The notes: generated by a model from the letters alone, not told the origin. A DNA stretch of 64,000 bases from Bacteroidia bacterium (GCA_021740825.1 JAIOZA010000001.1:124001-188000), one strand, 5' to 3'. Numbered from the stretch's first letter, positions 1 through 64,000 are shown. A program made the numbers and translations.

Positions 1-353
1 ATATTGATGATGGTGGATTCCACTCAGTTTATATTTACTCTTATAATCCAAATGATTATGGTTTATATTGTATGGCAGGAAACGTTTCGGAATGGACAAG
101 TAATGCATTTGATGAATCAGCTTACGATTTTGCTCATGACTTAAATCCAGACTACGTTTATGAAGCGCAAGATAAAGATGCAAATGTTTTAAAACGTAAA
201 GTTATCCGTGGTGGTTCATGGAAAGATGTAGGTTATTACCTTCAAGTTAGTGCCAGAACATACGAATATCAAGATACTGCCAAGTGTTACATTGGTTTCC
301 GAAATGTAATGACTTATTTAGGTCGTTCAAAAGGCGATGATATTGGCAGCTAA
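1..353 (+). CDS. gldK: GldK, C-terminal part (T9SS ring lipoprotein)
   Basis: The reading frame is open from base 3, upstream of the first in-frame ATG at 72, so this is the 3' end of a gene that begins before the window. The visible segment has the hallmarks of the C-terminal formylglycine-generating-enzyme (SUMF1) fold used by GldK: NDYGLYCMAGNVSEW around bases 51-95, then VIRGGSWKD and a closing IGFRNV. In the family GldK is an outer-membrane lipoprotein that forms a periplasmic ring with GldN around the type IX secretion motor. The next genes are gldL, gldM and gldN in the canonical order, which fixes the identity. The N-terminal lipoprotein signal cannot be seen here. FGE-like catalytic cysteines cannot be judged from this fragment. 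Confidence 0.9.
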   Translation, partial: IDDGGFHSVYIYSYNPNDYGLYCMAGNVSEWTSNAFDESAYDFAHDLNPDYVYEAQDKDANVLKRKVIRGGSWKDVGYYLQVSARTYEYQDTAKCYIGFRNVMTYLGRSKGDDIGS

Positions 354-432
354 TCGCACAAATAAATTAAATACACAAACAACTTAAACACACAAACACA
401 ACTAAATAACAAACTAAACAAACACAACTATT

Positions 433-1233
433 ATGAGCAAACTTCCTAAAGTAACCGGTTTTAAAAAGTATTTACACTTAGCATCATGTTTTGGTGCATC
501 TATCGTAATTGTCGGAGCCCTATTTAAAATTCAGCATTGGCCAGGATCTGATATTGCCATTATTGCAGGGTTAGGTACTGAAGCCGTTTTATTTATTTTA
601 TTTGGTGTAGATATTCCTCATGAAGAATATGATTGGACCTTAGCTTATCCTGAGTTAGGTGGCATGGGCGGTCATGAAGAGGAAGAATTAAATAAAATTG
701 AAAGTGGTTCACCAATCTCAGCTCAATTAGATGCCATGTTAGCTGATGCTAAAATTGGTCCAGAATTAATTGAAAGTTTAGGTACTGGAATGCGCTCATT
801 AAGCGATAGCGCTAATAAAATGGGTGATATTAGCAACGCAACACTTGCTACTAACGAATATGTTGACAGTGTTAAAAGTGCATCAAAAAATGTTGGGCAT
901 TTAGCTGACACATACATTAAAGCAGCTGATGCTATGGCTAATTTAGCAGAATCTAATGATGCGGGTGCTTCTATCGGCACTTCATTAAATAGTGTTTCCA
1001 AGAATTTATCTGCATTAAATGCTACTTATGAATTGCAATTACAAGGTTCACGCACTCAATTAGAGGCAACTGAAAAATTCTACGGCGGTTTAAATGAATT
1101 GATGAAAAACTTGAACGATTCAGTGGAGGATACGAAAAAATATCGTCAAGAAATGTCTCAATTATCTACTAATTTAACAGCGCTAAATACTATTTATGGT
1201 AATATGTTAGGTGCTATGAATTTTAATAAATAA
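433..1233 (+). CDS. gldL: GldL, T9SS/gliding motor membrane protein
   Basis: This is the inner-membrane stator of the proton-driven type IX secretion motor, which partners GldM. Two membrane helices lie near residues 13-33 and 41-59, joined by the family signature KIQHWPGSD (about 32-40). A glutamate at residue 50 inside helix 2 and the Lys/His before WPG correspond to residues described as important for proton flow in GldL. The rest, about residues 75-266, is a helical cytoplasmic tail with a possible coiled coil near 195-250. Length 266 aa is typical of longer GldL proteins. It lies 79 nt after gldK and 88 nt before gldM, and the latter gap contains a long hairpin. The antisense frame at 723-1001 is a shadow. 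Confidence 0.95.
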   Translation: MSKLPKVTGFKKYLHLASCFGASIVIVGALFKIQHWPGSDIAIIAGLGTEAVLFILFGVDIPHEEYDWTLAYPELGGMGGHEEEELNKIESGSPISAQLDAMLADAKIGPELIESLGTGMRSLSDSANKMGDISNATLATNEYVDSVKSASKNVGHLADTYIKAADAMANLAESNDAGASIGTSLNSVSKNLSALNATYELQLQGSRTQLEATEKFYGGLNELMKNLNDSVEDTKKYRQEMSQLSTNLTALNTIYGNMLGAMNFNK

Positions 1234-1245
1234 AAGAAATATTAG

Positions 1246-1280
1246 GTACAATCAATAAAGTTTCGCTTTAATGATTGTAC
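1246..1280 (+). other. Intercistronic hairpin between gldL and gldM
   Basis: Two 15-nt arms (1246-1260 and 1266-1280) pair with a single A/A mismatch and enclose the 5-nt loop TTTCG. The hairpin starts 12 nt after the gldL stop codon. It is followed by an A-run, not a T-run, so it does not look like an intrinsic terminator on the plus strand. A role in mRNA stability or processing that sets gldL against gldM dosage is an inference. Confidence 0.7.
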
Positions 1281-1321
1281 TAAAAAAATAATTAAGAACT
1301 TAAAAAAAATAGTATAGCATT

Positions 1322-2980
1322 ATGGGAGGCGGTAAAGAAACACCAAGGCAAAAAATGATAGGTATGATGTACCTAGTACTCACGGCGCTTTTGGCAATGA
1401 ATATATCAAAACAAGTACTTAAAGGATACATCGCTGTAAATGAGAGTATGGAGGCATCCAAGGAAAATTTAAAAGAAAACAACAACCGTATACTTGAAGC
1501 TTTTAAAGCTTCGATAGATGGCAATGCTGGAGCTAAACCCTATTACGATCAAGTATTAATTACTCGAAAGAGTATTCAGGAAACTTTTGACTATGTTGAT
1601 AATTTAAAAGCGGAAGTTGCAAAGGTAACAGAGGGTTATAAGGATGTAAAAGGAGATACCTTGAATTTGAAGCATATGGAAAAAATGTCCGATTATGATT
1701 TGGCTACTAATATATTAGTAGGTAGTGATGCTGCAAAACCAAGAGATAAAAGCGAAAAATGGTCTGCCGCTGAATTAAGAGATAAATTAAATAAGTTGAG
1801 CGACAAACTAATTGCTCAGATAGATAACATGCAAAAAACGGATGGAGTGCATCTTGTAAAGGAAGATTACGAAACTATTAAGAAAAAGTTTTTGTCATTT
1901 AAACCTGTTGATCCAAAGGAACAAGAAGAAGGGATAAAATTGTCTTGGGAAACAGCAAATTTTTATCATTTGCCTGAAGCGGCAATTATTACTACTTTAA
2001 ATAAAACGCAAGCAGACTTAAGAAATTTAGAAGCTGAAATTATTCAAACATTTTCAGGAGCAAGTGGTAAATTAGCTATTAAATTTGATGCTATAAAAGC
2101 AAGAGTTGTTGCACCTTCCGCATATATTCAAGCTGGACAGCCTTATGAGGCAGATATTTTCTTAGCAGCATCATCATCTAAATTAGGTGCAGGTGACATG
2201 GAAATTATGATTGGTGTTGACTCAGCCGCTGCGGCTGGCGGCGCTAAGGGGACTTTAGTGCCTTTAGTTTCTGGTGAGGGTAAATATTCCGTTGGTACAG
2301 GTGGTCAAGGTGAACAGACTTATAAAGGCGTAATAAAATATAAGACCCCGGAAGGAACCTTTAAATATTATCCTTTTGAGAAAACCTATATGGTTGCAGC
2401 GCCTTCTGTAGCAGTATCAGCTGAACAAATGAAAGTGTTTTATGTTGGTGTTACAAATCCAATCTTAGTTTCTGCTGCAGGAATTTCACCTTCAGAATTA
2501 ATTGTTTCTGCCAATGGAGGTGGTGCTAAATTAAATTCTGCAGGAGGAGGTAAGTTTGATGGTACTTTTACAACACCAGGTACTTGTACTATAAGTGTTT
2601 CTGCTAAAACTAAAGATGGTGTTAAACCTCAGGGTACGTCTGTATTTAAAGTTAAGCCTTTGCCAAAACCAGAACTTAGGTTAGCAGGTAAATTTTCACC
2701 AGCAACACTTACAAAAAATGAGTTATCAAACTTAGCAGGTCTTGCTGCTGGTGCTAATGGATTTGAATTTCAAGCCAACTTTGTAGTATTAAAATATGAA
2801 GTTACGGGTAAAGTGAAGGGGAAGTCACTAATCGGTGAAGGCACTGGAAATAATTTAGCAGGGGAGGGATTAAATATCGTGCGTAATGCTGATAAAGGTT
2901 CAAGTTTATTTATTGATGTAACCGTTAAGGGACCTGATGGCAGATCAAATACTGTAACTCACAAGTTAAAAGTGAATTAA
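1322..2980 (+). CDS. gldM: GldM, T9SS/gliding motor rotor protein
   Basis: GldM is the second motor component. One N-terminal membrane helix sits in the GldL ring and a long periplasmic stalk transmits motion to the GldK/GldN ring. The start MGGGKETPRQKMIGMMYLVL is the conserved GldM opening, with the helix at about residues 12-30. The remaining roughly 520 residues contain an N-terminal helical domain followed by Ig-like beta domains (for example YKGVIKYKTPEGTFKYYPF near residue 345 and a C-terminal VTVKGPDGRSNTVTHKL). Length 552 aa is slightly above the usual 510-525. It is preceded by an A-rich leader after the gldL hairpin, and gldN follows after 21 nt. Confidence 0.95.
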   Translation: MGGGKETPRQKMIGMMYLVLTALLAMNISKQVLKGYIAVNESMEASKENLKENNNRILEAFKASIDGNAGAKPYYDQVLITRKSIQETFDYVDNLKAEVAKVTEGYKDVKGDTLNLKHMEKMSDYDLATNILVGSDAAKPRDKSEKWSAAELRDKLNKLSDKLIAQIDNMQKTDGVHLVKEDYETIKKKFLSFKPVDPKEQEEGIKLSWETANFYHLPEAAIITTLNKTQADLRNLEAEIIQTFSGASGKLAIKFDAIKARVVAPSAYIQAGQPYEADIFLAASSSKLGAGDMEIMIGVDSAAAAGGAKGTLVPLVSGEGKYSVGTGGQGEQTYKGVIKYKTPEGTFKYYPFEKTYMVAAPSVAVSAEQMKVFYVGVTNPILVSAAGISPSELIVSANGGGAKLNSAGGGKFDGTFTTPGTCTISVSAKTKDGVKPQGTSVFKVKPLPKPELRLAGKFSPATLTKNELSNLAGLAAGANGFEFQANFVVLKYEVTGKVKGKSLIGEGTGNNLAGEGLNIVRNADKGSSLFIDVTVKGPDGRSNTVTHKLKVN

Positions 2981-3001
2981 TAATTTTAATAACTAAATAT
3001 C

Positions 3002-3865
3002 ATGAATGTTTTAAGAATTTGTTTTGCTACGGTTTTTGGATTATTTTCGTTAGCAACCTATGCACAACCTGGAGTTTTTCAACCCCAGCCCGGTGATTAT
3101 AGAGATGGTGTTTACGATAAAGAAAATGCCAACAATAGACGTTTTATTCCTTATACTCATCTGCGTGAAGGAGATGTGACTTGGGAAAAACGAGTTTGGA
3201 GAAAGTTAGATATGCGTGAAAAGCAAAATCAACAACTATATTACCCTGAGCTGTATGTTAGTGGCAGAACTTCATTGATGCAAGTACTTTTAAAGCATAT
3301 TTTAACTAATGAAATTATTGCATTTAAAAACGAGGAGTTTATTGACTATTACGAATTATCAGAAGTAAGAAACAAAATGGTTATTCAGGGCGATTCAACA
3401 GATGTAGAAACAATGTTACCAGATGGTAGTTCTAGTTTTGAAAGAAAACCTGGTTTAAAAGATTCAACTTGGCTATTCGAAAAATTTATTGAATTAGATA
3501 TTAAGGAAGATTGGTTTTTTGATAAACAAAAATCAACCCTAGAAGTTCGAATTTTGGGATTAGGAATTAACGCATTGAAACCAGGTAAGGAAGAAGCTGG
3601 TCCTATTACTCAATTTTGGGTATATTTTCCAAATTGTCGTAAATATTTTGCGCAATATGAAGTCTACAACTCTAAAAATGATTCGGAGCGCCGAACTTTT
3701 GAAGATATCTTTTGGAAACGACAATTTTCTAGTAGGGCTTATAAAGAAAGTAATGTTTATGATAGAGATGTTGAATTTTATAGTAAAGGCATAGACGCTC
3801 TTTTAGAATCTGATCGTATTAAAAATGATATTTTTAAATGGGAACATGATTTGTGGCACTTCTAA
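3002..3865 (+). CDS. gldN: GldN, T9SS periplasmic ring protein
   Basis: GldN (PorN in Porphyromonas) forms the periplasmic ring with GldK that touches the tip of GldM. A signal peptide of about 21 residues ends at ATYAQ. The mature part contains the family region RDGVYDKENANNRRFIPYTH and the later segments IDYYELSEVRNKMVIQGDST, FIELDIKEDWFFDKQKS and RRTFEDIFWKRQF, all typical of GldN. Length 287 aa is normal. It is the last gene of the gldKLMN run, 21 nt after gldM, and a strong terminator follows 18 nt after its stop, so the next cassette is probably transcribed separately. Confidence 0.95.
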   Translation: MNVLRICFATVFGLFSLATYAQPGVFQPQPGDYRDGVYDKENANNRRFIPYTHLREGDVTWEKRVWRKLDMREKQNQQLYYPELYVSGRTSLMQVLLKHILTNEIIAFKNEEFIDYYELSEVRNKMVIQGDSTDVETMLPDGSSSFERKPGLKDSTWLFEKFIELDIKEDWFFDKQKSTLEVRILGLGINALKPGKEEAGPITQFWVYFPNCRKYFAQYEVYNSKNDSERRTFEDIFWKRQFSSRAYKESNVYDRDVEFYSKGIDALLESDRIKNDIFKWEHDLWHF

Positions 3866-3883
3866 ATTTATAGAAATATTTAT

Positions 3884-3918
3884 AAAAAAACCTTCTGCTG
3901 TTTAGTAGGAGGTTTTTT
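3884..3918 (+). terminator. Rho-independent terminator after gldN
   Basis: AACCTtCTgCT and AGtAGgAGGTT arms enclose a GTTT loop, flanked by an A-run on the left and TTTTTT on the right. It lies directly after gldN and separates the motor operon from the TIR/nSTAND cassette. Confidence 0.85.
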
Positions 3919-3986
3919 GCTTTTGGTCAGCGTTTAAGATTTTTTAATCTGATAAAATAGTTTATTTTTACACATAATATAATACT

Positions 3987-4859
3987 ATGTCTGGAATTTA
4001 TTTAGCTTTTACAACTAATCAACATGATGATAAACGTCATGACTTGTTTAACACTTTATTAAAAGCTAATTTTCAGGTATATCCTTCAAATTTAGAATAT
4101 GATAACGGATTCTTTTCTCATATTACGGAAGAGATAAATTCCGCATCTTGCTCTGTTCATATTTTTGGATTGGACTACGGAAGTCTTTTGGAAGGTCAGT
4201 CAATTTCTTTAGCACACTATCAGTATAACGTTGCGCTAAATAAATTAAAGGAAAATAGTAGTTATAAAATTTTTGTTTGGTTTCCATATTCCATCAACGA
4301 TATAAAAGATGAATTGCAACTAAAATTTATTTCGGATATACGAAATAATATAACTCATGGTATTAATTTTAGTAATACAAGCTCTGCAATTCAATTAGTT
4401 GATGACTTGCGCACCAGCGTAAAAGTTGAATCTAAGCAAGAGTTTGATATTAAAGATACAGATGTGTTTTTAGTATATAATCAATTGGATGATTATGATG
4501 CAAATGATGTGGCTGAAATGCTCAGCGATATTATTCCAATTGAAAAATTAAATATTGTGCAAGATAGCGATATGGACTATTCTGAATTTTGCGCACAGCA
4601 AATTGGTAAAAGTAAATTAGCTGTTATTTATTTTAAAGAATCTGCTGACTGGGCTTTACCATTTACTCAACAAATTTGGAAAAAAATAGGTGGCGCGTCC
4701 TCGCATACCCCAATATTGTTAATTGGCGACGAAGATCCCGAAACTAATACCAATAAAAAATTTAAAGCACCAAAAGTAGTTTCGCTAATTGTTGCAGGAG
4801 AATTAATTCCTCTTGAAATAAAAGTACAATACGATAAAATAATTGAAGCAATAGGCTAA
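3987..4859 (+). CDS. Tandem TIR-like protein of an nSTAND1 cassette
   Basis: Two TIR-like halves are visible. The first, about residues 1-150, carries the pattern SVHIFGLDYGSLLEGQSISL, then HYQYNVAL and KIFVWFPYSI, which resembles the DUF4062/TIR-like domains that precede or pair with nSTAND ATPases. The second, about 155-290, starts DTDVFLVYNQLDDYDANDV and continues with SKLAVIYFKESADWALPF and a GGASSHTPILLI strand. I do not see a convincing catalytic glutamate of a NADase TIR, so an adaptor or sensor role is as likely as an enzyme. There is no signal peptide. It lies 10 nt before the nSTAND1 gene and is surely co-transcribed with it. Domain calls rest on pattern recognition only. Confidence 0.65.
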   Translation: MSGIYLAFTTNQHDDKRHDLFNTLLKANFQVYPSNLEYDNGFFSHITEEINSASCSVHIFGLDYGSLLEGQSISLAHYQYNVALNKLKENSSYKIFVWFPYSINDIKDELQLKFISDIRNNITHGINFSNTSSAIQLVDDLRTSVKVESKQEFDIKDTDVFLVYNQLDDYDANDVAEMLSDIIPIEKLNIVQDSDMDYSEFCAQQIGKSKLAVIYFKESADWALPFTQQIWKKIGGASSHTPILLIGDEDPETNTNKKFKAPKVVSLIVAGELIPLEIKVQYDKIIEAIG

Positions 4860-4869
4860 TATCAAATTT

Positions 4870-7800
4870 ATGCAAGAACAACTTATTTGTCCTTACCCAG
4901 GTTTACGTCCATTTAACGAAGACGAGTCTATTTTCTTTAAGGGAAGAGATGAACATATTGAACAAATTGTTAAGCAGCTAGAAGCAAAAAAATTCTTAAT
5001 GCTTACCGGTGCATCAGGCGATGGAAAATCTTCATTGATATATGCCGGCGTTATCCCAAATGCAAGAGCAGGTTTTTTTAAAGCTAAATTTAATAATTGG
5101 ATTGTTGCTGATTTTAGACCAGAGCGTGAACCGATTACTAATATGGCAACTGCTATTAGCGAACAATTAAAAATAAATGATGTTTCGCGCATTGAGAAAG
5201 AATTGAGTTATGGATTTTCTTCCTTAATAGATATTTATAAATCATCACCATACTGGGTTGATCAGCAAAGCGAAACCTTTACACAATTAACTCTTGACGA
5301 ACAAAAAAAAGGAAAACGAAAAGGTGCTAACTTATTAATTTTAGTAGATCAGTTTGAAGAATTTTTTACAAATCCAGAAAACTATCATAACGGCAAGTGT
5401 TCCATTGAATCACAAGCAGTCATCAATTCTTTATTAGAAACAACACGCTTAGCAATTGAGCAAGATGTGCCCATATATATTGTTTGCACCATGCGAAGCG
5501 ATTATATTGGTCAGTGCGCCTCATTTAGAGGATTGCCTGAATACATTGGCTATAGCCAGTTTTTTGTGCCGCGATTAAAACGAAAAGAAATTTATCAGGT
5601 TATTGAAGAGCCAGCACAACTCAACGGAAATAAAATTTCTAAGCGTTTAGTTGAAATGCTGATTAATGAAATGAATGACGGTATTGATCAATTACCAGTA
5701 TTACAGCATTCATTAAATCAGATTTGGCAAAAGGCAGATAGCGGTCAAGTGGAAATGGATATTATTCATTTTGCTAAAATAAACGGAATTCCAAAAAATC
5801 AATTAACAGAAAAAGATAGAATTGAATTTGAAACTTGGTTTAAGGCAATTCCTGATTTTAAAAAAGAATTTTTTACGCATTCTTCGTTAGGTGATGTGTT
5901 AGATGCACACGCTAATGAGTTATTTGAAACAGCCAACAGCTTTTCGGAAACCATTACAGACCATGACGCTAAGTTAATAGTTGAAACAGCCTTTAAATGC
6001 TTAACCAAAATTGATGAAGCACGTGCTGTGCGTAACCGCATGACTTTGGAGGAAGTTACCCAAATAATTAATCAGCCACATATTACAACCTCTATTGTTG
6101 CGCAAGTATTATATGTGTTTAGAGTGCAAGGAAATACATTTTTAAAACCATTTATTTTTGATGTCACTGCCGAAGCAAAAGAATTATCTGGTAATACTGT
6201 GTTAGATATTACTCACGAAAGTTTAATACGTAATTGGAAAAAATTAACCGATTGGGCCAAGGACGAATATGATAATTTACTAACCTGGCAAGACTTTAAT
6301 AAACAATTACAGCGTTGGACTGATAGTAATAAATCATCCGATTATTTATTGCCAATTGGGCCACTTACTTTTTTTGAAAACTGGTTTAACACTGCTAAAC
6401 CAAATAAATATTGGTTAGCCCGCTACGATCAAAGAGAAGTAGATCAAGAAAAAAAGTTACAAGATGCTGAAATTATCTTAAACAATGCCAAACAATTTAT
6501 TAAACGCAGCGCACGCCGTTTATTTATAAACCGTACCGTTATTAAATACGGAGCTGATAAAATTATTGCTGTATTTGGTATTTTATTAATGGTATTTGGT
6601 TGCACTTATTTTTATTTTGATTTCAGAAAAAAACAGAATGATTATGTGATAATAGATTTACAAGAAAAAAGCAAAGAGCTTTTAAAATCTAAATATATAA
6701 GCAATAAGGAAAAAGCAGATTATATTTTAAAATCTGAAATGCTAAATACAGGCTCGTATGAATCTTTATTAAATTTATTTGAAAGCGATTCGGTAAAGAA
6801 TGAAATTGTGCAAGAAATGCTAATTAAATGTTTACAATTTGAAAAAAATGAAGAGGAAAATGAGCCTGAAAATCCTCTAATTTCTATTTTTATGGAAAAA
6901 CAAATTGATTATATAAATCGAAATCGTGCTTTTTCTGATAATAAAAAATATGTGCATGAAATTAATAATATTAATCTAGTAGTATATTCCCAAATTATTT
7001 TAAGAGACAATAACTACAAATTATCACACAAAAAAATAAATAGTAAATACAAGCTTTTTTGTAATAATGCAAAAGAGTCTTTCAAGAAATTGTTACTTGA
7101 CTCAGCTTTATTGAGAGGCACAGATATTAATCAGTTTAATAAATTACTTCAAATTGTTCCTGAATTGGTTAATTATGATAAAAATGAAATAGCTATTTTT
7201 ATTGAAAAGTTGACTCCATTCAATTCTAATTCAAATAGTTTATTTAAAATTTTATATCCAAAAAGTAAATCTGTTCAAGCTTTTTACAATGAAAAAATTA
7301 CCCATAATTCCGGTTATTTTCAAATTGCTAATTTGTATGCTTTAGTATCTGATTTTGACAATTTAAATAGAGCTTTTGATTCTATAGTTTCAAATAACAC
7401 AAACTTTTTAACTATTTCTCGTGGAGGTTATTCATATAACAGAATTCTTTATAGTTTGCTACTTTCAAATTCATTGTGTTCTGAAAAAGGAATAGAATTT
7501 ATGAAAAATATTGAATTAAAAATTACAAACAAAAAATTATTTACAATTGAACAATTATTAGCAGATAAAATTTCCTCAAACTCAAATAATGTTGGTCCTT
7601 ATTCTTTATCAAATATATTTAACAAGGAAGTTGATGCATTTAAATTCTCAGGTATAATTGATAAAATTACCGCTAAACAAAGAATTGATTATATTGATTT
7701 TGTCATTTCAAAAACAATTGAAGATTCTAAATTAGAAGCAAATTCCAAAAATTTCATAATTGCATTACTGCTTAAAACAAAGGCGAAATGTTATAATTTG

Positions 7801-8952
7801 AGTAATAATGTTGATTATCTTAAAATAGATGAGGCGCTAAATTTAGCTTATCAGTATTATGGTAAAATCAATGATGCTTATATAAATAGTGAAATCAATA
7901 TTGGAGGTGAAAATGGCGGATTAAAATCAATTAAAAGATCAGAATTATTTTTATACCCTGGAAATATTGAATTAACTGATTATTATAACACTTTTAACGT
8001 TTATTATTCAGGTTATGATAAAAGTTACTTGATAAATTTTATTTCAAAAAATAAATCTATTCTCGATAAATTTTTTCTCAATAATAATGGTATTGAAATA
8101 TTGAATCGATTTATGAAGAATTACTCGAGCGTTGTTCTTAATAATGCAAATAAATCTAATCGCTATAATTTTGATTTTATAGAGACTCTTAATAAATCAA
8201 ATTTCAAAAAAGATTTGTTTGATAAAGATTATGCCAATTGCCTATTAGGATTGTATTACCATAAAAAAGGTAATGAAGTTAAATCAAAAGAATATTTCAA
8301 TAAGGTCATTATGAATAAAGTTTTTTCAAAAGAAACGTTGAATGGTGAAGATAAATGGACATATACTGAATTAGCAGAGGAATGTGCTTTATATTATGCA
8401 ACAAGGTCTTTTAGAGATACATCTGCCGCCAACACAAATAAATTAAAATTTTATTCAACTCTTAGTAATTTACCTTTTGAGTATTTAAAAAGAAATACTA
8501 TTATTAAAACTATTGATAGTTTGATGAGTAGAAACATGGATCAATTTGCAATAGAGTTGACAGATACTTTATTGAATGTTTATATTAACAAAAAACCAAA
8601 ATTCGGAAATAGTTTTTTTAAAATATTGGGCAGATATGCTACCACAAATTCTAGCAGGATTGCGATGAATTTATTAAAGGATAAAACAGATAAAACTAAA
8701 CCTTCTTGTCTTAATTTCTTTATTAATGGATTATTGCAAACTAATAGATATTACGAGGCAACTACTTTTATACCGGATTATGTTTCATCTTCAAATCAAT
8801 TAAAATTTTATACATCTTTTATTAAAAATGAAGCACGAAAAAAAACAAAAAATTATAAAGGTTGGGGTAATCTTGATGAGGAAAATAATTGGACAGATGA
8901 ACCTTTTGAAAGTAGTGATTCAGAGCGTGAAGGTAGTTTTTATTTTTTTTAA
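4870..8952 (+). CDS. Membrane-anchored nSTAND1 NTPase with long helical C-terminus
   Basis: This is a STAND-class P-loop NTPase of the nSTAND1 type. The opening CPYPGLRPFNEDESIFFKGR is the diagnostic N-terminal motif. Walker A is GASGDGKSS (about residues 47-55) and Walker B is LILVDQFEEFF (about 155-165). A winged-helix region with DITHESLIRNWKKL near 450 closes the STAND core. A membrane helix lies near 563-582 (IIAVFGILLMVFG). The last 780 residues are Asn/Lys-rich, probably alpha-helical repeats, and I recognise no family in them. Usual nSTAND1 proteins have WD40 or TPR sensors there. Members of this class act as signal-gated switches in conflict and signalling systems. The gene sits between the TIR-like gene (10 nt) and the membrane protein (21 nt). 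Confidence 0.8.
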   Translation: MQEQLICPYPGLRPFNEDESIFFKGRDEHIEQIVKQLEAKKFLMLTGASGDGKSSLIYAGVIPNARAGFFKAKFNNWIVADFRPEREPITNMATAISEQLKINDVSRIEKELSYGFSSLIDIYKSSPYWVDQQSETFTQLTLDEQKKGKRKGANLLILVDQFEEFFTNPENYHNGKCSIESQAVINSLLETTRLAIEQDVPIYIVCTMRSDYIGQCASFRGLPEYIGYSQFFVPRLKRKEIYQVIEEPAQLNGNKISKRLVEMLINEMNDGIDQLPVLQHSLNQIWQKADSGQVEMDIIHFAKINGIPKNQLTEKDRIEFETWFKAIPDFKKEFFTHSSLGDVLDAHANELFETANSFSETITDHDAKLIVETAFKCLTKIDEARAVRNRMTLEEVTQIINQPHITTSIVAQVLYVFRVQGNTFLKPFIFDVTAEAKELSGNTVLDITHESLIRNWKKLTDWAKDEYDNLLTWQDFNKQLQRWTDSNKSSDYLLPIGPLTFFENWFNTAKPNKYWLARYDQREVDQEKKLQDAEIILNNAKQFIKRSARRLFINRTVIKYGADKIIAVFGILLMVFGCTYFYFDFRKKQNDYVIIDLQEKSKELLKSKYISNKEKADYILKSEMLNTGSYESLLNLFESDSVKNEIVQEMLIKCLQFEKNEEENEPENPLISIFMEKQIDYINRNRAFSDNKKYVHEINNINLVVYSQIILRDNNYKLSHKKINSKYKLFCNNAKESFKKLLLDSALLRGTDINQFNKLLQIVPELVNYDKNEIAIFIEKLTPFNSNSNSLFKILYPKSKSVQAFYNEKITHNSGYFQIANLYALVSDFDNLNRAFDSIVSNNTNFLTISRGGYSYNRILYSLLLSNSLCSEKGIEFMKNIELKITNKKLFTIEQLLADKISSNSNNVGPYSLSNIFNKEVDAFKFSGIIDKITAKQRIDYIDFVISKTIEDSKLEANSKNFIIALLLKTKAKCYNLSNNVDYLKIDEALNLAYQYYGKINDAYINSEINIGGENGGLKSIKRSELFLYPGNIELTDYYNTFNVYYSGYDKSYLINFISKNKSILDKFFLNNNGIEILNRFMKNYSSVVLNNANKSNRYNFDFIETLNKSNFKKDLFDKDYANCLLGLYYHKKGNEVKSKEYFNKVIMNKVFSKETLNGEDKWTYTELAEECALYYATRSFRDTSAANTNKLKFYSTLSNLPFEYLKRNTIIKTIDSLMSRNMDQFAIELTDTLLNVYINKKPKFGNSFFKILGRYATTNSSRIAMNLLKDKTDKTKPSCLNFFINGLLQTNRYYEATTFIPDYVSSSNQLKFYTSFIKNEARKKTKNYKGWGNLDEENNWTDEPFESSDSEREGSFYFF

Positions 8953-8973
8953 TTCCTAAGTAGTTTATTTATT

Positions 8974-9942
8974 ATGAAACCAATAACACGTATACGAATT
9001 GTTTTATTTGCACTAATGATTTTTGGATCATTTGCAAATTTTGCTTTAAATGAGTGGGGTATTACATTAATTATTTGGTGTGAGATTTTAATGGCCGCAT
9101 CATTTTTAGGAGAAATAATAGCTTCTATAATTAAAAATATAAAAATAAACTACAGAAAAAAACTAAGCATCCTCATGCTGTCATTAATATGTGCAATATT
9201 GTTCTTTGTTTTTTTAATAACCACACTGGTATTAATAAGCAAAGAAGTTTCGGATATATTCCCAAAAATGTTGGGTAGCTCATTCTTAGGTTTAATTTTA
9301 ATCATAATTATAGAAGCTTTATATGATTTTTTCAAAAAAATAGAAAACCAAGGCAATTATGAATCATTTTTCTTATTTATTTTGTTTTTAGCTTTAATTT
9401 TTAAAAATAATTCTTGGCCAGGAACAGATATCATGTTTGTTTTCAGTATTTTATTTTTAGTACCCTACTTTATTACCACCACCTTTAAATTTTTTAAAGA
9501 AAATTATAAATCAGGTAAAGCATTAGTTATTGTTTTAACCATTGGCAGTATTGCTACAGTTCTTTTAGGTTTAACTTTTATGATGAAAACAATGCATTGG
9601 CCTTTTGCAGATACTTTCTTTTATATTGCTACAATAGTTACTTTGATTATGATTGGCGGTGCTTTAAAATGGAAATATATTTTTAACGGCACTAAAATAA
9701 ATATATTGCAAGGTTTACGACTTTTTAAAACCAATATTATATTATTATTTTTTATGCTATTTGTATTTATGAGTTATAAATATTTTGCTAATGTAAAATT
9801 AGCTCCTGATTTTTATTCTGCAGATTATCCCGAAAGTTATTACAATTACAGGAATATTAATAAATGGGATAAAGCAATCGAAATAAGAGATGCTTATGGT
9901 AATTTTATTCAGAAAGCTGAAGAAAATGGTTTTATAAAATAA
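8974..9942 (+). CDS. Polytopic membrane protein with two GldL-like hairpin motifs
   Basis: 322 aa with seven or eight predicted membrane helices and no signal peptide. Two segments copy the GldL helix-loop-helix signature: FKNNSWPGTD at about residues 143-152 and MKTMHWPFAD at about 204-213, against FKIQHWPGSD in GldL of this window. The Lys is kept in both and the His in the second, but the helix-2 glutamate of GldL is replaced (Leu and Thr), so it is unlikely to be a proton-driven motor itself. A weaker third copy may lie near residues 20-40 (ALNEWG). A soluble tail follows residue 272. It lies 21 nt after the nSTAND1 gene, and its stop is one base before the next start codon. Function unknown. 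Confidence 0.75.
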   Translation: MKPITRIRIVLFALMIFGSFANFALNEWGITLIIWCEILMAASFLGEIIASIIKNIKINYRKKLSILMLSLICAILFFVFLITTLVLISKEVSDIFPKMLGSSFLGLILIIIIEALYDFFKKIENQGNYESFFLFILFLALIFKNNSWPGTDIMFVFSILFLVPYFITTTFKFFKENYKSGKALVIVLTIGSIATVLLGLTFMMKTMHWPFADTFFYIATIVTLIMIGGALKWKYIFNGTKINILQGLRLFKTNIILLFFMLFVFMSYKYFANVKLAPDFYSADYPESYYNYRNINKWDKAIEIRDAYGNFIQKAEENGFIK

Positions 9943-9943
9943 G

Positions 9944-11137
9944 TTGGTGAGTACTACTATTTTCATACTAATTTCATTTTTATTAATTGTGGTTGCCGCT
10001 ATTTGCGTCTATTATTTTAGTAGAGCAAAATATAATTCCACAATCGATTCTCTCATTACAGAAAAAAACAGTCTTGAAAATTCCTTAAATGAATTAAAAT
10101 TATCAATGCCTTCTCTTCAGGATAGCGAGCAAGCCGCGCTTGAAAAGAAAAAAATGGAAGAAAAAAATCGTAAGCTTTGGGCCATGAGCGAAACGGTGCA
10201 TAAAGAACGAAAAAAAGTTGATGAACAAAACGAAATACTAGTCACTGAAAAAGAAAAACTGGAAGTTGATAAAAAAAAGTTGGATGAAAAAGTTAAAAAA
10301 TTGTGGGCGCAAAGTGTTTCTATTCATAAAGAAAAAGAACGCATTAATGAGTTAAAACTTGAAATAGAACACAAGCATCAAGAGATATTAGATAGTGTAA
10401 ATTACGCTAAACGTATACAGCGCGCTTTACTAGCAAGTAAAAAGATGTTGAATGATTATTTGCCAGAGCATTTTGTTTTGTTTCAACCAAAAGACATTGT
10501 AAGCGGTGATTTTTATTGGGCAAGTGCCTTGCGTAATAATCAATTTTCGGTTATCGCAGCCGATAGTACTGGTCATGGTGTGCCTGGTGCTATTATGAGT
10601 ATTTTAAATATTTCATGTTTAAGCGAAGCAATCAATGCTCAACATTTATTATTACCAAACCAAATTTTAGATTATACGCGCCAACGTATTATGGAACACA
10701 TGGCCAATGATGGAAGTGAAGAAGGTGGTAAAGATGGAATGGATGCTGTGATTTGTAATTTTGATTTCACTAGCAATGTACTACAATTTGCCGCAGCTAA
10801 TAATCCATTATGGGTTTTTCGTAATAACGAACTGCTTGAATTCAAACCTGATAAAATGCCTATTGGTAAGGCAATGGGAGAAATTAAACCATTTACATTA
10901 CAAGAAATTCAATTACAAAAAAATGACTTGGTAATTATGTTAACAGATGGTTATGCGGATCAATTTGGTGGTGAAAAAGGAAAAAAATTCATGTACAAGC
11001 CATTAAAAGAATTAATTCTGTCAATTAGTAACGCTTCATTATTGGATATAAAACAAGAATTGTACACAACCTTCGAAAACTGGAAAGGAACTGCTGAACA
11101 AGTTGATGATGTTTTAATAATTGGCGTAAGAATTTAA
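9944..11137 (+). CDS. SpoIIE-family PP2C protein phosphatase, membrane anchored
   Basis: The architecture is one N-terminal membrane helix (about residues 5-25), a long coiled coil (about 30-150) and a C-terminal SpoIIE-type PP2C serine phosphatase. Metal-binding motifs are intact: VSGDFYWA, AADSTGHGVPGA, LTDGYADQFGG and VDDVLIIG. The coiled coil contains a duplicated segment, RKLWAMSETVHKERKKVDE and KKLWAQSVSIHKEKERINE. The start is TTG at 9944 or GTG at 9947. No ATG fits before the helix. Only one base separates it from the upstream stop, which indicates translational coupling to the membrane protein. No anti-anti-sigma factor or kinase gene lies nearby, so the substrate is unknown. Confidence 0.88.
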   Translation: MVSTTIFILISFLLIVVAAICVYYFSRAKYNSTIDSLITEKNSLENSLNELKLSMPSLQDSEQAALEKKKMEEKNRKLWAMSETVHKERKKVDEQNEILVTEKEKLEVDKKKLDEKVKKLWAQSVSIHKEKERINELKLEIEHKHQEILDSVNYAKRIQRALLASKKMLNDYLPEHFVLFQPKDIVSGDFYWASALRNNQFSVIAADSTGHGVPGAIMSILNISCLSEAINAQHLLLPNQILDYTRQRIMEHMANDGSEEGGKDGMDAVICNFDFTSNVLQFAAANNPLWVFRNNELLEFKPDKMPIGKAMGEIKPFTLQEIQLQKNDLVIMLTDGYADQFGGEKGKKFMYKPLKELILSISNASLLDIKQELYTTFENWKGTAEQVDDVLIIGVRI

Positions 11138-11177
11138 TAGTAATTCATAATAAATAACAAAAAAAATAACTTAACAT

Positions 11178-13424
11178 ATGAAACATATTTATTTCCTATT
11201 AATCATACTTACTATTAAACAAATTGGTAAAGCACAAACTACATCCAAGGCAAAGTTATCCGCTTTTACTCAGCACTATTTATTAAGTGGCAATTCTGCT
11301 GAATTAACTCAAAATAAAAAACCAACAGTAGTTTATAAAAAAATTCAAAACACCTATTTTATTAGTGCATTAATAAAAGTCACAGCAGCAATTAATGTAG
11401 CTCAATTGCAATCGCTCAATATTAAGATTGGAACAAAAGCAGGAAATATATGGACAGTTCAAATTCCTGAAAATAAATTAAACGATTTTATTTTATTAAA
11501 CGGAATTGATTACATACAATTAGATGAACCTATTTATACAAACTTAGAAATCGCTCGCAAAACAACTCGAGTTGATTCGGTGCATAAGGGAATTGGATTA
11601 CCAATGGCTTATACCGGTAAAAATGTAGTAGTTGGTGTTTTAGATGTTGGTATTGATTATACACATCCTGCTTTTTATGACACACTTGGAAATGTTTACA
11701 GAATTAAAAGAGTATGGGAACAAAAAAGTAATGGCACGCCTCCAACCGGCTATACATATGGAAACGAATTAGTAGATTCGTTGAGTATGGCAGCTGCTGG
11801 TACTGACAATGCCTTACAAACTCATGGTACACATGTTGCCGGAATTGCTGCAGGTTCTGGTTTCGGTAGCCCAACTTCAGGTAAATTGAGAGGTGTAGCA
11901 TACGAAAGTGATCTAGTGATGGTTGGAATTACTCCCGCATCGTCGCAATGGACAAGTGCCGGAATGAGCGACATAATTGATGGAATGAACTATGTATATA
12001 CTTATGCTGCGTCCATTGGGAAACCTGCTGTTGTTAATTTAAGTTGGGGTTGCACACTTGGGCCTCATGATGGAACTTCTTTATTCAGTCAAGCTTGCGA
12101 CAACTTAACCGGTGCTGGAAAAATATTTGTTGTATCAGCAGGGAATAATGGAACAAATAATGTTCACGTCAAAAAAAGTTTTACAGCCACCGATACCTTA
12201 TTAAAAACAGTCGTTAATTTTAGCACATCGCTTCCGCAGAAAAAAACTTGGTTAGATATTTGGGGTGATCCATCTCAAATTTTCACAATAAAATTATCGC
12301 TTTACAATGTTATAACATTGATTAGTGAAACACGTTTTTTCACATTAAACTCAACAAGCATTGATACATTTATTGTTGGCAATGCTAATGATACTTGCTA
12401 TTTTAAACTGAGTTTAATTCCATCTGATTACAACTTAAAACCGCACGTATTAATTGATGTTTACAGTAAAACAAACCGTAATTTATGTTTAACGGTTAAG
12501 GCAAATGCAGGCACAGTTCATGCTTGGACTGGATATGTATCTAATTCAACAGGAATTTATGGTTCATTTTCAACAACTGGTGTTGTTGGAGCAACAGCAG
12601 GAAATACAGATTATACAATTGGTGAAATGGCTTGCACAAATTCGGCCATCACTGTGGGGGCTTATGCTTCAAAAGTTACTTATACCGATTTGGCAGGCAG
12701 CGCTTGGAGTTATAATAATTATGTCAACGTCAATAAAATTGTTCCATTTTCAAGTCATGGACCAACAATAGATAATAGAACAAAACCAGAAATTACAGCT
12801 CCGGGATTAACAATTTCATCAGCCGTTAGCGTTTATGATACTGCTTATTCAGCAACCGGTTCATCTAGAACAAATGTTATCAGTTCGTTCACAAACCCAT
12901 TAAATAATAAAACGTATTACTACGGAGAAATGAGCGGAACATCTATGTCTGCGCCAATGACAACAGGTATTGTTGCTTTATTACTGCAAATAAATCCTCT
13001 ACTTACTCCCACTCAAATAAAAAATATTATTTCGCAAACTGCAATTAAAGATACATACACCACTGCAACGCCAAATCCAGTATTGTGGGGCGCTGGTAAA
13101 ATAAATGCATATCAAGCGGTAAAGGAATTAATAAACCCAACAGGTATAAATCAAATTCCTCAAAATAATACTTACTTTGAAATTTATCCGAATCCAAGTA
13201 ACGGCAATTTTACAATTAAGCCAATTACTGAAGATAATTCCGCTTTAAATATTAAAGTATATAATGCTGCAGGATTAATAGTATTTGAGCAAAAAGATGT
13301 GATGATAAACAGTCAACACCAAGTTGATATAAACTTACCAAAACTATCTAACGGAATTTATTTTACAACAATTTCAACAAGTAAGATAAGCTCAACATTC
13401 AAAACAGTAATCATTGGGGATTAA
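11178..13424 (+). CDS. Secreted S8 subtilase with T9SS sorting domain
   Basis: A secreted serine protease exported by the T9SS. A signal peptide (about residues 1-19, ending GKAQ) is followed by a pro-region and an S8 domain with the full catalytic triad: Asp in VLDVGID (near 156), His in HGTHVAG (near 216) and Ser in GTSMSAP (near 589). An insert of about 170 residues between the GNNGT oxyanion region and the serine block looks like a beta domain. The last 75 residues are a type A sorting domain starting FEIYPNPSNGNF. It begins 40 nt after the phosphatase gene on the same strand, so it may extend the TIR/nSTAND operon. The plus-strand frame at 12505-12771 is a shadow. Confidence 0.92.
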   Translation: MKHIYFLLIILTIKQIGKAQTTSKAKLSAFTQHYLLSGNSAELTQNKKPTVVYKKIQNTYFISALIKVTAAINVAQLQSLNIKIGTKAGNIWTVQIPENKLNDFILLNGIDYIQLDEPIYTNLEIARKTTRVDSVHKGIGLPMAYTGKNVVVGVLDVGIDYTHPAFYDTLGNVYRIKRVWEQKSNGTPPTGYTYGNELVDSLSMAAAGTDNALQTHGTHVAGIAAGSGFGSPTSGKLRGVAYESDLVMVGITPASSQWTSAGMSDIIDGMNYVYTYAASIGKPAVVNLSWGCTLGPHDGTSLFSQACDNLTGAGKIFVVSAGNNGTNNVHVKKSFTATDTLLKTVVNFSTSLPQKKTWLDIWGDPSQIFTIKLSLYNVITLISETRFFTLNSTSIDTFIVGNANDTCYFKLSLIPSDYNLKPHVLIDVYSKTNRNLCLTVKANAGTVHAWTGYVSNSTGIYGSFSTTGVVGATAGNTDYTIGEMACTNSAITVGAYASKVTYTDLAGSAWSYNNYVNVNKIVPFSSHGPTIDNRTKPEITAPGLTISSAVSVYDTAYSATGSSRTNVISSFTNPLNNKTYYYGEMSGTSMSAPMTTGIVALLLQINPLLTPTQIKNIISQTAIKDTYTTATPNPVLWGAGKINAYQAVKELINPTGINQIPQNNTYFEIYPNPSNGNFTIKPITEDNSALNIKVYNAAGLIVFEQKDVMINSQHQVDINLPKLSNGIYFTTISTSKISSTFKTVIIGD

Positions 13425-13520
13425 TTATAGTTAATCCTAAAATACCATTACTGCATGATGATAGTTTTAACTTTACAATGAAAAAGTATGAGCGTAACAC
13501 GATCATCACTAACATTAAAA

Positions 13521-14330
13521 ATGAAAACAAAAGTAATAGTTCATAAAAAAGTGGCATCCTTTTGCTGCTTAATTATTTTATTATTTTTCCATCGTACATT
13601 AAGCTCACAAATTATATATACCGACATAACTGACGCTACGCCCAATGCAACGTATCCTTTAGATTTGAATAATGATACTATTGTTGATTTTATGATTCAT
13701 TTTGGTGGAAGTGGTGGTACAATTGGAGTTATTTGTTCCCCTCAAAATAACAACGCTTATTCGGGGGATTTTGCTAATGGCACATATTTACCCTATGCAT
13801 TATCAACATCTAATCCTATTTGTGCATCCCTAGCAACATGGTATGATTCTAGTAACCCTGGTGCAATGGGCATGGGAGCAAGCATAGGTTACTGGCCAAG
13901 TGCAACAAATAAATATTTAGCACTAAAACTAATTGTGGGTACAAATACATACTACGGATGGGCACGCTTAGATCTATTGTCAATATCTGCATCTTTCACC
14001 ATAAAAGATTACGCCTACGAGAGTACACCAAATATTTGTATTCGGGCTGGGCAAAGTAGCGTGGGTATTTACGAAATTAAAACCAATCCTATTTTTTCTA
14101 TCTTTCCCAATCCCTTCATTTCATCAACAACTATACAGACAAATAGAAATCTTAAAAATGCAACCCTAACAGTTTACAACTCATATGGGCTGATTTTAAT
14201 GCAAGTAAAAAGTATTTCGGGTCAGACAAATTCTTTATATCGTGGCAATCTTCCAAGCGGACTGTATTTCATTAGTCTGGCTGAAGAAAATAAAATTATT
14301 GCAGTAGAGAAATTAATAATTACAGACTGA
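13521..14330 (+). CDS. Secreted T9SS type A sorting-domain protein, function unknown
   Basis: I chose the ATG at 13521 over 13488. The protein then opens MKTKVIVHKK followed by a hydrophobic stretch ending LSSQ, a normal signal peptide. The result is 269 aa. The middle contains a beta-rich region with NKYLALKLIVGTNTYYGWAR, a phrase common to many small Bacteroidota exported proteins of unknown role. The C-terminus is a sorting domain (FSIFPNPFISSTTI to the end). It lies 96 nt after the subtilase and may share its transcript. There are no enzyme motifs. Confidence 0.8.
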   Translation: MKTKVIVHKKVASFCCLIILLFFHRTLSSQIIYTDITDATPNATYPLDLNNDTIVDFMIHFGGSGGTIGVICSPQNNNAYSGDFANGTYLPYALSTSNPICASLATWYDSSNPGAMGMGASIGYWPSATNKYLALKLIVGTNTYYGWARLDLLSISASFTIKDYAYESTPNICIRAGQSSVGIYEIKTNPIFSIFPNPFISSTTIQTNRNLKNATLTVYNSYGLILMQVKSISGQTNSLYRGNLPSGLYFISLAEENKIIAVEKLIITD

Positions 14331-14474
14331 CATAAAATCAACAAAAATAGGCATAATAATGATTTGGCAAAAGTGACCAGTCATTGCTCCGCAGAAAAAT
14401 TTATGATTATTTAAATTTGATTATATTCCAAACCCAAAACTGTATCTACAAGTTAAACGACAAAACAATTAACA

Positions 14475-14762
14475 ATGACTGAAGACAATTTGTATTTACT
14501 TTTTTGCTTTCTTATTTTTGGGCTAACACTCTTTATCTTAATAATCAGAAGTAAAAACAAAGTAAAAACAGCCTTAATAAATTTAGTAATCGCAGGACTT
14601 TATAGCGGACTTTTCATTTATAACTTGACCTTTAATTGTTCAGGAGGTTCAGGACTTGTTTGGCTTGTATATTTAATGTTTGCCATTGGACTGCATTGGA
14701 TTGTAAACGTAATTGCACTTATTCTAACATTAAAAAATGTAACAAAATTTAATAAGCAGTAA
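14475..14762 (+). CDS. Small three-helix membrane protein, unknown
   Basis: 95 aa with three hydrophobic helices (about residues 5-23, 33-51 and 60-86) separated by short basic loops. I recognise no family. It stands alone: 144 nt of featureless AT-rich DNA precede it, and 212 nt without a visible gene or terminator separate it from the convergent carboxylase gene. Its composition resembles the chromosome around it. The reading frame, clean stop and membrane pattern support a real gene, but there is no functional clue. Confidence 0.55.
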   Translation: MTEDNLYLLFCFLIFGLTLFILIIRSKNKVKTALINLVIAGLYSGLFIYNLTFNCSGGSGLVWLVYLMFAIGLHWIVNVIALILTLKNVTKFNKQ

Positions 14763-14974
14763 ATTGCTTTAGTATTTTTTGATAGTTTTAATCTTAAATA
14801 AGGCTAGTAAGTTAATATTTTCAAAATCAAAACAGTACAAATAAAAAAACCGTTGTACAAGTTGAAAGTCACAATAGATTCTTTTAATAATCAGATAAAT
14901 TTAAAGCAATTAAAATAAATTCGATTTTATCGTCGTCAAATAAATTTACAAAATTAAAAAGATGCTCTATTTAA

Positions 14975-16519
14975 TTACAGAGGAATATTTCCATGTTTCT
15001 TCTTAGGTAATTTCGCTGCTTTATTCTCTAACATTTTAAATGCACGAATTAATTTTTCTCGCGTATCTTCTGGTTTAATTACTTCATCCACATAACCTCT
15101 TTCAGCCGCGCGATAAGGATTTGCAAAATGTTCAATATATTCTTTTTCTTTTTCAGCTAATTTAGCAGCAGGATCGGCAGCGGCAGCAATTTCATTTTTA
15201 AAAATAATTTCAGCAGCTCCTTTAGCACCCATTACAGCAATCTCTGCACTTGGCCATGCATAATTCATATCGGCACCAATATGTTTACTATTCATTACAT
15301 CGTAAGCACCACCGTATGCTTTGCGCGTAATAACTGTAATACGCGGAACTGTTGCTTCGCAAAATGCGTATAATAATTTTGCACCATTATTAATAATACC
15401 GTGCCATTCCTGATCTGTACCTGGTAAAAATCCTGGTACATCTTCAAATACTAATAATGGAATATTAAAGCAATCGCAGAAACGCACAAAACGTGCTGCT
15501 TTTGTTGAACAGTTATTATCTAAAACTCCCGCTAAAAAAGCCGGTTGATTTGCTACAATACCAATACTTTTTCCAGCCAAGCGAGCAAAACCTACCACAA
15601 TATTTTCAGCGTAATTTTTATGCACTTCTAAAAATGAACCTTCATCTATGGTGCCTTCAATTACTTCTCTTATATCGTATGGTTGATTAGCGTTATCAGG
15701 TATAATTGAATTTAAAGCGCTGCGTTTTTCATTGCCATTACTTTCATATGGAACGCTTGGCGCATCATCCTCACAATTTTGAGGCATGTAGCTTAATAAA
15801 GCTTTAATGTTATTTATACATTCAATTTCATTAGCGCATGAAAAATGAGTTACACCAGATTTCATAGAATGTGCAGAAGCTCCACCTAACTCTTCAGAAG
15901 TTACTTCTTCGTGTGTTACTGTTTTTACAACGTTAGGTCCGGTAACAAACATATAACTGGTATTCTCAACCATCATAATAAAATCCGTAATAGCCGGACT
16001 GTAAACAGCACCACCAGCGCATGGCCCCATAATAGCAGATAGCTGAGGAATTACTCCTGAAGCCATTGTGTTTTTATAAAAAATGTCAGCATAACCTCCT
16101 AACGAAACAACGCCTTCTTGTATACGTGCGCCACCACTATCATTTAAACCAATTAATGGCGCACCATTTTGCATCGCTAAATCCATAATTCGGCATATTT
16201 TTTCAGCATGTGTTTCTGATAAAGAACCTCCAAAAACCGTAAAGTCTTGTGAAAAAACATAAATTAATCTTCCGTTTACAGTTCCGTATCCGGTAACAAC
16301 ACCATCACCTAAATATTTTTCACGATCTAATCCAAACTCTGTTGATCGGTGAGTAACAAACATTCCTATTTCTTCAAAACTTCCTTCATCCAATAAAAAG
16401 TGCAAACGTTCGCGGGCTGTTAATTTTCCTTTTTTATGTTGCGAGTCAATGCGTTTTTGGCCACCGCCTAACAATGCTTCGGCTTGTTTTTCTTGAAGTA
16501 ATACTATTTTAGAATTCAT
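14975..16519 (-). CDS. pccB: Acyl-CoA carboxylase carboxyltransferase subunit (PccB/MmdA type)
   Basis: This is the biotin-dependent carboxyltransferase beta subunit that transfers a carboxyl group to an acyl-CoA, most likely propionyl-CoA, or in the related decarboxylases removes one from methylmalonyl-CoA. The 514 residues cover both crotonase-like halves. Visible markers are [73 protein letters not shown] and [11 protein letters not shown]. The biotin carboxylase and biotin carrier subunits are not nearby, so the choice between carboxylase and sodium-pump decarboxylase cannot be settled here. The gene stands alone on the minus strand, 70 nt downstream of the helicase gene. Confidence 0.92.
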
Positions 16520-16589
16520 GTTATTTATTTTATTTTGTTCTAAAGAAATTCGCTTTTAAAAATTTAAATATACTATTTTGTATAAAAAC

Positions 16590-17846
16590 TTATACTTTTT
16601 TTGGTCCATGAAAAGGTTTTTTATTTCCTGATTTTGCTCCGCCCGGTTTTGGTTTACCTCCAAAGCCACGAGGCTTATCAAATTTTTTCTTGTTAGCGTC
16701 AGGATTATATTCTGGTCCTTTACCAAAAGCTTCAGGGATTTCTACTTTAGTAACATCCATTCCCATTAACGCTTCAATTTGAGCAAAACGAGGTTGATCT
16801 TTTTCGTTAATAAAAGTAATAGCAACGCCCGCTTTTTCTGCACGAGCTGTTCTACCAATACGGTGAATGTAATCTTCCGGATCTGGTGGCGCATCAAAAT
16901 TCACAACTAAACTAATTCCGTCCACATCAATACCACGTGATAAAATATCTGTTCCAATTAAAATGCGCAAACGTTTTGCTTTAAAGTCACGCATGATTTC
17001 TTCGCGTTCCGTTTGTTCTAAATCTGAAGAGAATCCTTTTACGGAATATTTTAAGGCGTTAAATGTTTGGTATAATTCTTTTACTTTTTCTTTAGTTGAA
17101 GAAAAAACGATGACAGACTTATAATCTTCATTTTTTAAAATCTCCTTTAATAATTTTTCTTTTTGATTATCGTAAACTACATACGCTTGCTGAACAATAC
17201 CAGCTGCAGGTTTAGATAAAGCAATATTTATTGTTTCAGGATTATTTAATAAATGACCGGCTAATGTTCTGATTTTTGGAGCCATGGTAGCGGAGAACAT
17301 TATGGTTTGTCTTTTCTCGGGAACATATTTTAAAATCGTTTTAATATCATCAGCAAAACCCATATCCAACATACGATCGGCTTCATCTAAAATTAAATGT
17401 TCAATGGTCTCAAATTTCACATCACCCGATTGTAACAAGGCAATTAATCTGCCTGGTGTTGCAATTACAATATCAACACCTTCGCGTAATGATTTTGCTT
17501 GCCGCTCCCAAGTTACACCATCATTACCGCCATAAATAGCAATAGAACTAACACCACAAAAATAAGCCATGCCTTCTATTTGTTGGTCAATTTGCAATAC
17601 CAATTCTCTGGTTGGAGCAATAATCAATGTATTAATGCCACCTTTTTTTGTTTTGATTATTTTATCTAAAACAGGTAAAACAAATGCAGCCGTTTTACCT
17701 GTTCCGGTTTGCGCGCAGGCAATTAAATCTTTTCCGGCTTGTATAACAGGAATTGCTTGTTGTTGAATAGGTGTGGGAAGTTTGTAACCCATAGATTGCA
17801 AACCATCTATTAAGGATTGATCGAAATTAAAATCTTTGAAAGTCAA
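16590..17846 (-). CDS. DEAD-box ATP-dependent RNA helicase (RhlE-like)
   Basis: A 418-aa RNA helicase for RNA remodelling. All core motifs are present: a Q-motif with FDQSLIDGLQSMGYKLPTPIQ, motif I AQTGTGKT, motif Ia PTRELV, motif II LDEADRML, motif III SAT, motif V GTDILSRGID and motif VI HRIGRTARA. The C-terminal 45 residues are basic and Gly/Lys-rich (KPRGFGGKPKPGG), typical of the RhlE group and likely to bind RNA. It is monocistronic or leads a short minus-strand transcript into the carboxylase gene. The plus-strand frames inside it are shadows. Confidence 0.93.
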   Translation of the reverse strand: MTFKDFNFDQSLIDGLQSMGYKLPTPIQQQAIPVIQAGKDLIACAQTGTGKTAAFVLPVLDKIIKTKKGGINTLIIAPTRELVLQIDQQIEGMAYFCGVSSIAIYGGNDGVTWERQAKSLREGVDIVIATPGRLIALLQSGDVKFETIEHLILDEADRMLDMGFADDIKTILKYVPEKRQTIMFSATMAPKIRTLAGHLLNNPETINIALSKPAAGIVQQAYVVYDNQKEKLLKEILKNEDYKSVIVFSSTKEKVKELYQTFNALKYSVKGFSSDLEQTEREEIMRDFKAKRLRILIGTDILSRGIDVDGISLVVNFDAPPDPEDYIHRIGRTARAEKAGVAITFINEKDQPRFAQIEALMGMDVTKVEIPEAFGKGPEYNPDANKKKFDKPRGFGGKPKPGGAKSGNKKPFHGPKKV

Positions 17847-17951
17847 TTGTATGTTATATTAATTAAGTTGTTTTATTAAAGTTCTAATTTACTACTTTTA
17901 TACTTATTATTTAATCAAATTTAGTCGAATGCATTTTGGTAAAAATAATTT

Positions 17952-18656
17952 ATGTATTGGATAAAATCTAACCATATTAGCACCACACACGGTTTTTCAA
18001 CCAGAAATGGCGGAGTTTCACCTGAACCATTTTCAAGCTTAAATTTAGGTGGAACGGAAGATTTGCCTGAAAATATTGATGAGAACAGAAAGCGCGCCTT
18101 GACGGATTTAAATATAAATATGGAACAAGTCTCTTATTTAAATCAAATACATAGTAATATAGTTTGTGAAGCGCAAGTTGGAAAACAAACAGGCGATGCC
18201 TTAGTAACCAATAAAAAAAATATAGCCTTAGCAGTTGGTGCAGCAGATTGTTATCCTGTTTTATTTTATGATAAAAAAAATGAGGTAATTGGCGCTGCTC
18301 ATTGCGGTTGGAAAGGCACATTAGCAAGAATCGTAGAAAATACTATTGATCAAATGTTAAAGTTGGGAGCCGAAAAACAATATATTAAAGTAGCTATTGG
18401 ACAAGGAATTAGTGCTAAAAATTATGAAGTTAGTAACGACGTTATCCAACAATTTAAAGAGCAAAACTTCCCTGAAACATGTTGGAATAAAAGGCAATTA
18501 GACTTACTAAAAGCGAATCAGTTTGTAGCTTTAGAAAGCGGAATTTTAAAAGAAAACATTTGGAGTATGAATCGTTGTACCACTGAATCAGATTTCTTTT
18601 CGTACCGCAGAGATCATTGTAAAACGGGCAGAATGTGGGCAATAATTATGTTATAA
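17952..18656 (+). CDS. pgeF: PgeF/YfiH laccase-domain protein (purine nucleoside phosphorylase family)
   Basis: 234 aa matching the YlmD/YfiH 'polyphenol oxidase' family. Members are related to human LACC1 and have purine-nucleoside cleaving activity or act in peptidoglycan quality control. Visible markers are the N-terminal HGFSTRNGGVSPEPFSSLNL, the metal-binding AHCGWKGTL, the segment GADALVTN-like TGDALVTNKKNIALAVGAADCYPV, and the C-terminal SYRRDHCKTGRMWAIIML. The full length is present. It is divergent from the helicase gene with a 105-nt spacer. In other Bacteroidota the family is usually a single gene with no fixed partner, and here too there is no clear functional neighbour. Confidence 0.88.
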   Translation: MYWIKSNHISTTHGFSTRNGGVSPEPFSSLNLGGTEDLPENIDENRKRALTDLNINMEQVSYLNQIHSNIVCEAQVGKQTGDALVTNKKNIALAVGAADCYPVLFYDKKNEVIGAAHCGWKGTLARIVENTIDQMLKLGAEKQYIKVAIGQGISAKNYEVSNDVIQQFKEQNFPETCWNKRQLDLLKANQFVALESGILKENIWSMNRCTTESDFFSYRRDHCKTGRMWAIIML

Positions 18657-18773
18657 ATTTTTAGCGAAGTAATTAACTAAAAACAATTTTTTTGCAAAAT
18701 ACAATTTACTCAAAGAAATAGTTTGATAGAGATTTTAAATCAAAAAACTCGATTAATTAGGTCTTTATTTAAC

Positions 18774-18788
18774 ATGAGAATTTCTCAT
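18774..18788. promoter_or_regulatory. Inverted repeat upstream of the ureohydrolase gene
   Basis: ATGAGAA-T-TTCTCAT is a perfect 7-bp inverted repeat. It lies 45 nt before the start codon at 18833 and just upstream of TATATTCG (18803-18810), a one-mismatch fit to the TAnnTTTG -7 box. It would overlap the -33 region, as a repressor operator might. No regulator is known. Confidence 0.4.
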
Positions 18789-18832
18789 TTACGCCAAATT
18801 CGTATATTCGTGCAGAATTTTTATGTTGATGT

Positions 18833-19876
18833 ATGAATAAGCAAGAAAAAATAAAAAACTTCGATCCAAACTCTGTTGGTGATGTGAACGCTAATATGTT
18901 TGGTTTACCATTTACATTGGCAGAGTCTGAAACAGTAATTATTCCTATACCATGGGAGGTAACTGTTAGTTATGGTGGAGGAACTATTGATGGTCCTGAA
19001 CAAATATTTAACGCTTCATTTCAAGTAGATTTATATGATCCCATTGTAAAAGATGCCTGGAAAATGGGAATTGCCATGGATGACATTAATCAGGACTTAA
19101 AAGATAAAAGTGAAATTTATCGGCCTGTTGCCGAAATTATAATTGACAGACAATGCAACGGAGAGCCAATATCAGAAATTTCTGAAATAAAAGACATTAA
19201 TCGCGTGTGCAATGAAATGAATGAATGGGTAAAACAACGTTCACTTCATTTTTTAAAACAAAATAAAACAGTTGGTTTAATTGGCGGAGACCATTCTACT
19301 CCATTAGGTATGATTGATGCCTTGGGAGAACACATTGGTGAATTTGCTATTTTGCAGATTGATGCTCATGCTGATTTACGTGTTGCTTACGAAGGTTTTG
19401 AATATTCTCATGCCTCAATTATGTATAACGCTTTAAAAAGACATAGCGTACAAAAATTAGTTCAAGTGGGGATTAGAGATTACTGTCAGGCCGAATTAGA
19501 TATTATTAATAACTCAAACGGACGCGTAAAAACATTTTTTGACAGAGATATTAAACAGCAGCAATACAACGGAAAATCATGGGATGCCATTTGCCAAGAA
19601 ATTGTAGCGGAGTTGCCTCAAAAAATATATTTAAGTTTTGATATTGATGGCTTAGATCCTAAATTATGCCCAGGTACCGGAACACCAGTTGCGGGAGGTT
19701 TTGAAACAGATCAGGTTTTGTATTTATTAGAAAAAGTAGTTGCAAGCGGCAAAACATTTATTGCATTTGACATAAATGAAGTTGGAGGCGAGGATGAATG
19801 GAATGCCAATGTGGCTTCTAGATTATTATATCGTATTGCGAACTTAGTAGCTCATAGCCAAGGAAAAAAAGCATAA
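18833..19876 (+). CDS. Ureohydrolase, agmatinase/arginase family
   Basis: 347 aa with the binuclear-manganese ureohydrolase motifs: GGDHSTPLG, QIDAHADLRVAYEG and SFDIDGLDPKLCPGTGTP. It hydrolyses a guanidino compound to urea plus an amine. Bacteroidota members are usually annotated as agmatinase family (agmatine to putrescine), but arginase or another guanidine substrate cannot be excluded from sequence. It has an N-terminal extension of about 50 residues before the core. The ABC ATPase gene starts 12 nt after its stop, so the three genes 18833-21936 probably form one transcript although no functional link is obvious. A short palindrome lies upstream as a possible operator. Confidence 0.85.
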   Translation: MNKQEKIKNFDPNSVGDVNANMFGLPFTLAESETVIIPIPWEVTVSYGGGTIDGPEQIFNASFQVDLYDPIVKDAWKMGIAMDDINQDLKDKSEIYRPVAEIIIDRQCNGEPISEISEIKDINRVCNEMNEWVKQRSLHFLKQNKTVGLIGGDHSTPLGMIDALGEHIGEFAILQIDAHADLRVAYEGFEYSHASIMYNALKRHSVQKLVQVGIRDYCQAELDIINNSNGRVKTFFDRDIKQQQYNGKSWDAICQEIVAELPQKIYLSFDIDGLDPKLCPGTGTPVAGGFETDQVLYLLEKVVASGKTFIAFDINEVGGEDEWNANVASRLLYRIANLVAHSQGKKA

Positions 19877-19888
19877 GCTGAAAATAAA

Positions 19889-20641
19889 ATGTCGCAATTA
19901 CCAATCGTTGAAATAGAAAATCTTACTAAAATTTTTAAAGATTCTGATAATCCAGCAGTTAATGGCGTTTCTTTTAAAATATATAAAGATGATGTATTTG
20001 GCTTGTTGGGTCCTAATGGAGCAGGCAAAACAACTACTATTTCCATTTTATGCGGACTCTATCCTGCCACCAGTGGTAAGATTACTATAGATGGGATGCC
20101 ATTAAATGATAAAATTAATAGCATCAAGCAAATAATTGGTGTTGTGCCGCAAGACATTGCCTTGTATCCTACTTTAACAGCGAGAGAAAATTTGGAGTTT
20201 TATGGCGCGATGTATGGTTTATCTGGAAAAAATTTGAAAGACGCAATTAATAACTGGCTCGAAAAATTAGGACTAACCAAAGCTGCCAATAAAAAAATAG
20301 AAACATTTTCTGGCGGTATGAAACGGCGCGTTAATTTAATTGCAAGCATTTTACACCAACCTAAAATTTTATTTTTAGATGAGCCAACAGTGGGCGTTGA
20401 TGTTCAATCGAGAACTGTAATTATTGACCAATTAAAAGAGTTGAATAAACAAGGTACTACCATTATTTACACTTCACATCATTTAGAAGAAGCTGAAAAT
20501 TTTTGCACTGATATTGCCATTATTGATTATGGCAAAATACTCATTCAAGGTTCTCCAAAAAATTTGATTGCACAAAATACTAATGCTAAAAATTTAGAGG
20601 ATGTCTTTTTAAATTTAACCAAACGTAATTTAAGAGATTAA
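19889..20641 (+). CDS. ABC exporter ATP-binding protein
   Basis: 250 aa nucleotide-binding subunit of an ABC-2 type exporter. Walker A is GPNGAGKTTT (about residues 39-48), the signature is FSGGMKRRVNL, and Walker B is LFLDEPTVGVD, followed by the switch histidine in TSHHLEEAE. It belongs to the subfamily that drives DrrA/NatA-like exporters and NodI-like systems. It overlaps the permease gene by one base (TAATG) and therefore encodes its partner ATPase. Substrate unknown. Confidence 0.92.
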   Translation: MSQLPIVEIENLTKIFKDSDNPAVNGVSFKIYKDDVFGLLGPNGAGKTTTISILCGLYPATSGKITIDGMPLNDKINSIKQIIGVVPQDIALYPTLTARENLEFYGAMYGLSGKNLKDAINNWLEKLGLTKAANKKIETFSGGMKRRVNLIASILHQPKILFLDEPTVGVDVQSRTVIIDQLKELNKQGTTIIYTSHHLEEAENFCTDIAIIDYGKILIQGSPKNLIAQNTNAKNLEDVFLNLTKRNLRD

Positions 20642-21936
20642 TGAAACATAAACTTTGGGCAGTAATTAAAAAAGAAACTTTAATTCTCATTAGAGATAAA
20701 ATAGGGCTATCTATTGTATTTATAATGCCTATGATTCTTATTATCGTGATGACGTTAGTTCAAGAATCGGCCTTTAAAACTCTTAATGAAAAAGGTATTC
20801 CAATAATTTTAGTAAATGATGACCAGGACACATTAGGGCTAACAATTTATCGTGGTCTTAAAAGTTCGACTTTTTGTTACCTGCATGATTCTATAGATGG
20901 AAAGCCTGCAACTTCTATCACAGCAAAAGCAGCAGTGGCAAAAGGCCAGTTTTTAATTGGCATTGTTATTCCAAAAGGGGCTACTCAGGCCATTCGAGAT
21001 AATGTGTCAAACTTAGTAAACGAAACGTTAGTGCCAGATACTATAGAAACTGAGCAGAATCAGGTTAAAATTGATTCAGTAAATATTATTTTTTACATAG
21101 ACCCTATCGCTAAAAAATCTTTCATCACATCTATAACAAGCTACATGCATGAATTTATCGCAATTGTTAAAACACAAATTATGTTTCAAACTTTTTCATT
21201 GCAAATAGCCGATTTGATTCCAAATAATTTTAAAAAGCCGAAAAACACGTACGATAAATCTCAAATTATTAATTATAAAGAAGTTTTTGCTTCAAATTTA
21301 ACAGGGGAAATTGTTCCAAATGCGGTTCAACATAATGTACCGGCTTGGACTATTTTTGCTATGTTTTTCATAGTGATACCAATATCTGGAAGCATACTGA
21401 AAGAAAAAAAAGAAGGCAGTTTATTAAGATTATTAACGATGCCTACTTCAAATTTAGTATTGATGAATGGAAAAGTGATCGTATATGTAATTGTATGCAC
21501 AATTCAATTTATTTTAATGCTTGCAGTTGGCATTTATATTTTGCCGTTTTTTGGTTTACAAAGTTTGGAGCTTGGAAATAATTTATTAGCCATTTATATT
21601 TTGGCTATAGCCACATCATTTGCAGCAACTGGGTATGGCGTTATGGTTGGCACTTTAGCGTCGAGCGAGCAACAATCTTCAATAGTAGGTTCGCTATCTA
21701 TTTTATTAATGGCTGCACTTGGTGGAATTTTAGTGCCGACCTATGTTATGCCACAAATTATGCGAGATATAAGCGAACTAATTCCATTGAACTGGTCTTT
21801 AGATGGTTTTTATAAATTATTTTTTAGAGGTGCTGGAGTAGCTGATATTATAAAATTGTCGTTCAAATTAATTGCTTTTTTTATTGCTACAATGTGTGTA
21901 GCTTCTATTGTAAATAGATTGAAGCATAAATTATAA
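20641..21936 (+). CDS. ABC-2 type exporter permease
   Basis: 431 aa. One N-terminal helix (about 22-42) is followed by a large extracytoplasmic domain to about residue 235, and then five hydrophobic helices to the end. This is the topology of YhhJ/DrrB-type permeases with a periplasmic insert. Segments such as SGSILKEKKEGSLLRLLTMP and GGILVPTYVMP are typical ABC-2 permease signatures. It starts within the stop codon of the ATPase gene. The substrate cannot be predicted: candidates in the family include drugs, lipids and polysaccharides. A 128-bp hairpin repeat follows 11 nt downstream. Confidence 0.9.
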   Translation: MKHKLWAVIKKETLILIRDKIGLSIVFIMPMILIIVMTLVQESAFKTLNEKGIPIILVNDDQDTLGLTIYRGLKSSTFCYLHDSIDGKPATSITAKAAVAKGQFLIGIVIPKGATQAIRDNVSNLVNETLVPDTIETEQNQVKIDSVNIIFYIDPIAKKSFITSITSYMHEFIAIVKTQIMFQTFSLQIADLIPNNFKKPKNTYDKSQIINYKEVFASNLTGEIVPNAVQHNVPAWTIFAMFFIVIPISGSILKEKKEGSLLRLLTMPTSNLVLMNGKVIVYVIVCTIQFILMLAVGIYILPFFGLQSLELGNNLLAIYILAIATSFAATGYGVMVGTLASSEQQSSIVGSLSILLMAALGGILVPTYVMPQIMRDISELIPLNWSLDGFYKLFFRGAGVADIIKLSFKLIAFFIATMCVASIVNRLKHKL

Positions 21937-21947
21937 ATTTTTATTTA

Positions 21948-22074
21948 ATACCATTTATAAGCAATAGATAGACCAAGGAGTTAGTCGCCCTGAACTTGAT
22001 TCAGGGTCTCTGAGATGCTGAATCAAGTTCAGCATGACACCATAATTGGACCTTGTAATAAATGTATTTGGTAT
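21948..22074 (+). repeat. 128-bp family hairpin repeat, copy 1
   Basis: The ends are ATACCATTTATAAG on the left and ATTTGGTAT on the right, an imperfect terminal inverted repeat. Two internal hairpins are CCCTGAA-CTTGA-TTCAGGG and GCTGAA-TCAAG-TTCAGC, and the two can also pair with each other. This copy is 127 bp, in the same orientation as copy 4. It is non-coding and MITE- or REP-like. Confidence 0.9.
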
Positions 22075-22179
22075 AATAATATCAACACCCAACTAATTTA
22101 CTTTTTAAAATCAATACCTTTTTTATTGAAGAATTTTTTTAAGTAAAAAGTAGATACCAAATAATCTGTCGATTAAATT

Positions 22180-23289
22180 TTAGCGAATGAGTTGATACAT
22201 TTTTCCCGGAAGGGATTTAATGATATTTGAAAATTCTAATTGTAACAGGTAACTTGATGTTTTGCTTATCGGGAAATTTGTGCTGTAACAAATTTCATCC
22301 ACGTGCAACATATCATTAGTGCTAAATGCATCAATAATTAATTGCTCTTCGGGTGATAAATTTAATAGCATTGGAATTTGATTGTGCTTTTTCTTTTTCT
22401 GCGCTTCATTCCAATTCATTATATACATTAAGTCTGCTGAACTTTCAATCAAATTAGCACGGTGCGACTTTATTAATCCATTGCAACCTTCACTTAAGGC
22501 TTCCCCTGCCCTGCCAGGAAATGCAAAAATATCCTTATTGTATGAATTAGCAATTGTAGCGGTTATTAAACTGCCACCACCTCTCTTCGATTCAACAACC
22601 ACTAATGCATCACACATACCTGCCACAATCCTGTTTCGCTTTGGAAAATTTTCTTTATCTGGATTTGTACCACTCAAAAATTCAGTTAGCAATCCTCCTT
22701 GCGAAATCATTTTATCAGCATAGTTAGAATGAGTTGCCGGATAAATGCGATCTAATCCATGTGCTAAAACTCCTATCGTACTTAATCCATTCTCTAAAGA
22801 TGTTTTATGGGCTGTAATATCTATACCATATGCTAAACCACTTACAACCAAGCATCCGCTACCTGCTAAATCCATAATGAACTTTTCGGTTGTTTGCTTT
22901 CCATACATTGATGGCGTGCGGGTGCCAACAACTGCCACAATTTTCTCAATATTTAAATCTGCATTTCCTTTGTAATAGAGCATTATCGGACTATCACTGC
23001 AGTTTTTTAATCGTTGTGGATATTTTTTATCAGTAAAAAAAAGTGCTTCAATATTATTCTGCTCAATAAATTTAATTTCTTGTTCAGCTTTATTTAACAC
23101 CGCTTTACTTTGCAAAATAGCGTTTGATGTATAACTTCCTATTCCTGGTATTTTTTCGAGCTGAGCTTTCGTTGTTTTAAAAACTGCTTCGGCACTCCCA
23201 CAATATGCAACCAAATTTTTAGCTAACACATCGCCTACTCCATTCAATAAAGTTAGCCCTATATTGTACGTTAAATTCTCCGAAATCAT
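22180..23289 (-). CDS. dprA: DNA processing protein DprA
   Basis: 369 aa. DprA binds incoming single-stranded DNA during natural transformation and loads RecA. It has an N-terminal helix-hairpin-helix-like segment (LEKIPGIGSYTSNAI, about residues 42-56). The Rossmann-like core has VGTRTPSMYGKQTTEKF, VSGLAYGIDITAHK, GVLAHGLDRIYPATH, NFPKRNRIVAGM, ESKRGGGSLITA and FAFPGR. A C-terminal winged-helix domain (LSPEEQLIIDAF to the end) completes the three-domain form. It is monocistronic and divergent from the TonB receptor gene with a 50-nt spacer. Presence of DprA alone does not prove competence. Confidence 0.95.
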   Translation of the reverse strand: MISENLTYNIGLTLLNGVGDVLAKNLVAYCGSAEAVFKTTKAQLEKIPGIGSYTSNAILQSKAVLNKAEQEIKFIEQNNIEALFFTDKKYPQRLKNCSDSPIMLYYKGNADLNIEKIVAVVGTRTPSMYGKQTTEKFIMDLAGSGCLVVSGLAYGIDITAHKTSLENGLSTIGVLAHGLDRIYPATHSNYADKMISQGGLLTEFLSGTNPDKENFPKRNRIVAGMCDALVVVESKRGGGSLITATIANSYNKDIFAFPGRAGEALSEGCNGLIKSHRANLIESSADLMYIMNWNEAQKKKKHNQIPMLLNLSPEEQLIIDAFSTNDMLHVDEICYSTNFPISKTSSYLLQLEFSNIIKSLPGKMYQLIR

Positions 23290-23339
23290 AGTTTTTTAAT
23301 TGAAATTTATTATATTGTGTTCGTAAAATTAACCACATT

Positions 23340-25775
23340 ATGATTAAAACTATTAAATATATTTTAACAGGTGTATTTTTTTATTCCTGTCAAATTTACG
23401 CTCAAACCTTAGGAGTTGTAAAAGGTATCGTCAAGGATAAAGTTTCCAATGAGGCTCTCCCGGGCGCTGTTGTTATTTTAGATAAAACAAAAGGTATTGC
23501 TGCAGACCTTGAAGGCGCTTTTTATATAAGTGCAAACGAAGGTGCCCACCTATTAGAATGTAGTTTTTTAGGTTATAAAAAATATACTGAAAATATATCC
23601 ATAAAAGCAAACGATACTATTATTGTAAATATCAATTTAGGGAGTGAAAACGAGTCTGGTAGCGGAAATCAATTATTAGATGAGGTAGTTATTTCTGCTG
23701 GTAGATTTGAACAAAAATTATCTGACGTAACTGTTAGTATGGAAGTAATTAAACCATCGCTTATTGAAAATAAAGCATCGCAAAGTTTAGATATCATTAT
23801 GAATCAAGTGCCTGGTGTTGTCGTGTCAGATGGGCAAGCAAGTATAAGAGGTGGAAGCGGATATAGTTATGGAGCGGGTACGCGTGTATTGATGCTAGTA
23901 GATGAAATGCCAATGATTAGTGCTGATGCGGCTGATATTAAATGGAATTACTTACCATTAGAAAATTTAGAGCAAGTTGAAGTGATTAAAGGCGCTGCGT
24001 CTGCCTTATTTGGTTCATCTGCAATGAATGGTGTTATTAATATGCGAACAGCTTACGCTAAAGATAAACCACAAACCACCGTTAGTTTATTTGTTGCAAC
24101 CTATGATGCACCTAAAAAATTAAAATATAAATGGTGGGAAGGCACAAGTCAAACGCAAAGTGGTGTAAATTTTTCTCATTCCGAAAAGATAGGACGACTA
24201 GATTTAGTTTTAGGAGGTCACATGTTTAACGACGAAGGTTATCGCTATTTAGAAACAGAAAAACGAGGAAGATTTAACGTGAATTTACGCTATAACTTTA
24301 AAAAAATTCAAGGATTATCCATTGGTTTAAATACCAATACAATGGAAACTAGAGGTGGCTTATTCTTTTTATGGCAAAATGCAGATTCGGTTTATGCTCC
24401 GCAAGGTTTAAACATTCAAAAATATTCAAATCAGCGAGTAAATATTGATCCTTTTGTTACCTACTTTACCAAAAAAGGGGGTAAATTCAGTTTACGTTCA
24501 AGGTACTATTTAACGAATAATACAAACGATAAAAATCAAGGTTCAAGGGCTGAACTTTATTACAATGAATTTCAGTATCAAAAGCGCTTTAAAAATAATT
24601 TCACAATGACGTATGGCGCTGTTTACATGGAACAGCAAGTAATTGCCGATTCATTATACGGCAGACATTCAGGAAAAAACTATGCAGGATATGCACAGCT
24701 TGATTATAAATACAAAAAATTAACTACATCTTTTGGATTAAGAGGTGAATACAACAGTGTAGATACTTCCTACACGCGAGGGTATCTAACTAAAAAAATA
24801 AATAATTTACCGTTTCAACCTGTGCTGCGCGCTGGTTTAAACTATCATTTATTTGAATATACTTTTCTTCGTGCATCGTATGGTCAAGGTTATAGATTTC
24901 CCACTATTGCCGAAAAATACGTGAGTACAAGTGTTAGTATCTTAAAGGTATTTCCTAACCAATCATTACAACCAGAAAGAGGTTGGAGTGCGGAAATTGG
25001 TATAAAGCAAGGTTTCAAAATATCAAACTTTAGAGGGTTTATAGATGTTGCGGGGTTTTGGACAGAGTATAGCAACATGGTAGAATTTATTTTTGACATT
25101 TATGGTAAAAAAACCGGCATACCTTATATTGATTTAGGAAATGCACTTACAAAATATGCAGGATTTAAATCTCAAAATGTTGGACGCGCTCAAATTAGTG
25201 GCATTGATGCATCCATTACAGGAACTGGTAAAATGGGGCCTATAAATGTTACAACCTTAATTGGGTTTACTTATACAAATCCTATTGATCCAGATTATAA
25301 TTCAAAAACAGATACGCTGGGAATTGAAGGGCTAAAAGTATTAAAATACAGGAATCAGCAACTATTTAAATCTGATATTCAACTAGATCATAAAAAATTA
25401 TCTTTTGGTTGGAGCGTAAGATTTTATAGTTACATGGAAAACATAGACAGACGTTTTACTCAAAGCGTTTTACATGAATTTAACGATATTGCTGGTGGTA
25501 TAAATTGGGACGCTAATCAAAGCACCTATATCTTACCTGGATTAAAGGAATACAGAGAATCGCATAGAAATTCGACTTATATAAAAATTGGAGGTGTAGA
25601 TATAATTAAATGGTCTGGTGATTGGATTAATGATTTTAGAATATCTTATCAATTATCCAAAACAATTAAAACATCCTTAATTGTAAACAATGCTTTAAAT
25701 GCAGAATACAGCTTGAGGCCTGGAGATGTTCGTCCGCCAAGAATGTTTTTACTGCAACTTATGATGAGAATTTAG
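23340..25775 (+). CDS. TonB-dependent outer-membrane receptor
   Basis: 811 aa. A signal peptide (about 1-21, ending IYAQ) precedes a carboxypeptidase-D-like regulatory domain (about 25-100: GIVKDKVSNEALPGAVVILD). The plug domain follows with SIRGGSGYSYGAGTRVLMLV and EVIKGAASALFGSSAMNGVI. The C-terminal 22-strand-type barrel carries the receptor box SYGQGYRFPTIAEKY. Energy comes from TonB/ExbBD, which are not in the window. There is no SusD partner, so it is a stand-alone receptor. The substrate is not evident: siderophore, vitamin or metal are possible. It is divergent from dprA. Confidence 0.93.
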   Translation: MIKTIKYILTGVFFYSCQIYAQTLGVVKGIVKDKVSNEALPGAVVILDKTKGIAADLEGAFYISANEGAHLLECSFLGYKKYTENISIKANDTIIVNINLGSENESGSGNQLLDEVVISAGRFEQKLSDVTVSMEVIKPSLIENKASQSLDIIMNQVPGVVVSDGQASIRGGSGYSYGAGTRVLMLVDEMPMISADAADIKWNYLPLENLEQVEVIKGAASALFGSSAMNGVINMRTAYAKDKPQTTVSLFVATYDAPKKLKYKWWEGTSQTQSGVNFSHSEKIGRLDLVLGGHMFNDEGYRYLETEKRGRFNVNLRYNFKKIQGLSIGLNTNTMETRGGLFFLWQNADSVYAPQGLNIQKYSNQRVNIDPFVTYFTKKGGKFSLRSRYYLTNNTNDKNQGSRAELYYNEFQYQKRFKNNFTMTYGAVYMEQQVIADSLYGRHSGKNYAGYAQLDYKYKKLTTSFGLRGEYNSVDTSYTRGYLTKKINNLPFQPVLRAGLNYHLFEYTFLRASYGQGYRFPTIAEKYVSTSVSILKVFPNQSLQPERGWSAEIGIKQGFKISNFRGFIDVAGFWTEYSNMVEFIFDIYGKKTGIPYIDLGNALTKYAGFKSQNVGRAQISGIDASITGTGKMGPINVTTLIGFTYTNPIDPDYNSKTDTLGIEGLKVLKYRNQQLFKSDIQLDHKKLSFGWSVRFYSYMENIDRRFTQSVLHEFNDIAGGINWDANQSTYILPGLKEYRESHRNSTYIKIGGVDIIKWSGDWINDFRISYQLSKTIKTSLIVNNALNAEYSLRPGDVRPPRMFLLQLMMRI

Positions 25776-25842
25776 TTAATATTTTTAGCAATTTTTAGAT
25801 AAATGGTCGAGGTTAATTAATGTATCTTTACACTAAAAAAAC

Positions 25843-26580
25843 ATGGAAACAAATTTTAGAAATACTAATTTAAATAATATTGAAAGTGCAACAATCGTCA
25901 AAGAACGTTCACTTTTTGCATCTGTATTCACATGGATGTTTTTGGCTTTAGGAATTACAACAATTGCTTCGTTGCTATTTGCATACAATCCAGAACTTGG
26001 CGGCTTGTTGCGAAATTACGATGAGTTTGGAAATCCAGTAGGAACATCAATGTTGGGATGGATTATTATGTTAGCGCCACTTGGTTTGGTATTAGTAATG
26101 AATTTCGCTTTTAATAAACTTTCGTTTGTTGCATTAATGGGAATATTTTTTGGATTTTCGGCATTAATGGGAATTAGTTTAAGTTCCATTTTTTTAGTTT
26201 ATAATTTAGATTCTATTGGTGTTGTTTTTGCAAGTACTTGTGCTTTATTTGGCATCATGGCTGTTGCAGGTTACACAACCAAAGCAGATTTAACCAAAAT
26301 GGGTTCTTTATTAATGATTGGATTAATTGGAATTGTAGTTGCCTCATTAATTAATATGTTTATGAAAAGCGATACAATGGGTTACATTATTAGTATCATT
26401 AGCGTCATTGTATTTACAGGATTAACAGCATACGATGTTCAAAAGATTAAAGAATTAGCTCAAGCAAACGATGGATCTTCTGATTTTAAAAAAATGGGAG
26501 TTATGGGTGCATTGACTTTGTACCTTGATTTCATTAATTTATTTTTATCGCTTTTACGCTTATTTGGCAAAAGAGATTAA
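25843..26580 (+). CDS. Bax inhibitor-1/YccA family membrane protein
   Basis: 245 aa with seven hydrophobic helices from about residue 27 to 240 and the family signature near the sixth and seventh helices (FTGLTAYDVQKIKELAQ, then LYLDFINLFLSLLRLFGKRD at the C-terminus). Bacterial homologues such as BsYetJ behave as pH-sensitive calcium leak channels, and YccA modulates FtsH. The role here is unknown. It is a single gene, closed by a strong terminator 21 nt after the stop. Confidence 0.92.
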   Translation: METNFRNTNLNNIESATIVKERSLFASVFTWMFLALGITTIASLLFAYNPELGGLLRNYDEFGNPVGTSMLGWIIMLAPLGLVLVMNFAFNKLSFVALMGIFFGFSALMGISLSSIFLVYNLDSIGVVFASTCALFGIMAVAGYTTKADLTKMGSLLMIGLIGIVVASLINMFMKSDTMGYIISIISVIVFTGLTAYDVQKIKELAQANDGSSDFKKMGVMGALTLYLDFINLFLSLLRLFGKRD

Positions 26581-26601
26581 TTTTTAAAATATATTGCAAA
26601 T

Positions 26602-26634
26602 AAAAAAACCCTTGTAAATTACAAGGGTTTTTTT
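26602..26634 (+). terminator. Rho-independent terminator after the BI-1 gene
   Basis: AAAACCCTTGTAA and TTACAAGGGTTTT arms flank a one-base loop region and are followed by a T-run. Because it is symmetrical with A- and T-runs, it could also act on minus-strand transcripts. Confidence 0.9.
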
Positions 26635-26663
26635 GTGTCATTTAATAAAACAAAATAAACATT

Positions 26664-26791
26664 ATACCAAATACATTTATTACATGTTCCAATTATAGTG
26701 GTCATGCTGAACTTGATTCAGAATCTCATAGACCCTGAATCAAATTCAGGGTGACTAACTGCTTGGACTATCTACTACTTATAAATGGTAT
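26664..26791 (-). repeat. 128-bp family hairpin repeat, copy 2
   Basis: Same element as copy 1 but inverted. It starts ATACCAAATACATTTATTAC and ends ATAAATGGTAT. The hairpin core reads GCTGAA-CTTGA-TTCAGAA and CCCTGAA-TCAAA-TTCAGGG. Its last base coincides with the last base of the PepSY gene's stop codon, so it sits flush against a coding region. Confidence 0.9.
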
Positions 26792-27258
26792 TAATCCTTT
26801 TCACGGTCATGCTTTGAAGGTTCTGATTTCTTTATAAAATTACCTTGCTCATCAAATATTGCTTCTAATTCTCTATTATCTTGCTGAACCATTTCCGTTT
26901 CATAAGTTACTTTGCCATCAGCAGCAGTAATTTTTGTCGCTTCAGATAATTTAAATCCTACAAACGAAGTGGAGCAAAAATCAAGTGCTTTTTTTGGAAG
27001 TTCAGTGACTTTTATTTCTTGTTCTTGTTGTATAAAAGTTCCATCCGATCCAAATACAGCAGATGATTCTACTTTATTTAAATCAAATTCAGCTTCAAAA
27101 TCTGCCCCTTCTTTTTCCCATTCTTTTACTTTTGATCCCGGATATTTTTTAGCAAAAGCACTTTTTACTTTCGCAGGAATTTCCGCCTCTTTTAATTGTT
27201 GGGCACTAACGTTAATTATCCCTAGGCATAGAGCCATTGCTGTAATTGTTGTTTTCAT
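26791..27258 (-). CDS. PepSY-like secreted protein
   Basis: 155 aa. A signal peptide (about 1-19, ending VSAQ) is followed by two PepSY-like alpha/beta repeats: IPAKVKSAFAKKYPGSKVKEW with a strand ending VFGSDGTFI, and LPKKALDFCSTSFVGFKLSEA with a strand ending IFDEQGNFIKK. Proteins of this class are exported to the periplasm. They are often called beta-lactamase-inhibitor-like by fold only, and no protease target can be named. It is a single gene. Its stop codon abuts repeat copy 2, and a 387-nt stretch with repeat copy 3 lies upstream. The antisense frame 26912-27307 is a shadow. Confidence 0.8.
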   Translation of the reverse strand: MKTTITAMALCLGIINVSAQQLKEAEIPAKVKSAFAKKYPGSKVKEWEKEGADFEAEFDLNKVESSAVFGSDGTFIQQEQEIKVTELPKKALDFCSTSFVGFKLSEATKITAADGKVTYETEMVQQDNRELEAIFDEQGNFIKKSEPSKHDREKD

Positions 27259-27463
27259 ACTATATTATATTTTAATTTTTGTTCCTATTTTAAACTATAC
27301 CCAATAACGATAAGTGGTTTTTTAAACACTTTTTGGAATAAATAAATATAAGAAATTCCGCTAAATTTTATGTGGATTTATTTTGAATTCATTTTCCATT
27401 CATAAAAATAATAATACGGCACGACATCTAGTTACTATAAAATTAATTTAATAGAAGTGCTTT

Positions 27464-27591
27464 ATACCAAATACATTTATTAAATAATCCAATTATGGTG
27501 GTCATGCTGAACTTGATTCAGCATCTCAGAGACCCTGAATCAAGTTCAGGTTGACTAACTGCTTGGACTATCTATTACTTATAAATGGTAT
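27464..27591 (-). repeat. 128-bp family hairpin repeat, copy 3
   Basis: Starts ATACCAAATACATTTATTAA and ends ATAAATGGTAT. Core hairpins are GCTGAA-CTTGA-TTCAGC and CCTGAA-TCAAG-TTCAGG. It has the same orientation as copy 2, about 800 bp away, so the two copies form a direct repeat that brackets the PepSY gene. Confidence 0.9.
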
Positions 27592-27610
27592 TACTTAAAC
27601 TAAAAAAAAC

Positions 27611-27641
27611 AATAAAGCCCTCCATAATAAAGGGCTTTATT
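27611..27641 (-). terminator. Terminator of the tRNA-Arg gene
   Basis: On the minus strand AATAAAGCCCT and AGGGCTTTATT arms are followed by GTTTTTTTTA. It lies five bases past the tRNA 3' end. Confidence 0.85.
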
Positions 27642-27645
27642 TTAG

Positions 27646-27717
27646 TAGCTCCGGTAGGAATCGAACCTACATCAAACGTTTAGGAAACGCTTATTCTATC
27701 CATTGAACTACGGTGCC
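27646..27717 (-). tRNA. tRNA-Arg (anticodon CCT)
   Basis: On the minus strand the 72-nt molecule folds as a cloverleaf. The D arm is GTTC-AATGGATA-GAAT, the anticodon arm is AGCGT-TTCCTAA-ACGTT with anticodon CCT (reads AGG, arginine), and the T arm is GTAGG-TTCGATT-CCTAC. The acceptor stem is GGCACCG with CGGAGCT: it has a G-U pair at 1:72 and an A-A mismatch at 4:69. CCA is not encoded. The rest is canonical, so I take it as a real tRNA with a weakened acceptor stem. Confidence 0.92.
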
Positions 27718-27840
27718 AGTAAACGCAAGTAAAATTAAGATTATTTGTCGTTATTAAAAAGTGAAGCTTGTTTTTATTAGCTCAACTTATATAAATATAA
27801 TTGCAGATATTTGTAGCATCACTTTAAAATACAAATAAAA

Positions 27841-27868
27841 AAAAGGCTATCCTATTGGATAGCCTTTT
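27841..27868 (-). terminator. Terminator of the giant adhesin gene
   Basis: AAAAGGCTATCC and GGATAGCCTTTT arms enclose a TATT loop, with A- and T-runs on the flanks. It lies 20 nt downstream of the adhesin stop codon on the minus strand. Confidence 0.9.
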
Positions 27869-27887
27869 TTACTAAAATTAAACCTAA

Positions 27888-30800
27888 TTATTGTTTAACA
27901 ATTTTACTAATTTTAATTGCATTATTGTTTTTAATTATCTTGAAGAAATACATACCATCTTCAAATTTTGCAAGATTTATAGTTGTAAGATTGGTTGTTA
28001 AATCTTCTTTCATAACTAATTTTCCTATTGCATCAAATACCTCAACAGAAACACTACCCTCAATTCCATCAGGCATAGAAATATTTACTAAACCATTTGT
28101 TGGGTTAGGATATACTTCAATGTATGCAGAAGTTAAATCTTTGATACCATTACAATTACTTACAGTAATAGTTACATAAGCTTCAGCAGAACAAACATCT
28201 GTTACGGTTACCGTATAAGTAGTTGTGGTTGTTGGTGTAACTGCAGTTGTCATTGTTGTAGCTCCATCCGACCATAAATAAGTTGTAGCTGATGTTGATG
28301 CAGTTAAAATTGAACTTCCAGTACTTCCATTATCACATAATAAAGTTTGTGATGCTGTTGCAAGAACACTTGGAATAGGATTTAAACCAACCGCAACCGT
28401 TGTTGTATTAGTACATCCTAAATCTTCACCAGTAACAGTGTAAATAGATGCTGAATTTACTGTAACTAATTCCGTTGAAGTTGTGCCTCCACTAGACCAA
28501 GTATAGCTTGCTGCACCACTTGCTGTTAACGTTGTAGTTTCACTTGGACAAACAGATGCATTAGCTGCAGTTGCAACAATAGTAGGTAAAGCTATAACAT
28601 CTACTGAAACTGTATTTGTTCCTGTACATCCTAAGGCTGCACCCGTAACGGTATAAACTGATATTGCTGTTGGAGTAACCGCTGCTACTGCAGTTGTAGC
28701 TCCACTTGACCAAGTATAAGTTGCCGCACCACCTGCAGTTAAAGTTGCACTTGAACCACCACATACTGCTGAACTTGAAGTTACTGCTGTTACTACCGGA
28801 ACAGGATTTACAGATACAGTAATCGCTGCACTATTTGAACAAGATGTAGCTGTATTAGTTATAACAACTGAATACGTAGTACTAACTGCTGGAACATCTG
28901 TTACTGTTGAAGTTGTAGCTGCAAATCCTGCAGGGTTTGATGTCCAAGAATAAGTATTATCAGTATTACCAACTAACTTAACATTATCAATTGCCCATCC
29001 AAAACCCCAAGAAGCATCGTATTTATATCTTACGTATAATGTTGAATTACCAACATAAGCATTTAAATTAACCGATTCTAAAACAAAACCTTGTGCAGTT
29101 CCAATGTCAACACCTGCCGTAGAAAAATTACGAAGTGTTGTCCAGCTAGAACCATTTGTAGAAACTTGTAATAAAGCTGAATCACCAGGATATTGATTAT
29201 AATAATGATAGAAACTCATATCTAAAGTTGCTAAACCATTTGTGCTAATAGCTGGAGATTGAAGAGTTACACCAGTTGTACTACCTGAACCTTGCGAATC
29301 ACTATCAGTCAAATAAAACTGAGAAGCATCATTACTTGTCATGTTAGTACCAACACCAGATGTATATGGACTTACTCTAACAGCCCAGTCTGCACTTGCA
29401 GGTGTACCACCTGTAGAAGTACTTGCAGTAATCCAGTTATTAGTTGCACCGTTAAATGTTTCATTATAAACAGCTACAGAGAATGTATTTGCTGTTGCAG
29501 ATAATGATACAGTTGAACCAGCACATAAAGGATTTGGCACTGCCGTTAAAGTAATACTTGCAGGCGATTCTTTAATTGTTATAGTTGATGTTGTTTCATT
29601 TCCGCAACCAGTAACCGTATTTGTAGAAACAACACTATAAGTTAATACACCTATAGAACTACTTTGAACAAATAAAGATGAAGCATTTGCTCCTGTATAA
29701 GGAACAGTAGCGGCAGCATCAGTAAACAATCCTGTTGTTGGCGACCACACATATGAACCATAATCAGAAAGATTAGAAGTTACACTAAATGTTCCGATAC
29801 CATTTCCACCGCAAATAGCTGCAGGAGTATTTAAGGTTAAAGCTGGAGGTGCTACAACCGTTTGCGTTACAACCACTCGTGGACTTTCGCAGAAACCATT
29901 TGTAGACGCTACATTCCAACTCGTTGTATTACTAACTGATGTGGTGAAGTTAGAACTTGCACCTGTTTGTAAAACCAAAGTTGAAGTAGGTGTTGCATAC
30001 CAATTGTAAGATGTACCTCCATTAACTGAAGCAGAAGGTACGCCTAAACCACATTGAGAAGCATCCGCAACACTTGGAGTAGCTGGTATTGGATTAACAA
30101 CCACATCAACTGTCGCTACGTTTGAACATCCAGTTACTGAACTTGTAGCAGAAACTGTATAAGTTTGTGTAAAGCCAGTTGCTGTTGTATTTGTTAAAGA
30201 TGTAACTAAAGTATTACTATTAACCGGACCTGGATTCCAAGTCCAATTATAACTTGCAGAATTATCAGTTTGAAGATTGATTGTGTAATCTTCTGCCTCA
30301 CCTGATCCAAATGACAAACAAGCATCACTTGCACCATTCTGATTTCCACTTAATCTTGTTCTAACTCTCATTTTAGTTAATCCACCAGAAGCATTTAATG
30401 GAACAGTTACATTTGCTGTACCTGAAGTACCGGTTGTAAATGGCTGGTACCATTCAGATGCATCAAATAAGCCATCTTTATTCCAATCAAACCAAACAGA
30501 TGCAATTGCGCTACCACTCGTATTAATTGAAAAGACATAACTTTGACCAGGAGTTAAATTTGTTGTAGCAGAAGTACTTGGAACATCTAAGTAATTTCCA
30601 GTTTCGCAAGCAGATGTATAATTTAATGTATTGATAGATACTAAATTAATACAAGCCCCACCAGAACTATTTGGCACGCAATACCCTGTAGGAACAACTT
30701 GTGGTCCACTTGCAATGCTATTGGCATTTAAAGTAAAGCTGCTTCCACTACAAATTGCAGAAGGAGTAGATGTTGCAGATGTGATATCCGGTAAGCTGTT

Positions 30801-33800
30801 TAAAGTTACGGCAACAGTAGCAATTTGCACACAAAGTCCGTCAACACCTGTTACGCTATAAGTATAAGTGCCAGGTAATGTTGGAACAACCGAAACAGAT
30901 GTACCATTTACACTTCCTGTAATACCACCACCAAATGAAGGTGACGATGTCCAAGAATAAGCATAAGTATTTGTTGTGCCGGTATTTACAGCGGATAATA
31001 CTATTGTATTTGTACCAGTTGCACAAATGCTTGCAGAACTTGTATTTGCAGTAATAGCATCTGGAATATTTACTGTTTCAGTTAACATAGCTCTTGGACT
31101 AATACATCCATCAACACTAACAGATTGCACATACCAAGAAGTAGTTGCACCAATTGATGTTAAGAAATTTGGACTAGGATCTGCTTGTAAAACTGTTGTA
31201 GAAGTTGGACTAGCAAACCATTCATAATTTGTACCGCCAGTTACAGAAGCATTTGGAACACCAATACCACACTGAATACCGTTATTGGCAACAGGCGTTG
31301 TAGGAATTGGATTCACTAAAACACCAACTGTTTCTGTATTAGAGCAAGTAGTTGATGGATTATTTACAGTTACTGTATACACTTGAGTTACAGAAACTGA
31401 ACTCGTATTTACTGGATTTACAAGAGCTGTATTAGTAGGAATTGCACCCGGATTCCAAACAAAATTCATGGCTGAAGTTACATTTGTTCCAATAGCACCT
31501 GTGAAATAAGTTAATGGCCTTCCAGTTGTTGTTGATGAACCACCTTGTCCTGGTATAGTTGTTAATGCACCGCAAACCGTATTTGGTGGTTGATTATCCG
31601 TATAAATATACATTCCTTTATTAAATCCAGGATAGGTAGCCCACTGAACAGTAGCTGAAGTTCCTCCTCCATTTACATTAGTCCAACAAATTGACACTAC
31701 AATGTTAGAGGAACCATCCCAATATAATGGCGTAGCAAAATTAAATGTATTGATACCAACTGACGGTGTAAGTGCGGCATTACCATAAACCTGCGTAAGA
31801 TTTGGAATAGCATTAGCCGTTGCAAATACAGATTGGGTTGTTGTACCAACACTTAAATTAAAGAATTGATAAGCAGTACCAGCCACTGTTACATTTAATC
31901 CTAAACTAGTAATATTACCAATAGTTAATCCTTGTGCTGTTAATTCAGCTGCTGTATAAATGTATTGTACCTTAGCTCCACCCCAACCATGATAAAATGG
32001 AGAGCCACCAAAACTACTTGTAGTTGTGCCTGTACCAACCGTTGTGGTTGATGTAATAGCATTAATTGATAAAGCATTTAAGTTAACTGGTGCACCTGAA
32101 CAAATTACTGTTGGTGTACCACTAGCTGTAATAGAAGGTAATGCATTTAAGGTTACATCAACTGTAGCAATGTTAGTACATATTCCATCAATACCTGTAA
32201 CTGTATATGTATAAATACCTGCTACGTTTGGAGTTACAGAAACAGAAGTTCCCGCAACACTTCCAGCGATACCACTACCAGTTGCAGCTGTCCATGTGTA
32301 AGCGTAGGTATTTGAAGTTCCTGTTTTTACTGCAGTTAAAGTAATAGCATTTGCTCCACCAACACATAAATTAGTTGAACTTGCTGTTGCAGCTAATGCA
32401 TCAGGAATTGTAACCGATTGTGTAACTGCAGCACGAGGACTAATACAACCCTCATTACTTACTGATGAAACATACCAGGTAGTTGCAGAGTTAATCGTAG
32501 TTGTAAAATTAGAACTTGCCCCTGATTGTAATACAGTTGTAGAAGTTGGAGTTGCATACCAATTGTATGAAGTACCACCACTCACTGATGCAGTTGGAAC
32601 ACCAAAACCACATTGTAACGCATCCGTTGCAATTGGTGTAGTTGGAATTGGATTAACCACCACATCTACGGTTGCTGTATTTGAGCATCCTGTTAAAGTA
32701 CTCGTTGCTGTAACTGTAAAATTTTGAGTTTGTGCAATACCCGTTGTATTTGTTACAACCGTTGAAGCTGAATACCCATTAATTGCTCCTGGGTTCCATT
32801 GCCAAGTATACAATGTAATATCTTGATTTAGATTAATAGTGTATTCTTCATACTCACCCCAGCTAATTGCTTGCGTTGGACTATTAATTAAACCTTCATT
32901 AGAAACTACACGCATTCTTGTTAAACCAATATTTGCACCAGCAGGAACTGTAAAACTTCCAGCTCTGGTATGCGCACCTGAAATTGTTGCTGGTGAAGTA
33001 TACACTAATTCATTTGCATCCGTAAATAAACCATTTCTATTATAATCAATAAAAATTGCTAATGCATTATTATAGTTTGTTCCCGATGTTGATGACGATG
33101 CAGAGAAACTATAAGTTTGACCAGGTATTAAAAGATACGCACCAAAAGATGTAAAATCTGAATAAGAACCAACTGTACCTGTTGCAACACCAATAGTTCC
33201 AACTAATGAATTATTAGCTGTTGTATTGTTTAAAATAGTAGTTGCTCCTTGAGTAATGGTGATATTTGCAAAATCTTCATCTGCCAAAGGGTTAGATACC
33301 GCAGGAGGTAAAGAATAGGTTGGTGATGCGGTCGGCGTATTAAAATTAACCGTTTCACCACTACAAACCACCGTTGGAGAAGCATTTGCAGTTAAAATTA
33401 CTGGTAAATTATTTAAGGTAACATCTACTGAAGATACTGTTGTACAAATACCATCGGTAGCAGTTACACTATAACTATATGTGCCAGGTAAAGTAGGTGT
33501 TACACTTGTAGTAGCTCCAGATACTGAACTTGGCATGCCACTACCAGAAACTGGTGATGCTACCCAAGAGAAGGTATATGGATTGGTAGTACCTAATTGA
33601 GTTGCCGTTAAAGTAATAGCGTTAGATCCACCAACACATAAATTAGTTGAACTAGAACTAGCAAGAACACCGTCAGGAATACTAACTGTAGTGGTAACTT
33701 CAGCTCTTGGCGTACTTTCGCAAGTTCCATTAACAGATGTCACATAAAAAGAAGTTGTTGCGGCAATTGGAGAAGTATATGTTGAACTAGCGCCACTTTG

Positions 33801-36800
33801 TAAAACAACAGTAGATGTTAATGTTGCGTACCAATTATATTCGGCTCCACCAATAACATTTGAACTAGAAACACCAACACCACATTGTGTTGTGTTTGCA
33901 ACAATAGGAGCAGAAGGTAATGGAGTAACACTAACTGTAACAGGAGCAGAAACTACTGAACAACCATTAACATCTGTTGATGTTAATGTATAAGATGTTG
34001 ATGAATTTGGAGAAACAGAAAGTGGATTGGTTGTACCAACAATTGATGTTCCATCTGTCCAAGAATAGGAAGCGAAGTTTGGAGTAATGTTTAATAAATA
34101 GTCCTCTACTTCGGCCCAAGTTCCAACATTACCACAAGGACTTGTAATTGTTCCTTCACCTAATACAACACGCATTTTAGTTAAACCAAGAGCTGCTGTT
34201 GTTGGTATTGTAATATTACCTGTAAAATCGCTTAAAAAAGCACCAGTTTTAGTTAAAGAAAAAACCTCACCGGCATCTGTAAATAAACCATTTTTATTAA
34301 AATCGATGTAAATATTGCAACTATTTGCAGTTACATCTCCAGTACTATGGAAATGATAAATTGTCGCAGGATAAGAAACCCCTCTTGCAACGGTACCAGT
34401 TATTGATGTAAAATCAGTAAAAGCACCATTAGCGGCAGGATTTGATTGTTGAGGTGTAGGTCTAGTTGCTGGATTATTAATTCCTGCAAAAGTCACCTGA
34501 CCAATATCATCTTCGGTCGTGCCACCAGCAGCAGCTGTACAATAGTTGGTAGGCGTTGGAACACTGGTAGTAAATAGACCACTAATGTTAGTTGAAGCCC
34601 CTTGGCAAATTGGATTTGCGCTTGCCGTAGCAGTACCAATTGATCCTAAAACCGGTTCATCACTATAAGTTGTACCATTTAATGATTTTGTGTAAGTACC
34701 ATCCGTAACCACTACATTCCAACTAACCACTGCGTTTGTAGGAATTGCTGTAGGTATAGTTGCCGACCAAGTAGATGTTCCTGTTAAGTTACCACCTACC
34801 ATCGTGATAGGAGTTTGAGCCGTTCCATTAAATGAATAATTTAAGGTTACTGAAACTAAACTAGCTACACCAGCAGAAACAGAAGCAAAAATATCTCTTG
34901 ATATGGCAGTACATTGTGTAACTGATGGAGTAACGCTTAAACTATTGATAGCAGGTGCTGGACTTGTTCCTTCAAATTCATCTGCACCAATATCGGGCGA
35001 CGTACCGGTACCAGCATAACCTGCATTTCCTTGACGAACATCAGCATCAAAATCACCAGTAATACCAGCAATATTAACTGCTCCGCTTTCTGCCACTGAA
35101 CTTGTAGCGGCATTAAAATGTAAGAAATTAGCATTTGCACCAACTGTACTAGCAAAACTTGGATTCTCAGATACAGACGCAGCTTCTCTTGTTGGTCCTA
35201 CAGCTGTTTTAAAAGCTGCCAAAGTAGAGTATGTTGTTGCTCCATCAAAATAGATTGCATTTACGGTAGAAGCGGTTCCAGCATATAATAAATTGTTATT
35301 AGAAGCCGCACCATAATTTGTTAAAATAGCACCTGCTCTGCGAATAGCTGATATAATTCCAGTTCCGCTAGGTGTTGAATTATTAACAAAAATATTGTTA
35401 TTCAAGTTAACAGTGCCAGGTGTTGCGCCTGCCCAAAAAGAAGATGAACCAAAATTAGCTCCTGTACTTGTTGCACTTAAATAAACAGAGTTATAAGCTA
35501 CATTAAATGTTGTTCCTGAAGTAAGATTAATACCCATCACCGGATTTGCTGCACTCGCAATTGGTGCTCTTAAATCTCCTATGATATTATTATAAATATT
35601 ATTAGTTGTTCCACCAGCACCGATAATACCGCTGACAACAGGGCCAGTGCTACCTGATGATAAATTGTAAATTTTATTTTTATAAATATTATTTGTAGTA
35701 CCACCAGCAATTTGAATACCATTAACAGCGCCACCAGTACCACCGGTTGTTCCAGTGCTATTTAAAGCATAAATTTGGTTATTGCTAATATCAATAGTGC
35801 CTGTTGAGCAAAAAACGCCATTAAATGTAGCGCCACCAACTCCGCCTGCCGTTGTTGTAAAATTATAAATTTGATTTCCTTGTATTATTTTATTTCCAGC
35901 CGATGAACCAAATTCTCTGATACCATTAATAGTGCCCGTTGTTGGCACTGAAATGTTTTTAATAATATTATTTAGTGTAGTAAAATTAACCGCTGAAGAT
36001 AAACCATAGATACCATCGACAGACCCTGTTGACGCTACGGCAGTCCAACTTACACCATCAATTAAGTTATTATTTGCGGTGAAACCAACAGATGGACTAC
36101 TTGTCTTTATTAATCTAAAACTACCACTAGCTCCTGTTCTTGTAATAGCAGTAATAGTATTACTATTTGCAATGGCGTTAACTGGTGAGCCCGTTTCGAG
36201 CATCACACAAGTTCCTGTACCAGCTAAATTTATGTTATTAAATAAATTATTATTAATAATAACAGAAGTAGCACTTCCTGAATTAATAATACCATTAAAA
36301 ACAGCCGTAGTTGCCGTTGAGTATGTACAATTGGTAATAACATTATTCGTAATTGTTATTGTATTACTAGCAGCTGTACTACCAGAAGCATTATCAATCA
36401 CTGAAACTAAATTACTGGTACCACCACCTTTAATAGTTAGTGTATTATTTGTAATAGCAGCATTAGCACTAGTGGCCGTATTTAAATAAATACCGCGTAA
36501 TGTAAAAGCATGATTTACACCAGAACCATTATTATTATTAATAGTATTAAAAGATACATTAATGCCATATTGCGCTAAAGTACGAATAGCGGCTGCAGGA
36601 TTTGTGGTACCTCCACCTCCATAATTAACAACGGTATTACCAGTGGCAGTTGAAAGACCTCCAATATCATTTCCAGTATCAGCCAAAGCAAAAGGAGATG
36701 GCGCTACATAACCAATTAAAGCTATACCAATATTACAATTTTGGATTGTATTTGAATAAAATTTATTGTTTGAATTGGCTCCTGTTGCAACCGTTGGTGT

Positions 36801-37424
36801 TAAAGCAGTAGTTGCAGCAGTAGATAAAGCATTCATCATAATAATACCTGCCGAACCATCAACCATGGGCGTTGTACCAGTTGCATTATTAATTCTATTT
36901 AAAGTAATAGTACAATTTTTAATGGTATTATTTTGACAACCATCATTGGCACTCGCTTTATATAAAGCATAACCAAATTCCATGGTTGAAGGATTTGTTG
37001 TATTTGGATCTGTAATATCGATACCATCGATGGTAACATAATCAGACCCAATTAATCTAAATACACCATCTTGATTTGCTGTACCTGGAGTTAATGTACT
37101 ACCAGCGTATGCGCTTAATAATGGATTTGCTCCAACACCACTTTTTTGAAAAGTAATGGTATTTGCAAGAGTTCCTGTTGCTGTTAAAACGTATCCGCCA
37201 ACAGGCGCAGTTTCAGTAAAACCAGCAGGAATGTCAATGGTTAAAGCTCCGTTAACTCCTTGTAAATTAATATCAGTAACGGCCGCAGCTAGTGTAAGAT
37301 AATCTACACCAATTGTTTTTGTTCCTGAAAGTTGCGCTCTTAAATTACCCGAAATGGCAATAAAAACAAGCATTACTGCAGCTATGAAGCGTGCAGATTT
37401 GTGTTTTGTAAATTTTGAATACAT
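27888..37424 (-). CDS. Giant modular T9SS-exported surface protein (3178 aa)
   Basis: The signal peptide is about residues 1-31 (ending NLRAQ). Residues about 80-800 are a right-handed beta-helix: many NN(I/K)I(Y/F)NN rungs, as in parallel-beta-helix surface proteins. From about 900 to 3080 it is a string of Ig/PKD-like domains, with three GEVED modules whose Ca-site-like loops (DFNKNGLFTDAGE, DYNRNGLFTDANE, DWNKDGLFDASE) lie near residues 1050, 1470 and 2320. Four CHU_C-type Ig domains (QCGxGVP ... YNWYATPTST) lie near 1180, 1605, 2050 and 2460, and a jelly-roll anchor-J/MAM-like segment lies near 2650-2820. The C-terminus is a type A sorting domain (IEVYPNPTNGLVNI). A surface adhesin or filament role is inferred. 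It is monocistronic with its own terminator. The plus-strand frames inside are shadows of its Ser/Thr/Asn-rich coding. Confidence 0.93.
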   Translation of the reverse strand: MYSKFTKHKSARFIAAVMLVFIAISGNLRAQLSGTKTIGVDYLTLAAAVTDINLQGVNGALTIDIPAGFTETAPVGGYVLTATGTLANTITFQKSGVGANPLLSAYAGSTLTPGTANQDGVFRLIGSDYVTIDGIDITDPNTTNPSTMEFGYALYKASANDGCQNNTIKNCTITLNRINNATGTTPMVDGSAGIIMMNALSTAATTALTPTVATGANSNNKFYSNTIQNCNIGIALIGYVAPSPFALADTGNDIGGLSTATGNTVVNYGGGGTTNPAAAIRTLAQYGINVSFNTINNNNGSGVNHAFTLRGIYLNTATSANAAITNNTLTIKGGGTSNLVSVIDNASGSTAASNTITITNNVITNCTYSTATTAVFNGIINSGSATSVIINNNLFNNINLAGTGTCVMLETGSPVNAIANSNTITAITRTGASGSFRLIKTSSPSVGFTANNNLIDGVSWTAVASTGSVDGIYGLSSAVNFTTLNNIIKNISVPTTGTINGIREFGSSAGNKIIQGNQIYNFTTTAGGVGGATFNGVFCSTGTIDISNNQIYALNSTGTTGGTGGAVNGIQIAGGTTNNIYKNKIYNLSSGSTGPVVSGIIGAGGTTNNIYNNIIGDLRAPIASAANPVMGINLTSGTTFNVAYNSVYLSATSTGANFGSSSFWAGATPGTVNLNNNIFVNNSTPSGTGIISAIRRAGAILTNYGAASNNNLLYAGTASTVNAIYFDGATTYSTLAAFKTAVGPTREAASVSENPSFASTVGANANFLHFNAATSSVAESGAVNIAGITGDFDADVRQGNAGYAGTGTSPDIGADEFEGTSPAPAINSLSVTPSVTQCTAISRDIFASVSAGVASLVSVTLNYSFNGTAQTPITMVGGNLTGTSTWSATIPTAIPTNAVVSWNVVVTDGTYTKSLNGTTYSDEPVLGSIGTATASANPICQGASTNISGLFTTSVPTPTNYCTAAAGGTTEDDIGQVTFAGINNPATRPTPQQSNPAANGAFTDFTSITGTVARGVSYPATIYHFHSTGDVTANSCNIYIDFNKNGLFTDAGEVFSLTKTGAFLSDFTGNITIPTTAALGLTKMRVVLGEGTITSPCGNVGTWAEVEDYLLNITPNFASYSWTDGTSIVGTTNPLSVSPNSSTSYTLTSTDVNGCSVVSAPVTVSVTPLPSAPIVANTTQCGVGVSSSNVIGGAEYNWYATLTSTVVLQSGASSTYTSPIAATTSFYVTSVNGTCESTPRAEVTTTVSIPDGVLASSSSTNLCVGGSNAITLTATQLGTTNPYTFSWVASPVSGSGMPSSVSGATTSVTPTLPGTYSYSVTATDGICTTVSSVDVTLNNLPVILTANASPTVVCSGETVNFNTPTASPTYSLPPAVSNPLADEDFANITITQGATTILNNTTANNSLVGTIGVATGTVGSYSDFTSFGAYLLIPGQTYSFSASSSTSGTNYNNALAIFIDYNRNGLFTDANELVYTSPATISGAHTRAGSFTVPAGANIGLTRMRVVSNEGLINSPTQAISWGEYEEYTINLNQDITLYTWQWNPGAINGYSASTVVTNTTGIAQTQNFTVTATSTLTGCSNTATVDVVVNPIPTTPIATDALQCGFGVPTASVSGGTSYNWYATPTSTTVLQSGASSNFTTTINSATTWYVSSVSNEGCISPRAAVTQSVTIPDALAATASSTNLCVGGANAITLTAVKTGTSNTYAYTWTAATGSGIAGSVAGTSVSVTPNVAGIYTYTVTGIDGICTNIATVDVTLNALPSITASGTPTVICSGAPVNLNALSINAITSTTTVGTGTTTSSFGGSPFYHGWGGAKVQYIYTAAELTAQGLTIGNITSLGLNVTVAGTAYQFFNLSVGTTTQSVFATANAIPNLTQVYGNAALTPSVGINTFNFATPLYWDGSSNIVVSICWTNVNGGGTSATVQWATYPGFNKGMYIYTDNQPPNTVCGALTTIPGQGGSSTTTGRPLTYFTGAIGTNVTSAMNFVWNPGAIPTNTALVNPVNTSSVSVTQVYTVTVNNPSTTCSNTETVGVLVNPIPTTPVANNGIQCGIGVPNASVTGGTNYEWFASPTSTTVLQADPSPNFLTSIGATTSWYVQSVSVDGCISPRAMLTETVNIPDAITANTSSASICATGTNTIVLSAVNTGTTNTYAYSWTSSPSFGGGITGSVNGTSVSVVPTLPGTYTYSVTGVDGLCVQIATVAVTLNSLPDITSATSTPSAICSGSSFTLNANSIASGPQVVPTGYCVPNSSGGACINLVSINTLNYTSACETGNYLDVPSTSATTNLTPGQSYVFSINTSGSAIASVWFDWNKDGLFDASEWYQPFTTGTSGTANVTVPLNASGGLTKMRVRTRLSGNQNGASDACLSFGSGEAEDYTINLQTDNSASYNWTWNPGPVNSNTLVTSLTNTTATGFTQTYTVSATSSVTGCSNVATVDVVVNPIPATPSVADASQCGLGVPSASVNGGTSYNWYATPTSTLVLQTGASSNFTTSVSNTTSWNVASTNGFCESPRVVVTQTVVAPPALTLNTPAAICGGNGIGTFSVTSNLSDYGSYVWSPTTGLFTDAAATVPYTGANASSLFVQSSSIGVLTYSVVSTNTVTGCGNETTSTITIKESPASITLTAVPNPLCAGSTVSLSATANTFSVAVYNETFNGATNNWITASTSTGGTPASADWAVRVSPYTSGVGTNMTSNDASQFYLTDSDSQGSGSTTGVTLQSPAISTNGLATLDMSFYHYYNQYPGDSALLQVSTNGSSWTTLRNFSTAGVDIGTAQGFVLESVNLNAYVGNSTLYVRYKYDASWGFGWAIDNVKLVGNTDNTYSWTSNPAGFAATTSTVTDVPAVSTTYSVVITNTATSCSNSAAITVSVNPVPVVTAVTSSSAVCGGSSATLTAGGAATYTWSSGATTAVAAVTPTAISVYTVTGAALGCTGTNTVSVDVIALPTIVATAANASVCPSETTTLTASGAASYTWSSGGTTSTELVTVNSASIYTVTGEDLGCTNTTTVAVGLNPIPSVLATASQTLLCDNGSTGSSILTASTSATTYLWSDGATTMTTAVTPTTTTTYTVTVTDVCSAEAYVTITVSNCNGIKDLTSAYIEVYPNPTNGLVNISMPDGIEGSVSVEVFDAIGKLVMKEDLTTNLTTINLAKFEDGMYFFKIIKNNNAIKISKIVKQ
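29870..33930 (-). repeat. Long-period coding repeats inside the giant adhesin
   Basis: A block encoding the QCGxGVP/NWYATPTST Ig domain recurs with visible DNA similarity near 30040, 31270, 32610 and 33880, a spacing of about 1.2-1.35 kb. Each unit carries this Ig domain, then a PKD-like pair (CxGGxNAITLTA, LPxITxxxTPxxICSG) and then a GEVED or lectin-like module. These are protein-coding repeats, not a CRISPR. Confidence 0.75.
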
Positions 37425-37757
37425 AGTATATTGTGTTTTATTTACACAAACATAATATAAAAATAATATAATTGCGATTTTTTTTTGGAAAAACCTCTAA
37501 TTTAACAATTGAAAAATTTGGAGGTGGTTTTTTAACCAGGGCGAAAAAAACTTCTCTACATTTTTATTTCAGATTCAAAAACAGGGGCAATTAGTATAAC
37601 CGATGATGCGCTTATAATACCATTTATAAGTAATAGATAGTCCAAGCACTTAGTCCCCCTGAACTTGATTTAGGGCCTCTGAGATGCTTAATCAAGTTCA
37701 GCATGACCACCATAATTGAACCATGTAATAAATCTATTTGGTATAACTCGTTTTTTG
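37425..37757. other. Intergenic stretch upstream of the giant adhesin
   Basis: 333 nt between the adhesin start and the spoIID-like stop. It holds repeat copy 4 (37617-37744). It also has a possible bidirectional terminator hairpin near 37489-37533: ACCTCtAATTT and AAATTtgGAGGT arms with A/T-runs outside. The hairpin would end transcription of the surE-lpxB-spoIID operon. No gene is visible. Confidence 0.6.
37617..37744 (+). repeat. 128-bp family hairpin repeat, copy 4
   Basis: Starts ATACCATTTATAAGTAATAG and ends ATTTGGTAT, in the same orientation as copy 1. Core hairpins are CCCTGAA-CTTGA-TTTAGGG and GCTTAA-TCAAG-TTCAGC, with one or two substitutions each. It ends 14 nt before the stop of the spoIID-like gene. 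Confidence 0.9.
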
Positions 37758-38981
37758 TTATTCATCCTTAAAAAAACTCAATTTGTGTAAATCAACTAAT
37801 TGCGTTTTTTGGTAATAAAAATTAATCACTTCGGGGCATTTATATCCTAATTTTGCCATACGCATAGCACCTTCCTGGCACATCCCTACTCCATGGCCAA
37901 AACCTCTGCCTTTAAAAACCACACTGTCGCCCTGCGAAAAAATACTAAAAAATGTAGATTTTAACTGCAAATCAGTTCTGACATTTTTTAAAGGAACCTT
38001 AACATTATTTGCTTCTAAATAAGGATTTCGGCTATCTTGTTTAAATGTAAGTGCCAACCACCTGGCATTTGAATCCTGAATTGGATAATTGTGCTTTAAA
38101 TTTAAGTAAGATAACCAATCTTCAGTTGCCATTTTTCGTTCCCATTTAGCGTTAGGCATTTTTGTGCTAAACGTATCATTTACACTTCGTAAGTAAGATA
38201 GTTTACTTCCCCACACATCTTCCGAATTGGCTGTTTGGCCGCCGCTATTGCTATGAAATGCTGCATCAATTAAATTCAAGTTATCGTCCACAACCACTTT
38301 TCCTTTTGTATCCTTTACAGCTTTCATTATTTCCTGTTCGGTTGTTTTTCCAAAGTACGCTTGGCAGTGCGTGTAGTCGCACAAATTAAACCCTTCAGTG
38401 GCATGCTTTTGTAAATGAGAAAGTGCAAAAGTTCTGGCAAGTATCGCTTGTACTTTATAAAATTCTTGATAGGATCGTTTGCCTGATTCTGCTTGCACAA
38501 CGCCTGCAATATAATTGTCTAAAGAAATTTCATTGATACATTTTAAATATCCCAGTTCGGTCGAAATCAATAAATTATCTCCGTAAATCCTAGGTTTCCT
38601 ATCAGGTAAAACTAATTTTAATCGAAACGATTTTATACCATCAGCACTAGAAATTTTGACGCTTTTGTATTTTCCAATAACGTTTTCAAAGGTTTTTACC
38701 TCAACTGAATCGTTACTGTAGCTGAATTTAATTATTGGAAAATTTGTTGAATTTGCAATTTCCATTCCATTGGCCCAAACACTGTAATTTCCAATATCTG
38801 GGCTGAATATGATTGATTGTACTTTCAATTGCGAAAAAACTTTAATTTGTACCACTTCATTTGAAGTCAACTTTTTTTCAATCGAAAACAAAATAGATTT
38901 CCCTTTAGCATTAATAATTGTTACATGCCAAGTAACAATACATAACAAAAAAGTGCTAAGTAGTATTTTAGTTTTTAGCAT
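37758..38981 (-). CDS. SpoIID/LytB-domain protein
   Basis: 407 aa with an N-terminal signal or anchor helix (about 5-24) and a SpoIID domain in the second half: NYIAGVVQAESGKRSYQEFYKVQAILART, DYTHCQAYFGKT, AAFHSNSGGQT and GRGFGHGVGMCQEGAMRMA. In Bacillus SpoIID is a lytic transglycosylase active on denuded glycan. In non-sporulating Bacteroidota the domain is taken to remodel or bind peptidoglycan, an inference. Its 5' end overlaps lpxB by 14 nt, so it is the last gene of the surE-lpxB operon. The context is cell envelope. Confidence 0.88.
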   Translation of the reverse strand: MLKTKILLSTFLLCIVTWHVTIINAKGKSILFSIEKKLTSNEVVQIKVFSQLKVQSIIFSPDIGNYSVWANGMEIANSTNFPIIKFSYSNDSVEVKTFENVIGKYKSVKISSADGIKSFRLKLVLPDRKPRIYGDNLLISTELGYLKCINEISLDNYIAGVVQAESGKRSYQEFYKVQAILARTFALSHLQKHATEGFNLCDYTHCQAYFGKTTEQEIMKAVKDTKGKVVVDDNLNLIDAAFHSNSGGQTANSEDVWGSKLSYLRSVNDTFSTKMPNAKWERKMATEDWLSYLNLKHNYPIQDSNARWLALTFKQDSRNPYLEANNVKVPLKNVRTDLQLKSTFFSIFSQGDSVVFKGRGFGHGVGMCQEGAMRMAKLGYKCPEVINFYYQKTQLVDLHKLSFFKDE

Positions 38982-40098
38982 GAATGTGATTATAAATTAA
39001 TGACGCCACTTTTTTTGATGCACCACTATTTCCGAGTAATTTAATTAATCCGTCATATTCATTCAGCATTTCTTCTCTTGCAGCACCAAGCATAATTTTT
39101 GATAATTCTACTTTTAAATTTGCGGAAGTTAAATCGCTTTGTATGAGTTCTTTTACAACGGGTTTATCTAAAATTAAATTTGGTAAAGAAATGTATTTTA
39201 CTCTATTACCAACTACCATTCTTGCAATTGAATACGACACAGTTCCTCCTTTGTAACAAACCACCTGTGGCAAACGAAATAAAGCACTTTCTAATGTTGA
39301 TGTTCCTGATTTAATAATGCCAGCATGCGCATTATACATCAAGGCATACGTTTGATTAAACACCACTTTTAAATTTTTATCCAAAGCCATTTGATACGCT
39401 TCTTTAGGCAAGTTGGTAGTTCCTGCAATTACAAATTGATAATCTTTAAAATCATCCACCACATTTAACATGATGGAAAACATGCGCTCAATTTCTTGTT
39501 TTCTACTTCCTGGTAATACTGCTATAATGGGACGCTCGTCTAAATTATTTTTACTAATAAATGTGGCTTTGTCAGGAAGATTTGATTTTTCTTGCTCAAT
39601 AGCATCTAGTAATGGATGGCCTACATAATCTGCATGGTAATTATGTTTTTTATAAACCGCTACTTCAAAAGGTAAAATAACAAACATTTTTTCTACGCTT
39701 CGCTTGATAATTTCTACACGATTTTCTTTCCACGCCCAAATGGTTGGAGAGATATAATAAAATACTCTAATACCTTGCTGCTTGGCCCAATCAGCAATTC
39801 GTAAATTAAAGCCTGGATAGTCTACTAAAATTAATATCTCTGGTTTAAAATCTAAAATATCTTGTTTACAAAAAGCAATATTTTTAAAAATGGTTCTGAT
39901 ATTTTTTAGCACTTCAACAAAACCCATAAATGCCAAATCTTTAATATGTTTTCTGGGTTTTTGCTTAGCAACGGCTTCCATTAAATCTCCGCCCCAAAAT
40001 CTAAACTCAATACTATTATCTAATAATAGTAATTCCTTCATCATGTTGGAAGCGTGCAAATCTCCAGATGGTTCTCCTGCTAAAATATAGTACTTCAT
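38968..40098 (-). CDS. lpxB: Lipid-A-disaccharide synthase LpxB
   Basis: 376 aa GT19 glycosyltransferase. It condenses UDP-2,3-diacylglucosamine with lipid X to form the lipid A disaccharide at the inner membrane. Diagnostic segments are the opening YILAGEPSGDLHASNMM, WGGDLMEA, FMGFVEVL, LVDYPGFNLRIA, YYISPTIWAWKENR, YVGHPLLDAI, VLPGSRKQEIERM and the late KSGTSTLESALFRLPQVVCYKGG. Full length. It is the third gene of a minus-strand operon: surE, a small membrane protein, lpxB, spoIID-like. Confidence 0.96.
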   Translation of the reverse strand: MKYYILAGEPSGDLHASNMMKELLLLDNSIEFRFWGGDLMEAVAKQKPRKHIKDLAFMGFVEVLKNIRTIFKNIAFCKQDILDFKPEILILVDYPGFNLRIADWAKQQGIRVFYYISPTIWAWKENRVEIIKRSVEKMFVILPFEVAVYKKHNYHADYVGHPLLDAIEQEKSNLPDKATFISKNNLDERPIIAVLPGSRKQEIERMFSIMLNVVDDFKDYQFVIAGTTNLPKEAYQMALDKNLKVVFNQTYALMYNAHAGIIKSGTSTLESALFRLPQVVCYKGGTVSYSIARMVVGNRVKYISLPNLILDKPVVKELIQSDLTSANLKVELSKIMLGAAREEMLNEYDGLIKLLGNSGASKKVASLIYNHIHAKN

Positions 40099-40114
40099 TT
40101 ATTAATTGTAAATT

Positions 40115-40408
40115 TTATAACAAGGAAATGTAAAGTACTAAGCCCACATATAAAAAAGTAGCAATAATTAATCCTCTTCCAAAATCAAATATTTTTTTAT
40201 TTAATGAAACATAAAAAACAATTAAATTTGTCAAAATGCAAGCAATAGCAACCTCTTGCAACATATCACCAGCTCTTAAATAAGCAATAAATCTTGCAGG
40301 AAAAGTTAATTGAAAATGAAAAAATAGCCAGTAGCAAAAAAAACAAAATGCCGGCAAAAAAATTCCTAGCACAAATCCTGCCCATTTTTTATCAAATTTA
40401 TCTAACAT
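40115..40408 (-). CDS. Small four-helix membrane protein between surE and lpxB
   Basis: 97 aa with hydrophobic helices near residues 8-32, 35-46, 50-67 and 75-95 (topology approximate). It begins 2 nt after the surE stop and ends 16 nt before lpxB, so it is certainly part of that operon. Small membrane proteins at this place recur in Bacteroidota surE-lpxB loci as I recall, but I know no assigned function. An auxiliary role in lipid A or envelope assembly is inferred from position only. Confidence 0.75.
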   Translation of the reverse strand: MLDKFDKKWAGFVLGIFLPAFCFFCYWLFFHFQLTFPARFIAYLRAGDMLQEVAIACILTNLIVFYVSLNKKIFDFGRGLIIATFLYVGLVLYISLL

Positions 40409-40410
40409 AC

Positions 40411-41181
40411 TTATAAACTATTTTTTAAATGATTAATGTAATTATGTGCCGTTAAATCATGCATGATAGGGACAACAGAAACGTATCCGTTTTGTAAAGC
40501 CCATTCATCTGTATCTTTAGCTTCAGGTTCAAAATTTTCAAATTTGCCAGTTAGCCAATAATAAGAACGTCCGTATGGATCCTTGCGTTCTTCAAAATCT
40601 TCTACCCAATTTGCTTTTGCTTGGCGGCATATTTTGAGTCCGTTGATTTCATTAGCTTTTAATTTTGGAAAATTGACATTCAGACAAACTCCTTTTGGTA
40701 ATTCTTCTTTAAGGCAAGAAGCAATAATTTTTTCGATAAAGGGCGTTGTTGCACTAAAATCTGCATTGATATCATAATCAGCTAAGCTAAAACCTATTGA
40801 AGATGCTCCTTCTAATGAACCTTCAATGGCAGCACTCATCGTTCCAGAATAAATGACATTAATAGAACTGTTACTTCCATGATTAATACCCGATAAAACT
40901 AAGGTTGGTTTGCGTGACATCAATTTATTGACAGCCATTTTTACGCAATCTACCGGGGTACCGGTGCAGCTATATTCTTCAATAACACCTACGTGATAAT
41001 TTGTTTTTTGAATTCGCAACGAAGAATTTATAGTAATAGCATGTCCCATACCAGACTGCGGTTTATCTGGCGCAATAACAAATACATCTCCATATTTTTT
41101 AGCAATGGATGTTAAATGTAAAATGCCTGGGGCGCTAATTCCATCGTCATTAGTAACTAATATAAGAGGTTTTTCTTGCAT
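40411..41181 (-). CDS. surE: 5'/3'-nucleotidase SurE
   Basis: 256 aa. SurE removes phosphate from nucleoside 5'- and 3'-monophosphates in the cytoplasm and supports stationary-phase survival. The metal site is visible in VTNDDGISAPG (Asp-Asp), QSGMGHAIT and LSGINHGSN. Other conserved parts are YSGTMSAAIEG and CLNVNFP. Full length. It is the first gene of the four-gene envelope operon, and its promoter must lie in the 222-nt gap shared with the divergent ridA. Confidence 0.96.
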   Translation of the reverse strand: MQEKPLILVTNDDGISAPGILHLTSIAKKYGDVFVIAPDKPQSGMGHAITINSSLRIQKTNYHVGVIEEYSCTGTPVDCVKMAVNKLMSRKPTLVLSGINHGSNSSINVIYSGTMSAAIEGSLEGASSIGFSLADYDINADFSATTPFIEKIIASCLKEELPKGVCLNVNFPKLKANEINGLKICRQAKANWVEDFEERKDPYGRSYYWLTGKFENFEPEAKDTDEWALQNGYVSVVPIMHDLTAHNYINHLKNSL

Positions 41182-41403
41182 AGTTGTAAATCTATTGATT
41201 ATATAATGGGTTTTACTAAAAATGATACTTTTTTACTAATAAACGTTTGTTAATTCACATCTTCATTTTTTAGTATTTTTTTGTATTTTTGCTTTGCAAA
41301 CTAATACAGTAACAAAAAATTATTTGAGAATTTACTTCGTATGCACGAAAATAATAGCTTGAATAATCGGTATGATTATTAAAAATTAATAACTATTTAC
41401 AAG

Positions 41404-41784
41404 ATGAAAAAAATTATTAAAACATTAAATGCTCCAGCTCCAATTGGGCCGTATAATCAAGCTGTACAAGTTGGTGACTGTGTATATGTATCCGGCACTA
41501 TTGCTATGGACTTAGATTCTAAACAGTTAATAAAAACAAACATAAAAGACGAAACAAAAATTGTAATGGAGTATTTAGGCGAGGTTTTAAAAGAAGCAGG
41601 GTTAACCTACAATAACATTGTAAAAACAACAATTTTTTTATCGGACATGAATAATTTTGTGCATGTTAATGAAGTGTATAGCAACTACTTTACTGGCGAT
41701 TATCCTGCAAGAGCAACCATTCAAGCTGATCGTTTACCAAAAGATGCCAATGTAGAGATTAGTGTTGAGGCAAAAGTTTTTTAG
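41404..41784 (+). CDS. ridA: RidA family enamine/imine deaminase
   Basis: 126 aa. RidA hydrolyses reactive 2-aminoacrylate and related imines released by PLP enzymes. The sequence has the family line: LNAPAPIGPYNQAVQVGD, VSGTIAMD, VKTTIFLSDMNNFVHVNEVY, and the C-terminal YPARATIQADRLPKDANVEISVEAKVF, with the Arg of PARAT that binds the substrate carboxylate. A TATTTTTG -7-like box lies at 41284-41291, about 110 nt upstream, but its -33 partner is weak. It is a single gene. Confidence 0.95.
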   Translation: MKKIIKTLNAPAPIGPYNQAVQVGDCVYVSGTIAMDLDSKQLIKTNIKDETKIVMEYLGEVLKEAGLTYNNIVKTTIFLSDMNNFVHVNEVYSNYFTGDYPARATIQADRLPKDANVEISVEAKVF

Positions 41785-42007
41785 TTTAATTTTTATCACT
41801 GAAGAAAACTTACTTAATTTACTAAATACTATTGCACTTTAAGTTAATTTTTTGAGAATAAAAAATGATTAAAATCACTTTGAAAGATAATTTTAATCAT
41901 TTAATAGTTAAAATTGATTTATTGAACGAAAAAATAAGCCTAAAAATTGTTGTTTATTTAATTTTTTGTTTTAATTTTACTTAAATTAAATAAACTTTTT
42001 TTACGTT

Positions 42008-42262
42008 ATGAATATTTTTGTAAGCAATATTAGCTTTAAAGTAAGAGAACAAGCGCTAAGTGAACTTTTTTCTCAGTATGGCGAGGTAACCTCCGTTAGA
42101 ATTATTAAAGATAAAGAAACCAAACGCAGTCGCGGATTTGGCTTTGTGGAAATGTCGAACGATGATCATGCGCAAAAAGCAATAGATGCATTAAATGGAA
42201 CAGAGCATTATGAGCGCGCAATTGTTGTTTCGCAAGCCAAAGGAAAACCGGAAAATTCCTAA
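42008..42262 (+). CDS. Single-RRM RNA-binding protein
   Basis: 84 aa consisting of one RNA recognition motif. RNP2 is IFVSNI (about residues 3-8) and RNP1 is RSRGFGFVEM (about 41-50), the exact glycine-rich RRM form. Bacteroidota and cyanobacteria carry such short RRM proteins, often cold- or stress-induced, and recent work treats those of Bacteroides as RNA chaperones. No partner gene. A 223-nt AT-rich leader lies upstream and could be a long 5' UTR. A terminator follows 23 nt after the stop. Confidence 0.93.
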   Translation: MNIFVSNISFKVREQALSELFSQYGEVTSVRIIKDKETKRSRGFGFVEMSNDDHAQKAIDALNGTEHYERAIVVSQAKGKPENS

Positions 42263-42285
42263 ATTAGTATTAAATCTAATAAGTG

Positions 42286-42317
42286 AAGTCTTTCAAAAAC
42301 ATTGAGAGACTTTTTTT
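42286..42317 (+). terminator. Terminator after the RRM gene
   Basis: AAGTCTTTCA and TGAGAGACTT arms (one T-G wobble) are followed by a seven-base T-run. Confidence 0.85.
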
Positions 42318-42332
42318 ATTTTTAGCCGTTAC

Positions 42333-42782
42333 TTAATTTCGAATAGTAAGCGTATTATTTCCATCAAAAATGGCGTTGTATAATCTTAAATTTTGTGTGG
42401 CGGGTCCAGAAATGATTGCACCATCTATAATTTGCCATTTTGAACCACTGATGGTATCTTTTAAAGTAAAATTATCTGTTTGAACTTTTACCTTCGCATC
42501 CGGATTATCAGGTAAAGATGTTGATGTACGCTCTATGGCAACAAAATCAGATGGTGTATTTGCAGTTGTTTTTCTATAAACAATAATACCGTTTACCCCT
42601 CCACCAATATAAATCCAACCGCCTACAGTTTGCAATTTAAAGTAAAGTGGGTCGTTTGGATAAATGGTTATATTAACTGTTTGATAGGCAATATTATCTT
42701 GAATAGTTTTGTTCTTTTTTTTACAACCATAAAAAACAATACCAATTACTACTAAACTTATTATGCCAATTTTTCTAAACAT
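42333..42782 (-). CDS. Rieske-like lipoprotein lacking iron-sulfur ligands
   Basis: I place the start at the ATG at 42782 (149 aa). The longer frame to 42971 runs into the divergent protease gene. The N-terminus MFRKIGIISLVVIGIVFYGCKK is a lipoprotein signal with Cys at about residue 20. The rest follows the plan I know from Bacteroidota Rieske-type lipoproteins: GGWIYIGGGVNGIIVYR, then DFVAIERTS, then LKDTISGSKWQIIDGAIISGPATQNLRLYNA. The positions where Cys-His and Cys-His ligands are expected hold Ser, Thr and Ile. If the family call is right, it has lost the cluster. The family call is by eye. Confidence 0.6.
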   Translation of the reverse strand: MFRKIGIISLVVIGIVFYGCKKKNKTIQDNIAYQTVNITIYPNDPLYFKLQTVGGWIYIGGGVNGIIVYRKTTANTPSDFVAIERTSTSLPDNPDAKVKVQTDNFTLKDTISGSKWQIIDGAIISGPATQNLRLYNAIFDGNNTLTIRN

Positions 42783-42837
42783 TATTAAACAGTATGAGTT
42801 AAACAAATACCTTTGTATACAAATATAAAATTTTCCT

Positions 42838-44466
42838 ATGGATTTTGAATCACCACAACCAAAAAAAAAAAATAACGCACTATTGCCAATTATCTTGTCG
42901 TTGGTTTTGGTTTTGGGAATTTGGCTTGGATTCGTATTAAGTAAACGCATTAATAACAGTTCTGATTTCAACCAAAATAATCACTCCTCTTCAAATGATA
43001 AAATCAATAGTTTATTAGAATATATCGAATATCAATATGTAGATACGATTGATAAAAAAGATTTAGTTGAAAAGACCGTAACATCCATGTTACAAAGTTT
43101 AGATCCCCACTCAAGTTATATTGCAGCGAGCGAATTTGCTGCTACCAATGAGCCGCTAGAGGGTAATTTTGATGGTATTGGAGTAGAGTTTAATATCATT
43201 AAAGATACAATCCGCGTAATAACGCCTATACAAGGTGGTCCTTCCGAAAAAATAGGCATTAGAGCAGGTGATAAAATAATAAAAGTGGATGGAAAAAATG
43301 TAGCTGGAATTGAAATTACAAACAAGCAAGTTTTTGAAAAATTAAGAGGAAAAAGTGGAACAATTGTAAGTGTTAGCATATTAAGAAGTGGAATCAATAA
43401 AAAGTTAGAATTTAAAATTACTAGAGACGCAATTCCATTGTATAGTTTAGATGCATCCTACATGGTAACACCTGATATAGGTTATATTAAAATCAGCAAG
43501 TTTGCCGCCACAACCTACCAAGAGTATTTAAAAGCATTTAACGATTTAAACAGTCAAGGAATGAAAAAATTAATTTTAGATTTACGCGGTAATCCGGGGG
43601 GATATTTAAATGCCGCCGTTGATATATCGGATGAGTTTTTAACCAATGGCTTGCAAATTGTTTATACACAAGGAAAAGCAAACCCTAAAAAAACATATAA
43701 AGCAACAGAACATGGCAGTTTCGAGAATAATCCATTAGTTGTATTAATAGACGAAGGATCTGCAAGTGCCAGTGAAATTGTAGCCGGAGCAATGCAAGAT
43801 AATGATAGAGGAACCGTGATTGGAAGACGAAGTTTTGGTAAAGGTTTGGTGCAAGATCAATTACAATTACCAGATGGATCTGCCATACGCTTAACTATTG
43901 CTAGATATTACACTCCAACAGGTAGATGTATTCAAAAGCCCTACTCCGATGACAAAGATATTTATTACAACGAGGAATATAACCGTTATGCCAATGGTGA
44001 ATTATTAAATGAAGACAGTATAAAAATTGATAAAACAAAAAAATACACAACTCCTGAAGGAAAAATAGTTTACGGCGGAGGCGGAATTATGCCAGATATT
44101 TTTGTGCCAATAGACACAGCAAGAGCAAGTGCGGCCCTCACTAAAATATTTTATTCGGGGGCGCTTAACACTTTTGCATTTGAATTTGCCGATAAAAATA
44201 GAGTAAAAATTAAAGGTTATGGCACAGCAAAAAACTATATAGAGAAGTTTGAAATAAACTCAGCAATACTAGAAGAATTTTATCAATACTGCTCTAGCAA
44301 GGATTTATCTGCAAACATTAAAACAGACACTAAAACTAGCGAGGCTCTAAAACCCTACTTAAAAGCATTTATTGGAAGAGATGTATTTGATAAAGATGCT
44401 TACTACCCTATTCTAAATCAAAATGATAAATGCATTTTAAAAGCTACAGAGGTACTTTCAAAATAA
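42838..44466 (+). CDS. C-terminal processing peptidase, S41 family
   Basis: 542 aa. A membrane anchor near residues 14-33 is followed by a helical region (YQYVDTIDKKDLVEKTVTSML), a PDZ domain (about 95-175: DGIGVEFNII, PSEKIGIRAGDKIIKVDG) and the S41 tail-specific protease core (KLILDLRGNPGGYL, EGSASASEIVAGAMQDNDRG with the catalytic Ser, and RSFGKGLVQ with the Lys). It cleaves proteins at the C-terminus in the periplasm. Length and order match Bacteroidota CtpA-like proteases. It is divergent from the Rieske-like lipoprotein with a 55-nt spacer. A lipoprotein gene follows 38 nt downstream. Confidence 0.94.
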   Translation: MDFESPQPKKKNNALLPIILSLVLVLGIWLGFVLSKRINNSSDFNQNNHSSSNDKINSLLEYIEYQYVDTIDKKDLVEKTVTSMLQSLDPHSSYIAASEFAATNEPLEGNFDGIGVEFNIIKDTIRVITPIQGGPSEKIGIRAGDKIIKVDGKNVAGIEITNKQVFEKLRGKSGTIVSVSILRSGINKKLEFKITRDAIPLYSLDASYMVTPDIGYIKISKFAATTYQEYLKAFNDLNSQGMKKLILDLRGNPGGYLNAAVDISDEFLTNGLQIVYTQGKANPKKTYKATEHGSFENNPLVVLIDEGSASASEIVAGAMQDNDRGTVIGRRSFGKGLVQDQLQLPDGSAIRLTIARYYTPTGRCIQKPYSDDKDIYYNEEYNRYANGELLNEDSIKIDKTKKYTTPEGKIVYGGGGIMPDIFVPIDTARASAALTKIFYSGALNTFAFEFADKNRVKIKGYGTAKNYIEKFEINSAILEEFYQYCSSKDLSANIKTDTKTSEALKPYLKAFIGRDVFDKDAYYPILNQNDKCILKATEVLSK

Positions 44467-44504
44467 AAAATAAAATTGTATTTTTGATTAAATATTTCAT
44501 TATT

Positions 44505-45389
44505 ATGTCAATCAAAAAATTCACAATTCCTTTCTTAGTAGTCGCATTTTTTTCTTGCGGCCAAGGTGTTGACGAGAAAAAAACTAACGAATCAAGCGAA
44601 GAAATAACGGTAGATTCATCTGAAACTAGCGCTGTAAATGCTGTTAACGATGAGAATGAAGTGACTTATAGTTTGCCTTCTGCTCTGCAAATAGCATACG
44701 TATTTAAAAAATCGGGAGCAAGCTTTATTCCTACACTACTAAATAGTAAAGAAAATATCGCTAAATACAATATTAGCAACTATAAACGGGCTGTTAATTT
44801 CGGAATATATAGTTCAGATTTATCTTATTGTTTATTCAATAAAAAATATCAACAGTCAAAAGAATACATCAAAGCTTGCAAAGAAATGGGATCTTACCTT
44901 GGCTTAAATCAAGCTTTTGAAAGCGATAATGTAATTCAACGATTTGATAAAAATATTGCGAATGAAGATTCTGTTGTAAAAATTGTTTCGAACATACAGT
45001 TAAAAACAGATTTAATGTTTGAGCAAAATAAACAAAAACATATTACTGTAATTGCATTTGCAGGAGCATGGACAGAAAGCACCTACATTGCTATTCAAGT
45101 TTACAATAAAGAAAAAAATAAAAAAGTATTAGCGAGTTTAATGCAGCAATTATTATTATCAGAAACAATAATAAAATCACTTAAAAATTGCGTGGATAAA
45201 GAAAAGGAGTTGCAACTTCTTATTTCAACTATTGAAAAAATTAATATTGAATTTAATGCCATTGCCTCAGTAAAATCAGCTTTAGAAAAAGATGAAGAAT
45301 TTGATTTTTATGCTATGCCTATCAGCGAGATTGAATTAGCTGGCATTGGCAAATCAGTAGCAAATTTAAGAGCAAGTATGATTGAATAA
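44505..45389 (+). CDS. Predicted lipoprotein, unknown
   Basis: I take the ATG at 44505, which gives 294 aa opening MSIKKFTIPFLVVAFFSCGQ, a lipoprotein signal with the lipidated Cys near residue 18. The ATG at 44430 lies inside the protease gene and would bury the signal. An acidic linker rich in Glu/Ser/Asp follows (about 20-60), then an all-alpha domain without recognised family. It starts 38 nt after the S41 protease stop, so the two are probably co-transcribed. Function unknown. Confidence 0.75.
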   Translation: MSIKKFTIPFLVVAFFSCGQGVDEKKTNESSEEITVDSSETSAVNAVNDENEVTYSLPSALQIAYVFKKSGASFIPTLLNSKENIAKYNISNYKRAVNFGIYSSDLSYCLFNKKYQQSKEYIKACKEMGSYLGLNQAFESDNVIQRFDKNIANEDSVVKIVSNIQLKTDLMFEQNKQKHITVIAFAGAWTESTYIAIQVYNKEKNKKVLASLMQQLLLSETIIKSLKNCVDKEKELQLLISTIEKINIEFNAIASVKSALEKDEEFDFYAMPISEIELAGIGKSVANLRASMIE

Positions 45390-45473
45390 AAAAATGAACC
45401 ATTAAATTTTAAAATGGGCAAATAAAATGGCTACACTACTCAAATACAAATAATTATAAACTGGCTAAAACAT

Positions 45474-45490
45474 CCCGAATCAATTTCGGG
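45474..45490. repeat. Short hairpin CCCGAA-TCAAT-TTCGGG
   Basis: A perfect 6-bp palindrome with a 5-nt loop and no T-run, between two plus-strand genes. Its layout resembles the hairpins of the 128-bp repeat family but the sequence differs. It may be a solo remnant of a related element. Confidence 0.45.
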
Positions 45491-45527
45491 ACAAGTTATG
45501 ACAATTAAAAACAAATAATATCTACAG

Positions 45528-45986
45528 ATGAGAAAAAATATAAAATATTTATTTACTCTTATTACCATTTTCACTTTAATGGCTTTTCAAGATAGCGATA
45601 TATTGTGCAATGCAAACGATTTAAAATTAAAAGCAAAAAACATATTAGAACCATATAAATATGATAGTTCAGAACTAACAAACATTATTTATAGAAATAA
45701 AGAAACCTTAAAAGAGGTGGAAGTACCAATGTTTATTGGCGAAAAATACCGCATCATATTTGAATTAGAAGCCCTACCTAAAGAAATTGAAGTTCAGATT
45801 TACAATAAAGATAAAGAATCTAAAAATAGAAAGTTATTATTTTCTAGTAAAGAATTAGCTGCTGATAAAAAAGAATTTCAATTTGAAATCTCTAAAGTTC
45901 GTCATGTATTTATTGACTACGTTATACCACCAGCAGAAACAGGTTCTTATAGTGGTTGTGCCGTTTTTATGGTTGGTTATAAATAA
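45528..45986 (+). CDS. Small secreted protein, unknown
   Basis: 152 aa with a signal peptide (about 1-19, MRKNIKYLFTLITIFTLMAF). The mature part is mixed alpha/beta. It contains a strand-rich stretch VPMFIGEKYRIIFELEALPKE and ends with SGCAVFMVGYK. I recognise no family. It has clear spacing on both sides (138 and 111 nt), with a short palindrome about 40 nt upstream. Export to the periplasm is likely from the signal peptide. Function cannot be stated. Confidence 0.65.
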   Translation: MRKNIKYLFTLITIFTLMAFQDSDILCNANDLKLKAKNILEPYKYDSSELTNIIYRNKETLKEVEVPMFIGEKYRIIFELEALPKEIEVQIYNKDKESKNRKLLFSSKELAADKKEFQFEISKVRHVFIDYVIPPAETGSYSGCAVFMVGYK

Positions 45987-46097
45987 TTTTATTTTACTAG
46001 ATTAAAATTTTATTTATACAAATAAACTTCAAATTATTTCATTAAAAAAAGTTACTTTTACTGCGCTTGATTAAGCTGTCAAGTTCTTATTATTTAT

Positions 46098-48191
46098 ATG
46101 ATGTTAAAAAAAATATTCGTTTTAATTTACCTGTCACTTAGTTTACAGCAAAGCATATCGCAAGTTTTATATAGCGAACGTTTTAATACACTATCGTTAA
46201 CTACTGCCACTAATAGCGCATTACAAACCTACTTTTATTCGGACTTGTCAAATGGCATGTTCACTATAAATAATGGGAACTTAATAGCAGACACATTAAC
46301 TGCAAACTATCCCTTTAGAGCTAACGGACAAAAACAAAAAGCGTGGTTAGGTTATTTACCAGCTAATAGTACTGATACGTTTGCAGTTTCTACATCTTGG
46401 CTAAAACCTATTGGTACAGCGGCTTCATGGCTAATTACACCAACTATAAATAATATTGCAATAAATACAGTGCTAAGCTGGGAAGCAATGGCTCCTGATA
46501 TTAATAATTTAGATGGCTATACAGTTTACATAACAACAAATACAAGCACTGTTCCAGCTGTGTCAGATTTTACTACACAATTATTTATTACAGCAGCTGA
46601 AAAAAACACTTGGCAAACGCATGGTATTTCGCTATCAAATTATGTAGGACAAAATATACGAATTGCTTTTAAAAATAATTCAACCGATAAATACCAATTA
46701 TGGTTGGACGACATTAAAGTTGAAAACATAAATAATGCATTTGATGCGAGTGCAGTAACTCATGCAATTTACAAGTACTCAGTTATAAATACAAACAATA
46801 CTATTGCCGCAACTTTTAAAAATAATGGTTATACGCCAATTACTAATCTCGCTATTAATTATAAAATGGATAATGGTGTTACCGTTTCCGAAATTAAAAT
46901 TCTATCTCCTGCTTTAAATTATTTAGAAAGTAGGGTGCTTAATTTTACTGTACCTTATTTTTCAAATACACCAGTTTATACAACTTATAAAATTTGGACA
47001 AGCGCCATCAATGGTTCAACAGATCAATTAAATACAAATGATACTATTACAGGTGCTATCACTATTTCATCATTAAAGCCAGCTAAAAAAGTATTAGTAG
47101 AGGAATTTACAGGTGCATGGTGTGGTTGGTGCCCTAATGGTTACTCAAATTTAACGTCAATTGCATCAACTAACACCAATGTTATTGCCACATCATTACA
47201 TAATAATGATAATATGACAGAACCTGCGACAAATTATTTATATACAGCTCATGGAAGTACAGATAATGTTTCATTAGCAATGGTTGACAGGTATTTATTC
47301 AACTCCACTGTAAAATTTGGATTAAACGTTAATGACTGGAACACATATATAAACCAACGTCAGGCGATGGTTGTGCCTGTAAGTTTGAATGTAACGGCCG
47401 TTAGTTATAATGCAACAACCCGCCAAATAGATGCAACCGTGTCTGCTAGTTTTGTTGGAGATGTAAAAGGGCAACATCGCCTTAATTTATATATAAAAGA
47501 AAACAATGTATATGGTCCTATATCTGATAATACCGACAATCAGTGGAACCAACATAATAGTTTATTTAATATTAGTTCGTCACCATATTACCAACTAGGG
47601 ACTTATTTAAATTCAAACACCTATTTACTATCTCCAAATGAATATAAACATCAATACGTTATTAATTCCTTTTTAGATGGTTGGACTGGCGACCCATCAT
47701 TTATTCCAACAAATGGTTCAACTAATGGCCAAACTTATTCTAAAACTTATTCCTACACTCTGCCTAACACTTTGGGTAATGAATTTAGATATAACGCTGA
47801 TAATATTTATTTAATAGGTGTTATCTCAGAATATGATCCCAATTATTATAATCCTATCGCAATTTTAAATTCCTCTGAAGTAAAATTAACCGCCAATCCT
47901 GAAGTTCTAGTTGGTGTAAAAGAAAATAATAAAGCTGACATTAAATTAAATATTTTTCCGAATCCAACATCTGCTGCTTGTAATTTAAACTATACTTTAC
48001 AAAATGATGAGTTTGTAAAAATATCAGTTTATAATACTTTAGGAGAACTGGTTTATATAGAAACAAAAAACGTAAACGCTGGCAATGTAACACATGAATT
48101 AAATATTAGTGAATTACACTCTGGAAACTATAGTGTTCAGATTTCTATAAATAATAATACTATCACTAAAAAACTAACCATCATTAAATAA
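46098..48191 (+). CDS. T9SS-exported protein with anchor-J and thioredoxin-like CGWC domains
   Basis: 697 aa. The signal peptide (about 1-22) is followed by a choice-of-anchor-J/cleaved-adhesin beta domain (about 23-215: YFYSDLSNGMFTI ... WLDDIKVENI). An Ig-like linker and then an Omp28-like region beginning VEEFTGAWCGWCPNGYSNL come next, with the CxxC pair near residues 341-344. The C-terminal sorting domain starts LNIFPNPTSAACNL. The CxxC suggests a thioredoxin-fold segment exposed outside the cell, but redox activity is inferred. ATG at 46098 or 46101 are equivalent. hldD starts 4 nt after its stop. Confidence 0.85.
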   Translation: MMLKKIFVLIYLSLSLQQSISQVLYSERFNTLSLTTATNSALQTYFYSDLSNGMFTINNGNLIADTLTANYPFRANGQKQKAWLGYLPANSTDTFAVSTSWLKPIGTAASWLITPTINNIAINTVLSWEAMAPDINNLDGYTVYITTNTSTVPAVSDFTTQLFITAAEKNTWQTHGISLSNYVGQNIRIAFKNNSTDKYQLWLDDIKVENINNAFDASAVTHAIYKYSVINTNNTIAATFKNNGYTPITNLAINYKMDNGVTVSEIKILSPALNYLESRVLNFTVPYFSNTPVYTTYKIWTSAINGSTDQLNTNDTITGAITISSLKPAKKVLVEEFTGAWCGWCPNGYSNLTSIASTNTNVIATSLHNNDNMTEPATNYLYTAHGSTDNVSLAMVDRYLFNSTVKFGLNVNDWNTYINQRQAMVVPVSLNVTAVSYNATTRQIDATVSASFVGDVKGQHRLNLYIKENNVYGPISDNTDNQWNQHNSLFNISSSPYYQLGTYLNSNTYLLSPNEYKHQYVINSFLDGWTGDPSFIPTNGSTNGQTYSKTYSYTLPNTLGNEFRYNADNIYLIGVISEYDPNYYNPIAILNSSEVKLTANPEVLVGVKENNKADIKLNIFPNPTSAACNLNYTLQNDEFVKISVYNTLGELVYIETKNVNAGNVTHELNISELHSGNYSVQISINNNTITKKLTIIK

Positions 48192-48195
48192 TACA

Positions 48196-49161
48196 ATGAT
48201 TGTAATTACAGGTGCAGCGGGCTTTATAGGAAGTTGTTTAATAACTAAATTAAATAACGAAGGGCACGTCAATTTAATTTTAGTTGATGATTTTTCCCAA
48301 TCTAATAAAATTGAAAATTATCATACAAAGAATTTTGCACAAAAAATTGAGAGAAACAAATTCCTACAATGGTTTGCTGAACATGCTAATGAAGTGACTT
48401 TTGTATACCACATTGGCGCACGAACTGATACAACCGAATTTAACATAGAATTGTTTGATGAGTTAAATTTAAATTACACAAAATCAATTTGGGCAACCTG
48501 TACCAAACATTTTATTCCTTTAGTATATGCTTCATCAGCCGCTACTTATGGTTTAGGTGAATATGGTTATGATGATGATGAAACAAAAATTAATTTATTG
48601 AAACCACTAAATCCATATGGAGATAGTAAAAATGATTTTGATAAGTGGGCAATAACACAAAATAGCAGTCCTCCAAAATGGGCTGGTTTCAAATTTTTTA
48701 ATGTGTATGGACCAAATGAATTTCATAAAGGAAGAATGGCTTCTGTTATTTTTCATTCCTTCAATCAAATCAACGAAAAAGGTGAAGTGAAATTATTTCG
48801 CTCACACAATCCAAACTACACCGATGGTGGTCAGTTACGAGATTTTGTTTATGTAAAAGATTTAATTGAAGTGTTGTATTTTACATTTACAACTCAAATA
48901 AAAAGTGGAATTTATAATTTAGGAAGTGGTAAAGCTCGTACTTTTTTAGATTTAGCTAAAGCTACTTTTAAAGCCTTAGGAAAAACTCCATTTATTGAGT
49001 TTATTGATACTCCTGAAGATATTAGAGACAAATATCAATACTTTACAGAAGCAAATATGAGCAAGTTAATTGATCAAGGTTATAACAAACCTTTTACTAG
49101 CTTAGAAGAAGGGGTTAATGATTACGTTACGCAGTACTTAATTAGAAGATGTTATTTCTAA
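48196..49161 (+). CDS. hldD: ADP-L-glycero-D-manno-heptose-6-epimerase
   Basis: 321 aa short-chain dehydrogenase-type epimerase. It makes the heptose used in the lipopolysaccharide core. The NADP-binding fold has ITGAAGFIGSCL (about 4-15) and LVDDF. Further markers are HIGARTDTTE, YASSAATYG, the catalytic Tyr-x3-Lys in PYGDSKNDFD, GFKFFNVYGPNEFHKGRMASV and RDFVYVKDLIEV, all specific to HldD/RfaD. It starts 4 nt after the T9SS protein gene, which suggests co-transcription despite unrelated roles. No other heptose genes are nearby. Confidence 0.93.
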   Translation: MIVITGAAGFIGSCLITKLNNEGHVNLILVDDFSQSNKIENYHTKNFAQKIERNKFLQWFAEHANEVTFVYHIGARTDTTEFNIELFDELNLNYTKSIWATCTKHFIPLVYASSAATYGLGEYGYDDDETKINLLKPLNPYGDSKNDFDKWAITQNSSPPKWAGFKFFNVYGPNEFHKGRMASVIFHSFNQINEKGEVKLFRSHNPNYTDGGQLRDFVYVKDLIEVLYFTFTTQIKSGIYNLGSGKARTFLDLAKATFKALGKTPFIEFIDTPEDIRDKYQYFTEANMSKLIDQGYNKPFTSLEEGVNDYVTQYLIRRCYF

Positions 49162-49207
49162 TTTAATCTTTTTAAAGTACGCTAATAGATCAACTTCAAT
49201 CCACGAA

Positions 49208-49861
49208 TTATGGTGCTAATCGTTCAATTTGCCAATGATTGTTTTTAAAAGTAAAAGTAATTCTATCGTGTAATCTATTTTTGCGTCCTTGCCAAAATTC
49301 GTAGTAGTTAGCTTTTATTATATAGCCACCCCAAAAAGCAGGTCGAGGAATTTCACTATTTTGATATTTTTCTTTATTGTCAAGCACAAATTTATTTAAC
49401 TCCTCACGTCCTTTTAAAACACAACTTTGCGGTGAACTCCATGCGCCAATTTTCGAATCTAATGGTCGTGCATTAAAATACGCATCACTTTTATCTGCAG
49501 ATGCGAAACCTGAAATTATACCTTCAATACGAATTTGTCTTTCTAATTCAGGCCAAAAAAAAGTTAAACATACATTTGGATTTTTTACAATGTCATTAGC
49601 CTTTCTTGAATTATAATTAGTGTAAAAATAAAATTCATTATCAAAAAATTCTCTCAAATATATAATTCGGGCTGAAGGCTTATTATTCTCATCTACCGTT
49701 GCCAAATTACAAGCTGGTACTTCGTTTACCTTAGCATCAATAGCTTCTTTCATCCATTGTTCAAATTGCAAATCAGGTGCTTTACATAAATTTACCTCTA
49801 ATAATTCGCCTTTGTTAAAATCTTCTCTTAGCATAGAAATATGCTGATTAACCTTGCTCAT
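49208..49861 (-). CDS. pdxH: Pyridoxamine 5'-phosphate oxidase
   Basis: 217 aa FMN enzyme that oxidises pyridoxine or pyridoxamine 5'-phosphate to PLP. Visible markers are MLREDFNKGELLE, ATVDENNKPSARIIYLREF, FYTNYNSRKANDIVKNPNVCLTFFW, SKIGAWSSPQS, RPAFWGGYII and the C-terminal EFWQGRKNRLHDRI with RLAP end. Full length. It is convergent with hldD (46 nt apart) and divergent from the YqgE gene with a 35-nt spacer. Confidence 0.96.
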   Translation of the reverse strand: MSKVNQHISMLREDFNKGELLEVNLCKAPDLQFEQWMKEAIDAKVNEVPACNLATVDENNKPSARIIYLREFFDNEFYFYTNYNSRKANDIVKNPNVCLTFFWPELERQIRIEGIISGFASADKSDAYFNARPLDSKIGAWSSPQSCVLKGREELNKFVLDNKEKYQNSEIPRPAFWGGYIIKANYYEFWQGRKNRLHDRITFTFKNNHWQIERLAP

Positions 49862-49896
49862 TTTTTGTAATTTTACACAAATATAGATAGTTATTT

Positions 49897-50442
49897 TTGA
49901 TTACTGCAGGAGATATATTAATTGCTAAACCATTTTTACAAGACGGGATTTTTAAACGATCGCTAATTTATTTATGTGAGCATAATAATGAAGGAAGCTT
50001 AGGTTTCATTATTAATAAATCACATGGAATGCTTTTAGGTGATATTTTTCCCAACTTAAAAAATAGTAATTTCCCAATTTTTGACGGTGGTCCGGTTTCT
50101 CCAAACCAATTATTTTACACACACACTTTGGGTTCAATATTAAGTGGAAGTCAACATATTGTTGATAATGTATTTTGGGGAGGTAATTTTCTTGAACTAT
50201 CAAAATTAATAGAAGCCAAAAAAGTTAGCACTGAACAGATTCGCTTTTATATTGGCTATAGTGGCTGGAGCCCAAGCCAGCTATCTAACGAAATAAAAAA
50301 CGACATGTGGTACACGAAAAAAAGCACATATAATAATCTAATTCAAACCCCTAATGACGAACTATGGGGAAAAGAATTATTAAAAATAAATAAAAGCTAC
50401 AAAGTATTTACTGATTATTCCTTTGATCCTTCTTTAAATTAG
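49897..50442 (+). CDS. YqgE/AlgH family protein
   Basis: 181 aa. The start is non-ATG: TTG at 49897 (or ATT at 49900) gives ITAGDILIAKPFLQDGIFKR, the conserved opening of the family, and no ATG is available. Other family marks are GSLGFIINKSHG, FDGGPVSPNQLFYTHT, GSQHIVDNVFWGG and RFYIGYSGWSPSQLSNEI. The function of YqgE/AlgH is still unclear, although it was first named for alginate regulation in Pseudomonas. It is divergent from pdxH, and the mla-type operon follows on the same strand after a 158-nt regulatory gap. Confidence 0.9.
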   Translation: MITAGDILIAKPFLQDGIFKRSLIYLCEHNNEGSLGFIINKSHGMLLGDIFPNLKNSNFPIFDGGPVSPNQLFYTHTLGSILSGSQHIVDNVFWGGNFLELSKLIEAKKVSTEQIRFYIGYSGWSPSQLSNEIKNDMWYTKKSTYNNLIQTPNDELWGKELLKINKSYKVFTDYSFDPSLN

Positions 50443-50463
50443 TGCTAATGATAATCAAAAAGT

Positions 50464-50510
50464 AATATGATTAAAATCATATTATTAATTTCTTATGGCG
50501 CATATTTTTG
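50464..50510 (+). promoter_or_regulatory. Crp/Fnr-like site and -7 box upstream of mlaE-type operon
   Basis: AATATGAT-TAAA-ATCATATT (50464-50483) is a perfect 8-bp inverted repeat with a 4-nt spacer. TATTTTTG (50503-50510) is a perfect match to the Bacteroidota -7 box TAnnTTTG. The repeat centre is 29.5 bp before the box, which puts an activator at about -41.5. The start codon is at 50601. Confidence 0.75.
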
Positions 50511-50600
50511 CGTAATAGTGTTTTAACGTTTCCACGATACAATCAATAGTGTGTCAAATTTTTGATTCACAATACAAATTTATTAAAACCAAATTTTTAA

Positions 50601-51368
50601 ATGCAATCAAATGCTCTATATGCTTTTTTTGATGAGATTGGCGACATTACCCGATTTACAGGTAAATTTTTTATTGAATTATTTAAATCGCGATTTGAAT
50701 TAAAAGAATTTTTAAGGCAGTGCTTTTACATAGGAAACAAATCATTTGGATTAGTTGCTATCACTGCATTTATTATGGGTTTAGTAATCACCATTCAATC
50801 ACGCCCAACATTGGTTGAATTTGGTGCTGAAGCGTGGTTACCAAAAATGGTATCTGTATCATTAATAAGAGAAATAGCACCAGTAATTACTGCACTAATT
50901 TGTGCGGGGAAAATTGGATCGGGAATTGGCGCTGAACTTGGATCAATGAAAGTAACAGAGCAAATTGATGCAATGGATGTTTCGGGCACAAACCCATATA
51001 AATATTTAGTTGTAACTAGAGTAATGGCAACAACATTAATGATTCCTGTTTTGGTAACATTAGCGGATGCTATTTCCTTGTATGGTGCATATTTGGGTGC
51101 TAATATTCGCGGTATAGTAAGTTGGGACTTATTTTGGAGCCAGGTATTTGACACCATTGTTTACAGCGATTTATTTCCATCCATATTAAAGACCTATTTC
51201 TTTGGTTTCATTATTGGCATCATTGGTTGTTACAAAGGCTTCAATTCTAAAAAGGGAACAGAAGGAGTTGGACAATCTGCAAATTCAGCAGTAGTAATTT
51301 CATCCTTATTAGTTTTTGTCATCGATTTATTGGCAGTACAAATTACTGATGTTTTAAACCTAAATTAA
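50601..51368 (+). CDS. mlaE: MlaE-type lipid ABC transporter permease
   Basis: 255 aa MlaE/YrbE permease with about five or six membrane helices. Conserved segments are FIMGLVITIQSRPTLVEFGA, REIAPVITALICAGKIGSGIGAELGSMKVTEQIDAM and GFNSKKGTEGVGQSANSAVV, the last being the ATPase-contact and C-terminal motif. With the next two genes it forms an MCE-type system that moves phospholipids between the membranes for outer-membrane asymmetry. No MlaB, MlaC or MlaA gene is adjacent, as is usual in Bacteroidota. It overlaps the ATPase gene by one base. Expression is probably under the Crp/Fnr-like site at 50464. Confidence 0.93.
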   Translation: MQSNALYAFFDEIGDITRFTGKFFIELFKSRFELKEFLRQCFYIGNKSFGLVAITAFIMGLVITIQSRPTLVEFGAEAWLPKMVSVSLIREIAPVITALICAGKIGSGIGAELGSMKVTEQIDAMDVSGTNPYKYLVVTRVMATTLMIPVLVTLADAISLYGAYLGANIRGIVSWDLFWSQVFDTIVYSDLFPSILKTYFFGFIIGIIGCYKGFNSKKGTEGVGQSANSAVVISSLLVFVIDLLAVQITDVLNLN

Positions 51369-52144
51369 TGACTACAAGTATAACAACAAACTCAATAGCG
51401 CTAAATAAAAATAGTGCTAAACCAGTAATAGAAATTAAAAATTTGTATAAGTCATTTTCTAGTAATGCAGTACTCATTGATTTCAACTTCAGCTTATATC
51501 CTGGAGAAAATGTCGTTGTTTTAGGAAAGTCTGGGTCCGGAAAATCTGTTTTAATAAAGTGTATTATTGGTTTAATGAAACCAGATAAAGGTTCCATTAG
51601 TGTATTAGATAATGAGGTCCCACAATTAACCTCATCACAATTAGACAAGCTACGTGTTAAAGTTGGCTTCCTATTTCAAAGCAATGCTCTATATGATTCA
51701 ATGACTGTTCGCGAAAATTTAGAGTTTCCATTAAGAAGGCATTGGTTTAAAACAAGTCAAAGCGAAGAAGATACGCTAATAATAGAGGCCTTATCTAATG
51801 TAGGATTAACAAATACAGTTGATATGATGCCTGCTGAGCTATCAGGTGGAATGAGAAAAAGAATTGCATTAGCCAGAACTTTAATTCTTAAACCAGAAAT
51901 AATTTTATACGATGAGCCAACTACAGGGCTAGATCCAATAACAGGAAAAGAAATAAGTAATCTAATGAATGATATTAAAAAAAAATACAAAACTTCTTCC
52001 ATAATAATTTCTCACGACATTAATTGTGTGAAGATAGTTGCAGATCGCATAGTTATGCTAATTGATGGGAAATGCTACGCAGAAGGTACTTTGGATGAAT
52101 TAAAAAATTCAATAGATTCAAAAGTGAAACAATTTTTTGAGTAA
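51368..52144 (+). CDS. mlaF: MlaF-type lipid ABC transporter ATPase
   Basis: 258 aa ATP-binding subunit. Walker A is GKSGSGKSVL, the Q-loop is in GFLFQSNALYDSMTV, the signature is LSGGMRKRIALARTL, and Walker B is IILYDEPTTGLDPIT, with the switch His in SHD. The line FQSNALYDSMTVRENL is diagnostic for MlaF. The first 20 residues are a nonspecific extension, so a later start is possible. It overlaps mlaE (TAATG), and the MCE gene begins 8 nt later. Confidence 0.94.
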   Translation: MTTSITTNSIALNKNSAKPVIEIKNLYKSFSSNAVLIDFNFSLYPGENVVVLGKSGSGKSVLIKCIIGLMKPDKGSISVLDNEVPQLTSSQLDKLRVKVGFLFQSNALYDSMTVRENLEFPLRRHWFKTSQSEEDTLIIEALSNVGLTNTVDMMPAELSGGMRKRIALARTLILKPEIILYDEPTTGLDPITGKEISNLMNDIKKKYKTSSIIISHDINCVKIVADRIVMLIDGKCYAEGTLDELKNSIDSKVKQFFE

Positions 52145-52152
52145 TTACAATT

Positions 52153-53115
52153 ATGGAAATTTCTAAAAATATTAAAGTTGGTGTATTTGTTTTAGCTGGA
52201 ACAGGATTATTAATCATTGCATTATACTTAATTGGTGACAGACAAAACTTTTTTGGAGCAACGTTTGAACTACAAGCCAAATTTAAAAACATAAACGGCT
52301 TAATGCCAGGGAACAATGTAAGATACACAGGTATAGATGTTGGTACAGTAAAAAAAGTAGAAATCATAGATGATTCAACAGTTCAAGTTATTATGGTAAT
52401 TGAAGAAAAAGTGCAAGTATTTATTAAAAAAAATGCAACAGCCAATGTTGGCACTGATGGTTTAATGGGCAATAAATTAATAAACATTACATCCTCCGAC
52501 GAACTAGCACAAAGCGTTGAAGACGGCGATATAATTCTATCTACCAATCCAATTGGAACAGATGCCATGATGAGAACTTTAGATAAATCAAACAACAACA
52601 TTAAAGACATCACGGAAGATATCAAGAAAATCGCTAGTAAATTAAATAAACCAAATACATTGTGGAGCATTTTAATGGATACCACAGTTGCAGATAATTT
52701 AAAAGAAGCAGTGTTACACATAAATGTTACAGGTAAAAAAACAGCTTTAATTGCAGGTGATTTAAATAAAATTATTAATGATGTCAAGTTAGGAAAAGGA
52801 ACTGCTGGAAAATTATTTACAGACACACTATTCTCATACAAATTGAATCAAAGCATGGTTAACATTAAATCGATAAGTGATTCAATAATGATCATCTCAA
52901 GTGAATTCAAATCAGTAAGCAAAAAAATAAACCAAGGAGATGGTGCTATTGCTGCCCTACTCAATGATACATCCATCACGAATAACCTTCATAAAAGCTT
53001 ACTAAATTTAAAAAACGGTGCAGGTGGATTTAGCGAAAATATGGAGGCATTGAAACAAACTTGGCCGTTTAAAAAATACTTTACAAAACAAAAAAAATCA
53101 GCAAAAAAAATTTAA
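52153..53115 (+). CDS. mlaD: MlaD-type MCE substrate-binding protein
   Basis: 320 aa. One N-terminal membrane helix (about 8-28) is followed by an MCE domain (about 36-115: FKNINGLMPGNNVRYTGIDVGTVKKVEI, NVGTDGLMGNKLINI) and then a long helical C-terminal region (about 125-310), which in this family forms a periplasmic barrel or needle with its hexamer partners. The C-terminus is Lys-rich. It is the third gene of the mla-type operon and ends it: 98 nt separate it from the phosphorylase gene. Confidence 0.93.
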   Translation: MEISKNIKVGVFVLAGTGLLIIALYLIGDRQNFFGATFELQAKFKNINGLMPGNNVRYTGIDVGTVKKVEIIDDSTVQVIMVIEEKVQVFIKKNATANVGTDGLMGNKLINITSSDELAQSVEDGDIILSTNPIGTDAMMRTLDKSNNNIKDITEDIKKIASKLNKPNTLWSILMDTTVADNLKEAVLHINVTGKKTALIAGDLNKIINDVKLGKGTAGKLFTDTLFSYKLNQSMVNIKSISDSIMIISSEFKSVSKKINQGDGAIAALLNDTSITNNLHKSLLNLKNGAGGFSENMEALKQTWPFKKYFTKQKKSAKKI

Positions 53116-53213
53116 TGCAGCTGAAGACTTTTACATATTTCCAACATTAAAACTATTTATAGTTCACTTTCAAATAGTTCCAGCAAGAAATTAAAAGTAT
53201 TACTAATTATGTT

Positions 53214-54719
53214 ATGATTACATCCTCAGCTCAAAAATTAATTATCAAAGACTTGGGAATTGATACATACAAGGAGCATATTTTATTTTTAAGATCGGAT
53301 TGTACAATATGCAAGGCAGAAGGTTTTAATGCATTAACAAGGCTAGAAATAAAAAGCCACAACAAACATATTATTGCAACATTAAATATTATACATTCAG
53401 ATTTATTAAACGATTGTGAAGCTAGTTTATCTATAGAAGCTATGAAATCGTTGAATATAAAAAACGGAGATGCAGTTACAATTTCACATCTGCAACCAAT
53501 TGAATCATTAGGATTGGTTCGTGCTAAAATCTATAAAAAGCAACTAGATGATAACGCCTTTAAGAAAATTATATATGACGTTGCAGAAGGTCACTATTCA
53601 AATATGGAATTGGCGGCTTTTGTATCAGCTTGCGCAGGTGATAATTTGACATTGAAAGAAATTATTTCACTTACAAAAGCAATGATTAATGCAGGAAATA
53701 AAATTCAGTGGAATAGTGAAATGATTTTTGATAAACATTGCGTCGGTGGTTTACCAGGAAACCGAACTACACCAATAGTGGTAAGTATTGTTGCCGCAGC
53801 TGGCTTGCTAATACCAAAAACATCATCTAGAGCTATAACCTCACCTGCAGGAACTGCGGACACAATGGAAACTATAACTAATGTAGCCTTGTCAACCGAA
53901 CAAATTAAAAATGTAATAAATAAAGAAAATGGATGCTTTGCTTGGGGTGGCGCTGTAAACCTAAGTCCAGCAGATGATATCCTCATAGCTATTGAAAGGT
54001 CATTAGATATAGATAGTGAAGGGCAAATGGTGGCATCAGTACTATCAAAAAAAGTAGCAGCTGGATCCACACATGTGGTTATTGATATTCCATTCGGCAC
54101 TACTGCAAAGGTTCGCTCAAAAAATGAAGCCTTAAGACTACAATATTATTTTAAAGCAGTAAGTGAAGCTCTAAATATCCATACAGAAATTATTATTACT
54201 GATGGAACACAACCAGTGGGCAGAGGAATTGGGCCAGCATTGGAGGCAATAGATGTATTACAAGTTCTCAAAAACGACATAGATTCACCTAAAGATTTAA
54301 AAGAAAGGTCAATCATTATTGCAGCAGAGCTAATTAAAATGTCAGGAAAATTTAGTTCAGGCACTGAATTGTGCGTTGCAAGAAATTTACTTGAAAATGG
54401 AACGGCATACGAAAAATTTAAAGCCATATGCTTGGCTCAAGGTGGATTTAAAGAACCTGTGTTAGCAGAATATCATCATGACGTACTTTCAGAAAATGAT
54501 GGCAAGGTTACTGCAATAGATAACAGAAAATTAGCTCGAATTGCAAAATTAGCAGGTGCACCAAAAGTGTCATCCGCAGGCATTTTATTTTACAGTCCCA
54601 TAGGTAAAGAAATAAAAAATGGAGATTGCCTATTTAAAATATATGCAGAATCACCTGGAGAGTTAAATTACGCCATCGACTATTTAAATAGTATCCAAGA
54701 CCTAATTATGATAGAATAA
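53214..54719 (+). CDS. Thymidine/AMP phosphorylase family protein
   Basis: 501 aa in the long form of the family, with an extra N-terminal domain of about 85 residues (as in archaeal AMP phosphorylase) before the nucleoside-phosphorylase core. Core motifs are FDKHCVGGLPGNRTTP, TSSRAITSPAGTADTME, FAWGGAVNLSPADD and ITDGTQPVGRGIGPALEAIDVL. Archaeal members split AMP with phosphate into adenine and ribose 1,5-bisphosphate, while bacterial ones are annotated as putative thymidine phosphorylase. The stop overlaps the start of a PRPP synthetase gene by one base, so the pair works on the same phosphoribose pool, which favours nucleotide over deoxynucleoside substrates (inference). Confidence 0.88.
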   Translation: MITSSAQKLIIKDLGIDTYKEHILFLRSDCTICKAEGFNALTRLEIKSHNKHIIATLNIIHSDLLNDCEASLSIEAMKSLNIKNGDAVTISHLQPIESLGLVRAKIYKKQLDDNAFKKIIYDVAEGHYSNMELAAFVSACAGDNLTLKEIISLTKAMINAGNKIQWNSEMIFDKHCVGGLPGNRTTPIVVSIVAAAGLLIPKTSSRAITSPAGTADTMETITNVALSTEQIKNVINKENGCFAWGGAVNLSPADDILIAIERSLDIDSEGQMVASVLSKKVAAGSTHVVIDIPFGTTAKVRSKNEALRLQYYFKAVSEALNIHTEIIITDGTQPVGRGIGPALEAIDVLQVLKNDIDSPKDLKERSIIIAAELIKMSGKFSSGTELCVARNLLENGTAYEKFKAICLAQGGFKEPVLAEYHHDVLSENDGKVTAIDNRKLARIAKLAGAPKVSSAGILFYSPIGKEIKNGDCLFKIYAESPGELNYAIDYLNSIQDLIMIE

Positions 54720-55615
54720 TGCCAAAAATAATTTTTTCACTATTTGAAAATGAACATCTTTCGGAGCGCATACGCAAAGGAATTAACGCTGAAAGTGGCA
54801 GTTATATTAAGCGACAATTTCCAGACAAAGAAACCTACATAAGAATTTTAAGTGTTGTAGAAAAAAAAGACGTTATACTTATTTGCTCTCTTGATAAACC
54901 AGATCATAAATTTTTACCACTGCTTTATTTTTGCAAATTATTAAAGGACCTACATGCAAAATCCATTTGTTTAGTATCACCATACCTTTCCTACATGAGA
55001 CAGGATACGCAATTTAAAAATGGAGAAGCTATAACCTCTAAATATTTTGCAAATATCATATCATCCTTAGTTGATAAATTAATTACAATTGATCCGCATT
55101 TACATCGCATCAAATCACTAAATGAAATTTATAACATTCCTTGTATAACACTAGATGCTTCAAAATTAATTTCCAAATGGATTAAAAATAATATAGCAAA
55201 CCCATTACTAATTGGTCCTGATAGCGAAAGTGAACAATGGGTATCCAAAATAGCAAAAGGTGCAAGTGCGCCGTTTATTATACTAAACAAAATCAGACTT
55301 AACGATAATTTAGTTGAAATAGTTGTTCCAAAACTTAATAAATACAAGGACTATACACCTGTTTTAGTAGATGATATCATTTCGACAGGTCACACAATGC
55401 TTGAAACTATAATGCACTTAAAAATGGCTAGCATGCCACCACCAATCTGCATAGCCGTTCATGCTGTATTTGCTAAAAATTCATATCGTAATCTAAAAAA
55501 ATCACAGATTAAAAATATAATTACAACAAATACTATTAATCATAAAAGTAATCAAATTGATATTTCTGAAATGATTATACGTGAATTATTAATAAAAAGC
55601 GGCTCAGACAAATAA
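54719..55615 (+). CDS. Divergent ribose-phosphate pyrophosphokinase (PRPP synthetase)
   Basis: 298 aa, somewhat shorter than the usual 310-320 aa housekeeping Prs. The two-domain phosphoribosyltransferase fold is visible: KRQFPDKETYIRI, YLSYMRQDTQF, TIDPHLHRIKSL and the PRPP-binding loop VLVDDIISTGHTM. It probably makes PRPP from ribose 5-phosphate and ATP. Translationally coupled to the phosphorylase gene (TAATG). The low similarity to typical Prs and the coupling suggest a specialised second copy, with the main prs elsewhere in the genome (inference). Confidence 0.85.
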   Translation: MPKIIFSLFENEHLSERIRKGINAESGSYIKRQFPDKETYIRILSVVEKKDVILICSLDKPDHKFLPLLYFCKLLKDLHAKSICLVSPYLSYMRQDTQFKNGEAITSKYFANIISSLVDKLITIDPHLHRIKSLNEIYNIPCITLDASKLISKWIKNNIANPLLIGPDSESEQWVSKIAKGASAPFIILNKIRLNDNLVEIVVPKLNKYKDYTPVLVDDIISTGHTMLETIMHLKMASMPPPICIAVHAVFAKNSYRNLKKSQIKNIITTNTINHKSNQIDISEMIIRELLIKSGSDK

Positions 55616-55643
55616 TAACTTACAATAAAAATCAACCATTTTA

Positions 55644-55687
55644 ATGATTTTTGTCATGCAATAAAATTTTTAAGCGACCTAACTTAG
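55644..55687 (+). promoter_or_regulatory. Crp/Fnr-like site and -7 box upstream of the DoxX gene
   Basis: ATGAT-TTTT-GTCAT (55644-55657) is followed by TAACTTAG (55680-55687), which matches five of the six fixed bases of TAnnTTTG. The centre-to-box distance is 29.5 bp. The start codon at 55692 lies only 4 nt after the box, so the mRNA would be nearly leaderless. Confidence 0.65.
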
Positions 55688-55691
55688 ATGC

Positions 55692-56108
55692 ATGTATGAA
55701 AATGATATAAATTTTAATATAGCAGAATTATTCTTAAGATGTTTTTTAGGAATTTTAATAACGTTTCAAGGTTACGACAAACTATTTATAGTCAAACTAA
55801 AAAATGTAATTAATACATTTAAAGAAGATGCTGTTAGAAAAAAAGTACCTTACTTTGTAATTATTTTTACATCTTATTTCACCTCAATTACTGAGTTCTT
55901 TGGTGGAATTTTATTGATACTTGGGATATTTCATGATTTGGTTCCACTTTTTATTGCTTTAGATTTGCTGATTGTTGGTTTTGCGTTTTCATTTTTAAAA
56001 CCTGTTTGGGATTTGCATCATGTATTTCCGCGAGTAATATTATTAGCATCAATTATACTACTTGACAAGTACTTTTATTTCGGAATAGATACATTAATTA
56101 TGAAATAG
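55692..56108 (+). CDS. DoxX family membrane protein
   Basis: 138 aa with four hydrophobic helices. The first is preceded by AELFLRCFLGILITFQGYDKL, the DoxX/TQO-small opening. The segment SITEFFGGILLILGIFHDLVPLFIALDLLIV matches helices 2-3, and WDLHHVFPRVILLASIILL helix 4. DoxX proteins are membrane redox-associated subunits of varied role. It has its own Crp/Fnr-like promoter and sits among low-oxygen genes. The only in-frame start is at 55692, immediately after the -7-like box. Confidence 0.82.
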   Translation: MYENDINFNIAELFLRCFLGILITFQGYDKLFIVKLKNVINTFKEDAVRKKVPYFVIIFTSYFTSITEFFGGILLILGIFHDLVPLFIALDLLIVGFAFSFLKPVWDLHHVFPRVILLASIILLDKYFYFGIDTLIMK

Positions 56109-56321
56109 CTTTTTAAAAAAATATTACAATATTAAAGAAAATCCTTACGAGAGTTAACTATAAAAAACCTATAGAAAAAATGCCGTGTACGCTAGTTATA
56201 TTGCAAAAAAAATTACCTTTTACTAATTCACACATAAACAATCCACCTAATTCACAATAAAACCGCCAAAGTGTGCTTTAGAAAAAATTAATCTAAAGTG
56301 CAGCTAAATAAAATTAGTAAA

Positions 56322-56684
56322 CTATAATTGACTTAAATCCATTCCTTCTTGGTTCTGTTTTTTCAACGACCAATTATCTGTAAAAGTTGTTTCCAACCAA
56401 GTTCTGCCTGATTTTCTGAAAATCTGCACTGATAGTTTAAAATTATCAGAAAAAAGCTTTTCTAAATCAGCCACGGACATGTCATCATTATATGTAATTA
56501 CATTGTCATGGTCAATAGATTTAATTGTAAAATCTTCAGAAATAATATTTTTTTTAAGCGAACCCTGCAATTTTTTATGAGACCTTTTAAAAAATTCAAT
56601 TTTTAAAAATGGGAACTGACTATTAAACATTTTTTTTAAATCTGAAACTTTTGTTGCCTCATTTATTTTAATTGTAGTTATCAT
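56322..56684 (-). CDS. 120-aa protein with internal duplication, unknown
   Basis: No signal peptide or membrane helix. Two copies of a unit of about 27 residues are visible: KVSDLKKMFNSQFPFLKIEFFKRS (about 12-35) and SVADLEKLFSDNFKLSVQIFRKSG (about 69-92). The shared plan V-DL-K-F---F---I--F-KS suggests a helix followed by a strand, so the protein is probably two small alpha/beta units. I recognise no named family. A Crp/Fnr-like site with a -7 box lies directly upstream. The 213-nt gap on its 3' side holds no visible gene. Possibly a small adaptor induced at low oxygen (inference). Confidence 0.72.
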   Translation of the reverse strand: MITTIKINEATKVSDLKKMFNSQFPFLKIEFFKRSHKKLQGSLKKNIISEDFTIKSIDHDNVITYNDDMSVADLEKLFSDNFKLSVQIFRKSGRTWLETTFTDNWSLKKQNQEGMDLSQL

Positions 56685-56701
56685 GCTAATAAATATAAAT
56701 G

Positions 56702-56746
56702 CAAAATTCGATTATATGAGTTAAAGAACTACTGATATCAATCAGT
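56702..56746 (-). promoter_or_regulatory. Crp/Fnr-like site and -7 box for the 120-aa gene
   Basis: ACTGAT-ATCA-ATCAGT (56731-56746) is a perfect 6-bp inverted repeat with a 4-nt spacer. On the minus strand GAATTTTG (56709 down to 56702) matches five of six fixed -7 bases. The distance from the centre to the box is again 29.5 bp. The start codon is at 56684. Confidence 0.65.
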
Positions 56747-56753
56747 TATATTA

Positions 56754-56797
56754 ATGATTTATGTCAATAGCCCTAACTTAATCACTTCATATCTTTA
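56754..56797 (+). promoter_or_regulatory. Crp/Fnr-like site and -7 box for the 113-aa gene
   Basis: ATGAT-TTAT-GTCAA (56754-56767), then TATCTTTA (56790-56797), five of six fixed -7 bases, at 29.5 bp from the centre. The start codon is at 56814. Together with the site at 56731 it makes a back-to-back promoter pair. Confidence 0.65.
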
Positions 56798-56813
56798 TCA
56801 AAAAAATACTATT

Positions 56814-57155
56814 ATGTTAGAAACAACTCAATTAAAATCAGATTCATTACTTTCAACAATTAATGAAACTAAATCACAAAAGACAATAACTTCATATGAT
56901 AGAATAATACAGAGACTCGACTTTAGTTATTTTGGACTTATCAGTATGACTATATTAGTAGGAAGTATCGTTGGCGGGTTAAGTGCAAGTGTTGTATTAT
57001 CTAACGATGCGCCTATATGGCAATTATGCTTAGTTTCAGCTGCAGCCATGGCTAGCAATACAGCTGCAATAGCTCAAGCACCAATTAAATGGGTTGTAAA
57101 TATATTTATATTAAGTATTATTGTCAATTCATTATTAGTAATAATTAATATTTAA
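56814..57155 (+). CDS. Small membrane protein, unknown
   Basis: I take the ATG at 56814 (113 aa, MLETTQLKSDSLLST). The ATG at 56754 lies inside the predicted operator and is rejected. A polar N-terminus of about 40 residues is followed by three hydrophobic segments (about 43-65, 69-87 and 92-112) with the Ala-rich stretch VSAAAMASNTAAIAQAPIKW between the last two. No family recognised. It is driven by its own Crp/Fnr-like promoter and divergent from the 120-aa gene. Confidence 0.7.
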   Translation: MLETTQLKSDSLLSTINETKSQKTITSYDRIIQRLDFSYFGLISMTILVGSIVGGLSASVVLSNDAPIWQLCLVSAAAMASNTAAIAQAPIKWVVNIFILSIIVNSLLVIINI

Positions 57156-57317
57156 GCTGAAGAAATTTTCAAAGTAATTTCTCAATACTTAATAATCCAT
57201 CGTGCTAAACTTCAGCTATCTTAATCTTCTTCATCTACAAGTTTCAATACCTAATTAGTAAATGAATAAAATACTACTTTTTACTTCATCAAATTAATCT
57301 AAAACCAACATCTACAA

Positions 57318-57701
57318 ATGAAAAAACAAGAAAATATCTACTCGCAACATTCAGAAAATAATGAATGGTCCAATAAATTACAATTTTACGCTGACGAAAT
57401 TATAATCCTAAAGAATCGATTAAGCGAAATTGCTTCTAAAAACAATAAAAAAGAAGTGCTAGCAGAAGTTGAACATTTTCAAAATCAATTTATTGTTCAA
57501 AAAAATAATATTGATGAAATATCTCATACAATAAAAATAAATGAAAATGAATTAGAACATGAAGTGAATAAAAATCAAGTAGCAGTTGATCATAGAACCA
57601 TGCCTTACCATTCAGCCGAAAAAGAATCTGTCGAGTATTTTGAAAAGAACTTCAATGACTTAAGAACTGAATTTAAAAATTTCGCGTCAAAACACCTTTA
57701 A
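57318..57701 (+). CDS. Small coiled-coil protein, unknown
   Basis: 127 aa, highly charged, no signal peptide or membrane helix. Heptad-like stretches at about 22-50 (LQFYADEIIILKNRLSEIAS) and 60-90 indicate a helical coiled coil, and the C-terminal part VEYFEKNFNDLRTEFKNFAS is also helical. It begins 162 nt after the previous gene. I find no Crp/Fnr-like site upstream, unlike its neighbours. Convergent with the OsmC gene. Function unknown. A cytoplasmic stress or structural role is speculation. Confidence 0.65.
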   Translation: MKKQENIYSQHSENNEWSNKLQFYADEIIILKNRLSEIASKNNKKEVLAEVEHFQNQFIVQKNNIDEISHTIKINENELEHEVNKNQVAVDHRTMPYHSAEKESVEYFEKNFNDLRTEFKNFASKHL

Positions 57702-57759
57702 AGAATCATAAATATAAAAGTGTAAGATTTTATAAAAAAATATTTTATAAATTATAATT

Positions 57760-58188
57760 TTAATACAATACCTCTGGCTGAAGTTGTACTTCCGAATTTA
57801 TTGAATTAGAAATTAAACAAGCAATCTCTGACTTGTTTAAAACTCGGAAAGCCTTTTCTTTGTCAGCTTGTTTAGTAATCAATAATATAGGACTTAAAAC
57901 AACTTTAGTAATCTTAAACTTCCCATCTACTTGATCTAAATATCCAATTGAATTGCATGAAAATTCCAAAAACTCTAATCTGGAATTTTCTGCTATTGAT
58001 AAAAAAGTTGTCATAAAACAAGAATTAACAGCTGCTACAAACAAATGTTCGGGCGACCAAATTCCTTCAACTCCTTTTGGAAATTGAGGCGGAGTAGCTA
58101 CTTCTATTTTGCTTATCAATTCAGGAGAAGAAATTTCGCCAATCCTTCCTTCATTCCATTTTAAATTAACATTGTATAAATGTGACAT
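57760..58188 (-). CDS. OsmC family protein
   Basis: 142 aa OsmC/Ohr-type peroxidase fold, which typically reduces organic hydroperoxides through two cysteines. Visible features are the N-terminal strand YNVNLKWNEGRIGEIS, the segment GVEGIWSPEHLFVAAVNSCFMTTFLSIAE with the first Cys near residue 57, and VLNKSEIACLISNSI with a second Cys near 124. This is the YhfA-like subgroup layout. It starts 2 nt after the thioredoxin stop, so the two form an operon that pairs a peroxidase with a possible reductant. Confidence 0.88.
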   Translation of the reverse strand: MSHLYNVNLKWNEGRIGEISSPELISKIEVATPPQFPKGVEGIWSPEHLFVAAVNSCFMTTFLSIAENSRLEFLEFSCNSIGYLDQVDGKFKITKVVLSPILLITKQADKEKAFRVLNKSEIACLISNSINSEVQLQPEVLY

Positions 58189-58190
58189 AA

Positions 58191-58487
58191 CTATTGAAAT
58201 TGATTAAATAACTTTACCAATTCGTTTGCAGCCACAACACCAGATTGCTTCCATACCGACTTACCATTTTTAAAAAGAATTAAAGTAGGAACACTTCGCA
58301 CATTATAAGCATTTGCTGCAGAAGGATTTTTATCAATATCAATTTTTATGATAGTAGATTTATCACCTAACTGCGATTTTACTTCTTTTAAAATAGGACT
58401 CATAGTTTTACACGGTCCACACCACTCAGCAAAAAAATCAACTAAAACTGCTTTATCAGAATTAATAAGTTTATTAAAATTATCCAT
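58191..58487 (-). CDS. trxA: Thioredoxin
   Basis: 98 aa, a complete thioredoxin. The active site is WCGPC (Cys23 and Cys26) in VDFFAEWCGPCKTMSPIL, with IDIDKNPSAANAYNVRSVPTLILFKNG containing the cis-proline loop. Cytoplasmic dithiol reductant. First gene of a two-gene unit with OsmC. Upstream GTCAT at 58519-58523 is only a half-site, and no -7 box fits the spacing seen at neighbouring promoters. Confidence 0.96.
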   Translation of the reverse strand: MDNFNKLINSDKAVLVDFFAEWCGPCKTMSPILKEVKSQLGDKSTIIKIDIDKNPSAANAYNVRSVPTLILFKNGKSVWKQSGVVAANELVKLFNQFQ

Positions 58488-58566
58488 TGTAGTAATTGTT
58501 ATATATTATTCAAAAATTGTCATTTCAAAAAAAATAGGATATAACTCAATCTTCCAATTTAGTTAA

Positions 58567-58947
58567 TTATTGATTTCTATATTTTTTATCATATTTATAA
58601 AAAAAATTCAACCAAATTAATCGTGACCACCTCAAAGTTAATGGCGCCACAATAATGATAAAGCCCATTACAAATAAAGCAAAAGTAAGTGTCTCCCAAT
58701 TTAAAAGGGTATATTCTAAAGCATACCAAATCATAAACCAGCCCGAAGAAATAGCATACGAAACATACAATGCCCCATAAAAAAAACTTGGCTCATTAAC
58801 ATATTCTAAATTACAATGACTACAATTTTTATGTAGCTGAAACATTTTTGATAAATTGTAAGGATTTTTCGAGATAAATACATCTCCTTTATGACACCTT
58901 GAACATTTATTAAAAAGCATCGAATAAAGTATATTAAAAATAACCAT
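58567..58947 (-). CDS. DUF983 zinc-ribbon membrane protein
   Basis: 126 aa. Two CxxC pairs, CSRCHKGDVF (about 13-22) and CSHCNLEYV (about 42-50), precede the signature NEPSFFYGALYVSYAIS and two membrane helices. This is the DUF983 family, whose members often sit near cytochrome oxidase genes and whose role is unknown. A Crp/Fnr-like promoter lies upstream, which agrees with a respiratory or low-oxygen connection. Confidence 0.87.
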   Translation of the reverse strand: MVIFNILYSMLFNKCSRCHKGDVFISKNPYNLSKMFQLHKNCSHCNLEYVNEPSFFYGALYVSYAISSGWFMIWYALEYTLLNWETLTFALFVMGFIIIVAPLTLRWSRLIWLNFFYKYDKKYRNQ

Positions 58948-58982
58948 AATAATTAGAATTTAATCATTCATTATACATAGCA

Positions 58983-59029
58983 CAAAAATACAAAAGTTAA
59001 TATTGCATGTATGTGATATTTGTTACATA
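58983..59029 (-). promoter_or_regulatory. Crp/Fnr-like site and perfect -7 box for the DUF983 gene
   Basis: TATGTGAT-ATTT-GTTACATA (59010-59029) is inverted with two mismatched pairs. On the minus strand TATTTTTG (58990 down to 58983) is a perfect TAnnTTTG, with the centre 29.5 bp upstream. The start codon is at 58947. Confidence 0.7.
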
Positions 59030-59095
59030 AACCCTATAAATCATTTTTATAATTCATGTCAAAGTAGTATTAAATCTAAATGTTAGAAATTTATC

Positions 59096-59437
59096 CTATC
59101 CGATTACGTCATACAATCCAATAAAAGCGAACAAGAGGCCTAATGAAGTTGAACTATACATTACTATAGTGAAGGATTGATTTGAGTGAAAGTTAACACA
59201 AGTAATTAAAAATCCCGATAACAAAAACATAACACCGAAACCAATTTTAACCAGACCATTTTTTCTTTTAATGGCGTATTGCACTTTTTTTATCCGTTTA
59301 ATTATTTCAGCTATTATTTGTTCATTAGATGTATGTTGACGTAACTGACTTTTAATCTCATCAAAAGGTACATTCTTATCAGCTAAATTTTTAGCAAATA
59401 CATACAAGCTATCCCAATGATCTTCATTCAATTGCAT
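59096..59437 (-). CDS. Small membrane protein with N-terminal helical domain, unknown
   Basis: 113 aa. A charged helical N-terminus (about 1-58: DHWDSLYVFAKNLADKNVPF and onward) is followed by two membrane helices (about 60-80 and 90-110). No family recognised. It stands between the DUF983 gene and hemN on the same strand with its own Crp/Fnr-like site upstream, so it probably belongs to the same low-oxygen regulon. Function unknown. Confidence 0.68.
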   Translation of the reverse strand: MQLNEDHWDSLYVFAKNLADKNVPFDEIKSQLRQHTSNEQIIAEIIKRIKKVQYAIKRKNGLVKIGFGVMFLLSGFLITCVNFHSNQSFTIVMYSSTSLGLLFAFIGLYDVIG

Positions 59438-59453
59438 AATTATAATACTTAAA

Positions 59454-59500
59454 CTAAGTTATAAAAAAACTATCATTTAAAAAATATGACAATTATCATA
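59454..59500 (-). promoter_or_regulatory. Crp/Fnr-like site for the 113-aa minus-strand gene
   Basis: TATGAC-AATT-ATCATA (59485-59500). On the minus strand TAACTTAG (59461 down to 59454) is identical to the box of the DoxX promoter, but its centre distance is 31.5 bp rather than 29.5. The start codon is at 59437. Confidence 0.55.
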
Positions 59501-59524
59501 AACAAAAAAGAAATAATACTCTAT

Positions 59525-60856
59525 TTATGCAGTAGTACTAAATACATTTCCGTTAGGTACTTTTTTCCAATAACGTTTATCAAAAGCTAAACAAATATTA
59601 CGTAAAAATAATTTACCAGATTCTTTGATAATAATTTTTTTAAAGGATATATCAATAAGATCATCTTTAACGAACTCTACAAATTTATCTTCAACTTCTT
59701 TAAAACTAGAGTCAATATTTGTTTGATATTTACACATTAAATCTAATATATGTTGTCGAATAATTAAATCTTCTTCGGTTAATGAATGACCTTTAAATAT
59801 GGGAAAATGTCCTTCATTTACAACTTTAATATACTCTTCCACCGTTTTAATGTTTTGAGCAAAACCATCCCAAGTATCACTAATTGATGAACATCCTAAA
59901 GCAATCAATAATTTAGTTGCGTTAGTTGTGTAACCCATAAAATTTCGGTGAAGTGTTCCATTATTAAATGCTTCAAATAAACTATCATTAGATAAGGCAA
60001 AGTGATCCATGCCGATGTCCAAATAATTTGCTGAAATAAATAAATCTTTACCAGCCTCATACAAACTACGTTTATAGGAATCAACTGGCAAATCTTTTTC
60101 GGTATATTTTCTTTGTCCTGGTTTTAACCATGGCACATGAGCGTAACTGTAAAATGCAATACGTTCGGGTTTTAAAGAAATAATTTTTGTAATCGTATCA
60201 TTTATTGAATCAATTGTTTGATAAGGTAGGCCATAAACTAAATCAAAATTAATGGATTTATAACCAACTTCTCTTGCATTATCCATTACCTTTTTTACTT
60301 CTTCAAATGTTTGGTATCGGTTAATTGTGTCCTGTACTTTTACCTCAAAATCCTGTATTCCAAAACTTACCCGTTTAAATCCAACATCATATAATGTTTT
60401 TAAATGAGCTTTTGTTGTATTACCTGGATGACCTTCAAAACTAAAATCATGATCAGGCGCCACGTCAACAGTATCTAAAATTGATTTAAGTAAAAACTCT
60501 AAATTTTCAGATGAAAAAAATGTTGGTGTTCCTCCTCCTAAATGTATTTCTTTAATTAATGGTTTTCCTTCAAATTGATTCAAATATAATTGCCATTCTT
60601 TTAAAAGCGTTTCAATATAAGGTATTTCAACTTTATGATTTACTGTTATACGTGTGTTACAAGCACAGTAAGTACAAAGACTTTCGCAAAATGGTAAATG
60701 AATATAAAGACTTATACCATCTTTATTGTATTTAATAAATCCTTGCGTAATGTGTTCAATCCATTTCTTTTCGTTTAAAAAACTATCCCAATAAGGCACA
60801 GTTGGGTAACTTGTGTAACGCGGTGCTTGAATATTGTATTTTGATACTAAGTCCAT
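59525..60856 (-). CDS. hemN: Oxygen-independent coproporphyrinogen III dehydrogenase HemN
   Basis: 443 aa radical-SAM enzyme that converts coproporphyrinogen III to protoporphyrinogen IX for heme synthesis without oxygen. The cluster ligands lie in CESLCTYCAC (Cys57, 61, 64, with Cys66 as in true HemN). Other marks are APRYTSYPTVPYW at the N-terminus, EIHLGGGTPTFFS, SFEGHPGNTT, RVSFGIQDF, NFDLVYGLPYQT and GMDHFALSND. It starts 10 nt after the desaturase stop, in a run that reaches back to fixH. Location next to cbb3-oxidase genes fits heme supply at low oxygen. Confidence 0.95.
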   Translation of the reverse strand: MDLVSKYNIQAPRYTSYPTVPYWDSFLNEKKWIEHITQGFIKYNKDGISLYIHLPFCESLCTYCACNTRITVNHKVEIPYIETLLKEWQLYLNQFEGKPLIKEIHLGGGTPTFFSSENLEFLLKSILDTVDVAPDHDFSFEGHPGNTTKAHLKTLYDVGFKRVSFGIQDFEVKVQDTINRYQTFEEVKKVMDNAREVGYKSINFDLVYGLPYQTIDSINDTITKIISLKPERIAFYSYAHVPWLKPGQRKYTEKDLPVDSYKRSLYEAGKDLFISANYLDIGMDHFALSNDSLFEAFNNGTLHRNFMGYTTNATKLLIALGCSSISDTWDGFAQNIKTVEEYIKVVNEGHFPIFKGHSLTEEDLIIRQHILDLMCKYQTNIDSSFKEVEDKFVEFVKDDLIDISFKKIIIKESGKLFLRNICLAFDKRYWKKVPNGNVFSTTA

Positions 60857-60866
60857 AAATAATTAA

Positions 60867-61613
60867 TTACATGTATTTAAGGTCATTATCTTTTTTAAGA
60901 TGAATAATACCTACTAAATTTAAAATATAAATAAATGGATACGTTGGATCAATTTCATACCATTTGATTCCAAAATTTGCTCTTCCCCCAAATTTGTGGT
61001 GATTATTATGGTAACATTCGCCCATCATTAAAACATCTATTGGTAATAAATTTTTAGCTGTGTCTCCAACCTTAAAACTAACATAGCCATATTTGTGCGC
61101 AAACCAATTAATAATTGCACCATGAACTGGTCCAATTAAAAAATGTATTGGTAGTAAAAGATACATCCACCATTGGGTTGCAAAATGATAGTAAAATAAA
61201 AAATATAATACTCCCCACGAAATTCTTACTAGCCAGCTGCCTGCTATTTTTTCAAAAGCTGGCCAATAAGGTACACCTTGCTTAAACTTATCATCCATTA
61301 ATTTTGTATCTGATAATACTGCTAAATAAACAACTAATGTTTTTTTCATCATATCAAATAAGTTTTTTGAATATTTTGGTGAATGAGGATCGTTTTCTGT
61401 ATCAGCATATGCATGATGCAAACGGTGCATAATACCATATGCTTTCGGACTAAGAAAAGAAGAGCCTTGAAAAAACCAAGTTAATATATAAAAAAATCTT
61501 TCCAAAAATATGTTCATAGTAAACATTTGATGAGCCGCATATCTATGCAAGAAAAATGTTTGCGCAAATAGAGAAAGGTACCAATGAGCAAGAAAAAATA
61601 GTATAATAGCCAT
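60867..61613 (-). CDS. Membrane acyl-CoA/fatty-acid desaturase
   Basis: 248 aa di-iron desaturase with four or so membrane helices. All three histidine boxes are present: HRYAAH (23-28), HRLHH (63-67) and HNNHH (202-206), plus His164 and His173. It introduces a double bond into membrane fatty acids and needs oxygen and an electron donor. It is short of the fused cytochrome-b5 forms. The odd point is its place between an oxygen-independent heme enzyme and cbb3-oxidase accessory genes. The gene follows the PLP decarboxylase after 36 nt. Confidence 0.9.
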   Translation of the reverse strand: MAIILFFLAHWYLSLFAQTFFLHRYAAHQMFTMNIFLERFFYILTWFFQGSSFLSPKAYGIMHRLHHAYADTENDPHSPKYSKNLFDMMKKTLVVYLAVLSDTKLMDDKFKQGVPYWPAFEKIAGSWLVRISWGVLYFLFYYHFATQWWMYLLLPIHFLIGPVHGAIINWFAHKYGYVSFKVGDTAKNLLPIDVLMMGECYHNNHHKFGGRANFGIKWYEIDPTYPFIYILNLVGIIHLKKDNDLKYM

Positions 61614-61649
61614 ATTGTTGTTTTAAGAAAATATTTATCAGTTTGATTA

Positions 61650-62897
61650 TTAATTTATTTTTGAATATTGCTCGTTTTTTATTTCAGACAAGAAATTATC
61701 AATAATGCCTTGTTTTACATGTGGCATGACAACTATTTTATACCAATTTGGTTTTTCATCGTGTGAGTCAGGAACTAAATGATATTTCGTTGCCAAATCT
61801 AAACTCATATAATTTGCATTAATAGTCACGATATTTAAATCAGGATGTCTATAATATTTTATTCCTAATTCATCTAATTTTTCGCAAATAAACGATGCTC
61901 TATCTACTAATTGATGCATTTTAACAGTCCAACCAACAGAACCATGAACACGCAATATCATCCAAACACAAACTGCGTTTGCACCTGAACGACTTCCGCA
62001 TAATGTATAATCTTTTCCTTTTACATATCCTGCTTCATTGGTGCATACATATTTCATATATTCTTTTCTGATTAAAAAAATACGTGTGCCATATGGAGCT
62101 TGCAACATTTTATGCCCATCAATTGAAAAGGATGAAATATTTTTGTTACTAAAATTAAATGAATTGTTTTTATTTATGAATGGATAAATAAATCCACCGT
62201 ATGCTCCATCAACATGAACTTTGTAATTTATATGTAATAAATTTAAAAAAGAAGTTATTTTATCTATATCATCTACGGAACCAAACATTGTAGTAGACAT
62301 ATTTACATTTACGATAAAATATTTAATACCGTTTTTTAATGCGGCTTCAATTTTTTGTTCAAAATCCTTAATTAAGATTTCTCGAGTTGTTTGATTTACG
62401 TCTATTTCAATTCCTTTTAAACTAAGTAAATCTATTCCTTTTGGGATTGAATAATGTGTGTCGGACGAGTAAACAACCGCAATATCATTAGTGTGGACTT
62501 TGTATTCTTGTATATAAAAATTTCTATGAATCCATAAAGCCTCTATATTCGCTTCAGTGCCTCCGCTTGCTACATAGCCATCGTAAGAATATGGTTCGGC
62601 AGAAAATATTTCTTCAGCGCAAATTTTAATTAAATCTTTTTCTATTTCGTGAGTACCAGCAAAAAAATCTTCATGTTTATCTCCTAAAGTATGAACACCA
62701 ATATGATTTGGATTTGCAATTAAGGTTGATAAAAAAGGAGCGTCTTTTAAAAAGGAAGCATCATCATAAAAAATCTCCGAATCTAAAAATGTTCCAGGTA
62801 TTCCCAAAATATTTTCAGTTCTATAATTTGCGTTTTTACTTAATGATTCAAACACTTTACTTTTAATTTGCGAGTATGTATATTTTTCCCAGAACAT
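61650..62897 (-). CDS. PLP-dependent group II amino acid decarboxylase
   Basis: 415 aa. The PLP site is clear: SGGTEANIEALW (about 111-122), stacking His148, Asp230 in HVDGAYGGFIYPF, and the Schiff-base Lys263 in SIDGHKMLQAPYG. The family covers histidine, glutamate, tyrosine and aspartate decarboxylases. The sequence is closest in style to the histidine decarboxylase/putative tyrosine decarboxylase branch, but the substrate cannot be told. It begins 3 nt after the TauE/SafE stop and is therefore in the fixH operon. Decarboxylation could help acid or redox balance, as inference only. Confidence 0.85.
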   Translation of the reverse strand: MFWEKYTYSQIKSKVFESLSKNANYRTENILGIPGTFLDSEIFYDDASFLKDAPFLSTLIANPNHIGVHTLGDKHEDFFAGTHEIEKDLIKICAEEIFSAEPYSYDGYVASGGTEANIEALWIHRNFYIQEYKVHTNDIAVVYSSDTHYSIPKGIDLLSLKGIEIDVNQTTREILIKDFEQKIEAALKNGIKYFIVNVNMSTTMFGSVDDIDKITSFLNLLHINYKVHVDGAYGGFIYPFINKNNSFNFSNKNISSFSIDGHKMLQAPYGTRIFLIRKEYMKYVCTNEAGYVKGKDYTLCGSRSGANAVCVWMILRVHGSVGWTVKMHQLVDRASFICEKLDELGIKYYRHPDLNIVTINANYMSLDLATKYHLVPDSHDEKPNWYKIVVMPHVKQGIIDNFLSEIKNEQYSKIN

Positions 62898-62900
62898 GAT

Positions 62901-63662
62901 TTATTTATTATGACATTTTTTTGGAGAACATTTTATTTGAGATTTTGATTTATATGGTTTTTCGCAACAGGTTACTTTAATATTTTCTTTTTCAAATTGC
63001 GGACTCAGATATGGAATGCCCAAATTTAAACCTCTTATGATAAGCATTAATGCCATTATTGATACTAAATATGGCATTGCATGTCTAATTGTATTGCGAT
63101 ACTTTACTGTGATAAATTGGCCTAAGAAGGCAACAGCATACATAATTGGTACGGTACCTATTCCAAAATAAAACATAAATTCAGCACCTTTTATGTAATG
63201 ACCAGAAGCAATAGCACCTGCTATCCCTAAATAAACTAAGCCGCAGGGTAACAAACCATTTAAAAGACCAATAAAAAATAAAAAATGAAGCCCTTTTTTA
63301 TTAAATAAATTTCCAATCTGTATTTTAACAGAATTGATAAAAGAATAAATGAAATTAAAATGTTTAAAATTTAACCATTTTGTATTAGTAAGAATAACTG
63401 AAAGTAAAAGAAATGCTCCAATAGTAATTGATAAAATCTGCTGAAAGCCTCCTAAAAAAAAAGATTGCCCTAGTAAACCAAATAGTAAACCTAAAAAAGT
63501 ATAAGTAAAAATTCTACCTAAATTATAAATAAAAATTCCTAAATATTTTTTAATTGAAGAGAAATGATGCACAGGAAGTGCTAAGGCAATTGGTCCGCAC
63601 ATTCCGATACAATGAAAACTTCCAAAAAGTCCTAATAATATGGCGGATAAAATTAATGGCAT
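62901..63662 (-). CDS. TauE/SafE-like membrane protein of the cbb3-oxidase locus, Cys-rich tail
   Basis: 253 aa with six or more membrane helices. The opening GLFGSFHCIGMCGPIALALP is the signature of the sulfite exporter TauE/SafE-like (UreH-type, heavy-metal transport) proteins found beside ccoG/ccoH in Bacteroidota. A second typical stretch is GLLNGLLPCGLVYLGIAGAI. The C-terminal tail has four Cys (CCEKPYK ... KCSPKKC) and a His, which could hold copper for the oxidase (inference). It starts one base after the fixH stop. Confidence 0.85.
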   Translation of the reverse strand: MPLILSAILLGLFGSFHCIGMCGPIALALPVHHFSSIKKYLGIFIYNLGRIFTYTFLGLLFGLLGQSFFLGGFQQILSITIGAFLLLSVILTNTKWLNFKHFNFIYSFINSVKIQIGNLFNKKGLHFLFFIGLLNGLLPCGLVYLGIAGAIASGHYIKGAEFMFYFGIGTVPIMYAVAFLGQFITVKYRNTIRHAMPYLVSIMALMLIIRGLNLGIPYLSPQFEKENIKVTCCEKPYKSKSQIKCSPKKCHNK

Positions 63663-63663
63663 T

Positions 63664-64000
63664 TTAATTAATAAAGATTACCTCTTCTTTAAAATAATTT
63701 ATTTTGTTACTAGTCCATGATAATTGCAATTTGTATGCCCCATGAATTAAATTTTTGCAACTTACGACTTGTTCATTATTTGCAAATTTCATTTTTAGTT
63801 TCAAATCCTTACTTGAATCTGATGGACGAAAAAAGTTAATTGTTCCTTCAAAATCGTTACTTAATAAATTTGAATCAATAGTTAGAACAATTTGATTTTT
63901 ATTAATAGAATGCTGAATACTTTTTCCTAAATTCTTCTCATTGTTGATAGAATTAATTTTATCTTGAAACTTAATTTCCTGAGCATAATAATCACTGCTA
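63664..64000 (-). CDS. FixH/CcoH-like cbb3-oxidase accessory protein, partial
   Basis: The frame runs off the right end. The visible 112 codons give the C-terminal part: YYAQEIKFQD near the start, then INFFRPSDSS, then a closing GAYKLQLSWTSNKINYFKEE and FIN. This is the plan of FixH: YYxxExxFQD after the membrane helix, FFRPSD, and a final GxWxLxLxW...YYxE. It helps assemble the cbb3-type cytochrome oxidase. It was not in the window long enough for the membrane helix to be seen. One base separates it from the TauE/SafE gene, so the whole minus run down to hemN is one transcript. Confidence 0.8.
   Translation of the reverse strand, partial: SSDYYAQEIKFQDKINSINNEKNLGKSIQHSINKNQIVLTIDSNLLSNDFEGTINFFRPSDSSKDLKLKMKFANNEQVVSCKNLIHGAYKLQLSWTSNKINYFKEEVIFIN

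Follow-up and report, generated by a model that had tools for sequence, protein, structure and literature searches.

The four genes that follow gldN in the 64,000-nucleotide stretch of Bacteroidia bacterium DNA analysed here (the window) form a genuine conserved cassette, since the order of the last three in 10 genomes excludes a chance arrangement. The best reading of this cassette, to which we give an even chance of being right, is that of a mobile, modular transmembrane STAND (NLR-like) receptor coupled to a PP2C partner-switch output. The combination of its parts is new as far as the literature was searched. That literature, which lay largely outside the subscription journals, held no description of a TIR-like protein, an nSTAND1 NTPase, a mem3-type protein and a SpoIIE phosphatase together, as the original prediction had anticipated.

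The cassette consists of four consecutive ORFs on the + strand with intergenic gaps of 10, 21 and 1 nt, an arrangement that had been described beforehand and that ORF calling on the window confirmed (Table 1). Pfam searches of the genes on its 5' side confirmed gldL, gldM and gldN, and a hairpin with a T tract was found where a gldN terminator had been proposed.

Table 1 Positions of the cassette features and of the preceding terminator in the window.
Feature	Position	Strand	Basis
Putative terminator hairpin between gldN and the cassette	3885..3918	+	15-bp stem and T tract
tirA, tandem TIR/Rossmann-like candidate adaptor of DUF4062 type, 290 aa	3987..4859	+	Profile, AF2, fold match, fusions to nSTAND1
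Gln79 codon of tirA, at the site of the invariant (catalytic) Glu in DUF4062	4221..4223	+	DUF4062 alignment
nSTAND1, NTPase of 1360 aa with one TM and a sensor at the C-terminus	4870..8952	+	Pfam, Walker motifs
nSTAND1 transmembrane helix, ~residues 557–583, positive side N-terminal	6538..6618	+	Hydropathy, charge bias, relatives
Predicted periplasmic alpha-solenoid sensor of nSTAND1, residues 596–1360	6655..8949	+	AF2, divergence
mem3, 322-aa multipass protein carrying two hairpins with FKxxHWPG (GldL_N-type)	8974..9942	+	HHalign to GldL N-terminus; conserved position between nSTAND1 and SpoIIE
Membrane-anchored coiled-coil SpoIIE/PP2C phosphatase, 397 aa, TTG start	9944..11137	+	Pfam, Asp motifs, TM 4–22

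The order nSTAND1–mem3–SpoIIE is kept in 10 Bacteroidota genomes from at least four families, with tirA contiguous ahead of it in 6 of the 10. Contiguous cassettes of this type A (tirA – nSTAND1 with an alpha-solenoid – mem3 – SpoIIE) are found in the window, G005/L027, L032 (=G452), L070 (G166), L031, where the interval between nSTAND1 and mem3 is disrupted, and G255, where the cassette was joined from two contigs overlapping by 141 nt. In the rest, a contig break hides or separates tirA, that end of the cassette lying on another contig or past the break (G302, G265, G138 and G034). Type B loci (L033, L035, L037, L071, L076, L078 and L080) encode, by Pfam, an nSTAND1 protein with WD40 repeats, a secreted protein of ~355 aa, a PKD_6/Kelch protein, TirA and SpoIIE, sometimes together with T9SS-sorted proteins. 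The window's own genome holds a second cassette of this type, spread over two contigs overlapping by 36 nt; its terminal SpoIIE shares 72% identity with that of the window. Type C comprises solitary tirA-nSTAND1 fusions of ~1500 aa in 12 genomes, with WD40 repeats detected by Pfam in L081; these fusions serve as a control and have a SpoIIE neighbour in none of the 12. A further variant, for which we use the working label Saprospirae-type, carries an extra TIR_2 domain ahead of tirA, two nSTAND1 genes and mem3, and some of its loci have TPR-S or SLATT proteins nearby. On a Hymenobacter plasmid, a large ORF of 1440 aa comes after a tirA relative. SpoIIE is present in 19 of ~31 unfused loci, a count that includes related genomes and ignores phylogeny; several unfused cassettes, both Saprospirae-type and others, are without it, which makes the phosphatase an optional part. 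The tirA–NTPase pair, which is fused in other lineages, is the core of the cassette. A tirA profile matched 38 of the 395 genomes searched in the class, 11 of 87 in the order and 9 of a phylum-wide draw of 395, the weaker matches being distant relatives. The comparison of gene neighbourhoods suggested with the original prediction thus found the cassette kept as a unit, mostly without gldKLMN.

Among the type A cassettes compared, mean pairwise identity is 61% for the NTPase, 54% for TirA and 49–52% for the PP2C, with values of 25% for mem3 and 20% for the sensor. The divergence of TirA, NTPase and PP2C correlates (r 0.6–0.98), TirA distances giving r 0.92 with the NTPase and r 0.98 with the PP2C over few pairs and with phylogeny ignored. 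Between the window and G005, 43 of the 74 amino-acid changes in nSTAND1 fall in residues 901–1200, with dN/dS <1. By these measures the exposed parts (sensor and mem3) diverge fast, while the cytosolic core stays conserved and diverges in step.

The second gene product matches Pfam nSTAND1 with an E value of 1.2e-71 (242.8 bits against a cut-off of 27.1) and has intact Walker motifs (A, GASGDGKS at 47; B, LILVDQFEE at 156). One hydrophobic helix is located at about residues 560–600, as in the core-family members. Because positive charges lie on the N side of this single membrane helix, the C-terminal part of the protein with its sensor is predicted to be periplasmic, an orientation taken from hydropathy and charge alone. 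AF2 models the sensor with moderate confidence (pLDDT 74, pTM 0.72) as an all-alpha solenoid, and a fold search with this model returned no match at E ≤ 0.001.

TirA matches Pfam DUF4062 weakly and below the cut-off (E 4e-4), unlike its Saprospirae-type relatives, which exceed it; HHalign relates its first domain to DUF4062 with a probability of 94% (E 9e-8). The AF2 model of TirA consists of two Rossmann-like domains (pLDDT 85.5), and residues 1–147 resemble DNPH1 and TIR domains (VIA-align, Z ~13). HHalign of both domains against local TIR_2 domains was not significant, the likeness to TIR being one of fold only, and searching the PDB sequences with the tirA profile returned no matches. DUF4062 proteins are NADases that depend on a conserved Glu and defend against phage (PMC13174449). 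Gln79 of TirA aligns with the Glu that is invariant in Bacteroidota DUF4062 proteins; in its relatives the position is mostly Gln and sometimes His or another residue, with Glu in 0 of 59 aligned sequences. The reading of TirA as a TIR NADase was therefore rejected, and NADase immunity is not supported, since the catalytic Glu is missing. The earlier description of gene 1 as TIR-like is narrowed to a DUF4062-type fold that lacks this residue, and of the membrane signalling or immunity device that had been proposed, the signalling cassette, conserved as one unit, is supported.

The fourth gene product matches Pfam SpoIIE (E 1.5e-18, 67.9 bits), keeps all of the PP2C metal-ligand Asp motifs (GDFYW, D-TGHG, DG and DD) and has a single TM at its N-terminus. 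NTPase and phosphatase therefore carry one membrane helix each, as originally described. The own genome contains 17 SpoIIE genes, one per 173 kb, the background for the SpoIIE genes seen in 19 of ~31 unfused loci. A score of 145 bits against the NCBIfam SiaA equivalog does not reach the cut-off of 700, and most of the genome's other SpoIIEs that were tested score alike; similarity to SiaA was therefore discarded as evidence, and the SiaC link rests on the gene neighbourhood of four cassettes. In these, SiaC lies 2 nt 5' of tirA (G255/L038), behind SpoIIE together with SiaB (L031), ~4 kb upstream of tirA (G166) or ~4 kb past SpoIIE (G247), against an estimated chance expectation of ~0.01–0.03 per cassette for a 10-kb neighbourhood and 3–10 copies per ~4 Mb genome. 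SiaC genes occur in all 19 cassette genomes tested. The G005 insert also carries a SpoIIAA-like DUF7793 gene which, with the SiaC neighbourhoods, points to partner switching. In the own genome, SiaB–SiaC is present far from the cassette and no GGDEF protein was detected (88% complete), so a SiaD-type output is unlikely and a c-di-GMP output was ruled against.

The cassette lies behind gldN only in the window and in G005 of the same genus (2 of ~30 unfused loci), and other cassettes sit elsewhere. Eleven same-genus genomes have no cassette after gldN, and in four relatives (G003, G004, G007 and G009) gldN directly adjoins the UbiD-like gene that in G005 comes after the cassette. This direct junction marks the T9SS adjacency as an insertion site, and co-function with the T9SS was dropped as the default explanation of the adjacency. 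The dS values between the window and G005 are 0.90, 1.27 and 1.64 for gldL, gldM and gldN, against 0.19, 0.18, 0.00 and 0.01 for tirA, nSTAND1, mem3 and SpoIIE, which indicates that the cassette was exchanged far later than its neighbours diverged. The cassette is therefore horizontally mobile, and moves between Bacteroidota species.

A serious rival to the envelope-sensing reading, although we consider it rather unlikely, is an anti-phage or anti-invader conflict system in which the STAND protein would detect a phage or foreign protein and cause abortive infection or dormancy via TirA or the phosphatase. Such a system would fit the patchy distribution of the cassette, with tirA-profile matches in 38 of the 395 class members searched and occurrence in 2 of 20 genomes within the genus. 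The recent horizontal transfer, the fast-diverging sensor, the plasmid copy, toxin–antitoxin genes within or adjoining three cassettes, the SLATT and TPR-S neighbours of Saprospirae-type cassettes and the phage defence known for DUF4062 proteins (PMC13174449) are also consistent with it. However, PADLOC models gave no credible anti-phage system match to the cassette proteins, only coiled-coil or repeat matches, and no cassette relatives were found in the phage records and viral contigs searched. The window cassette encodes no nuclease, protease or pore, and both the absence of the catalytic Glu from TirA and the predicted location of the sensor outside the cytosol argue against this explanation.

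It is improbable that the locus is a loose genomic cluster, with tirA–nSTAND1 as the functional pair and SpoIIE and mem3 as frequent passengers. The abundance of SpoIIE genes in the genome, their absence from some cassettes and the fusions that stand alone would agree with this, but it is contradicted by the fixed order and short gaps in 10 genomes, by the correlated divergence of TirA, NTPase and PP2C, and by the related SpoIIEs in which both cassettes of the own genome end.

mem3 matched no Pfam family above the cut-off and neither of the GldL family models PF22827 and TIGR03513. Profile–profile comparison with the GldL N-terminus by HHalign recovered two GldL_N-type hairpins (E 7e-8 and 1e-5), in line with the GldL-like motifs reported earlier for gene 3. 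GldL E49 is essential and strictly conserved (PMC8986121); its equivalents are L and T in the window and L, T, N, I, F, M or C, never acidic, across nine mem3 proteins, and a proton channel was ruled out for mem3 on this ground. mem3-like FKxxHWPG proteins are widespread, with weaker matches to the mem3 profile in 116 of 395 genomes. In the least probable explanation, the cassette would watch the T9SS motor or the energisation of the envelope, mem3 or GldM-domain lipoproteins being part of the GldLM/GldKN complex, or imitating it, and signalling its state. Speaking for it are the two hairpins, the position of the window and G005 cassettes beside gldKLMN, the T9SS-sorted proteins of sister cassettes and, as the best argument, the GldM_3rd/4th lipoproteins that G166 and G265 encode between mem3 and SpoIIE. 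Against it, the adjacency is confined to one genus at an insertion site, E49 (PMC8986121) is replaced in all mem3, the FKxxHWPG family is large and GldM-like genes are absent from most cassettes. The monitoring of the secretion motor that the original prediction had raised as a possibility is thus not supported.

In the preferred reading, that of a transmembrane STAND receptor with a PP2C output, the nSTAND1 solenoid would sense an envelope signal or an intruder in the periplasm, with mem3 as its membrane partner; in sister cassettes, a WD40 propeller would be the periplasmic sensor and would work with the secreted ~355-aa and PKD/Kelch proteins. The NTPase would oligomerise in an ATP-driven manner, TirA serving as an assembly adaptor without enzymatic activity, and this assembly would gather and activate the membrane-anchored PP2C. 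The phosphatase may then act on a switch protein of SiaC or STAS type, whose dephosphorylation would reset cell physiology. Instead of a direct NAD-depleting suicide, the output is probably a regulatory or dormancy-like one. More tentatively, the cassettes may possibly define a class of trans-envelope NLR-like receptors in Bacteroidota that combines a fast-evolving periplasmic STAND sensor, a dephosphorylation output via a partner switch and a TIR-like pseudoenzyme adaptor, and that in some hosts would be coupled to the T9SS motor through GldL-like and GldM-like parts. To our knowledge, the bacterial STAND immune proteins characterised so far detect their signals in the cytosol and have fused effectors as their output. 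If the reading is true, a STAND protein that senses beyond the inner membrane and signals through a reversible phosphatase would tie NLR-type recognition to regulation and not to suicide, and the cassette would be a bacterial parallel to human TEP1/NWD1 with their DUF4062–NACHT–WD40 layout. It would also make testable what role a TIR-like domain plays in such a receptor once the catalytic residue is lost.

mem3 shares with GldL of the T9SS motor (PMC8986121) the FKxxHWPG transmembrane hairpin, which it contains twice, but it has no E49 equivalent, more membrane segments and no match to the GldL models. The SiaABCD switch of Pseudomonas (PMC7647112) likewise has a membrane-anchored SpoIIE-type PP2C, and SiaC and SiaB are present in the genome, with SiaC near four cassettes; in contrast to that switch, no GGDEF protein was found in the own genome, and STAND control would replace the SiaA sensor region. 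The nSTAND1 conflict systems (PMC8195603, PMC10907252) resemble the cassette in their nSTAND1 NTPase, variable C-terminal sensor and TIR-family partner, whereas the cassette differs in the predicted periplasmic location of its sensor and in its fixed mem3 and PP2C partners, which those papers do not mention. TirA has the DUF4062-type TIR-like fold of the NADases Swarozyc (KpSwz) and human TEP1/NWD1 (PMC13174449), but differs from them in the replaced Glu, the second Rossmann-like domain, the membrane helix of its NTPase and the phosphatase partner. The likeness to TEP1/NWD1 extends to the fused tirA-nSTAND1-WD40 proteins, which also place DUF4062 beside a STAND-class NTPase with WD40 repeats (PMC13174449).

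The motor genes beside the cassette diverge unevenly. Compared with one congener, identity was 57% for gldM and 68% for gldN and reached 92% for gldL, and dS was likewise greater for gldM and gldN than for gldL. Recombination or diversifying evolution of the motor genes is possible. The window's own genome carries an additional WD40-type cassette divided between contigs C41 (locus L021) and C38 (L079), which overlap by 36 nt, and its SpoIIE protein is 72% identical to that of the window.

Bacteroidota widely encode multipass proteins in which the FKxxHWPG hairpin is repeated; partial GldL_N matches aside, these seem to be covered by no family. Some STAND cassettes contain lipoproteins built from GldM domains 2–4, whose genes either separate the phosphatase gene from that of the GldL-like protein or follow the phosphatase gene at the cassette end. 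Toxin-antitoxin genes, assigned to ParE by a Pfam match or recognised by eye as MazF-like, are inserted in or next to some cassettes, and some Saprospirae-type cassettes are adjoined by TPR-S/MAP3K_TRAF_bd or SLATT_1 proteins. In three genomes (loci L183, L184 and L031), STAND cassettes adjoin a locus encoding the switch protein SiaC, a lipoprotein-like protein (~280 aa) and a TerB-ABC transporter fusion (about 1020 aa).

Features in the window and at loci (L) of relatives
Feature	Locus	Coordinates
gldM and gldN	window	1322-3865
FKxxHWPG multipass protein	L237	6347-7501
FKxxHWPG multipass protein	L238	5113-6261
GldM-domain lipoprotein	L070	5096-6463
GldM-domain lipoprotein	L233	4320-4976
GldM-domain lipoprotein	L185	11950-12579
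Toxin-antitoxin gene	L027	9681-9989
Toxin-antitoxin gene	L234	3847-4428
Toxin-antitoxin gene	L031	18077-18724
TPR-S/MAP3K_TRAF_bd or SLATT_1 protein	L019	7263-8981
TPR-S/MAP3K_TRAF_bd or SLATT_1 protein	L209	15781-17307
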